Shown: positions 1 through 64,000 of the stretch, one piece after another
Layout of the letters: each line of letters begins with the position of its first letter
Position numbering within the stretch: the stretch's first letter is position 1
From: Cytophagales bacterium
GTDB lineage: Bacteria > Bacteroidota > Bacteroidia > Cytophagales > Spirosomataceae
DNA length: 64,000 nt
Direction: 5' to 3'
NCBI GenBank assembly: GCA_013298215.1
Contig: JAAFKE010000011.1
Coordinates: forward strand, 1 to 64,000
Program-made: the position numbers and the translations under genes
The notes under the pieces: model-generated
Database searches by the model: none
What the model was told of the DNA's origin: nothing
What the model saw: only the letters and a program-made list of their open reading frames with translations

Positions 1-149
1 GGCTGAATTTTAGGCGAAGATTGTTTCGAGATGTCGAAAAAACTATACTTTCAGCTGAAGCCATGTTACAAATTGCCTTTATATCGTTTATTATCAACAG
101 GTTATAATTCCAAAACAAACTCTAAGGTGCAGCACCCAAAACCGACGCA

Positions 150-1589
150 TCAAAGTGCGTCGATGAAGGCCACTAACCAGTCGCTTTTGAAAAAGAAAAG
201 TAGGGTGGGAATCATCAGCACAACGACGATAATTTGTTGGTAAACGGTGAGCTGCGGCGCGCCAGTTTTTTTATCGGCCTCCCTAAAATAGAGCATAAAC
301 GGGATTTTGAGGTAATAAAAAAGCGAAATAACCGCGTTGAGTAGCCCTACCAGCAGCAGCACCAGCAGCAGCGTATTTTGGCTGGTTTGGTACGCCTCCC
401 AAAGCCCCGAAAACACCAGTAGCTTGCCCATAAAACCCGACGTGGGCGGTAAGCCAACCAGCGCCAAAACGGCTACCGTGAGCGCTATCCCCGCAATTTT
501 GTGTTGCCAACCCAAACCCGCAAACGAAGCCAGGCGGCCGTCGGGCGCGAGCCATTCGATGAGCAAAAAAACCGTCCAGTTAAAAAACAAAAACGTGGCC
601 ACGTAAAAACTGGCCGCTCGCAGGCCCGTTTCGTTGAGTGCCACCACGCCCACCAGCATAAAGCCCGCCTGAGCCACCGTGGAGTAGGCCAACATTCGCT
701 GGGCGTTGGTTTGCCAAAGCGCCGACAGGTTTCCGACCAAAATACTCGCCAAGGCCACCGCCGCCAGCAACAACTGGAAACTGGGCGGCAACGCCATGGC
801 CAGCCGCATGAGCATGAGCAGCGCAGCGGCTTTGGGAGCAACCGAAAAAAAAGCCGCCACGGGCGCGGGCACCGCCTCATACACGTCGGGAGTCCAGACG
901 TGGAAGGGAACGAGCGAGAGTTTGAAAAACAGCCCGCTGAGGGTGAGCAAACCCGCCACAAAAAGCGGAAAAGTGCCGTTTTGGCCGAGATTCTGGGCAA
1001 AAACATCGCTTGTAATGTCGAGCGTGGCGGCCATGCCGTAGCACAGCGACATTCCGTAGAGCATCAGGCCCGAGCTCAAAGCCCCGAAAAGTAAGTATTT
1101 GAGCGCACCCTCGCTGGCTTTGCGCGTGGGCGAAAAAGCCGTAAAAATATAAGAACACACCGACACCACTTCGATGCTCAGGTAGATGCTGAGTAGGTTT
1201 ACGGCCATTGTCATGAGGCACAAACCCAGCAAAAAGGCGGGAAGAATAGACATAAATTCGGGCGGGTGCGCCGACCGCCAACCCACACTGAGCAGCAGTA
1301 GAAAGGCCGACACCAGCATGATGACCTTGAAAAAAACGGCTTTGTTGTCTACGTAGAGCAACCGCGAGAACATAAAGTGCGGGTTGGCCTGCCATTGCTT
1401 AGATACCAAAAACAAGGTGACGAGCACCAGCGTTAATGCCAATGACCAGAGCATTTGCTGCCTTTTGGGGTGGTTTTTCAGAAAAATCTCGGCCAAAATG
1501 AGCAACACGAAACCAGCAGTTAGCGCCAGTTCGGGCAAAAAATACGCGAGGCTTCGGAATATTCCGTCGAGGAGAGCGTTGATAGTCAA
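150..1589 (-). CDS. nuoN: NADH-quinone oxidoreductase subunit N
   Basis: Antiporter-like membrane subunit of respiratory complex I, which helps couple NADH:quinone electron transfer to proton pumping in the inner membrane. The 479-residue product is almost entirely hydrophobic helices, the normal length for NuoN. The key charges are in place: Glu140 in a transmembrane helix, Lys223, and the conserved PFHVWTPDVYE segment at 228-238. The only plausible start is TTG at 1589: there is an in-frame stop upstream and the next Met is residue 46, inside the protein. It reads leftward and is probably the last gene of a nuo operon whose other genes would lie to the right, but the right neighbour is divergent, so it stands alone here. 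The 5' end overlaps the promoter of the divergent gene at 1639. Confidence 0.96.
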   Translation of the reverse strand: MTINALLDGIFRSLAYFLPELALTAGFVLLILAEIFLKNHPKRQQMLWSLALTLVLVTLFLVSKQWQANPHFMFSRLLYVDNKAVFFKVIMLVSAFLLLLSVGWRSAHPPEFMSILPAFLLGLCLMTMAVNLLSIYLSIEVVSVCSYIFTAFSPTRKASEGALKYLLFGALSSGLMLYGMSLCYGMAATLDITSDVFAQNLGQNGTFPLFVAGLLTLSGLFFKLSLVPFHVWTPDVYEAVPAPVAAFFSVAPKAAALLMLMRLAMALPPSFQLLLAAVALASILVGNLSALWQTNAQRMLAYSTVAQAGFMLVGVVALNETGLRAASFYVATFLFFNWTVFLLIEWLAPDGRLASFAGLGWQHKIAGIALTVAVLALVGLPPTSGFMGKLLVFSGLWEAYQTSQNTLLLVLLLVGLLNAVISLFYYLKIPFMLYFREADKKTGAPQLTVYQQIIVVVLMIPTLLFFFKSDWLVAFIDAL

Positions 1590-1608
1590 GTTTTTTGGAA
1601 TAAATTTG
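1579..1608 (+). promoter_or_regulatory. Predicted Bacteroidetes-type promoter
   Basis: TTG at 1579-1581, a 19-nt spacer and TAAATTTG at 1601-1608 fit the TTTG-N19-21-TAnnTTTG consensus. It would give a leader of about 25 nt to the ATG at 1639. It lies across the first codons of nuoN on the other strand. Confidence 0.6.
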
Positions 1609-1638
1609 TTTGCATTTCAACACAAAAGTACGACTACC

Positions 1639-2295
1639 ATGAAAACTAAACTATTTCTTTTCGCTTTCATTCTGCTTGCGGGGTCGGGGCAGGCCCAGTT
1701 TATGAACGACATCAACGGGCGACCCATGTTTGAGTCTGGCTACATCGACACCGAGGGCAGTCCCTATTTCAACGACAACTGGACGGGCGGTTTTGTGGTC
1801 TCGCCCAAGGGCAAACGCTACGAATACAAAAAACTGAAATACGACACCTACAAAGACGAACTCGAATACGAGCACGCGGGGGCGCTGTTCAGGCTGTCGT
1901 CCGAAATATCGGGTTTTGAACTCGCCGATGGCCAGGGCACGGTGTTCAGAAATGGCTTCCCGGCGGTAGATCGGCAGACTAAAAACAGTTTTTATGAGGT
2001 ATTGTACGACGGCACTACTCCTTTTTTGAAACGAATTCGGACGATTATTCAACAAGAAAAACCCTACAATGCGGCCACCACCACGAAGCGTTTTACTACC
2101 GACGAGACTTTCTATTTGTTGCGAAACGGTTCTTTGGTACGGGTTAAAAAAGACAAAAAATCAATTTTAGCCCAACTCGAAGACCAACGCCCCCTGCTCG
2201 AAAAATTTATCAAAGACGAAGACCTCAATTTGTCAAAAATAGAAGACATTGAGCGGTTGCTGGAACAGTACGACTCGCAGAAAGCGGGCAAGTAA
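1639..2295 (+). CDS. Hypothetical exported protein
   Basis: I do not recognise the family. The 218-residue product begins with a clear signal peptide (basic MKTK, a hydrophobic stretch, a cleavage site near GQAQ), so it is periplasmic or outer-membrane associated. The rest is hydrophilic, rich in Tyr, Asp and Lys, with a charged and probably helical C-terminus (about 170-218). The ATG at 1639 was preferred over earlier in-frame codons because it gives the signal peptide and follows a good promoter. It is divergent from nuoN, has its own promoter, and no functional partner is visible. Confidence 0.8.
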   Translation: MKTKLFLFAFILLAGSGQAQFMNDINGRPMFESGYIDTEGSPYFNDNWTGGFVVSPKGKRYEYKKLKYDTYKDELEYEHAGALFRLSSEISGFELADGQGTVFRNGFPAVDRQTKNSFYEVLYDGTTPFLKRIRTIIQQEKPYNAATTTKRFTTDETFYLLRNGSLVRVKKDKKSILAQLEDQRPLLEKFIKDEDLNLSKIEDIERLLEQYDSQKAGK

Positions 2296-2405
2296 TATGA
2301 AAATTAGGGCAAACGGCGGTATTTTAGAGCATTGTTCATTTATAAATTGCACTAAAAAGTGTTATTTTTGATTTTTTATTAGCTCTTAAATTCTTACAAA
2401 AAGCA

Positions 2406-3236
2406 ATGGAAGCCATTATTGATTATTTCCGCACCATTCCGTCGTCGCACCGTAGTGCTATTTTGGTGGGCGGCATCGCCCTTTTTTGGCTTATCGAAGG
2501 GGCCGTACCGTTGTATCGGTTTCGGTACAATAAGCTCAAACACGCGGGGGTCAATATTTTCTTTACCGTGACGAGTATCGTTGTCAATTTCTCGTTGGCA
2601 TTTATTTTGCTCAAAGCCAGCGACTGGGCGGTGGCGCACGGGTTTGGTTTTTTGCAGTGGCTGCCGCAGTTGCCGCTCTGGGCGTTTGCGGTGGTGGGTA
2701 TGCTCACCCTCGATCTGGTGGGCGCGTGGCTGATTCATTACACCGAACACCACGTGCGCTGGATGTGGAAGTTTCACCTCGTGCACCACTCCGACACGCA
2801 CGTAGACACGACCTCGGCCAACCGCCACCACCCTGGCGAAAGCATTTTTCGGTTTGTGTTTACCACGGCCGCCATTTTTATTGCCGGTGCGCCCATGTGG
2901 CTGGTGTTTATGTACCAAGCGTTTTCGGTGGCACTGTCGCAGTTCAACCACGCCAATATTATGTTGCCCCGCTGGTTGGATAATATACTGAGCTGGGTCA
3001 TCGTAACCCCAAATATGCACCACGTGCACCACCACTACGTATTGCCTTATACCGACACCAACTTTGGCAACATTTTTTCGATTTGGGACCGCCTTTTTGG
3101 CACGTTCAGTACATTAGATCCCGATAAATTGGTATACGGCATTGATACCCACATGAACCCCGAAGAAAATGCGCAGATTCAAAACCTGCTCAAAATTCCA
3201 TTCGGTAATTACCGCCCGCCCACGGTGGTAAAATGA
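2406..3236 (+). CDS. Sterol desaturase / fatty acid hydroxylase family protein
   Basis: Membrane-bound di-iron oxygenase of the fatty acid hydroxylase superfamily, which hydroxylates or desaturates lipid substrates in the inner membrane. The 276 residues hold several hydrophobic helices and the histidine clusters that ligate the iron pair: H111 with H115-H116, HLVHH at 124-128, RHH at 140-142, and HHVHHH at 205-210. Length and motif spacing are normal for bacterial members. The substrate cannot be told from sequence; in carotenoid- or ornithine-lipid-producing Bacteroidota such enzymes can act on either, but the carotenoid genes lie 22 kb away. It appears to be a single-gene unit. A TATTTTTG element about 40 nt upstream could be a -7 box, but no good -33 partner is visible. 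Confidence 0.9.
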   Translation: MEAIIDYFRTIPSSHRSAILVGGIALFWLIEGAVPLYRFRYNKLKHAGVNIFFTVTSIVVNFSLAFILLKASDWAVAHGFGFLQWLPQLPLWAFAVVGMLTLDLVGAWLIHYTEHHVRWMWKFHLVHHSDTHVDTTSANRHHPGESIFRFVFTTAAIFIAGAPMWLVFMYQAFSVALSQFNHANIMLPRWLDNILSWVIVTPNMHHVHHHYVLPYTDTNFGNIFSIWDRLFGTFSTLDPDKLVYGIDTHMNPEENAQIQNLLKIPFGNYRPPTVVK

Positions 3237-3311
3237 CGGTAAATTAGGCGGTTGCTTGTGCCCTTGGTTATAAATAGACCATTGGTATGATACTTACTTT
3301 TCATAAATACA

Positions 3312-3893
3312 ATGGAGACAGTTTGCGTAGAAAATAAAATATTTGATAAAACCGACTTTGCTCAAAAGCCACTGCCGAAGGGCGAGTATGAAAACTGCAC
3401 TTTTATTGCCTGCGAACTCTCAAATGCCGACCTTACAGACTTTAAGTTTTCTGAATGTGAGTTTCTAAGCTGCAACTTGAGCTTGGCCAAATTAACGAGA
3501 ACGGCGTTTCGAGACATAAAATTTAAGGAGTGTAAAATGCTGGGGCTTCATTTCCAAAACTGTGACCAGTTTGGGCTTTCGCTGGGCTTCGACGTTTGTA
3601 ACTTGACGCACTCTTCGTTCTATCGGACAAAATTAAAAAAGACGATTTTTAAAAGTTCACAATTTCACGAGGTGGACTTTACGGAATGTGATCTGACCAG
3701 CTGTGTTTTTGACAACTGCGACCTGGCAGGAGCAACGTTTGAAAACACCATCATTGAAAAAGCCGACCTTCGGACTTCGTTCAATTATTCCATAAATCCC
3801 GAGATCAACCGAATGAAAAAAGCCAAATTCTCACTGTCGGGAGTTGCTGGACTTTTAGACAAGTACGGTATTGAGATAGACCGAACAAGCTGA
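3312..3893 (+). CDS. Pentapeptide repeat protein
   Basis: The 193-residue protein is built of A(D/N)LXX-type pentapeptides (for example ANADL-, CNLSL-, CDLTS-, CDLAG-like units across about 30-165). This predicts a right-handed quadrilateral beta helix that can mimic DNA. Qnr and McbG, which protect DNA gyrase, have this fold, but many homologues have unknown roles, so resistance is not claimed. Cys is unusually frequent. There is no signal peptide, so it is cytoplasmic. The C-terminal 30 residues leave the repeat pattern, as in Qnr-like dimerisation tails. The gene is more AT-rich than its neighbours and is followed directly by a hairpin-repeat cluster, which suggests a mobile or variable locus. 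Confidence 0.85.
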   Translation: METVCVENKIFDKTDFAQKPLPKGEYENCTFIACELSNADLTDFKFSECEFLSCNLSLAKLTRTAFRDIKFKECKMLGLHFQNCDQFGLSLGFDVCNLTHSSFYRTKLKKTIFKSSQFHEVDFTECDLTSCVFDNCDLAGATFENTIIEKADLRTSFNYSINPEINRMKKAKFSLSGVAGLLDKYGIEIDRTS

Positions 3894-3917
3894 TAAGCGG
3901 TACGAAAAACGTTAAAA

Positions 3918-4029
3918 AGGCCGTTGTCAGTGTCCGCACTGACAAGCAAAGTCATACGTATATCGTTGTCAGTGAAGACACTGACAACGGCCTTGGTTGC
4001 CAGTGAGGACACTGACAACGGCCTTGACA
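3918..4029 (+). repeat. Cluster of three CAGTG-N4-CACTG hairpin repeats
   Basis: Three imperfect copies of a palindrome with 9-nt arms and a 4-nt loop: TTGTCAGTG/CACTGACAA at 3924-3945 and 3966-3987, and TTGCCAGTG/CACTGACAA at 3997-4018. Copies two and three are followed by CGGCCTTG, and copy one is preceded by its complement, so the units can also pair with each other over a longer stem. A related hairpin lies at 46988-47009. It fills the gap before mog and may be a dispersed intergenic repeat family. Confidence 0.8.
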
Positions 4030-4071
4030 ACGGCGTTTTTGTACATCAAACTAAATTGTGAAAATAGTAAA

Positions 4072-4596
4072 ATGATTAAAATTGGAATCGTCGCGGTCTC
4101 TGACCGTGCTTCGCAGGGCGTGTACGAAGACATTTCGGGCGGGGCTATCATCGATACCCTCCACGACTACTTGCTGTCGGAGTGGCAGGCTGTTTATCGG
4201 CTCATCCCAGACGAGCAGTGGCTCATCGAACAAACGCTCATCGAACTCGTGGAGGCTGAGGGCTGTAGTTTGGTGGTGACTACGGGCGGCACTGGCCCCG
4301 CCCCGCGCGACGTGACCCCCGAGGCCACCGAGGCGGTTTGCCACAAAATGATGCCTGGCTTCGGCGAACTCATGCGCGCCACCAGTTTGCAGTTCGTTCC
4401 CACGGCCATATTGTCGCGGCAAACGGCGGGGATTCGCCACCAGTGCTTGATCCTGAACCTGCCCGGCAAGCCCAAGTCTATCCGCGAATGTTTAGACGCA
4501 GTTTTTCCCGCTGTTCCGTACTGCATTGACCTCATCGGCGGGCCGTTTTTAGAAACCAAGCCCGACATTATAAAGGTGTTTAGGCCAAAAATCTAA
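4072..4596 (+). CDS. mog: Molybdopterin adenylyltransferase (Mog/MoaB family)
   Basis: Cytoplasmic enzyme of molybdenum cofactor synthesis that adenylylates molybdopterin before metal insertion. The 174 residues carry the family's nucleotide/molybdopterin-binding motif TTGGTGPAPRDVTPEAT at 70-86 and a NLPGKP motif at 129-134. The length fits MogA and MoaB. The ATG at 4072 was chosen because earlier in-frame codons fall in the hairpin-repeat cluster. No other moa or moe gene is near, so the rest of the pathway must be elsewhere. Mog and MoaB share this fold, and the assignment to Mog rather than MoaB rests on general similarity. Confidence 0.9.
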   Translation: MIKIGIVAVSDRASQGVYEDISGGAIIDTLHDYLLSEWQAVYRLIPDEQWLIEQTLIELVEAEGCSLVVTTGGTGPAPRDVTPEATEAVCHKMMPGFGELMRATSLQFVPTAILSRQTAGIRHQCLILNLPGKPKSIRECLDAVFPAVPYCIDLIGGPFLETKPDIIKVFRPKI

Positions 4597-4618
4597 AAAT
4601 CTAATCAATTTAGTATGC

Positions 4619-4648
4619 TTGCATAATATCTCACAGTCCGTATATTTG
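4619..4648 (+). promoter_or_regulatory. Predicted Bacteroidetes-type promoter
   Basis: TTG at 4619-4621, a 19-nt spacer and TATATTTG at 4641-4648 match the Bacteroidetes consensus. It sits between mog and the 3-hydroxyacyl-CoA dehydrogenase gene and predicts a leader of about 50 nt. Confidence 0.65.
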
Positions 4649-4706
4649 TGTCCGTACACAAACCACTGTCAGAATACTCACTCACAACAAATTATAAGAC
4701 TAAAAT

Positions 4707-7109
4707 ATGAACCGTAGCATAAAAAAAGTGGCCGTTTTAGGGTCGGGAATCATGGGGTCGCGGATAGCGTGCCATTTTGCCAATATTGGCGTGGAGGTTT
4801 TGTTGCTCGACATGGTGCCGCGCGAACTCAATGCCGCCGAAAACGCCAAAGGACTCTCGACCGACCACCCCATGGTGCGCAACCGAATCGTGACCGAGTC
4901 GTTTCAGAACACCCTCAAAGGCAGCCCCGCGCCACTCTACAATGCTAAATTTGCAAGCCGCGTTCGGTTGGGCAATTTCGACGATAACCTAAAAGAAATA
5001 AAAGACTACGATTGGATTATTGAAGTGATTGTGGAGCGGCTGGACATTAAAAAGAGCCTCTTTGAAAAAGTAGACGCCCTCCGCAAGCCTGGTACTTTGG
5101 TGAGCTCAAACACCTCGGGCATTCCGATTCACCTCATGGCCGAGGGGCGCAGCGATGATTTCCGCGCCCATTTTTGCGGCACGCACTTTTTCAACCCTCC
5201 GCGCTACTTGCGCCTCTTGGAGATTATTCCTACGCCCCAAACTGACCCCGCCGTGGTGGATTATCTCCTAAACTACGGCGATCTGTATTTGGGAAAAACC
5301 ACCGTTTTGTGTAAAGATACTCCTGGGTTTATTGCCAACCGACTGGGTATTTATGCCATGGTGCAAACCATACGGATGGCCGAAGAAATGGGCCTGACCG
5401 TGGAGGAAGTCGATAAACTAACCAGCACCGTGGTGGGGCGGCCCAAATCGGGCACGTTCAGGCTGTCGGACGTGGTGGGCTTAGACACGTCGGTGCACGT
5501 TTCAAACAATCTTTACGCGTCTGGCGAAGGCATAGACGAATCGCGCGGGGCGTTTATTTTGCCAGCATCCATGCAGACACTTTACGACAATAAGTGGCTC
5601 GGCGACAAAACGGGGCAAGGCTTTTATAAAAAAACGAAGGTAAACGGCAAGACGGTTATCTTGGCCCTCGACTTGAAAACGATGGAGTACAAACCGTCGC
5701 AGAAGGTGCGTTTTGCCACCTTAGAAAGCACAAAAGCGATTGATAGTCTTAAAAAACGCTTTGGCGTTTTGCTGGCTGGTAGCGACAAAGCCGCTGAATT
5801 TTACCGCAAATCTTTTGCCGATAGCTTCCGGTACGCCACTTTCCGAATCCCCGAAATATCGGACGAACTTTACCGCATAGACCAGGCCATTTGCGCGGGT
5901 TTTGGCTGGGAAATGGGAATGTTCGAGACCTGGGATGCCATTGGTGTACAAAAAATGATCGGTATCATGGAAAAACTCGATCTCAAACCCGCACCGTGGG
6001 TCTATGACATGACGGGTGCTGGCCACAGCTCTTTTTACAAAGTCGAGAACGGAAAGAAATTGTATTACGATGCCACCAGCAAAGCCTACAAAGCAATTCC
6101 TGGGCAAGAATCGTTTATTATTCTCGAAAACTTGTCGGACAATGTAGTCTGGAAAAACCCAGGAGCTACCGTCTATGACCTCGGCGACGGGATTGTGAAC
6201 TTAGAGTTTCACTCAAAAATGAACACCTTCGGCGCCGAAGTGGTGGAGGGTGTGCAACGGGGCATTGCCATCGCCGAAAAAGACTTTAGGGGCTTGGTTA
6301 TAGGCAACGATTCGTCCGAGGCGTTTTCGGCGGGTGCAAATCTGGCCATGCTCTTCATGTTTGCCGTCGAGCAGGAGTTCGACGAGGTGAACTTGATGAT
6401 TGCCCAATTTCAACAAACCATGATGCGGGCCCGGTACTCGGCCATTCCGGTGGTGGGTGCGCCCCACACGCTCGCGCTGGGGGGAGGCTGCGAAATAAAC
6501 CTGCACTGCGACAAAATAGTGGCGCACTCCGAGACCTACATGGGGCTCGTCGAACTGGGCGTTGGCCTCATTCCAGCGGGCGGTGGCACCAAAGAAATGG
6601 CCCTGCGGTGCTCGGATATGTACCAAAACGGCGACCCAGAACTGAACATTCTCCAAGCTGCCTTTATGAATATTGCCCAAGCCAAGGTTTCTACGTCGGC
6701 ACACGAGGCACTTGCCATGAACTACCTCCGCCCCACCGACCAGATTGTGCTGAACCGCAGCCGCCTCATTGCCGAGGCCAAGCAGGCGGCCGTAGAAATG
6801 GCCGAAAACGGATACACCCAACCCAAGCAACGCTCCGACATAAAGGTGCAAGGCAAAACGGGTATCGCGCTCTTCGAGGCGGGGCTGGCCTCGATGCGGA
6901 TGTCGAACTATATTTCTGACCACGACGCTAAAATTGCCCAAAAACTTGCCTACGTCATTTCGGGCGGCGACCTGAGCTACCCCCAAAACGTGACTGAATC
7001 TTATCTGCTTGATCTGGAGCGGGAAGCGTTTTTGTCGTTGTGCGGCGAAAAGAAAACCCTCGAAAGAATGCAAGGGCTACTCACGGGCGGCAAGCCGCCG
7101 AGGAACTAA
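4707..7109 (+). CDS. 3-hydroxyacyl-CoA dehydrogenase / enoyl-CoA hydratase (FadN type)
   Basis: Bifunctional beta-oxidation enzyme: hydration of trans-2-enoyl-CoA and NAD-dependent oxidation of the 3-hydroxyacyl-CoA. In the 800-residue product the dehydrogenase comes first: a Rossmann GSGIMG motif at 12-17, the HFFNPP segment near 165, and C-terminal dehydrogenase domains to about 480. The hydratase/crotonase domain follows (about 490-690) with the oxyanion-forming GGG and both catalytic Glu regions (GGGCE and GLVELG). This order is the FadN/Bacteroidota arrangement and the reverse of FadB/FadJ. No thiolase (fadA) or acyl-CoA dehydrogenase follows, so the partners are elsewhere. It has its own promoter. 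Confidence 0.95.
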   Translation: MNRSIKKVAVLGSGIMGSRIACHFANIGVEVLLLDMVPRELNAAENAKGLSTDHPMVRNRIVTESFQNTLKGSPAPLYNAKFASRVRLGNFDDNLKEIKDYDWIIEVIVERLDIKKSLFEKVDALRKPGTLVSSNTSGIPIHLMAEGRSDDFRAHFCGTHFFNPPRYLRLLEIIPTPQTDPAVVDYLLNYGDLYLGKTTVLCKDTPGFIANRLGIYAMVQTIRMAEEMGLTVEEVDKLTSTVVGRPKSGTFRLSDVVGLDTSVHVSNNLYASGEGIDESRGAFILPASMQTLYDNKWLGDKTGQGFYKKTKVNGKTVILALDLKTMEYKPSQKVRFATLESTKAIDSLKKRFGVLLAGSDKAAEFYRKSFADSFRYATFRIPEISDELYRIDQAICAGFGWEMGMFETWDAIGVQKMIGIMEKLDLKPAPWVYDMTGAGHSSFYKVENGKKLYYDATSKAYKAIPGQESFIILENLSDNVVWKNPGATVYDLGDGIVNLEFHSKMNTFGAEVVEGVQRGIAIAEKDFRGLVIGNDSSEAFSAGANLAMLFMFAVEQEFDEVNLMIAQFQQTMMRARYSAIPVVGAPHTLALGGGCEINLHCDKIVAHSETYMGLVELGVGLIPAGGGTKEMALRCSDMYQNGDPELNILQAAFMNIAQAKVSTSAHEALAMNYLRPTDQIVLNRSRLIAEAKQAAVEMAENGYTQPKQRSDIKVQGKTGIALFEAGLASMRMSNYISDHDAKIAQKLAYVISGGDLSYPQNVTESYLLDLEREAFLSLCGEKKTLERMQGLLTGGKPPRN

Positions 7110-7217
7110 TTGCGCGGATTTTAGAACGCCAGCCCCGCTCGGCGATGGTTGAACTTTTACGGCCTATTTTTGGTTTTTTGGGTACTTTAACAACACATTA
7201 TTAATCCAGCATCGACC

Positions 7218-7544
7218 ATGGTAACGGTAACTGATAAAGCAAAAGATAAAATAATAGAGCTGCGAAACCAAGAAAACCACCCCGCCCAAAACCACATTAG
7301 AGTGGGTGTGGTGGGGGGCGGCTGCTCTGGACTGATGTATAATTTGGAGTTCGACTCCCAAAAGCTGGCCACCGACATGGAGTTTGAGGACAAGGGCGTA
7401 AAGATTGTCGTTGATAAAAAAAGTATTCTGTACTTGGCTGGCACAGTCCTCGATTTTTCGGACGGCCTCAACGGCAAAGGCTTCCAGTTTGTCAATCCGA
7501 ATGCGTCGCGCACCTGCGGTTGCGGCGAGAGTTTCGCGGTATAA
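7218..7544 (+). CDS. Iron-sulfur cluster assembly accessory protein (IscA/HesB family)
   Basis: A-type carrier that takes up iron or a 2Fe-2S/4Fe-4S cluster and passes it to client enzymes in the cytoplasm. The 108 residues are standard length with the three invariant cysteines: C36 in GGCSG, and C100 and C102 in TCGCG. The sequence does not separate IscA, ErpA and SufA subtypes, so no symbol is given. It is monocistronic here, with no suf or isc genes nearby. It ends at a strong two-way terminator shared with the convergent XRE gene. Nearby radical-SAM clients such as BioB (59 kb) and LipA (lipB is at 17.8 kb) would need such a carrier. Confidence 0.93.
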   Translation: MVTVTDKAKDKIIELRNQENHPAQNHIRVGVVGGGCSGLMYNLEFDSQKLATDMEFEDKGVKIVVDKKSILYLAGTVLDFSDGLNGKGFQFVNPNASRTCGCGESFAV

Positions 7545-7562
7545 TATTCCCAAAAAACCCAC

Positions 7563-7620
7563 AACAAAAAAACACCCACCAGAAAGGTCAGTTGCCTTTT
7601 TCTGGTGGGTGTTTTTTGTT
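7563..7620. terminator. Bidirectional intrinsic terminator
   Basis: A 22-bp near-perfect hairpin with a CACCCACCAGAAA/TTTCTGGTGGGTG core, A-rich on the left arm and T-rich on the right. It lies between the convergent IscA-like and XRE genes and can stop transcripts from both. Confidence 0.88.
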
Positions 7621-7623
7621 ACA

Positions 7624-8031
7624 CTACACCCCGCCCAAAGCCTGCCTAAGCCGCTGACCTTCGGCAATGAGTTGTTGGTTGTGGGCGAGTAGTTGCTGGT
7701 TGAGAGCCATAACCTGCTGCAATACCGTCGATTGTGATTCGTTCGGTATTTCAGGGGCTTCTACCGTGCCATTTTTCACCACCGACACTTTATCGTTGGT
7801 TTTTACGATTTGGTACTTCTCGTTCTTGTAGGTTAGCAATTCTACAAAATCCATGCTAAACACTTTACTCAAACCCTCCAAATGAGTAAGGTTTAGGTTA
7901 GTTTTGCCCGTTTCGAGTTTGCGGTATGCCTCTCTGCTCATACTAAGCTCGAAAGCAACATTTTCTTGGCTAAGGCCTTTTTCAACCCTGATTTTACGCA
8001 GGTTATTGGCAAAATTTTGTAGATTTTCCAT
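7624..8031 (-). CDS. XRE-family transcriptional regulator
   Basis: Small DNA-binding protein of 135 residues. The Cro/C1-type helix-turn-helix spans about 8-62: LSQENVAFELSMSREAYRKLE gives the two HTH helices and their turn. The middle (about 63-95) is a short beta-rich linker. The C-terminus (about 97-135) is a Gln/Leu-rich amphipathic helix, probably a dimerising coiled coil. It lies next to, and divergent from, a run of tiny membrane-protein ORFs. The intergenic region carries a repeat array spaced by two helical turns (8126-8161), a good candidate for its operator. A likely promoter is at 8060-8092. The target genes are inferred only. Confidence 0.9.
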   Translation of the reverse strand: MENLQNFANNLRKIRVEKGLSQENVAFELSMSREAYRKLETGKTNLNLTHLEGLSKVFSMDFVELLTYKNEKYQIVKTNDKVSVVKNGTVEAPEIPNESQSTVLQQVMALNQQLLAHNQQLIAEGQRLRQALGGV

Positions 8032-8059
8032 TGTTTTGCAGGGTTTAACTGGGCTTGCT

Positions 8060-8092
8060 CAAATATAGAATAATTACATATTCTTGTACCAA
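8060..8092 (-). promoter_or_regulatory. Predicted promoter of the XRE gene
   Basis: Read on the minus strand: TTGG at 8092-8089, a 21-nt spacer and TATATTTG at 8067-8060, in keeping with the Bacteroidetes consensus. It gives a leader of about 25 nt before the ATG at 8031. Confidence 0.5.
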
Positions 8093-8125
8093 TTATTTGA
8101 AGAAAAAAGGGCAATAAGCTAAAAA

Positions 8126-8161
8126 GTTGCAAAATTGTGCGAAGAAGTTGCATTTTGCAAC
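8126..8161. promoter_or_regulatory. Candidate operator array (GTTGCA repeats, 21-bp period)
   Basis: GTTGCA occurs at 8126-8131 and again at 8147-8152, exactly 21 bp apart. The second copy heads a dyad GTTGCATTTTGCAAC (8147-8161), and TTGCAAAA at 8127-8134 is the complement of TTTTGCAA at 8153-8160. A third GTTGCA is at 8218-8223, just before the first small ORF. The spacing puts repeats on one face of the helix, as expected for a dimeric XRE repressor. Confidence 0.5.
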
Positions 8162-8240
8162 CACAGGTAGTTGTGGAGGCCAGATGGGTAGATGTATCTT
8201 GCATCAAATAAATGATAGTTGCACCATAAAACCATCCCAA

Positions 8241-8381
8241 ATGAAGAAATACATCATTTGCATCTCCTACGCTATTGTTACAGGCTTAATTATGTGGCGT
8301 TTGTTTTGGTGGGGAAAAAACTACGCCCAGCAGCGGCTTCATAATGACCATGCTGTTGTAACAAAACAAACAAATACGTAG
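8241..8381 (+). CDS. Small membrane protein, 46 aa
   Basis: Unrecognised. The ATG at 8241 opens a 46-residue product: a short basic start (MKK), one transmembrane helix at about 4-23 (YIICISYAIVTGLIMWRLFW), then a hydrophilic tail ending in KQTNT. It is the first ORF to the right of the XRE gene, after the GTTGCA repeats. Length and single-helix form recall small regulatory or toxic membrane peptides, but there is no family evidence. A longer upstream extension in frame lacks protein-like character. Confidence 0.45.
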   Translation: MKKYIICISYAIVTGLIMWRLFWWGKNYAQQRLHNDHAVVTKQTNT

Positions 8382-8425
8382 TTAGTGTTGCTGAAACACA
8401 CTCATTGCATTAAACAAACTCTAAG

Positions 8426-8593
8426 ATGAAGGAATATTTTTCACTTTTCGCCTGGTCTGTCTTTACTGCATCTGGCTGTCACTTCCTGATGAACAACGAT
8501 AATGACAAAGTTCAGAAAGTTCTTTACGGGTTATGGATATGTATCGGAATTATTAACTTTTTCACTAAGCTGATGGTGGTTATTCGTAAATAA
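8426..8593 (+). CDS. Small membrane protein, 55 aa
   Basis: Unrecognised. The ATG at 8426 starts a 55-residue ORF with two hydrophobic stretches: about 4-22 (including a WSVFTASGCHF segment) and about 35-53 (LYGLWICIGIINFF, then KLMVVIRK). A charged loop NNDNDK joins them, which predicts a two-helix hairpin. It starts 44 nt after the preceding small ORF on the same strand. No homologue can be named. It may be expressed with the other small ORFs of this island. Confidence 0.4.
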   Translation: MKEYFSLFAWSVFTASGCHFLMNNDNDKVQKVLYGLWICIGIINFFTKLMVVIRK

Positions 8594-8609
8594 CGACGGC
8601 TTCGATATT

Positions 8610-8723
8610 ATGTGGTTGATCTATGTATTTGTGTGAACAGGTTGTTACACAGTGCTTTACTTATTTTTAACGGGAATTATCATTGGAGCTACAACGGCTC
8701 ATCTCGGCAAAATACTGCACTAA
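8610..8723 (+). pseudogene. Possible small membrane ORF with in-frame TGA
   Basis: From the ATG at 8610 the frame reads MWLIYVFV, then TGA at 8634-8636, then continues in the same frame to a stop at 8723 as a hydrophobic peptide (VLYLFLTGIIIGATTAHLGKILH). Either a small gene was broken by a nonsense change, or the second half starts at GTG or is not a gene. The resemblance in form to its small membrane-protein neighbours is the only support. Confidence 0.2.
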
Positions 8724-8898
8724 AAATTAGTTGAATAGGAATATTTTCTCTCAAAAGTAGCGTTACTGTTGGCTTTACTCCACAACCAACTTTGTACCGA
8801 CCAAACGCCCTACCCATACGGCTTGGGCGTAGAAGCGCGGCTTTCTGACTTTTAAATTCAAAACAAAAATTCTTTCAACCGTGGATTTTCTAACTAAA

Positions 8899-9012
8899 AT
8901 GTACTCCCCATCAGAGATGGACAGCCTCATCAGGGCTTGTTTCTGGGCCTTCATCATTGGATGCCTTTCGGGGGCAGCCGTGGTTCTTTGTTTGCTTAGG
9001 ACGAGTGTTTAA
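8899..9012 (+). CDS. Small membrane protein, 37 aa
   Basis: Unrecognised. The ATG at 8899 gives 37 residues (a GTG at 8881 would add six): a short acidic N-terminus (PSEMDSLIR), then one helix at about 13-33 (ACFWAFIIGCLSGAAVVLCLL) and a basic end. It is the last of the small ORFs following the XRE gene and precedes a terminator hairpin at 9069-9109, so the island has a clear transcriptional end. An opposite-strand 60-codon ORF overlaps it and looks like a shadow. Confidence 0.35.
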   Translation: MYSPSEMDSLIRACFWAFIIGCLSGAAVVLCLLRTSV

Positions 9013-9068
9013 TTGCGCGAGTAACCCTCGTAAGGGTTAATTTCTTTACGAAGAAATCACCCAAAAGA

Positions 9069-9109
9069 GCAAAAGCGGTAGAAAATGATTTATTTTCTAC
9101 CGCTTTTGC
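9069..9109 (+). terminator. Intrinsic terminator after the small-ORF island
   Basis: A perfect 18-bp stem (arms 9069-9086 and 9092-9109, 5-nt loop) built on AAAGCGGTAGAAAAT, followed by TTTT. It closes the run of small ORFs from 8241. Confidence 0.8.
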
Positions 9110-9425
9110 TTTTAAAACCCGTGCCTCAAATATGCCCAAAGTCAAAGAACCGCTTTTTGGTGCATATTTTCACCTGCGACATCAACAGTACACATTTACC
9201 CTACGCTCCTTTTATTACTATGCCTCAGACTTTTGGTGGATTCATGTCTGGCTGCATTTGTGTAGCATATGGTTGTTTTTTAGATTTTCTGACCAGATTT
9301 CTGGGTACGCAAATGAAGGTCTGAAAAACATAATATTGCCTTAATTCGCTTTTCCATACTTTTGAGAGTCGTACAAAATATTTGTGTTTGCTTCAATTGA
9401 AATATCCCCCAAAATATTTGATCCA
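9110..9425. other. Non-coding gap before the nuclease gene
   Basis: Beyond the terminator, this stretch (part of a 413-bp gap from 9013) holds a 70-codon ORF (9132-9344, rich in aromatic residues) with no recognisable family or start signal, which I do not call, and a likely promoter at 9336-9364. Nothing else stands out. Confidence 0.4.
9336..9364 (+). promoter_or_regulatory. Predicted promoter of the nuclease gene
   Basis: TTG at 9336-9338, an 18-nt spacer (one short of the usual range) and TACTTTTG at 9357-9364. It predicts a leader of about 55 nt to the ATG at 9426. Confidence 0.45.
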
Positions 9426-12400
9426 ATGAAAAAAAACATACAAAACTGCCTTCGATTCGTTGGAGCCATTTGTCTTTTGGCCAGCCTACAAGGCTACTCG
9501 CAAGTTTCCCTCACAGAAGCCAGTAATGCTGCTTCGCAAGATTTCAATACCTTGGCTTCATCAGGAACCAATGCCTGGACGGACAACAGCGTATTGTCGG
9601 GCTGGTACGCAAATCATACGGGTTTATCCAACTACTTAATTGGGACAGGAAGTGCCGTCACTGGGGGATTGTACAGTTTTGGGGCTTCCGCTGCCACTGA
9701 CAGGGCACTTGGTTCGGTTTGTTCAAACGGCACTGGCGCAATCAGGCACGGAGTTCGCGTAAAAAATAATGGTGCCAGCAACATTACTTCGCTCACCGTT
9801 GCCTACACGGGCGAGCAATGGCGGAATGGTGGCAATACAACTGCCCATAAATTGGATTTTGCTTATTCCAACCCAGCCGCTACCGTTACTTCAGTAACAG
9901 TTGGCACTTTTATAGACCTCAATACCCTGGACTTTACGGGGCCAATTGCCACCGCTACCACCGCCGCTTTGGATGGCAATGCTGCTGCCAACCGAACCGT
10001 TATTGCGGCGCAAACTATTACGGTAACAATTCCCGCTGGACAAGAAATTATGCTTCGTTGGGAAGATTTGAATGATACAGGGAATGACCACGGACTGGCA
10101 GTTGATGACTTGACTGTAACGGCCACTTTTTCTGGTTCATCTACCGACGTTCCGCCCACGGTTTCCTCTACTATTCCTGCCAACAACGCCATGAGCGTGG
10201 CCGTTGCTGCTACCATCACCATTAATTTTAGCGAGGCCGTTGATGTAGCGGCGAGTGCTTTTTCTGTTTCTCCCAGTGTTACTTTCACTACCTCGCCCGC
10301 CTTGCCCGCCACCAACGTAACTTCGGTGGTTTTGACTCCTTCGGCCAGTTTGGCCAACGCCACCGCTTATACCGTTGCGACCGATGCCACCAAAGTAACC
10401 GACAAAGACGGCACCGCCGACCAAATGGCGGCCAATAACGTATTTAGTTTTACGACCATTGCGGCACCAGGTGCTTGCGCCGTTACCAATCTCATTTCGG
10501 CCATTCAGGGCAGCGGTTCGACAGCGGCTTTAACGGGAACACGCACCATTCAAGGAATTGTGGTAAGCGATTTTCAGAACGTAACGGGTACTACCAACCT
10601 CGGTGGTTTTTACGTGCAAGAAGAAACCGCCGATTCGGACGGCAACCCTGCTACTTCCGAAGGTATTTTTGTCTTTGAAGGCACGGGTGCTTTCTTAACC
10701 AACGTGGCCGTTGGCGATAGAGTTTGCATTACGGGAACGGTAGCTGAGTTTACCAGTTCAACATCAAGTCTTACGCAAATGACCGTTTCTGCGGCTGCTA
10801 ATATCGTTGTTTCGAGTTCGGGTAATGCGTTGCCCGCCGCTACTTCGGTTCAGCTGCCCGTGGCCAACGTGAGCGATTTGGAACGCTACGAAGGAATGTT
10901 GGTCAATTTGAGTGCCAGTACTGGTAACTTAGTTGTGACGGAGAATTTCCAACTGGGGCGTTTTGGGCAATTAATTTTGGCGACTAATGGCAGCAGCAAC
11001 CAAACAGGAACCGATGCCCGCTTGGACCAATATACCCAGTATAACTTACCAAGTACCAGCGGTTACGCCACTTATTTGGCCGATATTGCCAAACGCAGAA
11101 TCTATTTAGACGACGGTCGCGGCGTGCAAAACCCCGACCCAATTATTTTTGGTCGGGGCGGCAACCCTTTGAGTGCCGCTAATACCCTGCGCGGCGGCGA
11201 CGAAGTGGCAACTGTTGCAGGTATTCTGGACGAGCGTTTCGAGGGCTATCGCATTCAAACCCTCACCAGTCCTAATTTTTTGGCTACCAATGCCCGCTCA
11301 ACAACGCCACCCAGCGTGGGCGCATCTACCCTCAAAGTAGCGAGTTTCAACGTGCTTAACTATTTCAACGGCAACGGCTCAGGCGGTGGATTTCCTACTC
11401 CGCGTGGGGCCAATAATGCCGCAGAGTTTACGCGCCAACGCGATAAGATTATCAGTGCCATCGTTGGCACAGGAGCCGACGTGTTGGGGCTGATGGAATT
11501 GGAAGACGATGGCTATGGTTCAGCCAGTGCCATTCAAGATTTGGTGAATGGACTAAATGCCGTAGCTGGTGCGGGTACTTATACTTTTGTTAATCCGGGC
11601 GATATTTCGAGCGACGAAATTACGGTAGGTATAGTCTACAAACCCGCTGCCGTAGAATTAGTGGGTGCGGCAGCCGCCATACCATTTGCATTCGGTACTG
11701 GTTCTTTTACGGTAGTGGGTCGCCGCTCATTGGCCCAAACCATCAAACAAAAATCGAACAACGAAATTTTTACTTTGGTAGTGAGTCACTTCAAATCGAA
11801 AGGATCGAGTTCGGGTGGGGCAGGCGATGCCGATGCAAACGACGGACAGGCGCTTTCTAACGGCACGCGCACCCGCCAAGCCACCGATTTGAAAGATTGG
11901 CTGGCCACCAAACCCACTGGCACAAACGACACCGACTATTTGGTGCTTGGCGACTTAAACGCCTATTCCAAAGAAGACCCGCTTACTACCCTGGCCACGG
12001 CAGGATACAACAATTTGTTGCCCGCTGCTTCTTATTCTTACGTTTTTGACGGCCAAACGGGTTCGCTCGACCACGCCCTCGGAACGGGCAGTCTGGCTTC
12101 CCAAATGACTGGGGCTGACGACTGGCACATCAACGCCGACGAACCTACTGCGTTGGACTACAACACCGAGTTTAAAACGGCAGGCCAAGTTACGAGTTTA
12201 TACAACACAAGCCCTTTCCGCTCTTCCGACCACGATGCCATTTTGATTGGCCTAAACCTACAAACTTGCATCAGTCCAGTGGCTTTCAACGTAACAGGCG
12301 GCGGAACAATTTGCAATGGTGTAGGCGTTGCCGTGGGTCTTTCTAATTCAGAAACGGGCGTAACTTACCAGCTAAAAAATGGTGCTACCAACGTCGGCAG

Positions 12401-12722
12401 TCCTGTTTCAGGAACGGGAGCCACCCTTGCTTTTGGGAACCAAACCACCGCAGGTACGTACAGCGTGGAGGCCACCAGAACAAGCGGTAGTTGCGTGGGT
12501 ATGATGTTGGGAACTGCCGTAGTTGCGCTACCGCAACCAACCCTTAATTTGACCTTAAACATCAATTCGGGAACGATTGTGTACGTGGCTGACCAAATTA
12601 CCGCCATCAACCAAGTGATGAGTTCGACGGTAGAATACCGAGGCGCGCAGTCGGTGATGTTACAGCCTGGTTTTGTGGCATCGGGGAATGTTTTCAGGGC
12701 GTTTATTGGCGGCTGTAATTAA
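9426..12722 (+). CDS. Secreted ExeM/NucH-type extracellular endonuclease
   Basis: Probable extracellular DNase for nutrient or biofilm DNA. In the 1098-residue product: signal peptide (1 to about 26, GYSQ); an N-terminal extracellular domain; an Ig-like Big_5 domain at about 241-343 (PPTVSSTIPANNA start); an OB-fold domain of the YhcR type at about 350-470; and an endonuclease/exonuclease/phosphatase domain at about 635-941. The last has its catalytic signatures: VASFNVLNYF, LMELED, LGDLNAYSKEDP, LDHALG and SSDHDAI. The C-terminus (about 1045-1098, ending LQPGFVASGNVFRAFIGGC) resembles the coathanger-stack tail of Cytophagales surface proteins and may anchor or sort it. The ATG at 9426 follows a longer in-frame lead that would spoil the signal peptide. 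A LytTR gene follows by 13 bp. Confidence 0.92.
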   Translation: MKKNIQNCLRFVGAICLLASLQGYSQVSLTEASNAASQDFNTLASSGTNAWTDNSVLSGWYANHTGLSNYLIGTGSAVTGGLYSFGASAATDRALGSVCSNGTGAIRHGVRVKNNGASNITSLTVAYTGEQWRNGGNTTAHKLDFAYSNPAATVTSVTVGTFIDLNTLDFTGPIATATTAALDGNAAANRTVIAAQTITVTIPAGQEIMLRWEDLNDTGNDHGLAVDDLTVTATFSGSSTDVPPTVSSTIPANNAMSVAVAATITINFSEAVDVAASAFSVSPSVTFTTSPALPATNVTSVVLTPSASLANATAYTVATDATKVTDKDGTADQMAANNVFSFTTIAAPGACAVTNLISAIQGSGSTAALTGTRTIQGIVVSDFQNVTGTTNLGGFYVQEETADSDGNPATSEGIFVFEGTGAFLTNVAVGDRVCITGTVAEFTSSTSSLTQMTVSAAANIVVSSSGNALPAATSVQLPVANVSDLERYEGMLVNLSASTGNLVVTENFQLGRFGQLILATNGSSNQTGTDARLDQYTQYNLPSTSGYATYLADIAKRRIYLDDGRGVQNPDPIIFGRGGNPLSAANTLRGGDEVATVAGILDERFEGYRIQTLTSPNFLATNARSTTPPSVGASTLKVASFNVLNYFNGNGSGGGFPTPRGANNAAEFTRQRDKIISAIVGTGADVLGLMELEDDGYGSASAIQDLVNGLNAVAGAGTYTFVNPGDISSDEITVGIVYKPAAVELVGAAAAIPFAFGTGSFTVVGRRSLAQTIKQKSNNEIFTLVVSHFKSKGSSSGGAGDADANDGQALSNGTRTRQATDLKDWLATKPTGTNDTDYLVLGDLNAYSKEDPLTTLATAGYNNLLPAASYSYVFDGQTGSLDHALGTGSLASQMTGADDWHINADEPTALDYNTEFKTAGQVTSLYNTSPFRSSDHDAILIGLNLQTCISPVAFNVTGGGTICNGVGVAVGLSNSETGVTYQLKNGATNVGSPVSGTGATLAFGNQTTAGTYSVEATRTSGSCVGMMLGTAVVALPQPTLNLTLNINSGTIVYVADQITAINQVMSSTVEYRGAQSVMLQPGFVASGNVFRAFIGGCN

Positions 12723-12735
12723 AAACATTGACACA

Positions 12736-13083
12736 ATGAACACCATCTCGCTTCCTTCCCAATACTACAACTACAACCATCAGCTCCCTTTTGACTGGTT
12801 GCAAGTTTTGCGCTTAGAAGCCCATCGCAATTATACGGCGTTTATCCTCAAAAATGGAGATAAATACCTTTCTACCAAAACGTTAGGAAACTACGAACCT
12901 TTTTTGCCCCCCTATTTTATTCGCATTCACAAGAGTTTTATCGTGAACGCAGAGGCCATTTTAAGGGTCAATCATTCTGCTAAAACCATTTTGTTGCAAG
13001 ACGGTTTTATTATTAATGTTGCCCGCAGGCGTTGGAAATCAGTACGTACAAAAAACTTCCAGAGTAGTCCGAGTGCCGTCTAA
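12736..13083 (+). CDS. LytTR-domain DNA-binding protein without receiver
   Basis: The 115-residue protein is essentially one LytTR DNA-binding domain: LQVLRLEAHRNYTAF near the start, then YLSTKTLGNYEPFLPP and FIRIHKSFIVN, the usual beta-strand/recognition pattern. No receiver, membrane or sensor part is present, so it would act alone or with an unlinked sensor. It begins 13 bp after the secreted nuclease and is probably co-transcribed, which makes control of the nuclease or of DNA uptake a reasonable guess. The C-terminal RRRWKSVRTK tail is basic. Confidence 0.85.
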   Translation: MNTISLPSQYYNYNHQLPFDWLQVLRLEAHRNYTAFILKNGDKYLSTKTLGNYEPFLPPYFIRIHKSFIVNAEAILRVNHSAKTILLQDGFIINVARRRWKSVRTKNFQSSPSAV

Positions 13084-13156
13084 TGCAATTTCTAAACGCG
13101 GTAATCTTACCCCGGCATGGTTGCAGTATTTTTTATTACACTACATTTGCGTCAGT

Positions 13157-13410
13157 TTTAGGTGCTGGTTGTCCGCAAGCCTTGCGGACTATGCAGCTTA
13201 ATAGGGAATTTGGTGCAAAACCAAAGCTGTTCCCGCAACTGTGAGTTCTGTTACAAATTGCTTTTTCTACTTTCGCCACTGGTTTTGTGTTGGTTCATAA
13301 AAGAGGGTCGGGTGCGGTGCTTTCGCTGCAACGCAACGCCCACAAAACCGCCACATAAAAAACTGGGAAGGCCACAAAAGCAACGGAACAAGTCAGGAGA
13401 CCTGCCTAAG
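13157..13410 (+). promoter_or_regulatory. Cobalamin (B12) riboswitch aptamer
   Basis: The conserved core is plain: GGGAATTTGGTGCAAAACC (13204-13222), GCTGTTCCCGCAACTGTGA (13226-13244) containing the B12 box, and AGTCAGGAGACCTGCC (13391-13406). Adenosyl- or methylcobalamin binding would repress the genes downstream, a BtuB-like receptor and a BtuG-like lipoprotein, which fits exactly. About 145 nt separate the B12 box from the CAGGAGACCTGCC block, longer than in compact members, so one peripheral helix is probably extended. It fills most of the 423-bp gap after the LytTR gene. Confidence 0.93.
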
Positions 13411-13435
13411 ATCATTCTTGGTTGCCGTGTACGGA

Positions 13436-13509
13436 GGATGCACCCAGCCGAGCGTTCGATTTCATTTTCATAACTTGGTTTTGTGCCGAGGCATCCTGAT
13501 AGGTGCATG
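13436..13509 (+). promoter_or_regulatory. Riboswitch expression platform masking the btuB start
   Basis: ATGCACC at 13438-13444 is the exact complement of GGTGCAT at 13502-13508, which includes the first two bases of the ATG at 13507. An overlapping GGATGC at 13436-13441 is the complement of GCATCC at 13491-13496. The pairings are mutually exclusive, as expected for a translational on/off switch. Pairing is seen in sequence; the switching is inferred. Confidence 0.6.
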
Positions 13510-15444
13510 ATTTTGGGTATTTACACCAAAAGACTTATTTGCGTCTGGCTGTTTTTGCTGCCAGTACATGCCACGTTTGCCCAACCCGACAGCACGCGCA
13601 ACCTGCCCACCGCAACGGTGCGGGGCTACGCGCCCGAGCGGTTTATGGGCGGTCTCAAAATTCAGCGCGCCGACTCCGCCCTGGCCGAGGTGTACAGGTT
13701 TCAGACCCTGGCCGATTTTTTAGCCACCCAAGCTCCGCTTCAACTCAAAAACTACGGCGCGGGGCAGCTCACCACGGTGGGGTTTAGAGGCACGTCGGCC
13801 AACCACACGGCGGTGCTCTGGAACGGCATAAACATCAATTCACCCACACTCGGCCAAACCGATTTTTCGACCATTCCGATGGCGGGTTTCGACCAGCTTT
13901 CGGTGCAGTACGGCGCGGCTGCCAGCTGCGTGGGCACAGATGCCGTGGGCGGGAGCGTTTTGCTGGGATCGGTGCCAAACTTCAAAAAAATGGGCGCGGT
14001 GTCGGTTCAGCTCGGCCAGCGGTGGGCCAGTTTTGGCAACCACCAAACGCAAGCGGGCGTTCGTTTTGCGTCGGTGTTGGGTGCCAACTGGCGGCTGTCG
14101 AGCAAAACGTTGCTCTACGGCGGGCGGCTCAACAACCGCTTTCCACACGCCGAACGGCGCGGCTACCCCATCGAACCATCTCTGACGACCCAAAACGGTT
14201 TGGTACAAGATTTTTATTTTAGAAATAAACAAGCGCATCAATTTTCTGTAAACATCTGGCTGTCAGACAACAAGCTAACCTTAGCGCCTAACGATGCCGT
14301 GAGCCGCGAGACAACCCGCACGCAGGCATACCGTTTTTTGGGCAATTACGAAGCGGGCAAACTGCTGTTGCGGGCGGGTTTTATTCGGGATCTGATCGAC
14401 TACGGAAAAGGCCCAGACTTTGACACTTCCCCCAGCCATTCGCAAACCGATCGGTTTATTGCCCGGGCCGAACGCGAGTTTGACCTCGCCAAGCCCAGAA
14501 TAACCGCGCGGCTGGGTGGCGAAGTGGTGCATTATCGCACCCAAACGGACGGATACGGCAACAGCGTAATCTCAGAAAACCGCGCCGATTTGTACGCCCT
14601 ACTTCGCTACCAACCCACCGACAAATGGCTCGTTTCGTTGAACCTACGACAAGCCTTCGTTACGCGCTTCGACCCACCTTTCACGCCATCGCTCGGAACC
14701 GAATGTCGCCTTAAAAATACTGATAGTCAGACTATTACTCTAAAAGCCAACGCTGGCCGTAGCTACCGCGTACCAACGCTCAACGAACGCTACTGGCGCA
14801 CACTGGGCAACCCAGACGTGCGCCCCGAGAGTGGTTTTAACAAAGAAGTGGGGGTGGAAATAAAACAAAAACCATCGCCCAGATTAAGCGTATCGAGTAA
14901 CTTGACGGTTTTTCACAATCGGATGGACGACTGGACCTACTGGAACCCCGACCGAGGCTACCGCGTAGAAAACTTGCAATTGGTGGTGGCACGCGGAGTA
15001 GAGTTGCAGGCCAGTGGCGCCTATAAATCGGCGGGTTTGCTGGCGGGTTTTTTCGCGCAGTATGCCCTCACGCGCAGCTCGCAAGAGCGCATTTATGACC
15101 CCACAGCGCAGGATGTAGTGGGCAAGCAGCTCGTTTATTTGCCTCTCCACACGGGTTCGGCCAATGTTTTTGTGGAGTTTCCGAAGTTATCTAAACTAAA
15201 ACAAACGCGCCTCACCGTGCTTTGGCAGGGCAGCAGCCGGCGCTATTATACCTTCGACAACAGCAAGTATATCGACGGTTTTCAGCTCGTGAACCTCGTG
15301 GCAGAAACCAGCGTAGAGACCGCAAAAACCCGCGCCAAAATAAGTGTTCAGGCCGATAATATTTTCGATGCGCTCTACCTGAACGTCAAACGCAACGCCA
15401 TGCCTGGCCGCAGTTTTGCCATAAATTTCAATTTTATTTTTTAA
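13507..15444 (+). CDS. TonB-dependent vitamin B12 receptor (BtuB-like)
   Basis: Outer-membrane receptor importing cobalamin with TonB energy. The 645 residues begin with a signal peptide (1 to about 25, HATFAQ), a plug domain at about 35-150 (LADFLATQAPLQLKNYGAGQ, FRGTSANHTAVLWNGI, VGGSVLLGS) and a 22-strand-type barrel ending in aromatic FNFIF. The start at 13507 was chosen because it gives the signal peptide and lies in the riboswitch expression platform. B12 specificity is inferred from the upstream cobalamin riboswitch and the downstream BtuG-like gene, since the receptor sequence alone only shows the family. It is shorter than SusC-type receptors and lacks their carboxypeptidase-like N-terminal domain, as is normal for BtuB. 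Confidence 0.9.
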   Translation: MILGIYTKRLICVWLFLLPVHATFAQPDSTRNLPTATVRGYAPERFMGGLKIQRADSALAEVYRFQTLADFLATQAPLQLKNYGAGQLTTVGFRGTSANHTAVLWNGININSPTLGQTDFSTIPMAGFDQLSVQYGAAASCVGTDAVGGSVLLGSVPNFKKMGAVSVQLGQRWASFGNHQTQAGVRFASVLGANWRLSSKTLLYGGRLNNRFPHAERRGYPIEPSLTTQNGLVQDFYFRNKQAHQFSVNIWLSDNKLTLAPNDAVSRETTRTQAYRFLGNYEAGKLLLRAGFIRDLIDYGKGPDFDTSPSHSQTDRFIARAEREFDLAKPRITARLGGEVVHYRTQTDGYGNSVISENRADLYALLRYQPTDKWLVSLNLRQAFVTRFDPPFTPSLGTECRLKNTDSQTITLKANAGRSYRVPTLNERYWRTLGNPDVRPESGFNKEVGVEIKQKPSPRLSVSSNLTVFHNRMDDWTYWNPDRGYRVENLQLVVARGVELQASGAYKSAGLLAGFFAQYALTRSSQERIYDPTAQDVVGKQLVYLPLHTGSANVFVEFPKLSKLKQTRLTVLWQGSSRRYYTFDNSKYIDGFQLVNLVAETSVETAKTRAKISVQADNIFDALYLNVKRNAMPGRSFAINFNFIF

Positions 15445-15469
15445 ATTTTTACGCTATAATACACTCAAA

Positions 15470-16558
15470 ATGAACGCACTAAAACAATTATTTTACGCCG
15501 CAATTATCACCCTCGCGCTGGCATCTTGCGGCAAAAATCCAGAACCCAGCCAACCCTACGACGACGGAGTGTTGGTAATAAATGTGGGAAATTTTTTGGA
15601 CAATAACGGCTCTCTTTCTTTGCTAAAACGAGACACGAAAACGGCAGATTTGGATGTTTTTACGAAAGAAAATGCCCGCCCACTAACGGGTGGAATCAGC
15701 GGATATGCCGAGATAGACGGCAAGGGAATCATCTTGGTCGATAACGCAACGGCGGGTTTAGACAAGGTCGAAATAGTGAATGCCCGCACCCTAAAATCGG
15801 TGGCTACGCTTACCGCCCCCGACATTGAAAACCCGCGTGCGGTGGTGGGCGTGGGCACCAGCAAGGCGTATGTGTCGTGCTGGGGAGCCACGGGTTCGGG
15901 CGCGAATTTTTTTGCTAATTCAGGCTACGTAGCCGTTATTGACTTGATTACCAATAAGTTAATTAAAAAAATAGCCGTGCAAAAAGGCGCGGAGGGGATT
16001 GTAATTGTGGGCAATCAGGCTTTTGTGGGTGGCACGGGTGGCGACCGACTCATTAACGTGATCGACATGGCCCGAGACGAAGCCACCGCCACCATTGCCG
16101 CTGGTGCGGGAGATGCGGGCGAATTGCGCGTGGACGCGAACAACAAAATTTGGACATTTGTTGGCCGCGAAGCCGTCCGGATCGACCCTGCCTCGCGCAC
16201 CATCGAAGCCAGGATTAGGGTTGGAACAAGCACCACCAAAAGCCCAGGAAACTTGACGATGAGCGCCGACCGAAAGACCATGTTTTTTACCCATACTTTT
16301 TTCGATGCCGCCGATAATTTTAAACAAAAAGGCGAAATGTACAGTTTTAACGTTGCTGATCCCGTGATAGCAGCCAACGCGCCAGTAGTTAGTCGGGTGT
16401 TCACGGGCCTTGGATTTGATCCTGAAAGCAACTTGCTCTACGCTGGCTTCACGCCAAGTTTTAAACAAGCGGGCTTTGTTTTTCGTTATCAATCTAATGG
16501 CCAGTTGGTCGACTCGGTTAAGGTAGAGATTGCGCCGAGCGGCTTTTGGTTTAAATAG
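15470..16558 (+). CDS. BtuG-like surface lipoprotein (DUF5074/YncE-type beta propeller)
   Basis: Probable surface-exposed B12-capture lipoprotein. The 362 residues start with a lipoprotein signal whose lipobox LASC places the lipidated Cys at 20. The rest shows seven-bladed-propeller-like repeats (VLVINVGNF, GYVAVIDLITNKL, RLINVIDMARDEATATI, KIWTFVGREAVRIDP). In Bacteroides, BtuG proteins of this form lie beside btuB and bind B12 very tightly before passing it to the receptor. The gene begins 25 bp after btuB, under the same cobalamin riboswitch. The propeller family is broad, so the B12 role rests on context more than on identifiable ligand residues. Confidence 0.8.
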   Translation: MNALKQLFYAAIITLALASCGKNPEPSQPYDDGVLVINVGNFLDNNGSLSLLKRDTKTADLDVFTKENARPLTGGISGYAEIDGKGIILVDNATAGLDKVEIVNARTLKSVATLTAPDIENPRAVVGVGTSKAYVSCWGATGSGANFFANSGYVAVIDLITNKLIKKIAVQKGAEGIVIVGNQAFVGGTGGDRLINVIDMARDEATATIAAGAGDAGELRVDANNKIWTFVGREAVRIDPASRTIEARIRVGTSTTKSPGNLTMSADRKTMFFTHTFFDAADNFKQKGEMYSFNVADPVIAANAPVVSRVFTGLGFDPESNLLYAGFTPSFKQAGFVFRYQSNGQLVDSVKVEIAPSGFWFK

Positions 16559-16574
16559 TTTAAAATTAGTCATT

Positions 16575-17102
16575 ATGTTTGACCTGTCCCCAAGCACCCA
16601 AACCGATAGTTTCAAGGAAAGAAACGTGTTGTTTCCGATTTTGTCTGCCGATTTTCTGACCCGTCCCGTGAGCCTTGGCAGTGCCGAGCAAACCGACTTC
16701 AGCTTGCTCAGTCAATTGGCGCTTCAAAACAATTGGGTATGGAACAAGCAACTCGTGAGATCGCTCCTACGCAACCAGCACCGCACCATCGTTGTGACCG
16801 ACCCCGCGCGCGTGATCCAGTACGTAAGCAGCGGCTTCGAGAAAATGACGGGCTATAGCTCCAAATTTGCCATCGGCAAACGCCCCGACTTTCTGCAAGG
16901 TACTCGGACTGATATGCTGGTGAAACAAAAATTAAGAACGCAGTTTTCGGCCAAAGAAACCGTGAAGGTAGATTTGGTGAACTACAAGAAGTCGGGCGAA
17001 GAATACATTTGCCGCGTAGAAATAGAGCCAATTTGCGATACCTCGGGCGAGTTAAAACATTTTCTGGCCATCGAGTGGGACATAACTACCACCACGCCCT
17101 AA
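16575..17102 (+). CDS. PAS-domain protein (LOV-like, without photoactive Cys)
   Basis: The 175-residue single-domain sensor has a PAS fold at about 65-172: VTDPARVIQYVSSGFEKMTGYS, GKRPDFLQGTRTD and a C-terminal WDIT. The GK-RPDFLQG segment is laid out like the GRNCRFLQG motif of LOV flavin photoreceptors, but Pro stands where the flavin-bonding Cys would be, so classical LOV chemistry is not possible. There is no output domain, so it may bind a partner. The ATG at 16575 follows the btuG-like stop by 16 bp and could be read through from that operon. A two-way terminator follows. The N-terminal 60 residues are not assigned. Confidence 0.8.
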   Translation: MFDLSPSTQTDSFKERNVLFPILSADFLTRPVSLGSAEQTDFSLLSQLALQNNWVWNKQLVRSLLRNQHRTIVVTDPARVIQYVSSGFEKMTGYSSKFAIGKRPDFLQGTRTDMLVKQKLRTQFSAKETVKVDLVNYKKSGEEYICRVEIEPICDTSGELKHFLAIEWDITTTTP

Positions 17103-17122
17103 CCAACCAAACCAGCAATGAG

Positions 17123-17173
17123 TAAACCAAAAGCGGCCATTGAGGAAAGTCCTCAATGGCCGCTTTTGGTTTA
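17123..17173. terminator. Bidirectional intrinsic terminator
   Basis: A perfect 24-bp inverted repeat (arms 17123-17146 and 17150-17173, 3-nt loop) with an AAGCGGCCATTGAGGA core and A/T-rich ends. It lies between the convergent PAS and Hsp20 genes. Confidence 0.92.
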
Positions 17174-17191
17174 TTGCTTTTTGTGGGCAAC

Positions 17192-17626
17192 CTACAAAAC
17201 GCTGATCTCGCGCACTGGCTTTGGCTTGGCCTCCTCGCGCTTTGGCAACGCCACCTTCAAAATACCGTCGGTGTAAGTAGCCTCAATGGCATCGGTGTTC
17301 ACGCTGGCGGGAAGCGTAAAACTGCGCTTAAAGCTACCGTAAGTGAACTCCCGACGGGTAAACTTTGACGCATTCTCCGCTTCGTTGTGCTCTTTTTGCG
17401 CCGAAACAGTCAGCACGTTTTGGTTTAGATTGAGCACAAAGTCTGATTTTGTCAAGCCTGGCGCGGCAATCTCGAGGCCAAAACCGTCTTCGTTTTCAAA
17501 GACATTGGCAGCGGGCAGCGAGTGGCTCGCAGACCCAGTTGCCAAGTATTCGTTGGCATCGTGGTTGCGGAACGCGTTGAACAATACTGGGAAACTACCG
17601 TTGTGGGTTTTTACTAAGGTTGTCAT
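17192..17626 (-). CDS. Small heat-shock protein, Hsp20/alpha-crystallin family
   Basis: ATP-independent holdase chaperone that binds unfolding cytoplasmic proteins. The 144 residues hold a short N-terminal arm and an alpha-crystallin domain at about 38-135 (PAANVFENEDGFGLEIAAPGLTKSDF start; the A-x-x-x-G-I-L motif appears as ATYTDGILKVALPK at about 117-130). The C-terminal tail ends in an I-x-V-type motif (ISVL) used in oligomer assembly. The length is normal. It is a single-gene unit convergent with the PAS gene. I see no CIRCE-type inverted repeat upstream, so heat control is not shown by the sequence. Confidence 0.95.
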   Translation of the reverse strand: MTTLVKTHNGSFPVLFNAFRNHDANEYLATGSASHSLPAANVFENEDGFGLEIAAPGLTKSDFVLNLNQNVLTVSAQKEHNEAENASKFTRREFTYGSFKRSFTLPASVNTDAIEATYTDGILKVALPKREEAKPKPVREISVL

Positions 17627-17834
17627 ATTTTTTTTGGTTTTATGGTTGTTTTCAATGTCGGATGCTGTTGTTTCCGATTACGTTTGGGAGTAGTTCAATT
17701 TTTGTACCAGTCCCGTAAGCGAGAATAAATAGTGACAAAATGGCCTAATTTGCTATTTTGGAGAAAATAAAAACTGCCATATTGGCAATTTTGAACAAAT
17801 TGTGTTGTATTTTTTGTTTCAAAAAAAAGCAACA

Positions 17835-18563
17835 ATGACTACAAACAAACAGGTACAGTTCCTGGACTTAGGATTAATTGACTACCAACAAGCCTGGGAC
17901 TACCAAGAGCAGCGCTTCGCGGAGATCGTGGCGATGAAGATCGAAAACCGAAACGCCCACGAAAACGCCCGTGTTGCCACGCCAAACTACGTGCTGTTTT
18001 GCGAGCATCCGCACGTTTATACGTTAGGAAAAAGTGGAAAACCCGAAAATCTGCTCATCGATGCCCAACAACTGGCGCAAAAAAATGCCACCTACCACCG
18101 AATAAATCGGGGCGGCGACATTACCTACCACGGCCCTGGGCAATTGGTTTGTTACCCGATTTTAGATTTAGACCATTTTTTTACGGATATTCACCGCTAC
18201 ATGAGAACCTTGGAGGAGGCCGTGATCCTGACCCTGGCTCACTACAACATCGAAGCCGGGCGAATAGACGGGCTGACGGGCGTTTGGTTGGGAGGAGAAA
18301 CCCAGCAAAACCCGCGCAAAATATGCGCCATGGGCGTAAAGGCCAGTCGCTGGGTGACGATGCACGGTTTGGCCCTAAACGTGAACACCGATTTGAGCTA
18401 CTTTGAGCACATTGTTCCCTGCGGTATCGACGACAAGGCGGTCACGTCGATGCAAATTGAAACGGGTAAAGCCTTGGAAATGAGCGAAGTAACGGCCGTC
18501 CTCAAAAAAAACTTAATAGCGTTGTTTGGCATGAAACCAATTATTGTGCGTAATGCGGTGTGA
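17835..18563 (+). CDS. lipB: Lipoyl(octanoyl) transferase
   Basis: Transfers octanoate from octanoyl-ACP to the lipoyl domains of 2-oxoacid dehydrogenases and GcvH, the first step of lipoate synthesis. The 242 residues carry the family motif RGGDITYHGPGQL at 92-104, the catalytic Lys169 (GVKAS) and the acyl-carrying Cys196 (HIVPCGI). The ATG at 17835 replaces an earlier in-frame start in a T-rich leader. LipA is not adjacent. It appears monocistronic. Confidence 0.96.
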   Translation: MTTNKQVQFLDLGLIDYQQAWDYQEQRFAEIVAMKIENRNAHENARVATPNYVLFCEHPHVYTLGKSGKPENLLIDAQQLAQKNATYHRINRGGDITYHGPGQLVCYPILDLDHFFTDIHRYMRTLEEAVILTLAHYNIEAGRIDGLTGVWLGGETQQNPRKICAMGVKASRWVTMHGLALNVNTDLSYFEHIVPCGIDDKAVTSMQIETGKALEMSEVTAVLKKNLIALFGMKPIIVRNAV

Positions 18564-18637
18564 CAACCTACGAACTGTGACGGGCTTATAGAACCTCAAC
18601 AATTTTTAGTAAATTTGCAGTATAAATAAAGCAAATA

Positions 18638-18883
18638 ATGGAAAACTCATTTTTAGATTTTGACGAACTTAAAAAGCTGTACCCCAACGAATGGGTACTT
18701 TTAGGCGACCCTAAAATGAAAAATACATCCGTTGTTGGCGGTATTGTTTTGTACCACAGTAAGGACAAAAAAGAAGTTTGTTATATCGGTAGGGACAAAA
18801 CTGCTGACTATTCAACAGTTACTATTGCGTTTGCGGGAGACTTGAAACAACATCGTAGAATCGGAATACTAAAAAGGATATGA
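18638..18883 (+). CDS. Hypothetical protein, 81 aa
   Basis: Not recognised. It is an 81-residue soluble protein, with an acidic helix at the start (FDELKKLYPNEWVLLGDP) and then beta-like segments (GGIVLYHSKDKKEVCYIG). The stop codon overlaps the ATG of the retropepsin-like gene (ATGA at 18880-18883), so the two are translationally coupled and likely act together. The pair is AT-rich next to the flanking genes, which hints at transfer. A TAAATTTG element at 18610-18617 may be its -7 box. It might be a partner or substrate-presenting protein for the protease; a toxin-antitoxin role is conceivable but unsupported. Confidence 0.75.
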   Translation: MENSFLDFDELKKLYPNEWVLLGDPKMKNTSVVGGIVLYHSKDKKEVCYIGRDKTADYSTVTIAFAGDLKQHRRIGILKRI

Positions 18884-19284
18884 AAATTTTCCCCTTCGAC
18901 CTTCCGACAGACGAAGATGTTATTATTGTGAATGCTTCAATTGAAGGAAAATTCAAATTTCGACTTGCTTTAGATACAGCGGCGACTCATACTACGATTG
19001 ACAGCAACGTTTTATATTTTTCGGGGTACGAACTCAAAAACAGTAAAGGCGAACAGGAAATAGAAACCGCAAATGGAATTATTGTTGTTGAAACTTATGA
19101 CATTGAGCATTTAGATTGTTTAGGAATTGCCAAGAAAAACTTCGAAGTACAAGTTTACGACTTTTTAGCTCATGGAATTACTGCCGATTATGACGGTGTA
19201 ATTGGACTCAATTTTTTAAGAGAACATAAATTTTGTATCGACATGGTAAAAGGCGAAGTGAGCGTTGACAGTAGAACTGCCTGA
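18880..19284 (+). CDS. Retropepsin-like aspartic protease domain protein
   Basis: The 134-residue single-domain protein has the retroviral-type aspartic protease pattern: the active-site loop LALDTAATHTTID (D32-T-A) followed later by the hydrophobic-hydrophobic-Gly signature DGVIGLNFL at 105-113. Asp-Thr-Ala replaces the more usual Asp-Thr/Ser-Gly but occurs in functional retropepsins. Such proteins act as homodimers, each giving one Asp. There is no signal peptide, so it is cytoplasmic. It is coupled to the 81-residue gene by a four-base overlap. The natural substrate is unknown. Confidence 0.8.
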   Translation: MKIFPFDLPTDEDVIIVNASIEGKFKFRLALDTAATHTTIDSNVLYFSGYELKNSKGEQEIETANGIIVVETYDIEHLDCLGIAKKNFEVQVYDFLAHGITADYDGVIGLNFLREHKFCIDMVKGEVSVDSRTA

Positions 19285-19381
19285 CGAAAATGCATTACAC
19301 ACAATGAACTGTATGAAGCTCCAAAGGTTATGCTATTTTTTTGCAAATCTCCCAACTTTACCAATCCCTGTTTAAAATTGC

Positions 19382-19774
19382 ATGAAAAAAGACATTGTAT
19401 ATGCACCCGTTGCGGGGGTGAGCGTGGCCGTGGTTAGGCAGCAAGACGAGCCCGATGCCTACGACTGGACGGTGGTGCTTTTCAACGAAAATGACGCACC
19501 CATCACCAACGTCTTTGTGACCTCCCGGGGCTACACCGACCAGCAGGAAACATCGGTACTGCGCCATTTTTTTGCCGAAATTTTGCCGCAGTCAAACCAA
19601 ATCATCGAGTCTATTGTGCCAGAGGTGTTTGGGCTAAACAACGAATTTTGGGTAAGTTATTATATTAAGGATCAGGTGTTTGATAAAAAATTTATCTTTC
19701 CGTCCGATTGTATTTCCACCCAAAACTTGGTGATACTACCGACCTTAAACCGCCCGGGTATTTTGGCCCAATAA
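19382..19774 (+). CDS. Conserved hypothetical protein, 130 aa
   Basis: I do not recognise a named domain. The 130 residues are soluble, with an N-terminal beta-rich part (VYAPVAGVSVAVVRQQD, YDWTVVLFNEND, ITNVFVTSRGYTD) and a WVSYYIKDQVFDKKFIFP segment near 90-110. GC content returns to that of the backbone. It lies 12 bp before the DEDDy exonuclease and is probably co-transcribed with it, so a housekeeping role alongside nucleic acid processing is possible, but only by position. Confidence 0.75.
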   Translation: MKKDIVYAPVAGVSVAVVRQQDEPDAYDWTVVLFNENDAPITNVFVTSRGYTDQQETSVLRHFFAEILPQSNQIIESIVPEVFGLNNEFWVSYYIKDQVFDKKFIFPSDCISTQNLVILPTLNRPGILAQ

Positions 19775-19786
19775 ACGCACTATTTT

Positions 19787-20515
19787 ATGAATGAATCGTT
19801 CAGAAGAAAGAGCAAAAATTTGTTGTTTTTAGACATCGAAACCGTGTGCGTGGTGCCGTCGTTCGACCTGCTCGACGAGCGAATGCAGTACCTCTGGACG
19901 ATGAAGGCGGCCAATATCCGAAACGACGACAACGTGTCGGTGTTTGATCTTTTTTTTAAGCGGGCGGCCATCTACTCCGAGTTTGCCAAGATCGTTTGCA
20001 TTGGCTACGGTGGTTTTTTTTGGAAAGACGACGACCTAAATCTCAAGGTGCGGTGTTTGCAAAACGACAACGAAAAAGAATTGCTCCTCGCATTTAAGGA
20101 ACTCGTAGAACGCTACCCCCAAGAGTTGCTGGTGTTGTGCGCCCACAACGGCAAGGAGTTCGATTTTCCGTTTATTTGCCGCCGAATGTTGGTCAATGGC
20201 ATAGCGCTGCCACCAGCACTGCAACTGGCGGGCAAAAAACCGTGGGAGATTCTGCACCAAGACACCATGGAAATGTGGAAATTTGGCGACCACAAGCACT
20301 ACACCCAGTTGGATTTGCTGGCCGCTTTGTTTGACGTGCCAACGAGCAAGGCCGACATCAGCGGTGAGGATGTGAGCCGGGTCTATCATCTCGACCACGA
20401 CCTGCCGCGCATTGCCCAATACTGCAAAGAAGACGTGGCCGTGATGGCGCAGATATACCTAAAACTCATTGGCTTGCCGCTCGTGCCGCCCCAAAACATA
20501 TTGCGGGGCAACTAA
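19787..20515 (+). CDS. Predicted 3'-5' exonuclease (DEDDy, PolB-like)
   Basis: Cytoplasmic nuclease of the RNase H-like DEDD superfamily. The 242 residues show the metal-binding residues in order: D16 and E18 in FLDIETV, the third acid D126 in HNGKEFDFPF, and Y212-x3-D216 in YCKEDV, which marks the DEDDy subtype. The length and isolated exonuclease domain match the stand-alone PolB-like group of Bacteroidota rather than a polymerase. It follows the 130-aa gene by 12 bp and meets the ABC ATPase gene tail to tail with 3 bp between. Confidence 0.9.
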   Translation: MNESFRRKSKNLLFLDIETVCVVPSFDLLDERMQYLWTMKAANIRNDDNVSVFDLFFKRAAIYSEFAKIVCIGYGGFFWKDDDLNLKVRCLQNDNEKELLLAFKELVERYPQELLVLCAHNGKEFDFPFICRRMLVNGIALPPALQLAGKKPWEILHQDTMEMWKFGDHKHYTQLDLLAALFDVPTSKADISGEDVSRVYHLDHDLPRIAQYCKEDVAVMAQIYLKLIGLPLVPPQNILRGN

Positions 20516-20518
20516 CAG

Positions 20519-21250
20519 CTACTCGGCAGAATCTGCCTTGATGAGGTCTTTTACCTTCGTTGGGTTGGGGTTCACCTGGTCCGACTCCACCAGCCCGTCG
20601 CGCATTCGCACGATCCGGTGGGCGTACTGGGCAATGTCCTCCTCGTGCGTCACCATCACGATGGTGTTGCCCTTGGCGTGCAGTTGGTCAAACAAGTCCA
20701 TGATCTCATACGACGTTTTGGAGTCCAGGTTTCCCGTTGGCTCGTCGGCCAGCAGAATACTTGGGTTGTTCACCAGCGCCCTGGCAATGGCCACGCGCTG
20801 GCGTTGGCCACCAGAAAGCTCGTTGGGGCGGTGGCGCGACCGCTCGCCCAAGCCCACGTTGCGCAGTGTGAGCATTGCCTTTTCGGTGCGCTGGGCTTTG
20901 GTGAGACCCGCATAAATGAGCGGCAACGCCACGTTTTCTAAGGAGGTCATGCGGGGCAACAGGTTAAATGTCTGAAACACAAAGCCGATTTCTTTGTTGC
21001 GGATTTCGGCCAGTTCGTTTTCCGACATATCGCTCACGTCTTTGCCGTTGAGAATGTACTTCCCTGCCGTGGGGGTGTCTAAGCACCCAATAATATTCAT
21101 CAGCGTGGACTTTCCCGAGCCAGACGGCCCCATAAAAGCTACGTACTCGCCTTTTTTGACGGAGATCGTCACCGTTTTGAGGGCATCTATCACCTCGCTA
21201 CCCATTATGTAGCGTTTGGCTACGGCCGTTGTTTCTATGATCGAAGACAT
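20519..21250 (-). CDS. ABC transporter ATP-binding protein (MacB/LolD type)
   Basis: Cytoplasmic ATPase subunit of a MacB/LolD-type transporter. The 243 residues include Walker [10 protein letters not shown] at 41-49, a Q-loop ([13 protein letters not shown]), the signature [15 protein letters not shown], Walker [13 protein letters not shown] and an H-loop near VTHEED. The family works with a separate FtsX-like permease for lipoproteins, macrolides or peptides, but no permease gene adjoins it. It begins 38 bp downstream of the stop of the large TPR membrane protein on the same strand, so the two may share a transcript. Confidence 0.93.
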
Positions 21251-21288
21251 AAATCTGTGCTATATTTACAATACTCAAATCTACTGAA

Positions 21289-24003
21289 TTACTTAAAATC
21301 TTGGCGCTCTTTTTCCATCAATGCCCGTTTGGCTTGATAACGCGCTAAAAATGTCTGATAATCGGCGGGCGGTGCCAGTTGTTTTACCTGCGCTGCACCC
21401 TCGGTGGCAAAATCGCTCAGGCCCCTGTCCAACGCCATCATGGCGTAGGTTTCCCAAATTTGCGGGGCATTTTTGTTATACGCCAAGGCATCAATCAGAA
21501 TCTGGTAGCCTTTTTCAGTTTGTTTTTGGGTATGAAAAAACACCGCCGCCGCCGACACCAGCCCAGCATCGAAGGGGTTTTGTTGCAGGGCTGCATCGAA
21601 AGCCGCTGCCTTTTGTTGTGCTTTGGGCAGGCGCATAATCTGAGCCAGCCGAACCGCAGATGCGCTCTGGCTCGTGGCCGGGCGGGCGGGCTTGAGTAGC
21701 ATATCAGCCACTGCCCTCACCGATGCGTTCTGAGACGACAAAGAGTCTAAAATGGCCTTGGCTTGGTCGCGTTTTTTTTGTTCGATCAAAACCACCGCCT
21801 GCCCCACGCGCGCCTCGGTGTCTTTCGATTTTAAAAATCTGGCCTGGGCGGTTTCCAGTAAATTGAGCTGTAAAAACCAGTTTCCGAGTGTTTTGTAGTA
21901 GAAATCGGCGCGCTTGCGGCTGCCTTCGGATAGGGCTTCGAGGCGTTCGAGACCCGTCAGTTTTTGGCCTTGGTAAAACTTGTAATACGCCTCGGCCACG
22001 AGCAAATCGTCGGCCACGTCGATGTTTCTGCTGGCCAAACCTCCCAGTAGCTCCGTCCAATTGGCCTGTTTTGTTGCGCCCATCTCAGCCACCTTGGCTT
22101 GGTTTGTTACGAAATTATACAAATAACAAAACTGCGGAACGTCCAAGATAGAATCGGGCAGAACGAAATTTTGGTATTTTTTTGTCGAAAAATCCCCGCT
22201 TAAACTATTCAATGCCAGTCGGTTGGCCTCAGAGGAAACATACGAACTCGCCGCCGTATTTTTGGCCACCGAATCGGCATTGGTCAGGGTGGGGTTTTTG
22301 AGCCAAAGAGCCAGCAAATTTGTTTGGGCAATTTCGGGGCGTTGGCTGTGTTTTTGGGCCAGATCGAAATAGATAAAAGCCGAGTCGGCTACGCTCGTTT
22401 TGGCGTACAAAAACCCGAGGTTATTTTCTATTTCTCCGTTTTCAGGAAACCGCCTCAAACCCGCCCTCAGATTAAAGATCGCATCAAAAAACAGGTTTTC
22501 GGCCAAGAGTGTGTTGCTCAAACCCACGTAGGCTTGCGGCGACGGGTTTTTGAGCAACGCCTGCCTAAAATACACCCCCGCCGTGGGGCGGTCGCCCTGC
22601 CGCAGTGCCAGCGAAGCCAGCGCGTAGTTTGATTTGTGGTTTTGGTAAGCCTGCCCCAACGCCAATTTGTAGTACGATTCCGATACTTTTAGCTCGTTGG
22701 TGGTGGCATAAAAATCGCCCAGTCCGTTGTAGTAGCCCGCCACCGATTTTGGGACCACGTCGAAACTTTGAAGAGCCACCAAAACCAAAACTACCAAAGC
22801 CGCTACCCCGCGCAGCTGACCGAACTTAAAAAAAAGTGGGCGGTACAACACCTTGTAAATGGCCTTGCTCTGCGCAAACAAGGGGGCAAAGTTGAGCAAC
22901 ACGTACACCAAAAACACCAACGTGGTCGCTAAGTGGCTGTATATGATGGTATCTTCAATTATTTCTACGAGTGGGTCGTTGGCGGTGGTTAGTGCGAAGG
23001 CCACTACGAACGTGGCCACCGTGGCCGCTCCTACGTACAACCACGCGCCAACCTCCCTAAAAAAAATGCCCGCTTCGCGCTGCACCAGCCGCTCTCGGTA
23101 GCCCCAGATGCCCAAAACCACCGACAGCACGTACAGTAAAAAGGGGCTGATGGTCCAAAAGTCAGCACCAATTGCTCCGATGCTTTTGAGATACACCAGC
23201 GTCAAGCAGGCCAGATACAGCACGAAGACCAGCAAAAACTGGTTCAAGCTGCCGCCTCCTTGGCTGTTGCCCAGGCCGCGCCGCTTGGTTTGTTGGTTAG
23301 ACACCAGCCACACCAAAGCGGCGGGAATTTCGACGGCGGTCATAAAAACAAAACCGATTCCTACGGCCAGCAGCGCGGGCATGGCGTAGCTGGAAACCGC
23401 CAATGCGGGAGCGGGTGTTTTGCCAAAACAGGCTATCAGACCGGCGCTCGCCAGCCAGGCGGTGCCCAACGCCAGCATCCGTGCACCCAACTGAACCTGC
23501 GGCGCAAACGCGTGAAAATAGTAGGTGAGGCCACAAAACAAAATGATTAGTGCCAACAAAACACCTTGACTGGGAAGCACAGTGACCCGCAAAACCTCCA
23601 ACTGCGCCGTTGAGAGTAAGGCAATAAAAAAGACCATTGTTGCCGTGTACCAGAGGCGCGGCATAGCCGATGCAGCGGCCAGAACAAAAGTGAGGCCCAA
23701 AACCAACGCGCAGGCAAGGCCGTTTGCCACCCAAACGAAGCCTTGAAGTGGCGCGGCCACAAACTGCTCGGTTACAAAATAGTTTGGCGTGGTGGTGGCA
23801 AAACTAAGTTGCTCACTATTGAAAACATCAATAACCACCGACACATCGTTTTGTTCGCTCAAAATACCCCACGGCGCGGCGTGGGCCAGACCGACGTTCC
23901 AAAAAAACAGCAGGCAAACAACGCTCACAAAAAGCATTGCCAACCCAAGCCAGTAGAGCCACCGCTTGGAGGCATTCCAGTCAGTCCAAAAATAATCAGG
24001 CAT
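21289..24003 (-). CDS. Large membrane protein with TPR repeats
   Basis: The 904-residue protein has about ten transmembrane helices in its first 400 residues (starting WLYWLGLAMLFVSVVCLLFF), then TPR-like helical repeats from about 425 to 560 (GLGDFYATTNELKVSESYYKLAL, ALASLALRQGDRPTAGVYFRQALLKNP, LGFLYAKTSVADSAFIYFDLA) and a less regular helical C-terminal region to 904. TPRs probably face the periplasm or cytoplasm as a protein-binding platform. I recognise no enzyme motif. It is upstream of the MacB-type ATPase on the same strand and divergent from the ECF sigma gene. Confidence 0.85.
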   Translation of the reverse strand: MPDYFWTDWNASKRWLYWLGLAMLFVSVVCLLFFWNVGLAHAAPWGILSEQNDVSVVIDVFNSEQLSFATTTPNYFVTEQFVAAPLQGFVWVANGLACALVLGLTFVLAAASAMPRLWYTATMVFFIALLSTAQLEVLRVTVLPSQGVLLALIILFCGLTYYFHAFAPQVQLGARMLALGTAWLASAGLIACFGKTPAPALAVSSYAMPALLAVGIGFVFMTAVEIPAALVWLVSNQQTKRRGLGNSQGGGSLNQFLLVFVLYLACLTLVYLKSIGAIGADFWTISPFLLYVLSVVLGIWGYRERLVQREAGIFFREVGAWLYVGAATVATFVVAFALTTANDPLVEIIEDTIIYSHLATTLVFLVYVLLNFAPLFAQSKAIYKVLYRPLFFKFGQLRGVAALVVLVLVALQSFDVVPKSVAGYYNGLGDFYATTNELKVSESYYKLALGQAYQNHKSNYALASLALRQGDRPTAGVYFRQALLKNPSPQAYVGLSNTLLAENLFFDAIFNLRAGLRRFPENGEIENNLGFLYAKTSVADSAFIYFDLAQKHSQRPEIAQTNLLALWLKNPTLTNADSVAKNTAASSYVSSEANRLALNSLSGDFSTKKYQNFVLPDSILDVPQFCYLYNFVTNQAKVAEMGATKQANWTELLGGLASRNIDVADDLLVAEAYYKFYQGQKLTGLERLEALSEGSRKRADFYYKTLGNWFLQLNLLETAQARFLKSKDTEARVGQAVVLIEQKKRDQAKAILDSLSSQNASVRAVADMLLKPARPATSQSASAVRLAQIMRLPKAQQKAAAFDAALQQNPFDAGLVSAAAVFFHTQKQTEKGYQILIDALAYNKNAPQIWETYAMMALDRGLSDFATEGAAQVKQLAPPADYQTFLARYQAKRALMEKERQDFK

Positions 24004-24008
24004 TTCTA

Positions 24009-24221
24009 TTTTGTTTAACTTATTTCAATAATCATTAATTTTATTTATTATTTTTATTTTTACTAAAATGCCCTCTAAATAGCTCCAAAGTACTAATTTT
24101 TGACTTAAAACAGCCCGTTAGAAACTTTTAGCCTCCTTATTACTTTATTTTGTTTGACTTATTTCAAAAAATAATAAACAAAACATTTGGAGCGTATCTG
24201 TAAGTTTGTTTAACTTTGTTG
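24009..24221 (+). repeat. TTGTTTRACTT direct repeats upstream of the ECF sigma gene
   Basis: TTTTGTTTAACTTATTTCA (24009-24027) recurs as TTTTGTTTGACTTATTTCA (24148-24166), and GTTTGTTTAACTTTGTTG follows at 24204-24221. The copies lie in the AT-rich divergent region between the TPR protein and the sigma gene and may be regulator or sigma-factor sites. No copy is seen before crtI. Confidence 0.6.
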
Positions 24222-24262
24222 CGTTAATGATAAACAACGCCACAATCTAACAATCCAAAGAT

Positions 24263-24778
24263 ATGACAACGCTGGAGTTCACATACAACATCGGTAAAGT
24301 CTCAAAGTCGCTAAAACCCTTCGCACTTCGCCTCACCCGCGACCACGAAGACGCCAACGACCTGCTGCAAGATACGCTCATCAAGGCGTTTACCAACCGC
24401 GAGAAGTACGCCGAGGGCACAAACCTGAAAGCATGGCTATATACAATCATGAAAAACACTTTCATTACCAATTATCAACGAATGGTGAGAAAGAATACGT
24501 TCATTGACACGACCGATAACCTGCATTATATCAATTCTTTCGAGAACAGCACCGAGAATGATGCCTACTCGGCCTTCGTGGTCGATGACATCGATAAGGC
24601 CGTAAAGTCGCTCGACGAATCGTACAGAACGCCATTTATGATGCACTTTCGGGGTTTTAAGTACCACGAGATCGCGTGCAAACTTAATATTCCGATCGGT
24701 ACCGTCAAAAACAGAATACACATTGCCCGCAAAGAACTCAAAGATAGCCTGCACATGTACGCTTACGCTTACTCATAA
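24263..24778 (+). CDS. ECF-type RNA polymerase sigma factor
   Basis: Alternative sigma-70 family factor. The 171 residues have region 2 at about 10-75 (FALRLTRDHEDANDLLQDTLIKAF and WLYTIMKNTFITNYQR) and region 4 at about 115-165 (SLDESYRTPFMMHFRGFKYHEIACKLNIPIGTVKNRIHIAR). No anti-sigma gene is beside it. The next genes on the same strand are crtI and crtB, so control of carotenoid synthesis is likely, as ECF factors are known to do in myxobacteria. It probably also acts on its own promoter, where TTGTTTRACTT repeats lie. The 284-bp gap to crtI shows it is not simply one operon. Confidence 0.93.
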   Translation: MTTLEFTYNIGKVSKSLKPFALRLTRDHEDANDLLQDTLIKAFTNREKYAEGTNLKAWLYTIMKNTFITNYQRMVRKNTFIDTTDNLHYINSFENSTENDAYSAFVVDDIDKAVKSLDESYRTPFMMHFRGFKYHEIACKLNIPIGTVKNRIHIARKELKDSLHMYAYAYS

Positions 24779-24983
24779 GTAGTAATGTTGGGTTTTGGAT
24801 GATTGAGTGATCGAATAAGAAATCGACAATCACAAGAGCGGAAATAGCCAGATGTCTGGCCTAGACTATCCAATAGGTGATCGATATGCGCGCCCTGCAC
24901 AAGTAATAGAAAAGAAATTAAAGATTTTTTGGTTAAAAAAGAGGAAGGTTCTGAAAGGTTGGTTGCCGTGCGACTAACCTTTT

Positions 24984-25012
24984 TTTGTTTCAGTACTTTA
25001 TCAGTAATTTTG
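24984..25012 (+). promoter_or_regulatory. Possible crtI promoter
   Basis: TTTG at 24984-24987, a 17-nt spacer (shorter than usual) and TAATTTTG at 25005-25012, about 50 nt before the crtI ATG at 25063. The unusual spacing could mean weak activity or use by a different sigma factor. The rest of the 284-bp gap shows nothing clear. Confidence 0.3.
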
Positions 25013-25062
25013 GGTTTGAAACCCACCACAATAAAATTGGGTGACACTGAATACATACGTTG

Positions 25063-26550
25063 ATGAGCAAAAAAATGCCACAAAAAAAAGTGATAGTAAT
25101 CGGATCAGGGTTTTCGGGACTGGCATCGGCCACAAGTTTGGCCGACAAAGGTTTCGACGTAACGATCTTGGAAAAAAATAGTGTGGCTGGTGGCCGGGCG
25201 CGGGTGTTTGAGGCCGAAGGTTTTACCTTCGACATGGGTCCGAGCTGGTACTGGATGCCCGACGTGTTTGAAACCTACTTTGCTAAATTCGGCAAAAAAC
25301 CTTCGGATTATTACAACTTGGTGCGCTTAGACCCGTCTTACACGGTCGTTTTTGGCCCTAACGATGCCGTCGATCTGCCAGCGGATCTCCAAAAACTCAA
25401 GGCGCTCTTCGATTCTATTGAAGCGGGTAGTGGTGCGCGGTTGGACGAGTTTTTGCGGCAGGCGGCCTACAAATACGAAGTCGGCATAAACAAGTTTGTC
25501 TGGAAACCCAGCCGTTCAATCACGGAGTTTTTGAGCCTAAAACTACTCTACGACCTCACCAGGTTGGACGTTTTGCAGTCTTTTTCGAGCCACGTGCGCA
25601 AGTTTTTCAGTAATCCTAAACTGTTGCAGATGGTCGAGTTTCCGATCCTATTTTTGGGCGCAACTCCCCAAAATACCCCCGCCATGTATAGCCTGATGAA
25701 CTACGCCGAGATAGCGCTCGGAACTTGGTATCCGATGGGCGGAATGCACGAAATTATACGCGGTATGGTGGCCCTTGCCAAAGAAAAGGGCGTGAAGCTG
25801 CTGCTCGACCAAAACGTTGAAAAAATTGAAGTAGTTGGTAAAAATGCCCACCGAGTAACGACCTCCCAGGGTAGTTTTGAGGCCGACGCGGTGGTGGCCA
25901 GTGCCGACTACAACCACGTAGAAACCAAGCTGATCGAACCCCAGTACCGCAATTACGACGACCGCTACTGGGACAAGCGCGTGATGGCGCCGTCGTCGTT
26001 GCTGTTTTATTTGGGAATCAACAAAAGAGTGCCCAAGTTGCTGCACCACAATTTGTTTTTTGACGAGGACTTTAAGCAACACGCCGAGGAGATTTATACC
26101 CACCCGCAGTGGCCTTCTAAACCGTTGTTTTACGCGTCGGCTCCCTCCAAAACCGACCCCAGTGTGGCGCCCGAGGGCTGCGAAAACGTTTTTATTTTGA
26201 TTCCAGTTGCCCCCGACTTGGCCGACGACGACGCAACCCGCGAAAAATACTACGACATGGTAATGACCCGCCTCGAAACCTACGTGGGCGAGGCGGTGCG
26301 GCCCCACGTGGTTTTTAAAAGAAGCTACGCCCACGCCGATTTCAAGGGCGACTACAATGCCTTCAAAGGCAACGCCTACGGTTTGGCCAACACGCTCTTT
26401 CAGACGGCGTTTTTGAAGCCGTCCCTAAAAAATAAAAACATTGACAACCTCTACTACACCGGCCAACTGACCGTGCCAGGGCCTGGTGTGCCGCCGTCGC
26501 TTATATCGGGGTTGGTGGTGGCCGATGAAGTAGAAAAAGAATTTGCCTAA
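25063..26550 (+). CDS. crtI: Phytoene desaturase
   Basis: FAD-dependent enzyme that introduces double bases into phytoene on the way to lycopene-type carotenoids, at the inner membrane surface. The 495 residues begin with the Rossmann motif VIGSGFSGLASATSLADKGF and VTILEKNSVAGGRARVF (about 10-52), the signature of the CrtI family, and end with the conserved PGPGVPPSLISG region near 473-484. ATG at 25063 was chosen over the TTG three bases earlier. It sits 11 bp before crtB, so desaturase and synthase form an operon. No crtY cyclase or ketolase lies here, so the final carotenoid cannot be told. Confidence 0.95.
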   Translation: MSKKMPQKKVIVIGSGFSGLASATSLADKGFDVTILEKNSVAGGRARVFEAEGFTFDMGPSWYWMPDVFETYFAKFGKKPSDYYNLVRLDPSYTVVFGPNDAVDLPADLQKLKALFDSIEAGSGARLDEFLRQAAYKYEVGINKFVWKPSRSITEFLSLKLLYDLTRLDVLQSFSSHVRKFFSNPKLLQMVEFPILFLGATPQNTPAMYSLMNYAEIALGTWYPMGGMHEIIRGMVALAKEKGVKLLLDQNVEKIEVVGKNAHRVTTSQGSFEADAVVASADYNHVETKLIEPQYRNYDDRYWDKRVMAPSSLLFYLGINKRVPKLLHHNLFFDEDFKQHAEEIYTHPQWPSKPLFYASAPSKTDPSVAPEGCENVFILIPVAPDLADDDATREKYYDMVMTRLETYVGEAVRPHVVFKRSYAHADFKGDYNAFKGNAYGLANTLFQTAFLKPSLKNKNIDNLYYTGQLTVPGPGVPPSLISGLVVADEVEKEFA

Positions 26551-26561
26551 ACCCATTACCC

Positions 26562-27398
26562 ATGCTCGATCTGTATAACCAAACCACCCTGGGGTGCAGT
26601 AAGCTCATCACGGAGCATTACAGCACCTCGTTTACCCTCGGAATCAAGACGTTAGACAAAAAATTTCACCTGCCCATTTATGCGGTGTACGGCTTCGTGC
26701 GGTATGCCGACGAGATTGTGGATACCTTTCACGACTTTGACAAAAAAGACCTGCTCGACCGATTTTGGAAAGAGACCCACCGCGCCATTGACGAAAAAAT
26801 TAGTTTGAACCCCGTGCTGCACTCGTTTCAGTTGATGGTGAACAAGTATAACATTGAGCGCGAACTGATCGATGCCTTTTTGCGAAGCATGGAAATGGAC
26901 TTGCAACAGGTCGATTATACCGAAGAAAACTACCAAACGTACATATACGGATCGGCGGAGGTGGTGGGGCTGATGTGCCTGCGGATTTTTTGCGAAGGCA
27001 ACGAAGCCGAATACCAACGCCTGCGCGCCGATGCCCGCAGTTTGGGGGCGGCTTTTCAGAAGGTAAACTTTTTGCGCGACCTCAAAAGCGACTACCAAGA
27101 TCGGGGGCGGGTTTATTTCCCGGGGGTGGATTTTACGCGGTTCGACAAAAACGCCAAACAGTTAATCGAAGAGGATATTCAGCTTGACTTTGATGCCGCC
27201 TACCGGGGCATAAAACAGCTACCAAACGGCGCGCGGATGGGTGTTTATTTGGCGTATGTCTATTATTTGACCCTTTTTGAAAAAATAAAACGCCTGTCAG
27301 CCTCGAATATCCAAGAAGAGCGGATTCGGGTGCCAGATTTCAAGAAAATTATTCTACTTTGCCAGACCTATTTAAAGTTCCGATTCAACACAATCTAA
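26562..27398 (+). CDS. crtB: Phytoene synthase
   Basis: Condenses two geranylgeranyl-PP molecules to phytoene. The 278 residues belong to the squalene/phytoene synthase family: the first Asp-rich motif is RYADEIVD at 47-54 and the second is NFLRDLKSDYQDRGRVYFP at 169-187, both complete for Mg-diphosphate binding. The length is normal for bacterial CrtB. It follows crtI by 11 bp and is followed by an esterase-like gene by 13 bp, so the transcript may run on. Confidence 0.95.
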   Translation: MLDLYNQTTLGCSKLITEHYSTSFTLGIKTLDKKFHLPIYAVYGFVRYADEIVDTFHDFDKKDLLDRFWKETHRAIDEKISLNPVLHSFQLMVNKYNIERELIDAFLRSMEMDLQQVDYTEENYQTYIYGSAEVVGLMCLRIFCEGNEAEYQRLRADARSLGAAFQKVNFLRDLKSDYQDRGRVYFPGVDFTRFDKNAKQLIEEDIQLDFDAAYRGIKQLPNGARMGVYLAYVYYLTLFEKIKRLSASNIQEERIRVPDFKKIILLCQTYLKFRFNTI

Positions 27399-27411
27399 AC
27401 CGACAATCAAC

Positions 27412-28326
27412 GTGCGCAATGTGTTCAGAGTTTTCACAATGGTGGTTCTGTCCGCCTGCTTTTGTTTTTCCCAAAATATGGAAGTAATCCCACTGTGGCC
27501 CGCTGGCCAAGTGCCCAACGACCTCAATAATAACGCCGTACAAGAAAAAACTGAAACGCCCACCGACGGTATAACGCGGGTGAGCAACGTAAAAATACCC
27601 ACCATGACGGTCTATCGCCCCGACAAGCCCAACGGCACGGCCGTGATGATCTGCCCGGGCGGTGGCTACTGGATTTTGGCCTGGAACCACGAGGGTACCA
27701 AAGTAGCCGAGTGGCTCAATACGATGGGCATAACGGCGTTTGTGCTCAAATACCGCCTGCCCGACGACAAACTCTGGGCCAACTCTGCCCAAGTACCCCT
27801 GGCCGATGCCATGCAGGGCATGAAACTGATTCGGCAAAATGCAGAAAAATACAAAATTATCCCCACCAAAATCGGTGTGATGGGCTTCTCGGCGGGTGGG
27901 CATTTGGCGGCTACGCTTGCTACCCACTGGCACCAAGGCGCAACGGCCAGCGCGGCTGCCAAGCCCGATTTTTCCATATTAATGTACCCGGTGATTACCT
28001 ACGGCGAAAACGCCCATCGGGGATCTGCGGAGCGGCAACTTGGCAAAAACCCCACCCGCTCGCTGCTCGAATTTTACTCAAACGAAACACAAGTCACCGA
28101 AAAAACGCCGCCCAGCGTACTCTTTCACTCCACCGACGACCTGGCCGTACCAGTCGAGAACAGTTTGTTGTATTATTCGGCACTTAAAAAGTTTAAAATA
28201 CCCGCCGAACTACACATTTACCCAACTGGCGAACACGGCTTTGGGATGGCCGAAAAACAAATGGGGAGCGTAAAAACCTGGCCCGAAGCCTGCCAAAGGT
28301 GGCTCGCTGGCCAGGGACTTTTGTAG
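27412..28326 (+). CDS. Exported alpha/beta hydrolase (acetyl-esterase-like)
   Basis: The 304 residues start with a signal peptide (1 to about 20, CFCFSQ) read from GTG at 27412; the ATG at codon 10 would truncate it. The alpha/beta hydrolase fold has the oxyanion segment CPGGGYW (81-87), the nucleophile elbow GFSAG with Ser160 (158-162), the acid D242 or D243 in STDDLAVP, and His275 in GEHGFGM, so the triad is complete. Relatives are annotated as carbohydrate acetyl esterases or endoxylanase-linked hydrolases, and the next gene is a GH13 glucosidase, which fits a sugar role. It follows crtB by 13 bp. Confidence 0.88.
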   Translation: MRNVFRVFTMVVLSACFCFSQNMEVIPLWPAGQVPNDLNNNAVQEKTETPTDGITRVSNVKIPTMTVYRPDKPNGTAVMICPGGGYWILAWNHEGTKVAEWLNTMGITAFVLKYRLPDDKLWANSAQVPLADAMQGMKLIRQNAEKYKIIPTKIGVMGFSAGGHLAATLATHWHQGATASAAAKPDFSILMYPVITYGENAHRGSAERQLGKNPTRSLLEFYSNETQVTEKTPPSVLFHSTDDLAVPVENSLLYYSALKKFKIPAELHIYPTGEHGFGMAEKQMGSVKTWPEACQRWLAGQGLL

Positions 28327-28363
28327 GAATTTTTGTTTATTTTTCGTGCTACGATAGAAATGT

Positions 28364-30046
28364 ATGGCCCTGAAAACGTCAAAAGACGGTACTGATCTTG
28401 TTGCAACGCCCCAACATTGGTGGAAGGAAGCGGTAATTTACCAGATTTATCCGCGCAGTTTTAAGGATTCTAATGCCGATGGTATCGGCGACCTCCGAGG
28501 TATTATTTCTAAGTTGGACTACCTGCAACTGTTGGGGGTGGATGTGCTGTGGTTGAGCCCCATTTTTGCGTCTCCAAATACCGACAATGGCTACGATATT
28601 TCTGATTATCAGGCTATTATGACCGAATTTGGATCAATGGCTGATTTCGACGAGTTGTTGGCAGAGGCCCACGGCCGGGGATTGAAAGTTATTCTTGATC
28701 TGGTTGTGAACCACAGTTCGGACGAGCACCGTTGGTTTGAAGAAGCCCGAAAATCGACCCAAAACCCGTACCGAGACTACTACATCTGGCGCGACGAACC
28801 CAATAACTGGCAGTCGTTTTTTAGTGGTTCGGCCTGGGAACTATCGGCCGAGACGGAGCAGTATTACCTGCACCTTTTTGCCAAAAAGCAGCCCGACCTA
28901 AACTGGGAAAGCCCCGCGCTGCGCCAAGAAATATACACGATGATGCACTTTTGGCTGGGCAAGGGTGTGGACGGTTTTAGGATGGACGTGATCCCGTTTT
29001 TGTCGAAAGACCCGCTTTTCCCCGACTATCCACCGGGACGCTTCGGCGACCTGATCATTCATGCCAATGGGCCGCGCATCCACGAATTTTTGCAAGAAAT
29101 GAACCACCAAGTGCTGGCGCATTACGACTGCTTGACGGTGGGCGAGGGCTTTGGGGTGGCGGCACACCAAGCCAATTTGTACGTGGGCCACAACCGCCAA
29201 GAGTTGAACATGATCTACCATTTTGACCATGCCGTGCCGCGCGAGGAGGCGTGTTTTGGCCAGCCAGCCCCCGAATTTACGCTCCCCGAACTGAAAACGA
29301 TTTTTGCACGCTGGGATGCCGCCGTTGGCCACTCGGGTTGGCAAAATATATACTTTGGCAACCACGACAACCCGCGCGTGCTGTCGCGGTTTGGGGGCTC
29401 GGGCTCGCACCGGGTTGCCGCCGCCAAAATGCTGGCCACCGTGCTGCTAACCCAACGCGGCACGCCCTCAATTTACCAAGGCGACGAACTCGGGATGACC
29501 AATTGCGGGTTTGAAAACGTAGGTGAGTTTGACGATATTCAAGTGAAAAATGCCTACAAGGTGCTGGTAATGAGCGGTTCTGTGCGGGAAGTCGATTTTT
29601 TGAAAGCCGCCAATCAGATCGCCCGCGACCACGCCCGCACGCCCATGCAGTGGAGCGCCCTCGCCCACGCGGGCTTCACCGACGGCCACCAAACGTGGCT
29701 GAAAGTGAACCCGAACCACGCAACACTAAACGCCGAAGACCAACTCAGCGACCCCGATTCGGTTTTTAATTACTACCGCCAACTGTTGCAAATTCGCAGA
29801 AAAACGCCCGCTCTTATTTACGGCACTTACCAAGATTTATTGCCCCAACACCCCCAAGTTTGGGCCTATGTGCGCCAGTATGAAGGCCGTAGCGTTTGGG
29901 TGTTTTGTAATTTTGCTGAAACCGAAATAGCGGTCGATTTGTTGGTTGATAACCCCAAGGTTATTTTTGGCAACAAGGCGGGCACCGACGTAAAAAATAA
30001 TAAACTCATTTTGTCGCCTTTTGAAGCGCAAATTTTTGGTCAATAA
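28364..30046 (+). CDS. GH13 alpha-glucosidase (oligo-1,6-glucosidase-like)
   Basis: Hydrolyses alpha-glucosidic bonds of malto- or isomalto-oligosaccharides, probably in the cytoplasm since no signal peptide is visible. The 560 residues contain the (beta/alpha)8 barrel typical of GH13: YQIYPRSFKDSNADGIGDL near 26-44, DLVVNHSSD at 112-120, nucleophile D208 in GFRMD, acid/base E261 in VGEG, and H334-D335 in NHDNPR. The QPDLNW loop is seen in the oligo-1,6-glucosidase/sucrose isomerase group. It starts 37 bp after the esterase gene, so the two probably share a transcript. Subtype specificity is not certain. Confidence 0.93.
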   Translation: MALKTSKDGTDLVATPQHWWKEAVIYQIYPRSFKDSNADGIGDLRGIISKLDYLQLLGVDVLWLSPIFASPNTDNGYDISDYQAIMTEFGSMADFDELLAEAHGRGLKVILDLVVNHSSDEHRWFEEARKSTQNPYRDYYIWRDEPNNWQSFFSGSAWELSAETEQYYLHLFAKKQPDLNWESPALRQEIYTMMHFWLGKGVDGFRMDVIPFLSKDPLFPDYPPGRFGDLIIHANGPRIHEFLQEMNHQVLAHYDCLTVGEGFGVAAHQANLYVGHNRQELNMIYHFDHAVPREEACFGQPAPEFTLPELKTIFARWDAAVGHSGWQNIYFGNHDNPRVLSRFGGSGSHRVAAAKMLATVLLTQRGTPSIYQGDELGMTNCGFENVGEFDDIQVKNAYKVLVMSGSVREVDFLKAANQIARDHARTPMQWSALAHAGFTDGHQTWLKVNPNHATLNAEDQLSDPDSVFNYYRQLLQIRRKTPALIYGTYQDLLPQHPQVWAYVRQYEGRSVWVFCNFAETEIAVDLLVDNPKVIFGNKAGTDVKNNKLILSPFEAQIFGQ

Positions 30047-30091
30047 AACAGTGCTTCGGCGGGGCCACTTTGCCCAGTTATATTCTATAGT

Positions 30092-30241
30092 ATGAGCAAA
30101 AAAGACAGAAAATTTAGCGGTAAATTTTCGAATTATGCGGTAGTATCACCTGCCAACAAAATAAAAATGGGTGGAATAACGTTCTTAAAATTAAATTCAC
30201 AACCTAAATCTCTATGTAGTCGGGTAAGTGTAGTTGACTAA
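30092..30241 (+). CDS. Possible small ORF, 49 aa
   Basis: ATG at 30092 opens a basic 49-residue peptide (starts MSKKDRKFSGKF). It has no known domain, no clear promoter and no helix pattern, and may be chance. It lies in the 270-bp gap between the glucosidase and the DUF2147 gene, which otherwise holds AT-rich sequence with no clear signal. Confidence 0.2.
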   Translation: MSKKDRKFSGKFSNYAVVSPANKIKMGGITFLKLNSQPKSLCSRVSVVD

Positions 30242-30316
30242 TCGACATTCTTTATTTTACAATCACCTAACTATCAGTTACTTATTCAATAATTCATTCA
30301 TTCAACATTAGTACTT

Positions 30317-30769
30317 ATGCAAAGTATCTTCAAATTCGGTTCACAGGTTCTCATTTTTTTATTGGTTAGTTCGCCGTTGTTTTCGCAAAACGCCGATGCT
30401 ATTCTTGGCGTTTGGAAAAGCGGCGAGGGCACTGGAATGGTGCAGATATACAAAAAAGCGGACAAGTATTTTGGGAAAGTGGTGTGGCTGAAAGTACCCA
30501 ACGAACCCGACGGCAAGCCTCGAACCGATATGAACAACCCCGACGAAAAACTGCGTTCGCGCCCATTGAAGGGTCTCGAAAACCTGCGCGAGTTTAACTT
30601 TAAGGGCGAAAACACCTGGGAGGAAGGCCGTATTTATGACCCAAAAACGGGCAACGATTACGCCTGCGTGATGAAGATGGTGGACGAAAATACCCTTGAG
30701 GTGCGCGGCTACATTGGCGTGTCGCTCTTTGGGCGAACCGATGTTTGGAAGCGACAAATCAAAAAATAG
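30317..30769 (+). CDS. DUF2147 exported protein
   Basis: The 150 residues begin with a signal peptide (1 to about 23, SSPLFSQ), then the DUF2147 domain: ILGVWKSGEGTGMVQIYKKADKYFGKVVWL at about 28-57, GLENLREF and a closing TDVWKR. The domain is a small beta barrel of unknown ligand in the periplasm, common in Bacteroidota and Proteobacteria. It reads toward the convergent DUF6268 gene with 16 bp between the stops. Confidence 0.85.
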   Translation: MQSIFKFGSQVLIFLLVSSPLFSQNADAILGVWKSGEGTGMVQIYKKADKYFGKVVWLKVPNEPDGKPRTDMNNPDEKLRSRPLKGLENLREFNFKGENTWEEGRIYDPKTGNDYACVMKMVDENTLEVRGYIGVSLFGRTDVWKRQIKK

Positions 30770-30785
30770 TGATTTTTTGCCCGTG

Positions 30786-31820
30786 CTACGGACTCACCAA
30801 ATTGATGCTCACGTTGAAATAAAGCGGGTTTCCGAGGGTGTTCTCAAACAGCGGGCGTTGGTCTTTAATTGGATTTTGTGTGCCGAAGGCATCAAACCGC
30901 CAATTGTAACGCAAACCCGCCTGCGCCGACACCCAAACGAAACCCGATAGTTGCTTCTCGAACGTGATCCGTGGCTTTAATTCGCCTCGGCGCAGATGCA
31001 GCTCTGTGCCCGTGGAGTTGCCCAGGTAGTAGGCATTTCCCTCAATTTCGTAGCCGAGCATGACGTAGGTAGTTGGGCTAAAATTGCGTCTTACATTGAC
31101 CTTAGCTGGGAATATTGCCTCAACGCCCCACTTTTGGTTGAACGTTCGGTTGTATAATACCACGGGAATGTGCAGCAGTTGCCCCGCCCGGTAGGTGCGC
31201 GTTACGCCCAAGCCCCACATGAAATTATCATTCTTTTTCCAGCCATAAACAACTGTGGCACTGTATGTTATGCCTTTTGTGTTCATCTCCTTGGGGGTGC
31301 GATAGTTGCCGTTTAGATCGCCACTGGCCTGTATAATCAGAAAATGCTTGTTGTCGAAAGGCTTAAAAGCAGTGGCGTTAATGCCCGTACTGTTGAGGGC
31401 TTGCACGTTGCCAAACATATTTGACGAACGTTCGGGATTGGTCAAAACGGCGCGGGTGTTCCAATAGGTGAGGCCGAGGTTCAAAATAAAATTAGAGCGC
31501 GACACCACGGGGGCATTGACCCCCAAACGCAGCCCGCCAAAACTACTAATGCGGGTTTGAGCCGTGCCAATTACGGCGGGTAGCCCGTGCGTGCCCACCG
31601 ACGAAAAGTCGAAGGGCAACTGGCCCTCGTAGCCCACCGATATGAGCTTAGTGGGCGACAGATAACTGACTTTTTGGGTGCAAAAGGTTCTTACTGCTTT
31701 GTTATCGGCATCGCCAAATTCTTCAAAATTGATTTCTTCGGATGCCTTAGTGGTGTCGGTTTGGCCGCGCGACAACAGCGGTAGGGCGGCCACGAGCGCC
31801 CAGCATAAAAGGTTTTTCAT
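30786..31820 (-). CDS. DUF6268-like outer membrane beta-barrel protein
   Basis: The 344 residues start with a signal peptide (1 to about 19, LLSRGQ), then alternating beta strands rich in aromatic and Gly residues, ending near FNVSINLVSP. This fits an outer-membrane barrel of the DUF6268 type. The recurring pattern (FILNLGLTYWNTRAVL, GITYSATVVYGWKKNDNFMWGLGVTRTY, TYVMLGYEIEGNAYYLG) is like a transporter or adhesion barrel, but the ligand is unknown. It is a single-gene unit with a long upstream gap that carries a possible small RNA. Confidence 0.75.
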   Translation of the reverse strand: MKNLLCWALVAALPLLSRGQTDTTKASEEINFEEFGDADNKAVRTFCTQKVSYLSPTKLISVGYEGQLPFDFSSVGTHGLPAVIGTAQTRISSFGGLRLGVNAPVVSRSNFILNLGLTYWNTRAVLTNPERSSNMFGNVQALNSTGINATAFKPFDNKHFLIIQASGDLNGNYRTPKEMNTKGITYSATVVYGWKKNDNFMWGLGVTRTYRAGQLLHIPVVLYNRTFNQKWGVEAIFPAKVNVRRNFSPTTYVMLGYEIEGNAYYLGNSTGTELHLRRGELKPRITFEKQLSGFVWVSAQAGLRYNWRFDAFGTQNPIKDQRPLFENTLGNPLYFNVSINLVSP

Positions 31821-31939
31821 TGGGGAAATTGGGTAGTTTTTTTGCCGACTATACTCGGTCTGTTTGCAACTTTTGAGGCCACAATATAATACAAATTATT
31901 GGTGTTGCGCAAACGAAATGCGCTGGTTATTTTGAGTTG

Positions 31940-32012
31940 GGGCTGGGTTGGTGTTGTTCCAAAGGTGTGCCGTTGGCGGGTGTTTAGGCTCCTGCCAGCG
32001 GCACACTTTTTT
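31940..32012 (+). ncRNA. Candidate small RNA ending at an orphan terminator
   Basis: TTG (31905-31907), a 20-nt spacer and TATTTTG (31928-31934, one base short of TAnnTTTG) precede the terminator by about 35-70 nt. Together they could make an RNA of about 70 nt, largely the terminator hairpin itself. No known RNA family was recognised. Confidence 0.25.
31965..32012 (+). terminator. Orphan intrinsic terminator
   Basis: A 16-bp stem with two G-U pairs (arms 31965-31980 and 31991-32006, loop about 10 nt) and a TTTTTT tail. It points to the + strand, where no upstream gene exists. The opposite strand lacks a T run. Confidence 0.65.
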
Positions 32013-32129
32013 GTTTCCCCCAAAAAATAATGTCTAATAGTATACCTAACGCGCTCATTGCAAGGCAGGTAGCGAAAAAAGTTATTTTCGGGGGTTATTT
32101 TTTTGATGGCCGATAAATATGCGCTATTA

Positions 32130-32807
32130 TCACATTTTTCTTACCTCTCCGTTGCCAATAATACCCGACATGGGGTCTATTTTGCCCGCCCCAAACTGAA
32201 TAACGCTGCAATTGCCCGTGCCGTGCGCCATGAGCGATATTTGGGCATTGACCAACACATTGCCGTTGCCGTAGCTTTTGACTTTGGCAGTTTTGACGAG
32301 CAGATTATTGGCTTTCACGCTGCCGTTGCCGCTCTTTTTAATGTCCAATTCGTCCACGTTTCCCGCCAAGATTGCGTCGCCGTTGCCAGCGTTTTCTAAC
32401 CTAAAATACCGACCAACGATGCCCGTAATTTTCAAGTTCGTGTTGCCACGGTGCTGAATAACCGAGGCTTCGGGCATTGTTACTTTTATTTTTATGCGCG
32501 TATCTTCCAAATACAATTTGCCGTTGTAGTTGCCTTTTAGGCCCAATTTTAGCTGGTTTTCGGCGTTTTCCTTGGTTACAAAAAGCAACGATGCCAAATT
32601 CTCGTCTATTTCTACCTGAATCGAAAACGGTTTGCCAACTTCTACTTCAATGCTGCCGTCGAAGTCTTCAAACGAAACTTTATCGAAATCTTTGAAGTCA
32701 AAACTTTTGTGGACAATCTTTCCACTGCCTTTGAGCGGCCCTTTCTGGGCTTGCGCCAACGCGCAAATTAAGCTAAATAAGGCAATAATGAGGACTTGCT
32801 TTTTCAT
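32130..32807 (-). CDS. Head-GIN (DUF2807) domain exported protein
   Basis: The 225 residues have a signal peptide (1 to about 20, CALAQAQ), then a DUF2807 auto-transporter-adhesin-like domain with beta-solenoid repeats, seen as repeated SGNGSV/AGNGDA/YGNGNV turns at about 150-200. It is probably periplasmic or on the outer membrane. The ATG at 32807 gives the signal peptide and is preferred over an earlier in-frame start. It is the last gene of a four-gene set reading leftward: lipoprotein, DoxX, exported protein, GIN protein. Confidence 0.87.
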   Translation of the reverse strand: MKKQVLIIALFSLICALAQAQKGPLKGSGKIVHKSFDFKDFDKVSFEDFDGSIEVEVGKPFSIQVEIDENLASLLFVTKENAENQLKLGLKGNYNGKLYLEDTRIKIKVTMPEASVIQHRGNTNLKITGIVGRYFRLENAGNGDAILAGNVDELDIKKSGNGSVKANNLLVKTAKVKSYGNGNVLVNAQISLMAHGTGNCSVIQFGAGKIDPMSGIIGNGEVRKM

Positions 32808-32882
32808 GATTTTATTAGGTTTAGACTCAACTGCTTGGCAGAGAAACACCGCGCAAGCAGTTGAATATTAAGGTGTTTAGAT

Positions 32883-33248
32883 TTATTTGCGGAGGTCAAT
32901 CGTCTTGCCGTCGTCTTCGGCTTTGAAAACCCAAAATGCTTTTCCTTCGATGCTTTTTCCGCTCATTACTACGTCAACTTGCTTGCCGTTGGCCAAAAAC
33001 AATTCAGTTCCTACCACGTCGGTTAAGGTTTTGGTGGCGTAAGGAGCCAAAACGACACCTTCAGTTCCGTTGTTGTTGCGGTCTTGCGGCCCATATGTGA
33101 CAAAGGTGTATTTTCTGGGCAAAATGCTGTTGTTTTTAAACGTAATCGTTACTTTTTTAGGGGCTTTGTTTTCTTGGGCAACGGCTTCGCTGCTGGTAAA
33201 AACCGATAAAGAAAGCAGAGCGACGGCAAAAAATGACATTGTTTTCAT
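32883..33248 (-). CDS. Hypothetical exported protein, 121 aa
   Basis: The signal peptide (1 to about 25, SEAVAQ) leads to a 95-residue domain of beta strands (VTITFKNNSILPRKYTFVTYGPQD, VVGTELFLANGKQVDVVMSG) that reads like a single small beta sandwich. I cannot name the family. The start ATG is at 33248. It lies between the DoxX gene (32-bp gap) and the GIN-domain gene (75 bp), so it belongs to the same leftward operon of envelope proteins. Confidence 0.75.
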   Translation of the reverse strand: MKTMSFFAVALLSLSVFTSSEAVAQENKAPKKVTITFKNNSILPRKYTFVTYGPQDRNNNGTEGVVLAPYATKTLTDVVGTELFLANGKQVDVVMSGKSIEGKAFWVFKAEDDGKTIDLRK

Positions 33249-33280
33249 GGCTGTTATTGGTTGTTTTGGTTTGAAATTAT

Positions 33281-33781
33281 TTAAAAAACCTTCTTTGAAA
33301 TGAGTGCGTCTATCGAAAACTTGCCGCCACCAATGCCCGCAATGGCAACAAACGACCAGAAGATAAGTTGCTGGTAGTACATTCCGAAAAGTTCGGGGGC
33401 ATCGTACCACAAAAACGAAACCACAAAAAACTGAAAGGCCATTTGGACAGCCGAGACGCGCGTAAACAACCCAACGGCAATGAGTAAGCCCCCGATAAAC
33501 TCGCCGTAAACGGCCAAATAGGCCCAAAACGTGGGCGAGATGAACGTAAACCCAATGTCGCCCACTTGCTTAACGAACCAGTCGCTAACGCCAAAGGCAA
33601 GGTTGTCCCAATTATCGCCGTCTTTTTCGTCTATTTTGTGAAAAACTTTCGACAATCCCGCGCCGTAGCCAATGCTAAAACCGCAATAAAACCGAAACAA
33701 GGCGTAGGTAAGTTCTTGGAGATTATTGCCAAAATAAGTGTTTCCAAAAATAAACTGCTTGAATAATGTTTGCTTTTTCAT
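33281..33781 (-). CDS. DoxX family membrane protein
   Basis: The 166 residues form four hydrophobic helices, the DoxX layout: a first helix after TYALFRFYCGFSIGYGAGLSKV, then WAYLAVYGEFIGGLLIAVGLFTRVSAVQ, FFVVSFLWYDA and IFWSFVAIAGIGGGKFSID. DoxX proteins are inner-membrane proteins linked to quinone or thiosulfate metabolism and oxidative stress, and the exact function is often unknown. It follows the lipoprotein gene by 27 bp and precedes the 121-aa exported protein by 32 bp. Confidence 0.9.
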   Translation of the reverse strand: MKKQTLFKQFIFGNTYFGNNLQELTYALFRFYCGFSIGYGAGLSKVFHKIDEKDGDNWDNLAFGVSDWFVKQVGDIGFTFISPTFWAYLAVYGEFIGGLLIAVGLFTRVSAVQMAFQFFVVSFLWYDAPELFGMYYQQLIFWSFVAIAGIGGGKFSIDALISKKVF

Positions 33782-33808
33782 GGTTTGGTTTGTGTTAAAA
33801 AGTTGAGA

Positions 33809-34159
33809 TTAGTTTTTGTAACCCATCGACAAACCCGTGTCGCCTTTTACGAACAGCTCAACGGTAGCTTGTTCTTTGTTTTTGTTTTCGATTTTTAGGG
33901 CGGTGTTTTTTTCTACGCTCACTTTCACGGTTTCGTTTGGTTTCACCGTCAAGGGCGAATGTTGCCCGCCTTCGATGGGTGCGCGCCAAAGTTCGAGGTC
34001 ATTGGCCGACACGTTTTTTAGTTTTACCGAAAACGCACCGTGTTGGTTATTGCCCAAAATAAAAGCGTCGTAGCTTTTGATGGAAGTTGTAGAGGTGAGT
34101 GTTCTGCAAGAAGCACTCAAAAGAAGCAATGCGACAGCCGACAGAATTAGCTTTTTCAT
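33809..34159 (-). CDS. Hypothetical lipoprotein, 116 aa
   Basis: MKKLILSAVALLLLSASC gives a lipoprotein signal with the lipobox LSASC (Cys18). The mature 98 residues are beta-rich (GAFSVKLKNVSANDLELW, LTVKPNETVKVSVEKNTALKIEN, ATVELFVKGDTGLSMGYKN) and contain no recognised domain. It is the first gene of the leftward DoxX operon; the ATG at 34159 suits the signal. Upstream is a pair of palindromes that may be the operator of this operon and of the divergent glycosyltransferase. Confidence 0.75.
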   Translation of the reverse strand: MKKLILSAVALLLLSASCRTLTSTTSIKSYDAFILGNNQHGAFSVKLKNVSANDLELWRAPIEGGQHSPLTVKPNETVKVSVEKNTALKIENKNKEQATVELFVKGDTGLSMGYKN

Positions 34160-34235
34160 TTTTGTTATTTGTTTGGCGCAACCGCTTCGTTGCAATTGGT
34201 GATGCAAAGGTGCAGTACGGCCAATGCCTCTACGC

Positions 34236-34276
34236 TTCAAAATATAATTTGAAACGCCTCAAAATATGTTTTGAGG
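34236..34276. promoter_or_regulatory. Two palindromes 21 bp apart, candidate operator
   Basis: TTCAAAATATAATTTGAA (34236-34253) and CCTCAAAATATGTTTTGAGG (34257-34276) share the core TCAAAATAT, which recurs exactly 21 bp on (34238 and 34259), two helical turns. The second also forms a hairpin, but no gene ends here, so a protein-binding site is likelier than a terminator. Confidence 0.45.
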
Positions 34277-34463
34277 CGTTTTCGTTTTTCAAAAAATAAT
34301 AAGTTGTTGATAGTCAAATACTTGTGGATTTTTAAATAATAACGCAATAAACCCAGAAAGTTTTTGCGGAGCTTTTCAAAGGAGATTTTGACGGGAAAAT
34401 TGTAGAATAGATTGGTTGTATCTCGCACAAAATGACGCTACCAACGGAGGTTTTTTGTACTTT

Positions 34464-34496
34464 TTTGGTAAATAAAACACATTTACCATATTTTTG
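34464..34496 (+). promoter_or_regulatory. Predicted Bacteroidetes-type promoter
   Basis: TTTG at 34464-34467, a 21-nt spacer and TATTTTTG at 34489-34496. It gives a leader of about 15 nt to the ATG at 34518. Confidence 0.6.
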
Positions 34497-34517
34497 CACT
34501 TCAACAAGTGCTTCTAC

Positions 34518-35228
34518 ATGAAACTATCCATCATTATTCCTGCCTACAACGAAGAAAAAACCATTCAATCAGTATTAACTAAGTTGCTGGAAGTGAGTCT
34601 TATCGGAGGTTTTGAAAAAGAACTTATTGTGGTCAATGACTGCTCGCAAGACCAGACCGAGGCCAACACGCTGGCGTTTGTGGCCCAGCACCCCGAAGCC
34701 CAGATTAAGTATCTGAAGCATCCCGTAAACCGTGGCAAAGGCGCAGCCCTGCACACGGGAATCGAACAGGCCACGGGTCAGTATTTAATCGTGCAAGACG
34801 CTGATTTGGAGTACGACCCCCACGAATTTAATATCTTACTAAAACCCGTCGTAGATGGTTTTGCCGACGTGGTGTATGGCTCGCGCTTCGCGGGGGGAAA
34901 TGCCCACCGGATCTTGTTTTTTTGGCACACCATTGGCAATAAAGTCCTTACTTTTCTGTCTAATATGTTCAATGACCTTAATTTGAGCGACATGGAAACG
35001 TGCTACAAACTGTTCAGATCAGACATTATAAAGGGCCTTGTGCTGCGCGAAAAACGCTTCGGCTTCGAACCCGAGGTGACGGCCAAGATCGCGAAGATTC
35101 CCAAGATCAGAATCTACGAAGTGGGCATCTCTTACTACGGACGTACCTACGCCGAGGGAAAAAAAATAAACTGGAAAGACGGTTTTAGGGCCATTTACTG
35201 CATCGTGCGCTACGGCCTGCTGAAATAG
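34518..35228 (+). CDS. GT2 glycosyltransferase (polyprenyl-phosphate mannose synthase-like)
   Basis: Transfers a sugar from a nucleotide-sugar to a lipid carrier such as polyprenyl phosphate. The 236 residues are a GT-A domain with the start LSIIIPAYNEEKTI (3-16) and the metal-binding D94-A-D96 (QDADLEYDP). No C-terminal membrane helices are present, as in soluble DPM1-type enzymes. ATG at 34518 was chosen over an earlier TTG. Its stop at 35226-35228 directly abuts the stop of the convergent protease gene. Confidence 0.92.
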   Translation: MKLSIIIPAYNEEKTIQSVLTKLLEVSLIGGFEKELIVVNDCSQDQTEANTLAFVAQHPEAQIKYLKHPVNRGKGAALHTGIEQATGQYLIVQDADLEYDPHEFNILLKPVVDGFADVVYGSRFAGGNAHRILFFWHTIGNKVLTFLSNMFNDLNLSDMETCYKLFRSDIIKGLVLREKRFGFEPEVTAKIAKIPKIRIYEVGISYYGRTYAEGKKINWKDGFRAIYCIVRYGLLK

Positions 35229-36911
35229 CTACTCTTTTTCGCTCACAAACTTGCCTCGCGCCAGGTCGTCGGCCCGTTTAAACTGCTGCAAAGCCTGCTG
35301 ATACACATTGTCTAAGCCCGACATAACCTGGTAATATTCGTTGTTGAGGCCGCCCTGTCCTTTTTGCCACACATACCGCCCCACAAAGGCTTTCACCTGG
35401 CTGCGAATGTACGGTTTAGAGCGGTTGTATTCTTTTTCGTTGTACTTTACTTGTTGGCTGGCGGCGGCTTGCAGCAACTCAGCCAACATGGCATCGGTAA
35501 CAGTAAAGTTTTTCAAGAATCCTTCAAAGCCCTGCTTTTCTAATTTCTTGCGGTTTTCGTTCGTGTATTTTAGGGCATACTCTCTGATGGTGTTTTTGCC
35601 CCAAAGTTGGTACAAATACGTACTCATTAGGCTGGTGTCGCGGGCCACGAATACATCTGGCGATATTCCCCCACCCCCAAAGACAGGCCGTCCGCCGTCG
35701 GTCTTAAATTTCATTTTTTGGTTGTACTTAATGCTGTCGCCCGAGTACAATTCTCCGCTGGAAACCCTTTTTTTGAAATCTTTCTCGTATTCGTCGCCTT
35801 TGCCCATTTCGTAGGGTTTCTGAATGCTCCTGCCCGAGGGCGTGTAGTAGCGCGAGATGGTAAGGCGCAACTCGGAGCCGTCCGACAGCTTGATGGGCAT
35901 TTGAACCAGTCCTTTTCCGAACGACCGCCGCCCCACTACCAAGGCGCGGTCGTGGTCTTGCAGTGCGCCCGCCACAATTTCCGACGCCGACGCGCTGCCC
36001 TCGTCGAGCAGCACCACGACGGCTCCCTCTTCAAACATCCCGTCTATCTGCGCCCTCGTCTGGCGGTCGTAGCGGTTGTCTTTTCCGTCGGTATAAACCA
36101 GCAGCTTGTCGCCCGCAATAAACTCATCGGCCATGTTGTATGCCCGGTCCATGTAGCCGCCTGGGTTGCCGCGCAGGTCGAGCATGAGCTTTTTGAGGCC
36201 CTGCGCTTTGAGCGAGGCGATGGCCGTTTTGAACTCGTCGTAGGTAGTTTCTGAGAATCGATTTACTTTGATATAACCCGTTTCGCGGTCGATCATGTAG
36301 GTAGCATCAATCGAAAACGTGGCTATTCGGTCTCGTTTCACCGTAAAACTGAGCAGGTTGGTAGTGCCCTGGCGCAGTACTTCGAGTTTTACTTCGCTGC
36401 CGCGCTTGCCGCGTAGTTTACTGTAAATGAACCCATTGTCTATTTTTTTACCCGTGAAAGGCTCCCCATTTACCCGAATGAGCTTGTCGCCGCTCAAAAC
36501 GCCCGCCGCCTCCGACGGCCCCCCGCTAAGGGGCGTAACCACCTGCACGGTGTCGCGGCTGAGGTTGAACTCAATACCAATGCCGTCGTAGCCGCCCTCC
36601 AACTGCGAGCGGGCAGCCACGGCATCTTTGGCGTTGAAATAACTGGTGTGTGGGTCTAATTTTTCGAGCATTTTTTGGATCGAGAAGTCCACCAAATCGT
36701 CCGTATTAACCGAATCGACGTAGTTTTTATCAATCAGCTGGAGTATCTCTTTGAATTTGAGGTGGCTCTGCGAAATGTCATTGAAGTTTTTGTTGCCCCC
36801 AAAAAACGAAGCACCCAACCAGATGCCAGCCACGAGCGCAACTGACATAAAAATGGGTAGGCGCACCACGGAGCGGTTATTGTTGATCGGTTGTTTGGCG
36901 TTTTCTGGCAT
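35229..36911 (-). CDS. S41 family C-terminal processing peptidase (CtpA-like)
   Basis: Periplasmic serine protease that trims or degrades proteins at their C-termini. The 560 residues have one N-terminal transmembrane helix (about 19-38), a PDZ domain at about 105-190 (GGYDGIGIEFNL, KLIRVNGEPF), and the S41 catalytic core with Ser308 in EGSASASEI and Lys333 in GRRSFGKG, the Ser-Lys dyad spaced as in Prc. ATG at 36911 was chosen over a TTG 72 bp upstream since it gives the membrane anchor. It converges with the glycosyltransferase with no bases between the stops. Confidence 0.95.
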   Translation of the reverse strand: MPENAKQPINNNRSVVRLPIFMSVALVAGIWLGASFFGGNKNFNDISQSHLKFKEILQLIDKNYVDSVNTDDLVDFSIQKMLEKLDPHTSYFNAKDAVAARSQLEGGYDGIGIEFNLSRDTVQVVTPLSGGPSEAAGVLSGDKLIRVNGEPFTGKKIDNGFIYSKLRGKRGSEVKLEVLRQGTTNLLSFTVKRDRIATFSIDATYMIDRETGYIKVNRFSETTYDEFKTAIASLKAQGLKKLMLDLRGNPGGYMDRAYNMADEFIAGDKLLVYTDGKDNRYDRQTRAQIDGMFEEGAVVVLLDEGSASASEIVAGALQDHDRALVVGRRSFGKGLVQMPIKLSDGSELRLTISRYYTPSGRSIQKPYEMGKGDEYEKDFKKRVSSGELYSGDSIKYNQKMKFKTDGGRPVFGGGGISPDVFVARDTSLMSTYLYQLWGKNTIREYALKYTNENRKKLEKQGFEGFLKNFTVTDAMLAELLQAAASQQVKYNEKEYNRSKPYIRSQVKAFVGRYVWQKGQGGLNNEYYQVMSGLDNVYQQALQQFKRADDLARGKFVSEKE

Positions 36912-37012
36912 TGGTGTCGGAGAATTTTGGAAATAACTACGCTTAAAAACGATTTTTGAATCAAAATATTTCGGTTCGTACAAGATAAATGCTTGCGAGA
37001 ATTAAGGCAAAA

Positions 37013-37561
37013 TCACGGCTTGAAACGTTCATAGACCTCCGCTCCCGTTTTGGGGTCATGCCCAAATAGTTCCACGTACATAATTCTGGGAATGAGATTC
37101 CCAGTCTCTTGTACTTGCACCCAAACGCGGTAGAGATGGCTGGTTTTGCCCGCAATCTGAAAGAGGGCAACGGGGTTTCCGGTGGCGTCGAAACTGAGTT
37201 TAATGCGCCTTTTTTTGTAGGAAACGATCTCGATGTCCACGTTGTTGGGTTCGTTGGGTACGGGTTCGTTTTCGTATCCGTAGGCCAAGGTGCGTTGGAG
37301 GAGGCTTAAATCTTCTTTCTGGCCCTTGTCGCTCAACCGAAGCCAGTAAGATCGAATGGGTTTTTGGGTTTCGTACTTTTTATTTACCAAATTTGCGTCA
37401 TAAATCACCACGTTGCTATTTGTGCTGCGCTGAATGTAAAACAACCGAATGGCCGAGGGAGGTGGCTGCGGAAACTTATTGTTTGTACTCGTAACTGTTT
37501 GCTGAGAAAAGGCGGTTTCTAAAACAAGTACCAAGGCAACGATCAGGATTCGGGCAAACAT
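37013..37561 (-). CDS. DUF4833 exported protein
   Basis: The 182 residues begin with a signal peptide (1 to about 20, LETAFSQ), then the DUF4833 domain: PPPSAIRLFYIQRSTNSNVVIYDAN, RSYWLRLSDKGQKEDLSLLQRTLAYGY and PRIMYVELFGHD. Function is unknown; it is probably periplasmic. It is divergent from ispD and has a promoter on its strand at 37602-37632. A 101-bp gap separates its stop from the S41 protease gene. Confidence 0.85.
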   Translation of the reverse strand: MFARILIVALVLVLETAFSQQTVTSTNNKFPQPPPSAIRLFYIQRSTNSNVVIYDANLVNKKYETQKPIRSYWLRLSDKGQKEDLSLLQRTLAYGYENEPVPNEPNNVDIEIVSYKKRRIKLSFDATGNPVALFQIAGKTSHLYRVWVQVQETGNLIPRIMYVELFGHDPKTGAEVYERFKP

Positions 37562-37601
37562 TCGGCTGGATTATAAGTAGTGATCTTAACGCTTCTAAAC
37601 A

Positions 37602-37632
37602 CAAAAGTACGTCCGATTGTTCACCCAACAAA
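37602..37632 (-). promoter_or_regulatory. Predicted Bacteroidetes-type promoter
   Basis: Read on the minus strand: TTTG at 37632-37629, a 19-nt spacer and TACTTTTG at 37609-37602. It serves the DUF4833 gene and lies across the region just before the divergent ispD ATG. Confidence 0.6.
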
Positions 37633-37639
37633 ACACCCC

Positions 37640-38338
37640 ATGAAAACCTTCGCCATCATTGTTGCGGGCGGCAGCGGCAGCCGCATGAAAAGCAAAACCC
37701 CCAAACAGTTCATGGAGGTAGCCGGAAAGCCCATACTTATGCACACGCTCCGTAAGTTTTTGAACTTAGACCCAGCCCCGCAAGTTGTTTTGGTATTGCC
37801 GAGCCACGAATTTAAGAAATGGTACGAACTCTGCGACAAGCATGATTTCTACGAACTGGTGCAACTCGTTCCAGGCGGCGCGTCGCGGTTCGAGTCGGTC
37901 AAAAATGGCTTGAACGCCATCCGAGCCACTGAGGGTCTGGTGGCCGTTCACGACGGTGTTCGTCCGTTTGTGGCCAAAGAAATCATTCAAAATAGCTATC
38001 AGACTGCCGCCCAAAGCGGTGCGGCGGTGGCCTGCGTGGTGCCCAAAGATTCGGTGCGGCAGGTGGACGAAATAATTAGAAATCAGGCTCTTAACCGCGA
38101 CTCGATTCGGCTCGTACAAACGCCCCAGACTTTCGAGATTGGCCTCATGCGCGCGGCTTTCGACACGCCCGCCCGGCCCGAGTTTACCGACTGCGCGGCC
38201 GTTTTGGAGGCTGCTGGCCACGCTATCTCGCTCATCGAGGGCAGCTACGACAACATCAAAATAACCACGCCCGACGACCTGGTGTGGGCAGAAATTTTGG
38301 CGGCCAAAACCACGACCGTGCAAAATCCAAGTTTATGA
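37640..38338 (+). CDS. ispD: 2-C-methyl-D-erythritol 4-phosphate cytidylyltransferase
   Basis: Third enzyme of the MEP pathway, making CDP-methylerythritol from MEP and CTP in the cytoplasm. The 232 residues have the nucleotide-binding start IIVAGGSGSRMKSKTPKQF (6-24) with Arg15 and Lys22, VAVHDGVRPFV in the middle and SIRLVQTPQTF toward the end, all typical of IspD. It feeds isoprenoid supply for quinones and the carotenoids made by crtI-crtB elsewhere in this window. ATG at 37640 drops an upstream extension. Its stop overlaps the ATG of the next gene. Confidence 0.95.
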   Translation: MKTFAIIVAGGSGSRMKSKTPKQFMEVAGKPILMHTLRKFLNLDPAPQVVLVLPSHEFKKWYELCDKHDFYELVQLVPGGASRFESVKNGLNAIRATEGLVAVHDGVRPFVAKEIIQNSYQTAAQSGAAVACVVPKDSVRQVDEIIRNQALNRDSIRLVQTPQTFEIGLMRAAFDTPARPEFTDCAAVLEAAGHAISLIEGSYDNIKITTPDDLVWAEILAAKTTTVQNPSL

Positions 38339-38778
38339 AAGAAAAATTGTTGGCATACGCCATTCTGGCCGTCGAACAACGCATGCAAGCCTCGTGGACT
38401 GCCATGCAGGCCGCCCAAGCATCGGCCAACGAAGAGGGCAAAAGTTCGGCGGGCGACAAGTACGAAACCGCCCGCGCCATGGGGCAACTCGACCGCGAAA
38501 TGCACGGAAAACAGTATGCCCGTGCCCAACAAGAGCGCGCGCTTTTGGGGCGCATCAACCTAAAAGATCAGTTCTCGAAAATCAATTTTGGGGCGTTGGT
38601 GGAGGCTTCGTCGGGTTGGTTTTTTGTGGCCGTGAGCGTGGGAAGTGTTCAGGTCGATGGCCAGAACGTGGTGGTTATTTCGCCGCAAGCGCCCATTGGT
38701 CAGCTCCTGGTGGGTAAGTCGGCAAACGATACCTTTGCCTTTGGGGGCAAAACCGAGCGAATAATCGGCGTTTATTGA
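38335..38778 (+). CDS. Conserved Bacteroidota protein with GreA/GreB-like C-terminal domain
   Basis: The 147 residues have an N-terminal helix pair (MKEKLLAYAILAVEQRMQASWTAM, then the conserved SSAGDKYETARAMGQLDREM) and a C-terminal domain (FVAVSVGSVQVDGQNVVVISPQAPIGQLLVGKSANDTFAF) resembling the FKBP-like C-terminal part of GreA/GreB. In databases this family is often misnamed 3-oxoacyl-ACP synthase, but it has no such catalytic residues. A role on RNA polymerase is plausible but unproven. The ATG overlaps the ispD stop (ATGA), so the two genes are coupled. Confidence 0.75.
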   Translation: MKEKLLAYAILAVEQRMQASWTAMQAAQASANEEGKSSAGDKYETARAMGQLDREMHGKQYARAQQERALLGRINLKDQFSKINFGALVEASSGWFFVAVSVGSVQVDGQNVVVISPQAPIGQLLVGKSANDTFAFGGKTERIIGVY

Positions 38779-38784
38779 CTGCTG

Positions 38785-39714
38785 TCAGTTTTGCTGGCTG
38801 GCTTTGTAGAGCCGCTGCTTTTCTTCTTTGGTTAGGCTCTCGTAGCCAGACTTAGAAATTTTGTCCAAAATCGCGTCTATTTCGTCTTGGTTGGGCGTAA
38901 TTGCGGTAGTGGCTGCGGGCCTTTGGCCAGAAACATAAAAACTGCGCGACGACGGTGCGGGGCTGGCCTCGCGCTTGTAAGAAACCCTTATTTGGGGCTT
39001 TCTTTTAAAAATTCCCCTCAAAAAATCGGCGGTGGCGTTCACGGGTGCACCCAAATCTCGGCCGTTTCTAAGCGATTTTATAAACACAAAACCCAGCAAA
39101 GCACCCGCCAGGTGTGCCATATTGCCCCCGGGGTTGCTTCCCACGAGCTCGGCCATTGACAGTAAAATATAAAACAGCGCGATGTATTTGATCCGAACGG
39201 GACCAATCAATAGCAGGCTAAATGTGTGTTCGGGTAGAAGCGTGGCCGCGCCCACAATGATGGCATAAACAGCCCCCGACGCGCCGTAGAGCGATGCCGA
39301 CGGTAAACTTGCCGCGAAATACGGCAGCACATTGTAGAGCAGCATGAACGTGAGGCCGCCCGCCAAACCACCCAATATGTAGAGACTCAGCAGCCTACGC
39401 CCGCCGATGTACTCTTCGACCAAACTGCCGAACCAGTACAAAAACAGCATATTGAACAAAATGTGGAAGACACCCTCGTGCACAAAGAAGTTGGTGAACA
39501 GCGTCCAAGGCTTGTAGATGAAACTATACGGCGACGCGGGCAGCGACAGGTGCTGAAGTACCCATCCGTACACGTGGGCGACTTCTCCGAAGTACAACGT
39601 TATTTTGAGCAAAAGTATCACCACGAACACAACCAGATTGACCAATATCAATTGGGTGAGCGTGTTGTCTCGTTTGTTAAATTCTGCCTTGAAATCGTCA
39701 AATATTCCGTTCAT
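38785..39714 (-). CDS. Rhomboid family intramembrane serine protease
   Basis: Cleaves transmembrane substrates within the bilayer. The 309 residues include six or seven helices, the catalytic Ser146 in GASG (144-147), His201 in NMAHLAGALLG, and Asn88 with His84 in FHILFNMLFLYWFG that help form the oxyanion hole. The C-terminal tail carries a conserved acidic/helical DUF6576 segment (NQDEIDAILDKISKSGYESLT). It reads leftward, convergent with the GreA-like gene (6 bp apart). Confidence 0.95.
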   Translation of the reverse strand: MNGIFDDFKAEFNKRDNTLTQLILVNLVVFVVILLLKITLYFGEVAHVYGWVLQHLSLPASPYSFIYKPWTLFTNFFVHEGVFHILFNMLFLYWFGSLVEEYIGGRRLLSLYILGGLAGGLTFMLLYNVLPYFAASLPSASLYGASGAVYAIIVGAATLLPEHTFSLLLIGPVRIKYIALFYILLSMAELVGSNPGGNMAHLAGALLGFVFIKSLRNGRDLGAPVNATADFLRGIFKRKPQIRVSYKREASPAPSSRSFYVSGQRPAATTAITPNQDEIDAILDKISKSGYESLTKEEKQRLYKASQQN

Positions 39715-39855
39715 TGTATTTTTTCACCTTTTCCACCACACGATGTGTTCCGTCCACCGACAAGTAACGTAATTTAAACGCCAAAAGTCTTAATCTTGTT
39801 CGTAAAATAACGAATAATGAGCCAAAAAGCACAATGGCTACCAACCAAAGGTGCG

Positions 39856-42693
39856 TTATTTTTTGAAAAAGTGTTTGCTAATGTAGGCTCGTCCGTCGAA
39901 GATACGAACAAAATAATGACCCACTGGCAAAAGCGAGACATCAAATTGAGCAACGAGAAGGCGCGTATCAGCATCAATTGCGAGGACGACAGATTGACGT
40001 GCTTGGCCGAGCAGGTCATAAACAGTGGCTGTTAGTTCGCTTTCGGTGGGGCCCTCGTAGGCCACCCTAATCAGTTCGGCGGCTGGATTTGGGTACATCC
40101 GCATGAACTGTTCATTTACCAAAACACTCGCTTCGGGCTTCAAATCAGCCCCGAAAACTTCCTTGGTTGCAATCAATTCATTCGACAACACCAGTAGCAC
40201 GGGTTTGGAGGTTGTTCGGCACAAACCTTGCTGCACCTGAACTGTGTAAGTACCTGGTTTTGAGACCGTAATTTTAGAAACCGTAGCCAGAGCCAACGCT
40301 TTGCCGTCTAAAAACCACTGGTATTTGTAACCATTTCCTGGGCTTGCCGCCAGTTTTACGGTGCCGTCCTTGGGGTTGTCGATCGTAATATCGGCGGGTA
40401 CTTTCACGGCCACAATTCGGGCCGATGCCGATGTTACCGCGCACCCAGCGTTGGTAATGGTCACGTTATAATTGCCCGTTTTGGTGGCATCTAAAACGGG
40501 AGCGGTTGCCCCCACCATGTTCTTGCCATCTAATTGCCACTGGTATTTGTAGGTCGTTCCAGTGGTAGCATTGAGCCTAAACTTGTCGCCGTCGCAAACC
40601 GAATGCAACCCGCCAGGGCTCACCGCCGCCCGCAGGTCAGACACCCGCACGGTTATTGTTCGGGACACCTCAGAGCAACTGTAGCCCGTGGCACGCACGC
40701 TGTAAACGCCCGCCTGGTTGGTCGAAAACGCGTTAGAATTGCTGTTTGGCACAACTGCGTCGTTGCGTAGCCATTCGTAGGTCATTACATCGGCACCGCT
40801 AATGGCCATGTCTATTTTTGCCGATCCGCACAGCAGGGTGTCCGACGAAATTTTGTTGGCAAACACGGTAGCAGCGCGGCAGTCTTGGCGTTGTAGGCCG
40901 CTGATGATCAGCGAGTAAGGCTGCCCCGAAGTTTGTAGTTTGCCTTTGTGCCGCACCGTGATGGTATAAACTTTGCCTGGCACGGGTCGGGTAATGAATA
41001 TTTGCTCTACGTTGTCTAATTTATTATCGCCGTTCACGGCCACTTTGTCGGGGTTGGCGGGATCCAAAATCCACGGAGTCCACTGCACGCTACCGTCGTC
41101 GAGTCGCAGGTCTAAGTCATGGATGAGCCTGGGCGTGGGGTTGTCTAAGTTTCGGGCATCTACCGTCAATGGCGCACCCTCGGGGTCAGTCCAACTGAGC
41201 GTAACCGTAATCGGGTCAGTACCAGAGGCGATAATTTTTTGGGTGAAGACACCTCCGTCCAGCATTGTTTTCTCAAACAACAAGTGGGTAAAATCATTGT
41301 TTATCAATGTCTTAGCAGCCTTTTCGGCATTCAGCATTCCCCAGCCGTACTGGTAGCTCGGCTCGGTTCGTCCCGCAGGTTTGTCGGCCGTATGAATAAC
41401 CAAGCCTTTGAGGGTAGCGGCTCGCATGAAGTTTTTTTTGAGGCTGTAATGCAGCTCCTGCAACAGCAGCAGCGACCCCGATACGTTGGCACTGGCCATG
41501 GAGGTTCCGCTCAACGAGCCATAGGCGGTGTTCCCTGTCGATAAACTCGATAGCACGCGCGTGCCAAAGCCCAAAATATCGGGTTTAATCCGTCCGTCGT
41601 CGGTAGGCCCCCAGCCACTGTACGGGGCCACGCGAATGTTGGCGGCTGTTCGGCCAATGCCGCTGCTGCCCGCCGAGAACTCGCCCGAACCCACCGTAAG
41701 AATATTTTTGGCGTTGGCATCGGCAGGAATCACGTCGTAGGCATCATTGCGCGACCGCACCGCTGTGCTGGTCGCGTTGGTATTGCGCAAAAAATGAACT
41801 GTGCCAGGCGGTGGCCCAATCTCACCGCGTTTATTATCGGCCGATTTTACAATCAAATAAAACGGGTTGTTGAAAGCAATTCGGTCAAAATCCCGTGCTT
41901 TTTCGTCGTAAAAACCAAATTTATAGTCTTCATTGGGACTAATGTTGGTGCTACCCCACCATTCCCACTTCTGGTCGTCGTTGTTTCCTGGGCGGTTTGG
42001 GTTTAGTATCCAACCCGAAGTGGGGCCGTATGCGTGATTAGAGACGAGCAGACTTTGGGCGTTTTCGGCCATTTCGACCACGTCGTTCGTAAAATCCCAG
42101 ATCTTCAATTGGGTCATTCCGTAAGCCATTCCTTTGGCGTTGGCATTGGCACCCGCCCCCATAATTGTACCCGCAAGGTGCGTTGCGTGGTCTATAACGT
42201 TGGTGGCTTTGTCCATTTGTTTGAGCCGCGCCCCAAATTCGGCGTGTGTGGGTAGTGCTCGCCCGCCGTCCCAAAGACCGAGTTTACCGCTCAAAAACGC
42301 CGAGTTTCCCGTCAGAGCCAAACCGAGCGAGCCTCCCTTGTAGAGCGCATCGGTGCGTGTGCCGTCCGATGCCTCCACGTTGTGGGTGGTATAATAGACC
42401 GCCTCGCCGAACGAATCTACGCCTTGCAAAGAAAGTATTTTACCTTTGGCATAGTTTTTGAACAGAAACCAATTGCGCTGTTTGGCCAAGCTAATTGCGT
42501 TTTCGCGCTGGTTTTTGTACCTACTTATAATTTCGTCAGACCACCCAACGTTGGCTTTTGGGCTTGCCAATGGGTGCTGTTGCAACTGTCCAAAAGCACC
42601 ATGAAACAATAGCAGATTCATCGAAACGATCTGTGCGAACTGCTTGATTATCAGATTTTTTTTACAGCAAAGGGGGTAAAATCTTAATGGCAT
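39856..42693 (-). CDS. Subtilisin-like S8 peptidase with Ig-like domains and T9SS sorting tail
   Basis: Secreted serine protease. The 945 residues have a signal region (1 to about 36), a subtilase domain at about 120-455 with D142 (LWDGG), H169 (DHATHLAG), N287 in SADNKRG, and Ser398 in SGTSMASAN. A C-terminal beta-sandwich follows, then two or more Ig-like/PKD-like repeats (about 650-860) and a Por secretion tail (about 868-945, RMYPNPAAELIRV) for type IX secretion. The residue after Ser398 that is usually Pro (GTSMAxP) is Ala here. It is a tandem paralogue of the next gene (42725), separated by 31 bp. The ATG at 42693 was preferred over an earlier TTG. Confidence 0.93.
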   Translation of the reverse strand: MPLRFYPLCCKKNLIIKQFAQIVSMNLLLFHGAFGQLQQHPLASPKANVGWSDEIISRYKNQRENAISLAKQRNWFLFKNYAKGKILSLQGVDSFGEAVYYTTHNVEASDGTRTDALYKGGSLGLALTGNSAFLSGKLGLWDGGRALPTHAEFGARLKQMDKATNVIDHATHLAGTIMGAGANANAKGMAYGMTQLKIWDFTNDVVEMAENAQSLLVSNHAYGPTSGWILNPNRPGNNDDQKWEWWGSTNISPNEDYKFGFYDEKARDFDRIAFNNPFYLIVKSADNKRGEIGPPPGTVHFLRNTNATSTAVRSRNDAYDVIPADANAKNILTVGSGEFSAGSSGIGRTAANIRVAPYSGWGPTDDGRIKPDILGFGTRVLSSLSTGNTAYGSLSGTSMASANVSGSLLLLQELHYSLKKNFMRAATLKGLVIHTADKPAGRTEPSYQYGWGMLNAEKAAKTLINNDFTHLLFEKTMLDGGVFTQKIIASGTDPITVTLSWTDPEGAPLTVDARNLDNPTPRLIHDLDLRLDDGSVQWTPWILDPANPDKVAVNGDNKLDNVEQIFITRPVPGKVYTITVRHKGKLQTSGQPYSLIISGLQRQDCRAATVFANKISSDTLLCGSAKIDMAISGADVMTYEWLRNDAVVPNSNSNAFSTNQAGVYSVRATGYSCSEVSRTITVRVSDLRAAVSPGGLHSVCDGDKFRLNATTGTTYKYQWQLDGKNMVGATAPVLDATKTGNYNVTITNAGCAVTSASARIVAVKVPADITIDNPKDGTVKLAASPGNGYKYQWFLDGKALALATVSKITVSKPGTYTVQVQQGLCRTTSKPVLLVLSNELIATKEVFGADLKPEASVLVNEQFMRMYPNPAAELIRVAYEGPTESELTATVYDLLGQARQSVVLAIDADTRLLVAQFDVSLLPVGHYFVRIFDGRAYISKHFFKK

Positions 42694-42724
42694 AATGCAC
42701 CTTCGAATGCGACTTCGTTTCAAG

Positions 42725-45700
42725 TCAGTTTCTCACAAACGACCGCACAGCAGTAATCTGTGCCTTTTCGTTCGTAATCACTGCAAAAAACGTACCGTTA
42801 TTGAGACGGTGCGCATCAAAATAAGTACTGTAAAAATTATCGCTTTTTTTCATAACCTCCTCATACACTTTCCTTCCGTTCAAATCGTAGATGGTCACTG
42901 TAAGGGTCGCGGTGGGGTTTGGAGCCGCGTATTCTATTTGAACGCCGTCGATGGTCGGGTTTGGATACAGCCTCATGAGTGCGTCGGGGCGCGTGGCCAA
43001 CGACGTAATGAGCACGAAGGTATCGGCCGAGAGTAGCTCTCCGCAACCATTCACGTTGGCGCGCACGCTGTAATTTCCCGTCTGGATAGCCTCAAAACTC
43101 TGCCGCGTGGCGTTGGGTATCAGCCTACTGTCTAAAAACCACTGGTAACTCTGCGCCGCCACCGACGTGAGTGTGAGCGCGTTGAGGGTGATGGTAGGTC
43201 GTTCGGCTGTTCTTGAAGTGACCGTTACCCCAGGCGACAATGTCGGCAGGCAACCGTTCGGGGTGGCCCGCACTTGGTATAGCCCCGTGCTGGTGGCCGA
43301 AAAAGTGGCGCGGTTTTCGTTGGCAATGACCTGGCCGTTGCGAAGCCACTCGTAAAAGGGGTTCGTGCCCGCCGTTGCGCCCGTGAGCAGGAGTGCTCCG
43401 CCCTCGCACACGGTTGTGTTGGTTGTTGGAGACAGCGTTACAGCCGTTTTTTCGGCAGTTGCTGCCGCTACGGCCACCCGCCGCGTTGGGCAGCCCAGAC
43501 TCCGTACTTTGAGATCATAGAAATAATAGTAGGCGTTTGTGAGGGTATCTACTTGGGTGGCGGTTCGGTTGAAAAGCGCACCTTTCAGGCTTAGAATATT
43601 GGGCAATACAAACGGAAAACCCGTCACGCCTGCGTTGCTCCTAAAAATAGTCGCGCCGTTTTCGTAGCCGATCGTAATCTTGTAGTCGCCCGCCTCTGGA
43701 ATGGACAAATTGAGCGCATAGACCTCCCCTGGATCGTTGGGGTCGTCGGCCACTTGGCCAGCTGGCGCGCCCACGTTGGGGGCATTGACTCCGCGCGTTG
43801 CCCGCACCTCCACGGTTGTGGCGGTAATGTAGCGGTCGTCCAGTCCCAAAATTGTGAAAGTAAGCCGCCCCGCCGTAGCTGTGTATAGCCGCGCACTTTC
43901 CAAAACCAACGGTGTGCGGGTACTAATAATGGGCGATGGCCCAAAGTTGCCGCCATAGCTCCCGCCCGTAAACGCCCCCTTGGTGGCTGGCCCAACCGAT
44001 TGGTTGAACTGGTTGATGCCCACGAAGAAAACCTGGTTTTGCGCCGCCAAACTGGCTGGACTACCCACCGCCACGGGCGTTTGTGCCGTTGGCGAGTCGT
44101 ACCAGAAAGCCGTGCCAGTAGCGTTACGGCTAATGAGCGACACAGGATCAGTGCCGCAGTAAGTGGCCGTGGCCACGGGGTCGGGCGTGAGGCTGGCTGC
44201 GGTTATGGTCTGTCTGGTCTCGTTGTTGCTCGCATCTTGGTCGTTTGGCAGGGTTGTGGTGGCCACAAAACTGTACGACGCACCTGGTACAAGCCGCGCA
44301 CCAAAGTCTTCGCTGAGGGTTGCAGTGCCTTCGGAAAAAGAAGCCAGGGCGGGTGCGTAGTTTGTGTTTAAGGTGCTGATTAACTGATTGGTGGCATCAA
44401 ATATTCGCACCGTCACGGGAATGTTAGACTGAGTTTGTAGTCCCGTATTTCGCAGCAGTACTGACACGCGTACTGCGCCTGTGTTGGCACAAAAGCCAGT
44501 TTCGGGGGCCACAATTGCCCGCACCGATACGTCGAGGTCGGGGCGTACAAAGGCCACCCTAAATTCTTGTGTTTCACCTTTTGGGTACGTGCCACAGGCC
44601 GCCACAGTTGCCGAGTCGGTGGTTTCTGCGCACACCACCCGCACCCGCGCCACGTTGCCAACGGCCAGCCCCACTGGTGCGCGCACGGTGGCCTGAAACA
44701 CCGCATTACCGCTCAAAATACCCGACTTGGCCGCCGTTTCGCTGGCATCGTCAAAATCGCCGTCGGCATTCCAATCCACAAACACCCGCACAGCTTTACT
44801 AAGGTCGGCCCCGCACGTACCCACCGAAACTTCCAACGGCAAAACCTGCCCGCTGGCCACGTTGAGGGTGGGTGTTGCTGTAAAATCGGTAAAGCGTTGG
44901 CAGCCGCTGAGGGCGTTTTGTTGAATATTGCCCAAAACAACCCGCGTAATTTTGGTGTCAGCGTCCGACGTGGCTCTCGACTCGCAGTATGCTTTGCCGC
45001 CTACGCCACTCACAATGAGCGCGTAGGCTTGGCTATTGTTGGTGAGCGTGCCTTTGTGGCGAATCGTGATGGTGTAGCTGCGGCCAGGCACGGCATCGGC
45101 AATGACCACCTGCTCAACGTTGTCGCGGATGTTGTCGGCGCGGGTGGCGGCGTTGGCGGGTTGCTCGGGGTTGAGCACCCACGGCAACGATTCGCTGGTG
45201 CCGTCGCTGATGCGCACGTCCAAGTCGTTAATGAGTTTAGGCGTTCGGTCGTTGAAATTTGCCGCCGTTGCGGCGGTGGCGGGAGATTCGGGGTCGTTCC
45301 AGCAGATGGTAGCCGCCAAGCCGCCCCGCCCCGATGCCACCACCTGCACCGTCTGGGTTTCGTTGGGAAGCAACGTTCGCTCGGCAATTAGAAAACTTTG
45401 ATCGGCATTCACGATGGCACGCGCGGCTCTTTCGGCGTTGAGCAAACCCCAACCAAACATGTAGTCTGGCCCCACCGAAGTACCAGCTTCGTCGGCGGTG
45501 TGCAGCACCAATCCTTTGATCGTAGATGCCCGCGCAAAGCGTTGTCCGTTGCGCTGGGCGTACAATTCTTGCAACAAAAACAATGTTCCCGATACGTTCG
45601 GCGACGACATGGACGTGCCGCTCAGGGTGGCGTAGGCGTTGGCATTGCTCGAACTGGTCGATAGCACGTTTACGCCGTCGGCTACTAAATCGGGTTTTAT

Positions 45701-46756
45701 GCGCCCGTCGTCGGTGGGCCCCCAGCTACTAAAACTCGAAAGTTGCGGGTCGGAGGGTTTGTTGTATTCTACCGTCAAGGGCGAAATTGCCCCCACTGTC
45801 AAAATATTTTTGGCCGTTCCGTAGGTCGAAATTAGGTCATAGTCGTTTTGGGGGGCGCGGGCTTTGGTACTGGTGCGGGCAGAGCTGCCAATAAAGTAAG
45901 GCGTGCCAGCGGGTGGGCCGTTTGAGCCACGGTCGTTGCCCGCCGATTTTACGATCAGGTACGAGGGCGCAGCGTAGGCAATGCGGTCGTATTCGCGGGC
46001 TTGGCTGTTGTAGACCCCAAACTTAAAATCAGCAGTTTCGCTGATTGTACTGTCACCGTACCATTCCCATTTCAAGTTGTTGTTTGTGCCTGGCCGCGCA
46101 TCGTTGAAACGCCAGCCCGACACCGTGCCGTAGGAGTGATTAGAAATCAGCAGATCAGACGATGCCGTGGACATCTCGGGCGTGTCGTTTCCAAAGTCAA
46201 AAGCCTGCATAAACGCGCCAGAAGCCATGCCTCTCGCTTGCGGGTTTAGGCCAGCTGCTATCATTGTGCCAGCCACGTGGGTGGCGTGGTTGTCGGTGGT
46301 GGTGGGGTTGTCTTGCTGCACTATGCGCCCTCTCAGTTCGTTGTGGGTGTTTAGCACGCGCCCACCGTCCCAGATACCCAACCGATTTTTCATAAATTCG
46401 GAGCCACCCGTTAGGTTCAACCCCAGCGAGCCGCCTTGCTGCAACGCCAAAGTACGCGTAGTGAAAGCCGCCGCGCGGTTGGTGTAGGTGGTGTTGTAGA
46501 GCGGGTGGTCGTTTTCATCCACGCCCACCAGCAGCATCACGGCGCCCGTTGCACTAGTTTCGCGCACTTTCCATCCTTTTTCGGTGGCCAGCCGCAGGGC
46601 GCGGCTAAGGCTCTTCTGTTCGGTCTTGCCAATGGCATCGGCGTTTTGTCGCTGGGCGGCCAGTTGCTGCGCCGAATACAACTGCTTCGGGTTTTGCCCC
46701 ATCCCATCTGTCAAACCAAGTATTGACCAGAACAACAAAAAATAACGGCGTCTCAT
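42725..46756 (-). CDS. Large S8 peptidase with GEVED, CARDB and Ig-like domains and T9SS tail
   Basis: Secreted subtilase of 1343 residues. After a signal peptide (1 to about 20, DGMGQ) come the S8 domain at about 110-440 with D130 (GIWDGG), H157 (NHATHVAG), N274 (SAGNDRG) and Ser382 (LSGTSMSSPN), a beta-sandwich to about 600, and a GEVED domain marked by VFVDWNADGDFDDASE. A CARDB-type domain, two Ig-like domains and a Por secretion tail (RLYPNPTIDGVQIEYAAP) follow. All catalytic residues are standard. The gene is upstream of its paralogue and probably co-transcribed. Together they are likely surface or secreted degraders of protein. ATG at 46756 gives the signal peptide. Confidence 0.94.
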   Translation of the reverse strand: MRRRYFLLFWSILGLTDGMGQNPKQLYSAQQLAAQRQNADAIGKTEQKSLSRALRLATEKGWKVRETSATGAVMLLVGVDENDHPLYNTTYTNRAAAFTTRTLALQQGGSLGLNLTGGSEFMKNRLGIWDGGRVLNTHNELRGRIVQQDNPTTTDNHATHVAGTMIAAGLNPQARGMASGAFMQAFDFGNDTPEMSTASSDLLISNHSYGTVSGWRFNDARPGTNNNLKWEWYGDSTISETADFKFGVYNSQAREYDRIAYAAPSYLIVKSAGNDRGSNGPPAGTPYFIGSSARTSTKARAPQNDYDLISTYGTAKNILTVGAISPLTVEYNKPSDPQLSSFSSWGPTDDGRIKPDLVADGVNVLSTSSSNANAYATLSGTSMSSPNVSGTLFLLQELYAQRNGQRFARASTIKGLVLHTADEAGTSVGPDYMFGWGLLNAERAARAIVNADQSFLIAERTLLPNETQTVQVVASGRGGLAATICWNDPESPATAATAANFNDRTPKLINDLDVRISDGTSESLPWVLNPEQPANAATRADNIRDNVEQVVIADAVPGRSYTITIRHKGTLTNNSQAYALIVSGVGGKAYCESRATSDADTKITRVVLGNIQQNALSGCQRFTDFTATPTLNVASGQVLPLEVSVGTCGADLSKAVRVFVDWNADGDFDDASETAAKSGILSGNAVFQATVRAPVGLAVGNVARVRVVCAETTDSATVAACGTYPKGETQEFRVAFVRPDLDVSVRAIVAPETGFCANTGAVRVSVLLRNTGLQTQSNIPVTVRIFDATNQLISTLNTNYAPALASFSEGTATLSEDFGARLVPGASYSFVATTTLPNDQDASNNETRQTITAASLTPDPVATATYCGTDPVSLISRNATGTAFWYDSPTAQTPVAVGSPASLAAQNQVFFVGINQFNQSVGPATKGAFTGGSYGGNFGPSPIISTRTPLVLESARLYTATAGRLTFTILGLDDRYITATTVEVRATRGVNAPNVGAPAGQVADDPNDPGEVYALNLSIPEAGDYKITIGYENGATIFRSNAGVTGFPFVLPNILSLKGALFNRTATQVDTLTNAYYYFYDLKVRSLGCPTRRVAVAAATAEKTAVTLSPTTNTTVCEGGALLLTGATAGTNPFYEWLRNGQVIANENRATFSATSTGLYQVRATPNGCLPTLSPGVTVTSRTAERPTITLNALTLTSVAAQSYQWFLDSRLIPNATRQSFEAIQTGNYSVRANVNGCGELLSADTFVLITSLATRPDALMRLYPNPTIDGVQIEYAAPNPTATLTVTIYDLNGRKVYEEVMKKSDNFYSTYFDAHRLNNGTFFAVITNEKAQITAVRSFVRN

Positions 46757-46987
46757 AAAAAAATATTTTAGTGTGCAAATTACCAAATAACCTTCACTTT
46801 CAGGCGGCTCGCTGGCGTTTTTAGGGGCAAAAACGATAAATTTTTACCGCCTCCAGTTGGTGCAAAGCGGCACACCAACAGACCCGACTGAATGTGTCGC
46901 GCAGTGGCGTTTCGCTCAATAAAAAAGACAGAACAGGGGGTGTTTTTACAAGTTAGTTTGATGGATAAAAAAGTCGTTGTCTTTTAC

Positions 46988-47009
46988 TTTTCAGTGTGGA
47001 CACTGAAAA
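46988..47009 (+). repeat. CAGTG-N4-CACTG hairpin repeat
   Basis: TTTTCAGTG (46988-46996), the loop TGGA and CACTGAAAA (47001-47009) share the CAGTG-N4-CACTG plan of the three copies at 3924-4018. Downstream GGCGTTGGACAATGGCGTTT parallels the GGCCTTGACAACGGCGTTTT after the third copy. It is about 43 kb away from that cluster. Confidence 0.6.
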
Positions 47010-47108
47010 TGGCGTTGGACAATGGCGTTTAAACGGGTGTTTTGCCAAAAATTGCCGCAATAAACTTAACGCAGGTTTGACGATTAATTAGGAATACAAT
47101 TCCAGTGA

Positions 47109-48899
<1,791 letters not shown>

Positions 48900-48930
48900 T
48901 AAATTGAAACTTTTTGATTTTTAGCGCTCA

Positions 48931-49179
48931 ATGAATTTACAAATCATCACTCCCGACAAACAAGTTTTCGCGGGCGAAGTCGTGGCCGTTACCTTTCCTG
49001 GCTCGGAGGGCCAGTTTCAAGTTCTCGACAACCACGCTCCGCTGGTGAGCACCCTCGGTTTGGGGAGTTTGGTGGTCGAAGAAGCAGGTGCAATAAAGCA
49101 ATCGTTCTCCATTGATGGGGGTGTGGTTGAGGTATTAAATAACAATGTGCTGGTACTGGCGGAGTCGGTGGTAGCTTAA
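48931..49179 (+). CDS. atpC: ATP synthase subunit epsilon (short form)
   Basis: Rotor subunit linking F1 and the c-ring. The 82 residues form only the N-terminal beta-sandwich domain (LQIITPDKQVFAGEVVAVTFPGSEGQFQVLDNHAPLVSTL); the two-helix C-terminal domain of about 50 residues that inhibits ATP hydrolysis in E. coli is missing. Short epsilons are common in Bacteroidota. It follows atpD by 31 bp, a split atpDC arrangement. Confidence 0.95.
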   Translation: MNLQIITPDKQVFAGEVVAVTFPGSEGQFQVLDNHAPLVSTLGLGSLVVEEAGAIKQSFSIDGGVVEVLNNNVLVLAESVVA

Positions 49180-49203
49180 TTATAACCCATTTAAAAAACT
49201 AAA

Positions 49204-49815
49204 ATGAAAAATACCTCCCTAATCTGGAACGCTGCCCTTACCGTTGCCGTGGCTATATTGTACTTTTTGCATTTTAAAGGTGCAACCCCAGACACGACTA
49301 CTACCAACAACGATGCCGCCAAGGGCAAAAAAATCGTTTATGTAAATGCAGATTCGCTCCTCAAAAACTACGCTTACTACAAAGATTTCCAGAAAGAGTT
49401 TGAGAGCAAGGCCTACCAGTTAGACTTTGAACTCAACACCAAGGGACGTTCGTTGCAAAACGAGGTACAGTTTTTTCAGCAACGCGCCCAAACCCTTACC
49501 CAAGAGCAGGCCGTAGGCGTGCAGCAGCAGTTGCAGAAAAAAGAGCAAGATTTGGTGCAATACCGCGACAGCAACTTAAAGAAACTCGAGGAGGAGCGCC
49601 AAAAGAAAACCGAGATGTTTTACGCCAATATTTTCGACTACCTCAAAAAGGTGAACAAAGAAAATGGTTATGAGTTTGTGCTCGGCTACAGCAAAGGTGG
49701 CGGCATTTTGTTTGCCAACACCGACAACGAAATAACTGGAAAAATTCTTGAGGGATTGAACAAAGAATACGCCGCCAACAAGAAGCCAGAAAAAGCCGCA
49801 CCAGCCAAGAAGTAA
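49204..49815 (+). CDS. OmpH/Skp family periplasmic chaperone
   Basis: Coiled-coil chaperone for outer-membrane proteins. The 203 residues have an N-terminal signal or anchor (1 to about 25), the short head (KKIVYVNADSLLKNYAYYKDFQKEFESKAYQLDFELN), two long charged helices (about 60-150, rich in Q, E and K) and the end segment GYEFVLGYSKGGGILFANT. The tail is Lys/Ala/Pro-rich. It is 24 bp after atpC and probably co-transcribed, and ends before a strong terminator. Confidence 0.9.
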   Translation: MKNTSLIWNAALTVAVAILYFLHFKGATPDTTTTNNDAAKGKKIVYVNADSLLKNYAYYKDFQKEFESKAYQLDFELNTKGRSLQNEVQFFQQRAQTLTQEQAVGVQQQLQKKEQDLVQYRDSNLKKLEEERQKKTEMFYANIFDYLKKVNKENGYEFVLGYSKGGGILFANTDNEITGKILEGLNKEYAANKKPEKAAPAKK

Positions 49816-49845
49816 TTACAAAACGCTGGAAATACATTTGAACTA

Positions 49846-49883
49846 CGCAAAAGAGCGGGCTGAGATCAGCCCGCTCTTTTGCG
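49846..49883 (+). terminator. Intrinsic terminator of the atpDC-ompH unit
   Basis: A perfect 18-bp hairpin (arms 49846-49863 and 49866-49883) with core AGAGCGGGCTGA. The inner bases must open to form the loop. T-rich sequence in the 3' arm and a perfect stem support termination. Confidence 0.82.
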
Positions 49884-50033
49884 TATATTAGCATCGGGTT
49901 GGCTCCCCTATTTTACCGATTCACGCCTGTTTTAGGTTGTTTTGAGCGAATTTTTATAACGAACTACGCCACCAAATGCGTTGTGTTGGTGTATTACGCA
50001 AAAAGTTTCACTAACAAAACAAATTCTAAAAAC

Positions 50034-50945
50034 ATGAAACCACTCATTTTGTCCCGCTCGTTCAGCCTCACAGCTTTGGCGGTGTTGCTCATTAGCTCCC
50101 TGTTTGTTTCTTGCCAAAAAGACGAAACGCCCAAAGTCAAAAACATTGTCGAAACCGCCTTGTCCGACCCGCAGTTTTCGACGCTCGTAGCTGCTTTGCA
50201 AAAAGCCGAACTCACCAATACGCTCTCTGGAACGGGGCCGTTTACGGTGTTTGCACCCAACAACGACGCTTTTGTGAAGGCGGGCGTTACCGATTTGACC
50301 AAAATTACTAAGGACGACCTAGCCAAAATCTTGCTCGACCACGTGCTCGGGGCAAACGTCCCCGCCGCCAACGTCATGTCGGGCGCGGCCACCACGGCGG
50401 GCAGTCGGCAGATTTTTTTGTCTAAAAATGCCAGCGGGGTTTTTATTAACGGCAAAATACAGGTAATCAAAGCCGACGTTACCACCGCCAACGGCACCAT
50501 CCACGTCATCAACGACGTTATTATGCAGCCCACCCAAAACATCGTGCAAATTGCAGCGGCCAATCCCAACTTCAAAACGCTGGTATCATTAGTAACGCAA
50601 GCAGATTTGGGAGCTACTCTTAGTGGACCAGGCCCTTTCACGGTATTTGCACCCACCGACGCGGCCTTCACGGAGTTGTTCAAAACCGTGAATCCTGCTA
50701 CGCTAACTAAACAGCAGATTGCCAATATTTTGTTGTACCACGTGGTGCCAGGCCGCGTATTTTCTGCCGATTTGGTAAACAACGCCAGCGTGCAAACCGC
50801 GCTTAGTACGGGCAAAGTAACCGTAGACTTGAGCAGCGGCGCGGGTATTAAAGCCACGGGCGGGGCGGTGTCGAAGGTAACAACCACCGACATTTTGGCC
50901 ACCAACGGCGTTATTCACGTCATCGACAAAGTGCTTATTCCGTAG
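50034..50945 (+). CDS. Fasciclin (FAS1) domain lipoprotein
   Basis: The 303 residues begin with a lipoprotein signal (lipobox LFVSC) and hold two FAS1 domains (about 35-170 and 170-303), each with the H1 and H2 motifs: TGPFTVFAPNNDAF, NGTIHVINDVIMQP, and GPGPFTVFAPTDAAF, NGVIHVIDKVLIP. FAS1 domains mediate adhesion to surfaces or other cells. The protein is anchored in a membrane, probably the outer one. The ATG at 50034 matches the signal peptide; upstream in-frame codons do not. Confidence 0.93.
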   Translation: MKPLILSRSFSLTALAVLLISSLFVSCQKDETPKVKNIVETALSDPQFSTLVAALQKAELTNTLSGTGPFTVFAPNNDAFVKAGVTDLTKITKDDLAKILLDHVLGANVPAANVMSGAATTAGSRQIFLSKNASGVFINGKIQVIKADVTTANGTIHVINDVIMQPTQNIVQIAAANPNFKTLVSLVTQADLGATLSGPGPFTVFAPTDAAFTELFKTVNPATLTKQQIANILLYHVVPGRVFSADLVNNASVQTALSTGKVTVDLSSGAGIKATGGAVSKVTTTDILATNGVIHVIDKVLIP

Positions 50946-50991
50946 GTTTTTTGGTAAAACTCCGAAAAGTAATTACTTTTCAACATCACTT

Positions 50992-51032
50992 GGGCAGGTT
51001 CAAATTAACGCTTTGGGCCTGCCCTATTTTTT
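50992..51032 (+). terminator. Intrinsic terminator after the FAS1 gene
   Basis: A 13-bp stem with two G-U pairs (arms 50992-51004 and 51012-51024, loop 7 nt) followed by TATTTTTTT. It separates the FAS1 gene from the two-component operon. Confidence 0.78.
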
Positions 51033-51048
51033 TAACCAATAAACTACC

Positions 51049-52065
51049 ATGTTTGGCCATTCGCTACGCTACCTTTTCATCGCTGCCCTCGCAGGGTATT
51101 CTTTCCTGAACACTTGGTCGGTTGATATTTTCAAATACTACCCCATTCCAGTGCCGATCTGGGTGGCGGGCGTGTTGTTTTTGATTGCTACATTTGGTAT
51201 CTGGGAGAGCAACCGGCTCATAAACCTTTGGTTATTGACCAAACAGATGCCCTTTTTGCAGCAAACGGCCTACCAATTTGCCGCGAGTATTTTCGTTACG
51301 GCCATCATAGCCACCGCAGGCATTGTGGGCGTAAGCCAGGCGTGCCACATTCCTTTTTCCCAACTTGGTTTATCGCTCAAACTATTTTTGGTGTTTGCGT
51401 TTCGCATCAATTTGTTTCTCAATACCATTCACGTTATTTCAGAGTACGTCAAACAACTCCGCAAGAGTCAGATGGAAGCCGAACAACTCAAAAAAGCCTC
51501 CGTACAAGCCGAACTGCAAGCCATTCGCAACCAAGTAAATCCGCATTTTTTGTTTAATAATTTGAGCGTTTTGGCCGCGCTCATTCCCAAAGACACGCGG
51601 GCATCGGTGGAGTTTGTGCAGCAGTTTTCAAAAGTATACCGCTACGTATTGGTCAGCCACGAAAAAGGACTCGTAACGCTCGACGAAGAACTTCATTTTA
51701 TTGATTCGTATTTGTATTTGCTGGAAAAACGCTTTGGCGCGGCTTTTCAAGCTACGATTGACGTGGGGGCGCAGGCACGGGCCAAAAAATTGGTGCCAGT
51801 AGCTTTGCAAATGCTCATCGAAAACGCCGTAAAACACAATGTCGTGTCCGAAAAGCGGCCCTTGCACCTCACCATCAAAGACAACGGCGGCCAAATATTG
51901 GTCGTCCAAAACAACATCCAACCCCGCCTGCAAGACCAAGTACTCTCAACGGGCATCGGGCTGTCGAATATTGTGCAACGCTACGCTTTTTTGGGCAACC
52001 AAGTCCCCGAAATTCAACAAACCAAAACCGATTTTGTGGTAAAATTACCGCTGTTGGCCATGTAA
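51049..52065 (+). CDS. LytS-type sensor histidine kinase
   Basis: The 338-residue membrane sensor has four hydrophobic helices in the first 130 residues, a coiled-coil (about 134-160), then the His_kinase dimerisation box NQVNPHFLFNNLSVLAAL with His166 as the phosphate acceptor, and an ATPase domain to the end (VALQMLIENAVKHNV, STGIGLSNIVQRYAF). It is followed by a LytTR response regulator 19 bp later, a classical pair. No periplasmic sensing domain is present, so a membrane-embedded signal is likely. Confidence 0.94.
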   Translation: MFGHSLRYLFIAALAGYSFLNTWSVDIFKYYPIPVPIWVAGVLFLIATFGIWESNRLINLWLLTKQMPFLQQTAYQFAASIFVTAIIATAGIVGVSQACHIPFSQLGLSLKLFLVFAFRINLFLNTIHVISEYVKQLRKSQMEAEQLKKASVQAELQAIRNQVNPHFLFNNLSVLAALIPKDTRASVEFVQQFSKVYRYVLVSHEKGLVTLDEELHFIDSYLYLLEKRFGAAFQATIDVGAQARAKKLVPVALQMLIENAVKHNVVSEKRPLHLTIKDNGGQILVVQNNIQPRLQDQVLSTGIGLSNIVQRYAFLGNQVPEIQQTKTDFVVKLPLLAM

Positions 52066-52084
52066 TTTTTTTAGTACCCAAACC

Positions 52085-52828
52085 ATGAAAATACTCATTC
52101 TCGAAGACGAACGACTCTCGGCCGAACGGCTGCAAGATTTGCTGTGCCAAATCCAGCCCGACTGCCAAGTGCTCGGCATTGTGGAGTCGGTAGAGGGGGC
52201 CGTGGAGTGGTGGCAAAACAACCCCAACCCAGACTTAATTTTTGTGGATATTCACCTGGCCGACGGCTCCAGTTTTGAGTTTTTGAGAAACGCCAACGTG
52301 CAAGTCCCGCTCATTTTTACGACCGCCTACGACCGCCACGCCCTCGAAGCCTTTCAGCTCAACAGCCTGGATTATCTGCTCAAACCCATTGATGCCAAAG
52401 ATTTGGAACGCGCCTTGGCAAAATTCAAACAGTGGAACAGCGTTTCGTTGCTCGATTTGGGCCGACTCGAAGCTACCCTCAAACAACTCGCGCAGCCCTT
52501 TAAGCAACGCTTTTTGGTGCGCTACGGCGACAATCTTACGTACCGAACCACTGAGGAAATTGCGTACTTTTATGCCGACGACAAAACGGTATATTTGGTA
52601 GGCACCGACACCAAGCGATACATTGTGGACTATCGCCTCGAAGAACTATTAGATCCAATTTATTTTTTTAGAATCAACCGAAAGTTTATTGGCCATATTT
52701 TGGCTATTCAACGCATGAAAAGCACCTTTAATGGTCGCATTCAAGTTTTTTTGAAGCCCGCTCCCGAAGGCGACGTGTTTGTGAGCAAAGAAAAATCATC
52801 TGAGCTAAAAACTTGGATAGACCGCTGA
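52085..52828 (+). CDS. LytTR-family response regulator
   Basis: The 247 residues are a receiver domain (1 to about 120) with acidic residues EDE at 7-9, phospho-acceptor Asp55 (IFVDIHLADG), a Thr at TTAYD and a Lys at LLKP, and a LytTR DNA-binding domain (about 140-245, with TYRTTEEIAYFYADDKTVYLV and RINRKFIGHILAI). It partners the kinase directly upstream. The next gene (an outer-membrane protein) may be a target or just co-transcribed. Confidence 0.94.
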   Translation: MKILILEDERLSAERLQDLLCQIQPDCQVLGIVESVEGAVEWWQNNPNPDLIFVDIHLADGSSFEFLRNANVQVPLIFTTAYDRHALEAFQLNSLDYLLKPIDAKDLERALAKFKQWNSVSLLDLGRLEATLKQLAQPFKQRFLVRYGDNLTYRTTEEIAYFYADDKTVYLVGTDTKRYIVDYRLEELLDPIYFFRINRKFIGHILAIQRMKSTFNGRIQVFLKPAPEGDVFVSKEKSSELKTWIDR

Positions 52829-52850
52829 AACTACTGTATCTACAATTTAT

Positions 52851-53585
52851 ATGAACCGTTATATTTTAATTGCATTGGTGCTGGCTTGCGTCGGCAACGG
52901 TGCTTTTGGCCAAAGCCGCGACGTGCTAAAACTCAAAAATGGCAGTGTCATTAAGGGTAAAATAATGCCGCCGACCGCCGACCAAACTACTCAAAATCAA
53001 TTAGACAACGTGGCCATCGAAACCTACGACGGCAGCGTTTGGGTTGTTAAAACTACCGACATCGCCGAGCGCGGCCGCGAACCCTTCAAAGACCCCGCCA
53101 TTCGCTACCGCAGCCGTGGCTTTGAACACTACACCGAACTCGGGCCGTTGGCCATGAGCAACCGCGCCTCCAACGGCATTACTACTTCGGCTTTTTCGTT
53201 TCAAACCACCAACGGCTACCGTTTTGGCCAGTGGCTGTTTGCGGGGGTAGGCGTGGGTGCCGACCTCTACGCCGTCCAAACTTTTGTGCCAATTGTGCTG
53301 AGTATCAGGGGAGATTTTACCAACAAAGGCACCAAGATTCCGTTTTATTTTGTGGAAGGCGGCCACTCCATCAATGCTACCTCCAACGACGTGTTGAATA
53401 TAAACTACCGTGGAGGGCCTACTTTTGCAGTCGGTGGCGGCCTCAAACTGCTTTTTCACCAAAGTACGGCGTTTGTTGTGGGAGTGGGCTATAGGTTTCA
53501 GCGTTCTACCACCGAGCGGCTCGACCTACCCACCGTCGTCGAAGACTTCAACCGTTTGACGCTCCGCATCGGGTTCTCGTTTTGA
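52851..53585 (+). CDS. Hypothetical outer membrane protein, 244 aa
   Basis: The signal peptide (1 to about 20, GNGAFGQ) is followed by a short conserved part (SRDVLKLKNGSVIKGKIMP, a pattern seen in small beta domains) and a barrel-like region (about 95-244) with alternating hydrophobics ending in RLTLRIGFSF, whose terminal Phe fits outer-membrane barrel insertion. No family name can be given. It follows the response regulator by 22 bp and may form a three-gene unit with the two-component pair. Confidence 0.78.
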   Translation: MNRYILIALVLACVGNGAFGQSRDVLKLKNGSVIKGKIMPPTADQTTQNQLDNVAIETYDGSVWVVKTTDIAERGREPFKDPAIRYRSRGFEHYTELGPLAMSNRASNGITTSAFSFQTTNGYRFGQWLFAGVGVGADLYAVQTFVPIVLSIRGDFTNKGTKIPFYFVEGGHSINATSNDVLNINYRGGPTFAVGGGLKLLFHQSTAFVVGVGYRFQRSTTERLDLPTVVEDFNRLTLRIGFSF

Positions 53586-53589
53586 TTGC

Positions 53590-53631
53590 GCCGCGTAGGC
53601 CGAGCCGCGTAGGCCGCGCCGCGCAGGCTAC
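53590..53631 (+). repeat. Three 14-bp tandem repeats
   Basis: GCCGCGTAGGCCGA (53590-53603), GCCGCGTAGGCCGC (53604-53617) and GCCGCGCAGGCTAC (53618-53631) are tandem and GC-rich, directly after the outer-membrane protein gene. Confidence 0.75.
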
Positions 53632-53643
53632 GATATGCTGCAT

Positions 53644-53917
53644 TTATCGGTAGGGCACTTGGTTGGGTTGCTCTTTAAATTCGGTGGGCGAGATTTTATT
53701 TTTTTCTTAAAAATTTAGATTCGCTCATGTAGGCTTTCGCGCTCAGAAGCGCCACCGACAGATTTTCGGCGATGTGCTCTCTGATGTATTTCAAGACGAA
53801 CAAAATGAGGTCGTTATTGGGGTTGGTCTGCGATTTTTTGATGTAAAGGCCCTTTGATTCGGTTTGCGAGATTCTTATTACCAATTCTTGAATCAACTGG
53901 AGATTGAGCGGCCGTTT
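53644..53917 (-). pseudogene. AraC-family regulator fragment with frameshift
   Basis: On the minus strand the open frame from 53917 reads [23 protein letters not shown], then a linker and ENLSVALLSAKAYMSESKFLRKK, which is the N-terminal AraC-type part and the first helix of the AraC HTH, then hits a stop. A shift in the run of seven A at about 53700 restores ISPTEFKE, the next conserved AraC motif, in another frame, which ends at 53644. The rest of the gene on both sides is missing. This is a decayed regulator next to an aldehyde dehydrogenase that such regulators often control. Confidence 0.75.
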
Positions 53918-54045
53918 TTAGAATAACACAATTAAATGGCAGAATAATTAAACAAATAGTTGCGACAAGTCAAGTAAATATGTATTTATTTATGCTTATT
54001 TACGGAATAGTATTATTTCTTTCATCAAAAACCCCTTTCAACGAA

Positions 54046-55569
54046 ATGTCAGCAATAACCACCAAACAAGACAACTTGGTTGCCAAGCCAATTTTCAAAA
54101 CCCACTACGACAACTTTATTGGGGGCCAGTGGGTGGCTCCCACCAAGGGCGAGTACTTCGAGGCCATTTCGCCCGTGGACGGGCAGGTGTTCACCAAAGT
54201 AGCCCGCTCTACCGAAGAAGACATCAACTTGGCCATTGACGCAGCTTGGGCTGCCGCGCCGCATTGGAACAACACCTCAGCCACCGTGCGCAGTAATATT
54301 TTACTTAAAATTGCCGATACAATCGAGGCAAATTTAGGCCTGTTGGCGGGAATCGAAACGTGGGACAACGGCAAGCCAATTCGTGAGTCGATGGCGGCCG
54401 ATTTACCTTTGGCAATCGACCATTTTCGTTATTTTGCGGGCGTTATCCGCGCCGAAGAAGGCTCCGCTTCCGAGATCAACTCCAACACCCTATCGTTGAT
54501 TATTCACGAGCCACTCGGCGTAGTTGGGCAAATTATTCCCTGGAACTTTCCGTTGTTGATGGCCACCTGGAAACTGGCTCCCGCGCTGGCCGCAGGAAAC
54601 TGCGTGGTACTGAAACCCGCCGAGCAAACGCCCGTGGGCATCATGGTGTTGGCCGATCTTATTAAAGACATACTGCCGCACGGCGTGCTCAACATCGTAA
54701 ACGGCTTTGGCATTGAGGCGGGCAAACCGCTGGCTTCGAGCTCGCGCATCAACAAAATTGCCTTCACCGGCGAAACCACCACGGGGCAGTTGATTATGCA
54801 ATACGCCTCAAAAAACATCATTCCCGTTACGCTCGAACTGGGCGGTAAGTCGCCCAACATTTTCTTTAAAAGCGTGATGGAAGCCGACGACGAGTTTTTT
54901 GACAAATGCCTCGAAGGAGCGACCATGTTTGCCCTCAACCAAGGCGAAATTTGCACCTGTCCGTCGAGAATATTGGTAGATGAGTCTATCTACGATGCGT
55001 TTATCGTGCGGCTCATCGAGCGGGTAGAGGCCATCAAACTGGGCCACCCACTCGACCCCGCCACCATGATGGGTGCGCAAGCATCCAACGACCAGTACGA
55101 AAAAATCTTGAACTACATCGAACTCGGCAAAGAAGAAGGGGCCGAACTGCTGACGGGCGGCGGAGCGGCCTACAACGAAGGGCTCGAAGGCGGCTATTAC
55201 GTCAAACCCACCGTTTTTAAGGGCAACAACAAAATGCGGATTTTCCAGGAAGAAATTTTTGGACCCGTGGTGTGCGTGGCTACCTTCAAAGACGAGGCCG
55301 AAGCCATTGCCATTGCCAACGACACGCTCTACGGCTTGGGCGCGGGCGTGTGGACGCGCGACACCCACCAAGCCTACAAAGTGGCGCGCGCCGTGCAAGC
55401 GGGCCGCGTTTGGGTCAATTGCTACCACGACTACCCCGCCCACGCTCCGTTTGGCGGCTACAAGAAGTCGGGTATTGGCCGCGAAAACCACAAAATGATG
55501 CTGTCGCACTACCGCCAAGCCAAAAATATGCTTATTTCGTATGACAAAAATAAGTTAGGGTTTTTCTAA
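54046..55569 (+). CDS. NAD-dependent aldehyde dehydrogenase (acetaldehyde/AcoD-ExaC type)
   Basis: Oxidises an aldehyde to the acid. The 507 residues include the NAD fold with IPWNFP (164-169), GETTTG, E264 in LELGGKSP, and catalytic Cys303 in GEICTCPSR (the extra Cys305 is common in this class). Length is as expected for ExaC/AcoD. A DUF779 gene follows after a terminator-like hairpin, a common pairing for acetaldehyde dehydrogenases. The ATG at 54046 was preferred over an in-frame 22-codon extension with a hydrophobic start. Regulation may be altered, because the nearby AraC regulator is broken. Confidence 0.93.
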
Positions 55570-55590
55570 GATAGACCTTTTTTTCACCAG

Positions 55591-55618
55591 AGCGAGGGAG
55601 CCAAACGGCTCTCTCGCT
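55591..55618 (+). terminator. Terminator-like hairpin between aldehyde dehydrogenase and DUF779
   Basis: A 12-bp stem with one G-U pair (arms 55591-55602 and 55607-55618, loop AAAC) followed by TCATTTTTT. It lies inside what looks like a two-gene unit, so it may cut expression of the second gene. Confidence 0.68.
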
Positions 55619-55646
55619 TCATTTTTTACCACATACCACTGCTAAC

Positions 55647-56021
55647 ATGCAACACGAACGAATTGAAGTTACCGAAGCGGCCACTCACATCATTGACCAA
55701 CTCCGGGCCAAATACGGCCCGTTGATGTTTCACCAAAGCGGCGGCTGCTGCGACGGCTCCTCGCCGATGTGTTTTGAAGTGGGCGAGTTGATGATAAACG
55801 AAACTGACATAAAACTCGGCAATATTCACGCGTGTGATTTTTATATGTCGCGCGACCAATTTGAGTACTGGAAACACACCCATTTAACCCTCGACGTGGT
55901 GAAAGGCCGAGGATCGAGTTTTTCGCTGGAAATACCGATGGGTGTTCGTTTTGTGATAAAATCGAGGCTGCTCACCACCGAAGAATACCACGCCGTATCG
56001 AGCCAGGACAATGTAAGATAG
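55647..56021 (+). CDS. DUF779 domain protein
   Basis: The 124 residues match the DUF779 family: ATHIIDQLRAKYGPLMFHQSGGCCDGSSPMCF, then IHACDFYMSRDQFEYWKHTHLTLDVVKGRGSSFSLE. The conserved CC-D and later Cys and His may bind metal. The gene is linked to acetaldehyde dehydrogenases in many bacteria, and the function is unknown. It is in tandem after the aldehyde dehydrogenase, beyond a hairpin. Confidence 0.9.
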   Translation: MQHERIEVTEAATHIIDQLRAKYGPLMFHQSGGCCDGSSPMCFEVGELMINETDIKLGNIHACDFYMSRDQFEYWKHTHLTLDVVKGRGSSFSLEIPMGVRFVIKSRLLTTEEYHAVSSQDNVR

Positions 56022-56209
56022 GGGTTTTATGACCAACGATGAAGGCACTCACCCGTTTGCTGGCGCGATCTACCGAAAAATCCACCCCCAATTGATCGGC
56101 CAAAAGTAGCTGCTGTGTTATGTCAATATTAATTTAATGGCTGCTGGCACAAAAAATGAGTAACAATGCGGCAATACTCTGCTTTTGATGCGTCTAATGA
56201 ACTAAAAAT

Positions 56210-57859
56210 ATGCGCCATTTCCTAAAAGTCGCCGTATCGATTTGCCTAATGGTTGGGGTAGTTCCGTTGGTTGGTTTGGCACAAAAAGCCTACAACACGC
56301 GCGGAACTGCCCAACCTATTAGCAATACCGACTGTTACCGAATTACGAACGCGGCGAATAACCAAATTGGAGCCATTTGGTATGCCGACAAAGTACGGAT
56401 CGACCGGTCGTTCGATTTAGAATTTTCGATGAATTTTGGCAGCAAAGACCAAGACGGTGCCGACGGCATGGTGTTTGTGATTCAAACTGCGGGCAACAAT
56501 GCCCTCGGCAATACGGGGCAAGGCATGGGCTACAAGGGGTTTTCGCCCTCAATTGGCGTCGAGTTTGACACGTGGCAAAATGGCGACGAAAACGACCCCA
56601 ATTTCGACCACATTGCCGTATTTAGGGACGGGGTTGTGAACCACAGCAATTTTGGGCACCTCACCCCGCCCGCAATGGCACTATCAGACAACCCAAACAT
56701 AGAAGATGGCAAAGACCACAACGTGCGCATAACCTGGAACGCCCAAAAGAATGTATTGGAAGTGTATTTTGACTGCCAAAAACGCATAAACTTAAACATT
56801 AATCTGTCGAAAGACGTGTTTTCTGGCGCAAAGGAGGCTTGGTGGGGTTTTACGGGCGCAACTGGTGGTGCAGATAACCTACAAACGGTGTGCCTGCGCA
56901 AAGATATTGTGGCCAAAGACACGTTTCAGATCTGCCAAGGCAACCAAGTGGAGTTGGTGGCTCGCAACTCAATTGACCAACGCTACACCTGGACACCCCG
57001 CGCGCTGTTGAGCGATGCCGACTCGCGCAGCCCCGTTGCCCAACCCACGCGCAACCAGTTGTTTTTGGTGAGCTACCGAGATTTTTGCAACCAACAAACC
57101 ACCGATAGTATTTTGGTGGAAGTAACCGCGCCGCCCACGCTGTTGCTCGGCCCAGACCTCGAACCCTGCGAAACCACCAAAAAGCTGCTGCTAAAGCCAA
57201 CGCTTACTCCCAAAATAAACGATGTGATTTATGAATGGACAAACGGGGCAAAAACCGACACCACTTCGGTGACAAAGTCGGGCGTTTATCGGCTTACTAT
57301 TAACGCAAAAGGCTGCCAAACCAGCGACTCGGTGCGTGTTACTTTTCGGCCAATGCCCATAGTACCAGAAACGAGCGAACCCTACTATTGCTTACGAGAC
57401 AACGCCGTGCTACTCGACCCCAAAGCCACCGACTCCAACTGGCGATATACCTGGACACCGACCCGCCAAAGTTCGCCCACTATCCTGGCCGACGCACCAG
57501 GTACGTACAGCCTTGAAATCAAAAACCAGTTTAATTGCAGCGTTACGCGCAGCTTTGTGGTGCGCAACGACTGCCCCCCGTCGCTGTTTGTTCCCGAGGT
57601 GTTTTCGCCCAATGCCGACGGCCAAAACGACACTTTTGAGCTAAAAGCCTCCGAAAGCCTCACCACCGATTTGCTGATTTTTAGCCGATGGGGCGAGGTC
57701 GTTTATCGGTCAAAAAGTATGTCTGAACCGTGGAATGGACTATACAACGGCCAGACAGTGCCAACGGGCAGCTACGTTTGGCAACTAACCTACCAACAAA
57801 AACGCCTCCCCCAGGGGCCGATCTACCACAAACGCGGCCAGGTTTTGCTGATTCGCTAA
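56210..57859 (+). CDS. L-type lectin and gliding-motility-type C-terminal protein (T9SS)
   Basis: Secreted surface protein of 549 residues. A signal peptide (1 to about 23, VGLAQ) leads to an L-type lectin-like domain at about 28-235 (DLEFSMNFGSKDQDGADGMVFVIQ, SIGVEFDTWQNGDENDPNFDHIAVF), then Ig-like/PKD-like repeats (about 245-445), and a gliding motility-associated C-terminal domain (LFVPEVFSPNADGQNDTFEL near 463) used in T9SS type B export. It may bind glycans. It stands alone upstream of the transposase remnant. Confidence 0.9.
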   Translation: MRHFLKVAVSICLMVGVVPLVGLAQKAYNTRGTAQPISNTDCYRITNAANNQIGAIWYADKVRIDRSFDLEFSMNFGSKDQDGADGMVFVIQTAGNNALGNTGQGMGYKGFSPSIGVEFDTWQNGDENDPNFDHIAVFRDGVVNHSNFGHLTPPAMALSDNPNIEDGKDHNVRITWNAQKNVLEVYFDCQKRINLNINLSKDVFSGAKEAWWGFTGATGGADNLQTVCLRKDIVAKDTFQICQGNQVELVARNSIDQRYTWTPRALLSDADSRSPVAQPTRNQLFLVSYRDFCNQQTTDSILVEVTAPPTLLLGPDLEPCETTKKLLLKPTLTPKINDVIYEWTNGAKTDTTSVTKSGVYRLTINAKGCQTSDSVRVTFRPMPIVPETSEPYYCLRDNAVLLDPKATDSNWRYTWTPTRQSSPTILADAPGTYSLEIKNQFNCSVTRSFVVRNDCPPSLFVPEVFSPNADGQNDTFELKASESLTTDLLIFSRWGEVVYRSKSMSEPWNGLYNGQTVPTGSYVWQLTYQQKRLPQGPIYHKRGQVLLIR

Positions 57860-57911
57860 CTAAATGTGTAGGGCCTATTGTTTAGACTTGGCAGGCATTA
57901 TTTATTACAGC

Positions 57912-58245
57912 ATGATTGCGCCCGCTCAAAGCCATGGCTTTGCCCAAAGCATGAAAATTATTAGCCAAAACGATAAGCGCGATGCGATTCTATTGTATAT
58001 TTATGGCCAGCGTTTCACACCACAAGTTAGTAAAATTGCAAGCCGACAGCCACATCAATTACGTCAGCAAAAGAATCACTTATCATCTTTAACTGCTCAA
58101 AATCAACTTATTAGCAATCAACTACACGCCTTAGCATGTAACCCAAGGGCTGACAAAACGCTCGAGCAAAGTTTGCAAACTATCCAGCAAATCTTTCAAA
58201 TTCAAATTGAGAGTTTCAAAGCCGAGTTGTGTAAAGTCAAAAAAG
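57912..58245 (+). pseudogene. IS110-type transposase remnant
   Basis: The first 127 codons of a 293-codon ORF (ATG at 57864) read as the second part of an IS110 DEDD transposase N-terminal domain: IAPAQSHGFAQSM in the usual xNPxQxxxFxxS place, then NDKRDAILLYIYGQRF (the TDKxDAxxLAxYG pattern) and the following coiled-coil region QQKNHLSSLTAQNQLISNQL. The start and all of the C-terminal transposase domain are gone. The remainder reads through into a VOC gene with no stop, making one chimeric ORF. Confidence 0.8.
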
Positions 58246-58391
58246 CATTGCCCAACCGCACGTGCAACCCCAGTTCGTACTTTTTTGAACCTCACTGCAA
58301 AAGAGTCAGTATCCGATTCTTTTTATTCGCCCAACGCCACTACCCAGACTCGCTTCCAAAACCAAAACTTCACAACCTAAATGCAAGAATT

Positions 58392-58745
58392 ATGCTTACG
58401 GACATCTGCCCAAAATTGCCAATGCGCAACAAAGTTCTGACGAAGGATTTTTACGTAAACCGTTTGAATTTTGAACTGCTAGGCGACTACGCCGAGTACC
58501 TAATCGTTGGGAAGGACAGAATAGAAATCCATTTCTTTGAGTTTAAGGACCTCGATCCAAAACAAAACTACGGACAAGTTTACATCAGAACCGACGATAT
58601 TGACGGCCTCTACCAAGCACTGCTCGACAACAAGACGAGCATTCATCCAAACGGAGGTTTGCAAACAAAGCCCTGGGGGCAAAAAGAATTTGCCCTGCTC
58701 GACCCCGATAACAATCTGCTAACTTTTGGGCAGGGGTTAAAATAG
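58392..58745 (+). CDS. VOC family (bleomycin-resistance/glyoxalase-like) protein
   Basis: The 117 residues have the VOC fold: LPMRNKVLTKDFYVNRLNFELLGDYAEYLIVGKDRIEIHFFEF, then QVYIRTDDIDGLYQALLDNKTSI and EFALLDPDNNLLTFGQ, close to the bleomycin-binding-protein form. It is likely a small metal- or drug-binding dimer; the ligand is not determined. The true start is taken as the ATG at 58392, since all upstream codons of the 293-codon ORF come from the transposase remnant and junk. No promoter was recognised. Confidence 0.8.
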   Translation: MLTDICPKLPMRNKVLTKDFYVNRLNFELLGDYAEYLIVGKDRIEIHFFEFKDLDPKQNYGQVYIRTDDIDGLYQALLDNKTSIHPNGGLQTKPWGQKEFALLDPDNNLLTFGQGLK

Positions 58746-58878
58746 TGTTTTGTCGGCCCACAAGTTAAGTGATTATAACTAAATGATCGACAATTTTTAT
58801 TTCGCAACTATTTAATTATCAGACATTTATTCAATAATTCAAAACTCAACATTCAAAACTATTACTTAGCAGCCTATT

Positions 58879-59880
58879 TTATACCACACTCGGAATCTGC
58901 TCCCATTTTATTTGGGCAGCCTGGCCATTTTTGAAGGCCGCGCGCGGACGAATATTTAGGAGCTGGAACAGTTCTTGGTCTTGGTCGGTACCAGGGTTTG
59001 GGGTAGTGAGAAGTTTGTCGCCCGCAAAAATGGAGTTTGCACCCGCTAAAAAACACAGTGCTTGCTCTTCGGTGGTCATCCTGACGCGCCCCGCCGACAG
59101 CCTCACCATGGCCTTGGGCATCGTCATGCGCGCGGTGGCAATCATCCGAATCATCTCCCAGACCGACACCCTGGCTTGGTCTTCGAGCGGTGTGCCTTCT
59201 ACGGCCACCAGTGCATTTACGGGTACGGACTCGGGGTGTTGGGGCAAAGTGGCCAGGGTATGCAGCATTCCTACGCGGTCGCGGTGGGTTTCGCCCATGC
59301 CAATGATACCGCCCGAACACACCGATATTTTGGCACCGCGCACGTTGGCCAGGGTTTCTATGCGGTCTTGGTAGGTGCGCGTTGTTATGATGTCGTCATA
59401 AAACTCCTCGCTGGTGTCCAAATTATGGTTGTATGCGTACAGGCCTGCTTCTTTGAGGCGTTGGGCTTGGGTTTGGGTCAGCATTCCGAGGGTGCAACAA
59501 ACCTCCATGCCGAGGGTATTGACCCCCTTCACCATCTCCAAAACACTGTCAAAATCACGGTTGTCGCGCACTTCGCGCCAGGCTGCGCCCATGCAAAAAC
59601 GGGTACTTCCCGCATCTTTGGCGCGTTGGGCGTGGTCTAAAACCTCCTGTACGGGCAGCAGTTTTTCTACTTTCACGCCCGTGTGGTAGCGAGCCGCCTG
59701 CGGGCAGTAGGCGCAGTCTTCGGGGCAACCACCCGTTTTGACCGATAGCAACGTGCAGACTTGTACCTCTTGCGGATCGTGGTGTTGGCGGTGTACGGTG
59801 GCCGCTTGGTACATTAAATCCAAAACGGGTGTGTCATAGATGGCTTTTACTTCGTCGAACGACCAATCGTTGCGTATCAT
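58879..59880 (-). CDS. bioB: Biotin synthase
   Basis: Radical-SAM enzyme inserting sulfur into dethiobiotin. The 333 residues start [11 protein letters not shown], with the CxxxCxxC cluster in CPEDCAYC (C52, C56, C59) and conserved segments [32 protein letters not shown]-type CSGGI, and [13 protein letters not shown] 24 bp upstream is possible, but the ATG at 59880 aligns with family starts. It is the last gene of purQ-eamA-bioB. It needs an Fe-S carrier such as the IscA-like protein at 7.2 kb. Confidence 0.96.
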
Positions 59881-59917
59881 GTCTTTTGCGGGATTATTTT
59901 TCACAAACCTAATGCTG

Positions 59918-60835
59918 TTATTTTCCTTTTCCTAATGTAATCAACACAACCCCCGACAACACCACCGCCGATGCCACCAGCGACTGCGCCGAAAGGATTT
60001 CGTTGATAAAAACCCAGCCCAAAACCAGTGCCACCACGGGGTTTACGTAGGCGTAGGTAGCCACCAACTGCGGGGGAGCGTTTTGGATGAGCCACGTGTA
60101 GGCCGAAAACCCCACGAACGACCCAACGAATATTAAGTACGCCATGGCCCAGTAGGTGGTGCTGGTTAGTTGCAGCAGCGAATCGAGCGATTTTTCGTGG
60201 GTCAATACACTAAAAACCAACGCCACCGCCCCACCCGCCAGCATTTGGATGGCGGTAGATTGAACAGCCGCTGGCATATCTATCCGCGAGGCCAACAACG
60301 TGCCCAGGCCCCAAGAAATCGAGCCAAAAAAAACGAGTAGTGCCGGGAATATCGGAAAGGGCGAGCCTTTCAGCGCAGTGAACGGATTGAAAAGCATGGC
60401 CATGCCAACCAGCCCCACTCCAATGCCCGCCAAGGTGAGCCAGTGCGGCTTTTTGCGGCTAAAAAACCAGTAGTCCAACGCCACGATCCAGGCGGGCAGG
60501 GCGGCCACCAACAAAGCCACCACGCCCGACGGCATGAAAAGCAGCGCGTAGGCCACTGCGCTGTTGCCCACGCCCGTGAGCAGCAAACCAATCAGTCCTG
60601 CCGATTTCCATTGGCGCAGCGGCGGATTACCCCTACCGCTCAACCGCGTGTAGAGGTACAAAATTGACCCACCAACCAAAAACCTGATTGCCGACGCAAA
60701 AAAAGGGGGCAGCACTTCGATGGCGTACTTAACCCCCAAAAAGGTTGAGCCCCACACCACATAAACCGCCGCCAGGCAAAGCACCAAGCTGGTTTTGTAC
60801 GACACGTTTTTATGAATGGTAGCCAGCTGTGGCAT
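59918..60835 (-). CDS. EamA-family (DMT) transporter
   Basis: Inner-membrane transporter of the drug/metabolite superfamily. The 305 residues form ten helices in two EamA repeats (first from about 18, second from about 155), with the [12 protein letters not shown] motif of the YedA-like branch. The gene lies between purQ and bioB; its ATG overlaps the purQ stop, and its stop is 37 bp from the bioB ATG. The substrate cannot be inferred from sequence; amino acids, nucleobases or a biotin precursor are possibilities. Confidence 0.9.
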
Positions 60836-61533
60836 TAAAACGAAGCTGGCAAAACCGCCAATAGTTGTTCTAAAATAAGTTTGCCGTCGGTATTTCCGAG
60901 GGCGGCATCGGCGGCGCGTTCGGGGTGGGGCATCATGCCAAACACGTTGCGGTGGGCATTACAAACGCCCGCAATGTTTTCTAAACTGCCGTTGGGGTTG
61001 GCGGCATCGGTCATTTGCCCGTCGGCATCGCAGTACCTAAACAAAATCTGGTCGTTGTCGTTCAGTGCTTTCAACGTGTCGGCATCAGCAAAATACCGCC
61101 CTTCGGCGTGGGCAATGGGTATTTTGAGGGCACGGTCGGGGTCTAAACCCGCCGTCAGCATGCTGTGGGGTGTCTGAGATTTTAAATAAATGTTTTTGGA
61201 GATAAACTTCTGGCCGTTGTTTCGCAGCAGCACACCTGGTGTTAGGCCAGCCTCGCAAACAATCTGAAACCCGTTGCAGATGCCCATCACGTAGCCGCCG
61301 CGATTGGCGTGCGCCACCACCTCGTTCATAATGGGCGAGAAACGCGCAATGGCTCCCGAGCGCAGGTAGTCGCCGTAAGAAAAACCACCTGGCAGTATCA
61401 CGAAATCACAACCTTGGAGGTCGTGGTCTTTGTGCCAAAGTTTGACCACCTCTTGCTTAAGATTATAACGAAGCGCAAAAACGGTGTCGTCGTCGCAATT
61501 CGACCCTGGAAAAACTACTACGCCAAACTTCAT
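60835..61533 (-). CDS. purQ: Phosphoribosylformylglycinamidine synthase subunit PurQ
   Basis: Glutaminase component of FGAM synthase in purine synthesis. The 232 residues are a class I amidotransferase: GGFSYGDYLRSGAIA, the nucleophile Cys86 in GICNGFQ, and the His203-Glu205 pair in HPERAAD. Bacterial PurQ of this length works with PurS and a small PurL. The gene heads a leftward operon with the EamA transporter and bioB, an odd mix. It has a clear Bacteroidetes promoter at 61569-61600. Confidence 0.96.
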   Translation of the reverse strand: MKFGVVVFPGSNCDDDTVFALRYNLKQEVVKLWHKDHDLQGCDFVILPGGFSYGDYLRSGAIARFSPIMNEVVAHANRGGYVMGICNGFQIVCEAGLTPGVLLRNNGQKFISKNIYLKSQTPHSMLTAGLDPDRALKIPIAHAEGRYFADADTLKALNDNDQILFRYCDADGQMTDAANPNGSLENIAGVCNAHRNVFGMMPHPERAADAALGNTDGKLILEQLLAVLPASF

Positions 61534-61568
61534 GGATTTCGGAGGTATTAATGTAAAAGAATCAAGGG

Positions 61569-61600
61569 CAAAATTACGCTAAACCCCACCGATTACCAAA
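61569..61600 (-). promoter_or_regulatory. purQ operon promoter
   Basis: On the minus strand: TTTG at 61600-61597, a 20-nt spacer and TAATTTTG at 61576-61569, exactly the Bacteroidetes consensus. The leader to the purQ ATG is about 30 nt. Confidence 0.7.
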
Positions 61601-61657
61601 CCAAAGCGTTGCGTTGTGCGTCATTAACCAATAAACAACTACCGATTATTTACCCAC

Positions 61658-61692
61658 AAAAAAAGCCTCCGATGCTGTCGGAGGCTTTTTTT
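61658..61692 (-). terminator. Intrinsic terminator of the susCD unit
   Basis: A 15-bp perfect stem AAAAAAAGCCTCCGA (61658-61672) with its complement at 61678-61692, loop 5 nt. Read on the minus strand it gives a hairpin followed by T residues, just after the SusD stop at 61711. Confidence 0.85.
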
Positions 61693-61710
61693 GAAAGAAT
61701 TACGGTCTGT

Positions 61711-63090
61711 TTAATACCCTTCGTTTTGAACCATCAGTTTGTTTACGTCCATTTCGCGCTGCGGAACGGGCAAAACCAACTTGGGCGAGTTGAACGGCAG
61801 TGCACCCACCGCGCCACGGTTGCGGCGGATGTCGTGAATGGCGTGGCCCTCAAAAGCCAGTTCTAACCTGCGCTCTTTGAGCACATCTGCCAGCACAACT
61901 TCGGTAAGTGGTGCCAAACCAACCCGAACACGAATTGTGTTCACGTCGGCCAGCGGCGTTGCACCCGTGGTGGTTCCTAAGCGCAAGTTGGCCTCGGCGC
62001 GGGTCAGTATCATTTCGGGCAGGCGCACCACTGGCACGTGTCCAAAACGGTCTAAAAACTTAAAAGTGAACGTGTTGGCACCAGGTCTGATAAAAAACAC
62101 ACCACGCGCGTCGCCTGGTTCGTACAACGCTAAGTGCGCCTGCTGAACCCTGATATCTCCGCGCCCCGCCGTGCCTGGTATCGACCCAACGGTTGTGCCA
62201 AAAAACGTGTTCATGCCATTGTTACCATCTTGGTCGGTTACTTGAACGGCAAAAACGTACTCGGCGGGGTTCGAACCACCGCTGTTGAGCTTCGTATTAA
62301 AGGCCGCACCAAACGGAGTTACTAAGCGGTATTTGTTCGATACAATAACGCGGTTGGCGGCATCGCGGGCGGCGGCAAAGTTGCCTTGCTGCAAATATAG
62401 GCGCGCCAAAATAGCAGAGGCTACCGTTTTGCTGGCATAAAACCCGTTGTTGGCGGGCAACAGAGCCTCGGCCTTCGTCAGGTCGTCGATGGCCTGGGCA
62501 TAAACTTCGGCCACGGTGTTGCGGGCGCGTTTGTCGGCTTCGGTCACGGCTATGGTGGGGGTGGTCACAATCGGAACGCCCAAGTTGGAGGCGTTGTTGC
62601 CGTCGCCCCACTGCTTGCCATACAACCGCACCAGTTCAAAATACACCGCACCTCTAATGAAGCGCGCCTCGCCTTCTACTTTGCTGCGTCTGGCTTCGGT
62701 CACTTTGTCAATGTTGGCCAGTACGTTATTAACGCGGTTAATGGTCACATACGAGCGCATCCAGAGTGTTTCGGCGGTGGTATTGATGGTTGTCAATTCT
62801 TTGCGATACAGCTCTTGGAGGTTGGCAAAAGTACCACCAAACCGTACCTCGGTGGGTATTGCCGCCAGCAGTTCGGAGGTGTACTGGTAGCCACCCGCGT
62901 AGGGCTCTCCGTTGGCGTTTGCGCCTTGAAGGGCATCGTAAGCACCAATCAGGGCTGCTTCTACGTCTTTCGACGTATTTAGGGCAATGGTTTGGTCAAT
63001 TGTCTGGGTGGGCGCTACGTCTAAGCGTTTTTCGCAACCACTCAATGTTGCCAACGCCACGAACGCGCAAGAAATAAGTATTTTTTTCAT
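61711..63090 (-). CDS. SusD/RagB family surface lipoprotein
   Basis: Glycan or nutrient-binding lipoprotein on the cell surface, partner of a SusC-like receptor. The 459 residues start with a lipoprotein signal (LSGC, lipidated Cys19), then the helical TPR-like SusD fold (LRFGGTFANLQELYRKEL, GEARFIRGAVYFELVRLYG, ASAILARLYLQQGNFAAARDAANRVI, and LKERRLELAFEGHAIHDIRR near the end). It follows the partial SusC gene by 35 bp. No adjacent hydrolase or sigma/anti-sigma pair is visible in the window, so the substrate is unknown. Confidence 0.95.
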   Translation of the reverse strand: MKKILISCAFVALATLSGCEKRLDVAPTQTIDQTIALNTSKDVEAALIGAYDALQGANANGEPYAGGYQYTSELLAAIPTEVRFGGTFANLQELYRKELTTINTTAETLWMRSYVTINRVNNVLANIDKVTEARRSKVEGEARFIRGAVYFELVRLYGKQWGDGNNASNLGVPIVTTPTIAVTEADKRARNTVAEVYAQAIDDLTKAEALLPANNGFYASKTVASAILARLYLQQGNFAAARDAANRVIVSNKYRLVTPFGAAFNTKLNSGGSNPAEYVFAVQVTDQDGNNGMNTFFGTTVGSIPGTAGRGDIRVQQAHLALYEPGDARGVFFIRPGANTFTFKFLDRFGHVPVVRLPEMILTRAEANLRLGTTTGATPLADVNTIRVRVGLAPLTEVVLADVLKERRLELAFEGHAIHDIRRNRGAVGALPFNSPKLVLPVPQREMDVNKLMVQNEGY

Positions 63091-63125
63091 AATAATTTCG
63101 AGTTTTTAATGGTCATCAGACCGAG

Positions 63126-64000
63126 TTAGAGGCCAATGTTAATACCTACCAAAATTGTACGCGGCTGCGGTGGCGTATAAAAATCGTTTCCTTGGGCAAA
63201 ATTGCTCGTAAACGAATCTGAGTTCACCTCTGGATCCCATCCTTTGTATTTGGTAAAAGTAGCCAAGTTCATGGCCGATACATACACGCGGACACGCTCA
63301 ATTTTGGCGCGGCTTGTCAGAGATTTCGGCAGGGTGTAGCCCAGAGAAAGGGTGCGCAACCGAATGTACGAGCCATCGAATATGTAGCGGCTCGATGGTT
63401 GGCTACCGTTCGTAATCAAATACCGCGCCTCTGGCACATCGGTATTTGGGTTTTCTTTGGTCCAAGCTTTGAGCTGGTCGGTGGTTTGGTTGTCTTCATA
63501 AATACCGTTGGCCGACGAATACTGACCCACCCCGTAGAAGTTTACGCTATTGCCCGACACACCGTTGAAAAACACGCTAAAATCGATACCTCCGTAAGAC
63601 AAAGTATTGGTGATACCGCCCAAAAGTTTGGGGTTAGGATTACCCACCACCACGCGCTCGGTCGAGTTGTAGCCACCGTTGCTCACGGTAGTGCGGTCGA
63701 GTGTACCGTCGGGGTTTTTGGTGTTTCTGAAAAACAACGCGTCGCCGTTGGCAGGGTCCACGCCCGCGTACTCGCGGCTAAAAAACACCCCAATCGGTTG
63801 GCCTTCCATGACGCGGTTCATGTTTCGCACGCCACCTTCAATAATTTGTCCCTGAATGTCAGTTACTTTGTTGGCGTTGGTGGCAATGTTGAACGACGTA
63901 TTCCATTTTAGTTTGCCCACGGTGTTTTGGGTGTTCAGCACAAACTCAAAGCCTTTGTTTTCGAGTGCGCCTAAGTTTCTAAACTGCCGCGAAAAACCCG
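63126..64000 (-). CDS. SusC/RagA TonB-linked outer membrane protein (5' truncated by window)
   Basis: The frame is open from its stop at 63126 to the window edge; about 291 C-terminal residues are seen. It matches the barrel end of SusC: GALENKGFEFVLNTQNTVGKLKWNTSFNIATNANKVT near the edge, GNPNPKLLGGITNTLSYGGIDFSVFFNG, RIRTLSLGYTLPKSL-like YIRLRTLSLGYTLP, VYVSAMNLATFTKYKGWDPEVN and the terminal PPQPRTILVGINIGL. The N-terminal domain and plug are outside. Partner of the SusD lipoprotein, importing a glycan or peptide. Confidence 0.95.
   Translation of the reverse strand, partial: GFSRQFRNLGALENKGFEFVLNTQNTVGKLKWNTSFNIATNANKVTDIQGQIIEGGVRNMNRVMEGQPIGVFFSREYAGVDPANGDALFFRNTKNPDGTLDRTTVSNGGYNSTERVVVGNPNPKLLGGITNTLSYGGIDFSVFFNGVSGNSVNFYGVGQYSSANGIYEDNQTTDQLKAWTKENPNTDVPEARYLITNGSQPSSRYIFDGSYIRLRTLSLGYTLPKSLTSRAKIERVRVYVSAMNLATFTKYKGWDPEVNSDSFTSNFAQGNDFYTPPQPRTILVGINIGL

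Follow-up and report, generated by a model that had tools for sequence, protein, structure and literature searches.

A cobalamin riboswitch before a btuB-like gene of a Cytophagales bacterium, with a probable output hairpin at the start codon

The adenosylcobalamin riboswitch of Escherichia coli btuB has been described as a device in which P13 takes part in a pseudoknot, P14 controls access to the Shine-Dalgarno (SD) sequence and an alternative helix forms in the ON state (PMC11162775). For Priestia megaterium, the pairing of CCG in loop L5 with CGG in loop L13 has been mapped by mutation (PMC10653944). Flavobacterium is reported to initiate translation without SD sequences and to tune it partly through structures close to the start codon (PMC6847099), which makes a hairpin abutting the start codon a sensible switch in such organisms. 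In our family survey, 147 of the 150 sampled genomes have a match to the cobalamin riboswitch model RF00174, and the ribosomes of this phylum largely ignore the SD sequence; it is therefore fair to ask how translational control by a riboswitch could be achieved there. Judging by titles and the openings of abstracts among the matches listed, in a search with subscription journals mostly outside its coverage, we found no description of such a start-codon platform from the phylum.

Here we describe a locus in a stretch of 64,000 nucleotides from a Cytophagales bacterium (contig JAAFKE010000011.1, positions 1 to 64,000 of the forward strand), which we call the window. The locus belongs to the known cobalamin riboswitch class, and its output end is unusual and SD-free. 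It supplies a concrete and testable layout for an SD-free translational riboswitch. A first-pass annotation of the window had proposed a cobalamin riboswitch with an expression platform at the btuB start codon, and this general claim is supported here.

The aptamer and the genes behind it

The locus is a genuine cobalamin riboswitch. A cmscan search gives an RF00174 match of 94.7 bits, far above the gathering score of 31.5 bits and covering model positions 1-189, which is the sole Rfam match above threshold in the whole window. It is also the single RF00174 match in its own genome (3.55 Mb), which codes for a B12-dependent methionine synthase as well. The riboswitch that the first-pass annotation had placed at 13157-13509 is thus real, although its range begins 14 bases inside the model match. 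The B12 box and the second conserved block of that annotation are both present, with a change of names: in ordinary usage CAGGAGACCTGCC is the B12 box itself, and the upstream conserved block is CCCGCAACTGT.

Read from the sequence, about 150 nt lie between CCCGCAACTGT and CAGGAGACCTGCC, where about 145 nt had been given as a sign of a long peripheral arm; in the RF00174 alignment this arm has 74 nt in place of 4 model positions. The extension is real, yet it is not unique to the window. By our measure of the arm, the window has 164 where the median is 90, and a value of at least 150 is reached by 11 of the 108 distinct family loci among the matches listed, several of the long-arm loci having been fetched for their resemblance to the window.

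These family loci were taken from among the RF00174 matches listed. An early motif was failed by 32 of 131 loci; 119 of 153 could be parsed, 108 of them distinct, and the later tests used 98, 63 or 79 of these 108. Start codons of the family loci were assigned by a heuristic, and some of them look wrong. In at least six genomes (G047, G075, G086, G111, G119 and G124) we see divergent pairs of cobalamin riboswitches, lying on opposite strands 68 to 125 bases apart, such as L002 with L070, L012 with L068 and L017 with L058.

The riboswitch precedes B12-related genes, namely a TonB-dependent receptor and a BtuG-like DUF5074 protein (Table 1). The best name for the receptor is TIGR01779 (TonB-B12), with a score of 82.3 bits that is far below the cut-off of 599.7. 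Its start at ATG 13507 agrees with the relative L132 (see below), which the protein resembles from the methionine onward; immediately before it, the two DNAs are unequal in length by 1 nt. The DUF5074 gene begins 25 bases after the btuB-like gene, and we infer that both are on one transcript. Chains B of the PDB entries 8p97 and 8okv, the best relatives of solved structure for the DUF5074 protein, are what we take to be the BtuG proteins of Bacteroides BtuBG complexes. Since a TonB-B12-like receptor stands next to a DUF5074 protein with such relatives, the unit looks like a B12 uptake system of the BtuB/BtuG type.

Further genes lie on either side. A protein with a LytTR DNA-binding domain (12673-13083) is encoded directly before the riboswitch and on its strand. 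A PAS protein (16530-17102) has the YtvA blue-light family as its nearest match, at 1.5e-22 and 80.3 bits where the cut-off is 250. LOV domains carry GRNCRFLQ at the motif where this PAS protein has GKRPDFLQG, apparently without the light-reactive cysteine.

Table 1. Features of the riboswitch locus and of the genes that follow it (window coordinates)
Feature	Position	Strand	Basis
Cobalamin riboswitch aptamer (RF00174)	13143..13423	+	cmscan, 94.7 bits, E 2.7e-22
P1 5' strand GUUUUAGG, pairing with CCUAAGAU at 13405-13412	13155..13162	+	RF00174 alignment and sequence reading
L5 loop UUCCCG, putative kissing partner of L13	13230..13235	+	UCCCG consensus of L5 (PMC10653944); L5:L13 duplex -6.6 kcal/mol
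Extended peripheral arm (GCCACUG...CGGGAAGGC; limits approximate)	13275..13380	+	RF00174 alignment, length comparison
CAGGAGACCTGCC block	13394..13406	+	RF00174 alignment and sequence
P13 stem-loop: 13417-13424 with 13445-13452, inner 13427-13429 with 13441-13443	13417..13452	+	covariation
L13 loop UACGGAGGAUG, 11 nt; CGG at 13432-13434 could kiss L5; AGGAUG as proposed anti-mask strand	13430..13440	+	
Upstream hairpin CUUGGU/GCCGAG, adjoining the start hairpin	13474..13490	+	free fold
Shared strand S (GCAUCCU), able to pair with T or L13	13491..13497	+	sequence, folds, shuffles, relatives
Proposed masking strand T (GGUGC), ending at -1 of the start codon	13502..13506	+	S:T hairpin in the minimum-energy fold
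btuB-like TonB-dependent receptor, start ATG 13507	13507..15444	+	PF00593 1.6e-30, PF07715 5.4e-12
DUF5074 YncE-like protein, BtuG-like	15470..16558	+	PF16819 1.8e-16; PDB 8p97_B 4.6e-12, 8okv_B 2.3e-11

The P13 stem and its loop

The P13 stem is supported by covariation. Our alignment A2 contains 63 family rows (59 distinct) that were picked by the motifs [AT]CGG-N2-3-ATG and GAGYG. In the 59 distinct rows, 89.9% of the P13 cells are paired, as compared to 69.6% in shuffles, and the covariation score of 0.585 (0.202 in shuffles) was reached by none of the 500 shuffles. Pairs that have changed on both sides number 8 of 11 against 7.8 in shuffles, and the cells with such changes 144 against 45.3. 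Note that the rows were picked by those motifs, so the invariance of the CGG, ATG and GAG letters in this alignment is uninformative; the varying pairs of P13 are unaffected.

Beyond these rows, the sequence [AT]CGG occurs within 80 bases past the aptamer in 107 of the 108 distinct family loci among the matches listed, which is a loose test, and 67 of those 107 loci have the form [AT]CGG-N2-3-ATG. For the isolated L5:L13 duplex we calculate -6.6 kcal/mol (window) and -4.4 kcal/mol (L132), and this complementarity suggests that the two loops may kiss in the window.

The form [AT]CGG-N2-3-ATG in L13 is accompanied by GAGYG after P13 in 63 of the 108 distinct family loci (13430-13461 in the window). 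Sixty of these 63 loci read GAGCGNNNG (in the window GAGCGTTCGA) and the remaining 3 read GAGTGCTTTT. We looked in the 63-locus alignment A2 for a role of the AUG in the L13 loop and of CGNNNG after the stem, and found none.

One further pairing was considered and is not supported. An alternative stem P13', in which AUUCUU pairs with GGAGGAU and which came from one constrained fold, has 91.0% of its cells paired, yet no pair has changed on both sides and its covariation of 0.081 is close to that of the shuffles (0.074). For the stretch before P13 with L13, the longest helix is 5.79 against 5.37 in shuffles.

A hairpin at the start codon

In the free fold, two hairpins lie between P13 and the gene. 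One of them pairs 13474-13479 with 13485-13490, the other joins S (13491-13495) to T (13502-13506). The latter adjoins the AUG, and there is no usable SD: the window has AGG at -6 to -4, where the spacing is too short, and L132 has AGA. A hairpin at the ribosome entry site after P13 is thus present in the window and in L132, as far as sequence and folding go, and the output end of the riboswitch probably works by this small hairpin folded against the start codon. This hairpin ending at -1, as well as P13 and the L5-L13 kissing loop, is absent from the first-pass description. On the other hand, the strands named there are exactly where they had been placed, with ATGCACC at 13438-13444, GGTGCAT at 13502-13508, GGATGC at 13436-13441, GCATCC at 13491-13496 and the start ATG at 13507-13509. 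Seen against the layout of P13 and L13, both pairings that had been proposed between these strands make use of the kissing loop and the inner 3' side of P13. The pairing of GGATGC with GCATCC lengthens to 7 bp (AGGATGC 13435-13441 with GCATCCT 13491-13497). As S is this same GCATCC strand and a 7-bp complement of L13, it has two possible partners, T and L13.

We propose that S swaps between these partners, pairing either with T, which would mask the start, or with L13, which would free it, and that B12 decides by occupying L13 through L5. We give this a probability of roughly 0.45. Once plentiful adenosylcobalamin or a relative of it had bound, L13 would kiss L5 and P13 would be locked; the S:T hairpin would form against the AUG and keep the 30S subunit off, and less of the BtuB-like (probably also of the BtuG-like) uptake protein would be made. 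Without ligand, the free L13 would capture S by 7 bp as S leaves the polymerase, before T exists, so that T and the AUG would remain open. Under this partner swap B12 would repress, as expected for uptake genes. That L13 chooses between L5 and the 5' strand of the start hairpin with P13 intact throughout, and that this choice replaces the hiding of an SD in a phylum with little use for SD pairing, appears less likely than not to us.

The folding energies place the two states close to each other. For isolated duplexes we find -7.8 (L13:S) and -5.4 kcal/mol (S:T) in the window, and -6.8 and -6.6 kcal/mol in L132. In constrained folds, the masked and anti-masked states have -30.5 and -31.6 in the window and -45.2 and -44.2 in L132, about 1 kcal/mol apart. 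L13:S with an intact P13 is a pseudoknot, which the folding programs used do not score; when L13:S is forced in nested folds, GUGUAC 5' of the loop re-pairs the start in the window, and opening the start in the anti-masked nested fold costs 6.3 kcal/mol (6.5 in L132). By these energies the start is thus not clearly opened. With P1 blocked, the minimum contains P13 and S:T in both the window and L132; a longer segment of the window favoured a different fold without P13. The three letters of the AUG are unpaired in the masked state with probabilities of 0.55, 0.48 and 0.43 in the window and 1.00, 0.29 and 0.03 in L132. With such partial pairing, the mask would work chiefly by adjoining the AUG. 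In local folding energy around the start, the window ranks 4th and L132 8th of 98 family loci. The L132 leader forms a more stable fold than shuffled versions of it (z -3.8, 0 of 60); for the window the difference is weak (z -1.3, p 0.10), and the family mean is -0.32.

How often would such an arrangement be expected by chance? In 5000 shuffles of the leader, a hairpin abutting the start appeared 410 times, and 508 times some part of the leader was complementary to L13 over 6 bp. Both together, that is a start hairpin whose 5' strand is also complementary to L13 over 6 bp, were seen 6 times, with the criterion set post hoc.

The same layout recurs in L132 (REAB01000188.1, from a Cytophagia MAG), the nearest relative to have it, whose BtuB is 72% identical; another locus, L135, is the same platform retrieved again. 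The leader of L132 has an insertion of 41 columns, and nevertheless the start block is kept, with GCATCT/AGATGC immediately before the ATG. Its L13 reads AAGATGC and its S reads GCATCTT, so L13:S stays at 7 bp through one change from G-C to A-U, and the C-to-U change in S improves S:T as well. The GGATGC:GCATCC pairing of the first-pass annotation therefore holds in L132 too and fits better as an anti-mask. ACGGAAGATG is present in three other family loci as well, hence the change in L13 is not special to L132. A further relative, L133 (BtuB 65%), has P13 and no start hairpin, and its start codon is uncertain. The btuB frame of L133 (JALOLW010000116.1) has no ATG at the start position of the window; it reads ACG there, or else a TTG start would be needed, and the missing ATG may be real or an assembly error.

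Among the matches listed, the window and L132 are the only ones of 79 family loci examined that have a hairpin abutting the start, and in both of them L13 matches the 5' strand of that hairpin by a 6-bp complement. As the two are homologous, they represent one origin that was kept, not two. Over the 79 of 108 distinct loci that were compared, no family-wide complementarity of P13/L13 to the leader was found (mean z 0.14), and the same coarse measure gives z -1.1 (p 0.15) for the window and 0.08 (p 0.5) for L132, neither value being significant. With this mean z, and a start hairpin in only 2 of 79 loci, we rejected sequestering as a general, family-wide layout. Conservation speaks for the platform through two related species and one compensatory pair, and the evidence as a whole is thin.

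The main rival explanation retains the riboswitch and lets it act by termination of transcription, intrinsic or Rho-dependent, with the start hairpin incidental or additive. We see this as a serious possibility, if short of even odds. Termination has been proposed for the cobalamin riboswitches of Bacteroides thetaiotaomicron (PMC12751083), and 10 of 15 Gram-negative taxa are reported to use it (PMC12121620). In the window, a weak terminator-like site with the tail ATGATTTTGG (13491-13506) falls on the S:T hairpin, but it consists of 5 pairs and an interrupted U tail, short of a GC-rich hairpin with a U-run; counting both strands, the region has 2 such sites where shuffles have 0.8 on average, and the tail is not kept in L132, where it reads AUGAUUGG. 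In 3 of the 108 distinct family loci (L019, L024 and L025), P13 is closely followed by a run of U in the manner of an intrinsic terminator, whereas the window has no U-run directly behind P13.

The remaining explanations concern other partners of the start region. The first-pass annotation lets AUGCACC, which lies partly in L13, pair with GGUGCAU and so cover the start codon; read as a mechanism, L13 would mask the start and ligand would free it. This duplex is a perfect one of 7 bp and -9.6 kcal/mol, and a 7-bp Watson-Crick match of L13 to positions -8 to +6 of the start arose in 48 of 5000 shuffles. In L132, however, it shrinks to 5 bp and -4.4 kcal/mol, and a fold that is forced to contain it has -27.9 against -30.5 for P13 with S:T (-35.6 against -45.2 in L132). 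Should L13 be available in the ligand-free state only, this duplex would keep the gene off as long as B12 is lacking; such induction by B12 is the opposite of the usual sign for B12 uptake genes, and we consider this mechanism improbable. Slightly harder still to credit is a pairing that an unfolded aptamer would allow, between the 3' strand of P1, CCUAAGAUCAU (13405-13415), and AUGAUUUUGGG at the start. Its 11 consecutive pairs do appear in the minimum-energy fold; they are lost in L132 (CCUAAAACCAU as compared to AUGAUUGGCGG) and the sign of control would again be wrong. AUUCUU is frequent ahead of P13 across the family alignment, so part of this match exists for another reason. Finally, the AUG in L13 (13438) could start a leader peptide coupled to btuB, an idea to which we attach the least weight of all. 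There is a GGAGG before this AUG, and in L132 the frame runs for 37 codons to a UGA that overlaps the AUG of btuB. The frame is not conserved, though, since it stops after 11 codons in the window and after 4 in L003, and the GAGCG after P13 falls in differing frames; moreover, Bacteroidia ribosomes are reported not to recognise SD sequences (PMC9976891).

Comparison with described systems

The nearest described system is the adenosylcobalamin riboswitch of E. coli btuB (PMC11162775), which has the same aptamer class, a P13 pseudoknot and the same target gene. Also alike is a hairpin after P13, which in the window would govern ribosome access, and the alternative ON helix would have its counterpart in the helix that we propose for the window. 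By this analogy, the locus may work like E. coli btuB. The difference lies in what is hidden: as described, P14 of E. coli hides the SD, whereas the hairpin of the window ends at -1 of the AUG and the hidden element would be something other than an SD. Furthermore, the proposed ON helix of the window would use the loop L13 itself.

The metE corrinoid riboswitch of Priestia megaterium (PMC10653944) resembles the window in CCG of L5 with CGG of L13 and in an alternative pairing, proposed for the window, between P13 and a downstream hairpin. As it is described, however, its downstream hairpin is a transcription terminator, and the strand used for the alternative pairing comes from the 3' side of P13 and not from L13. 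The btu operons of Bacteroides thetaiotaomicron (PMC12751083) are likewise riboswitch-controlled and combine btuB with genes for BtuG-type lipoproteins. They differ in that premature termination of transcription is proposed for them and in that several operons are present, whereas here the genome has one riboswitch.
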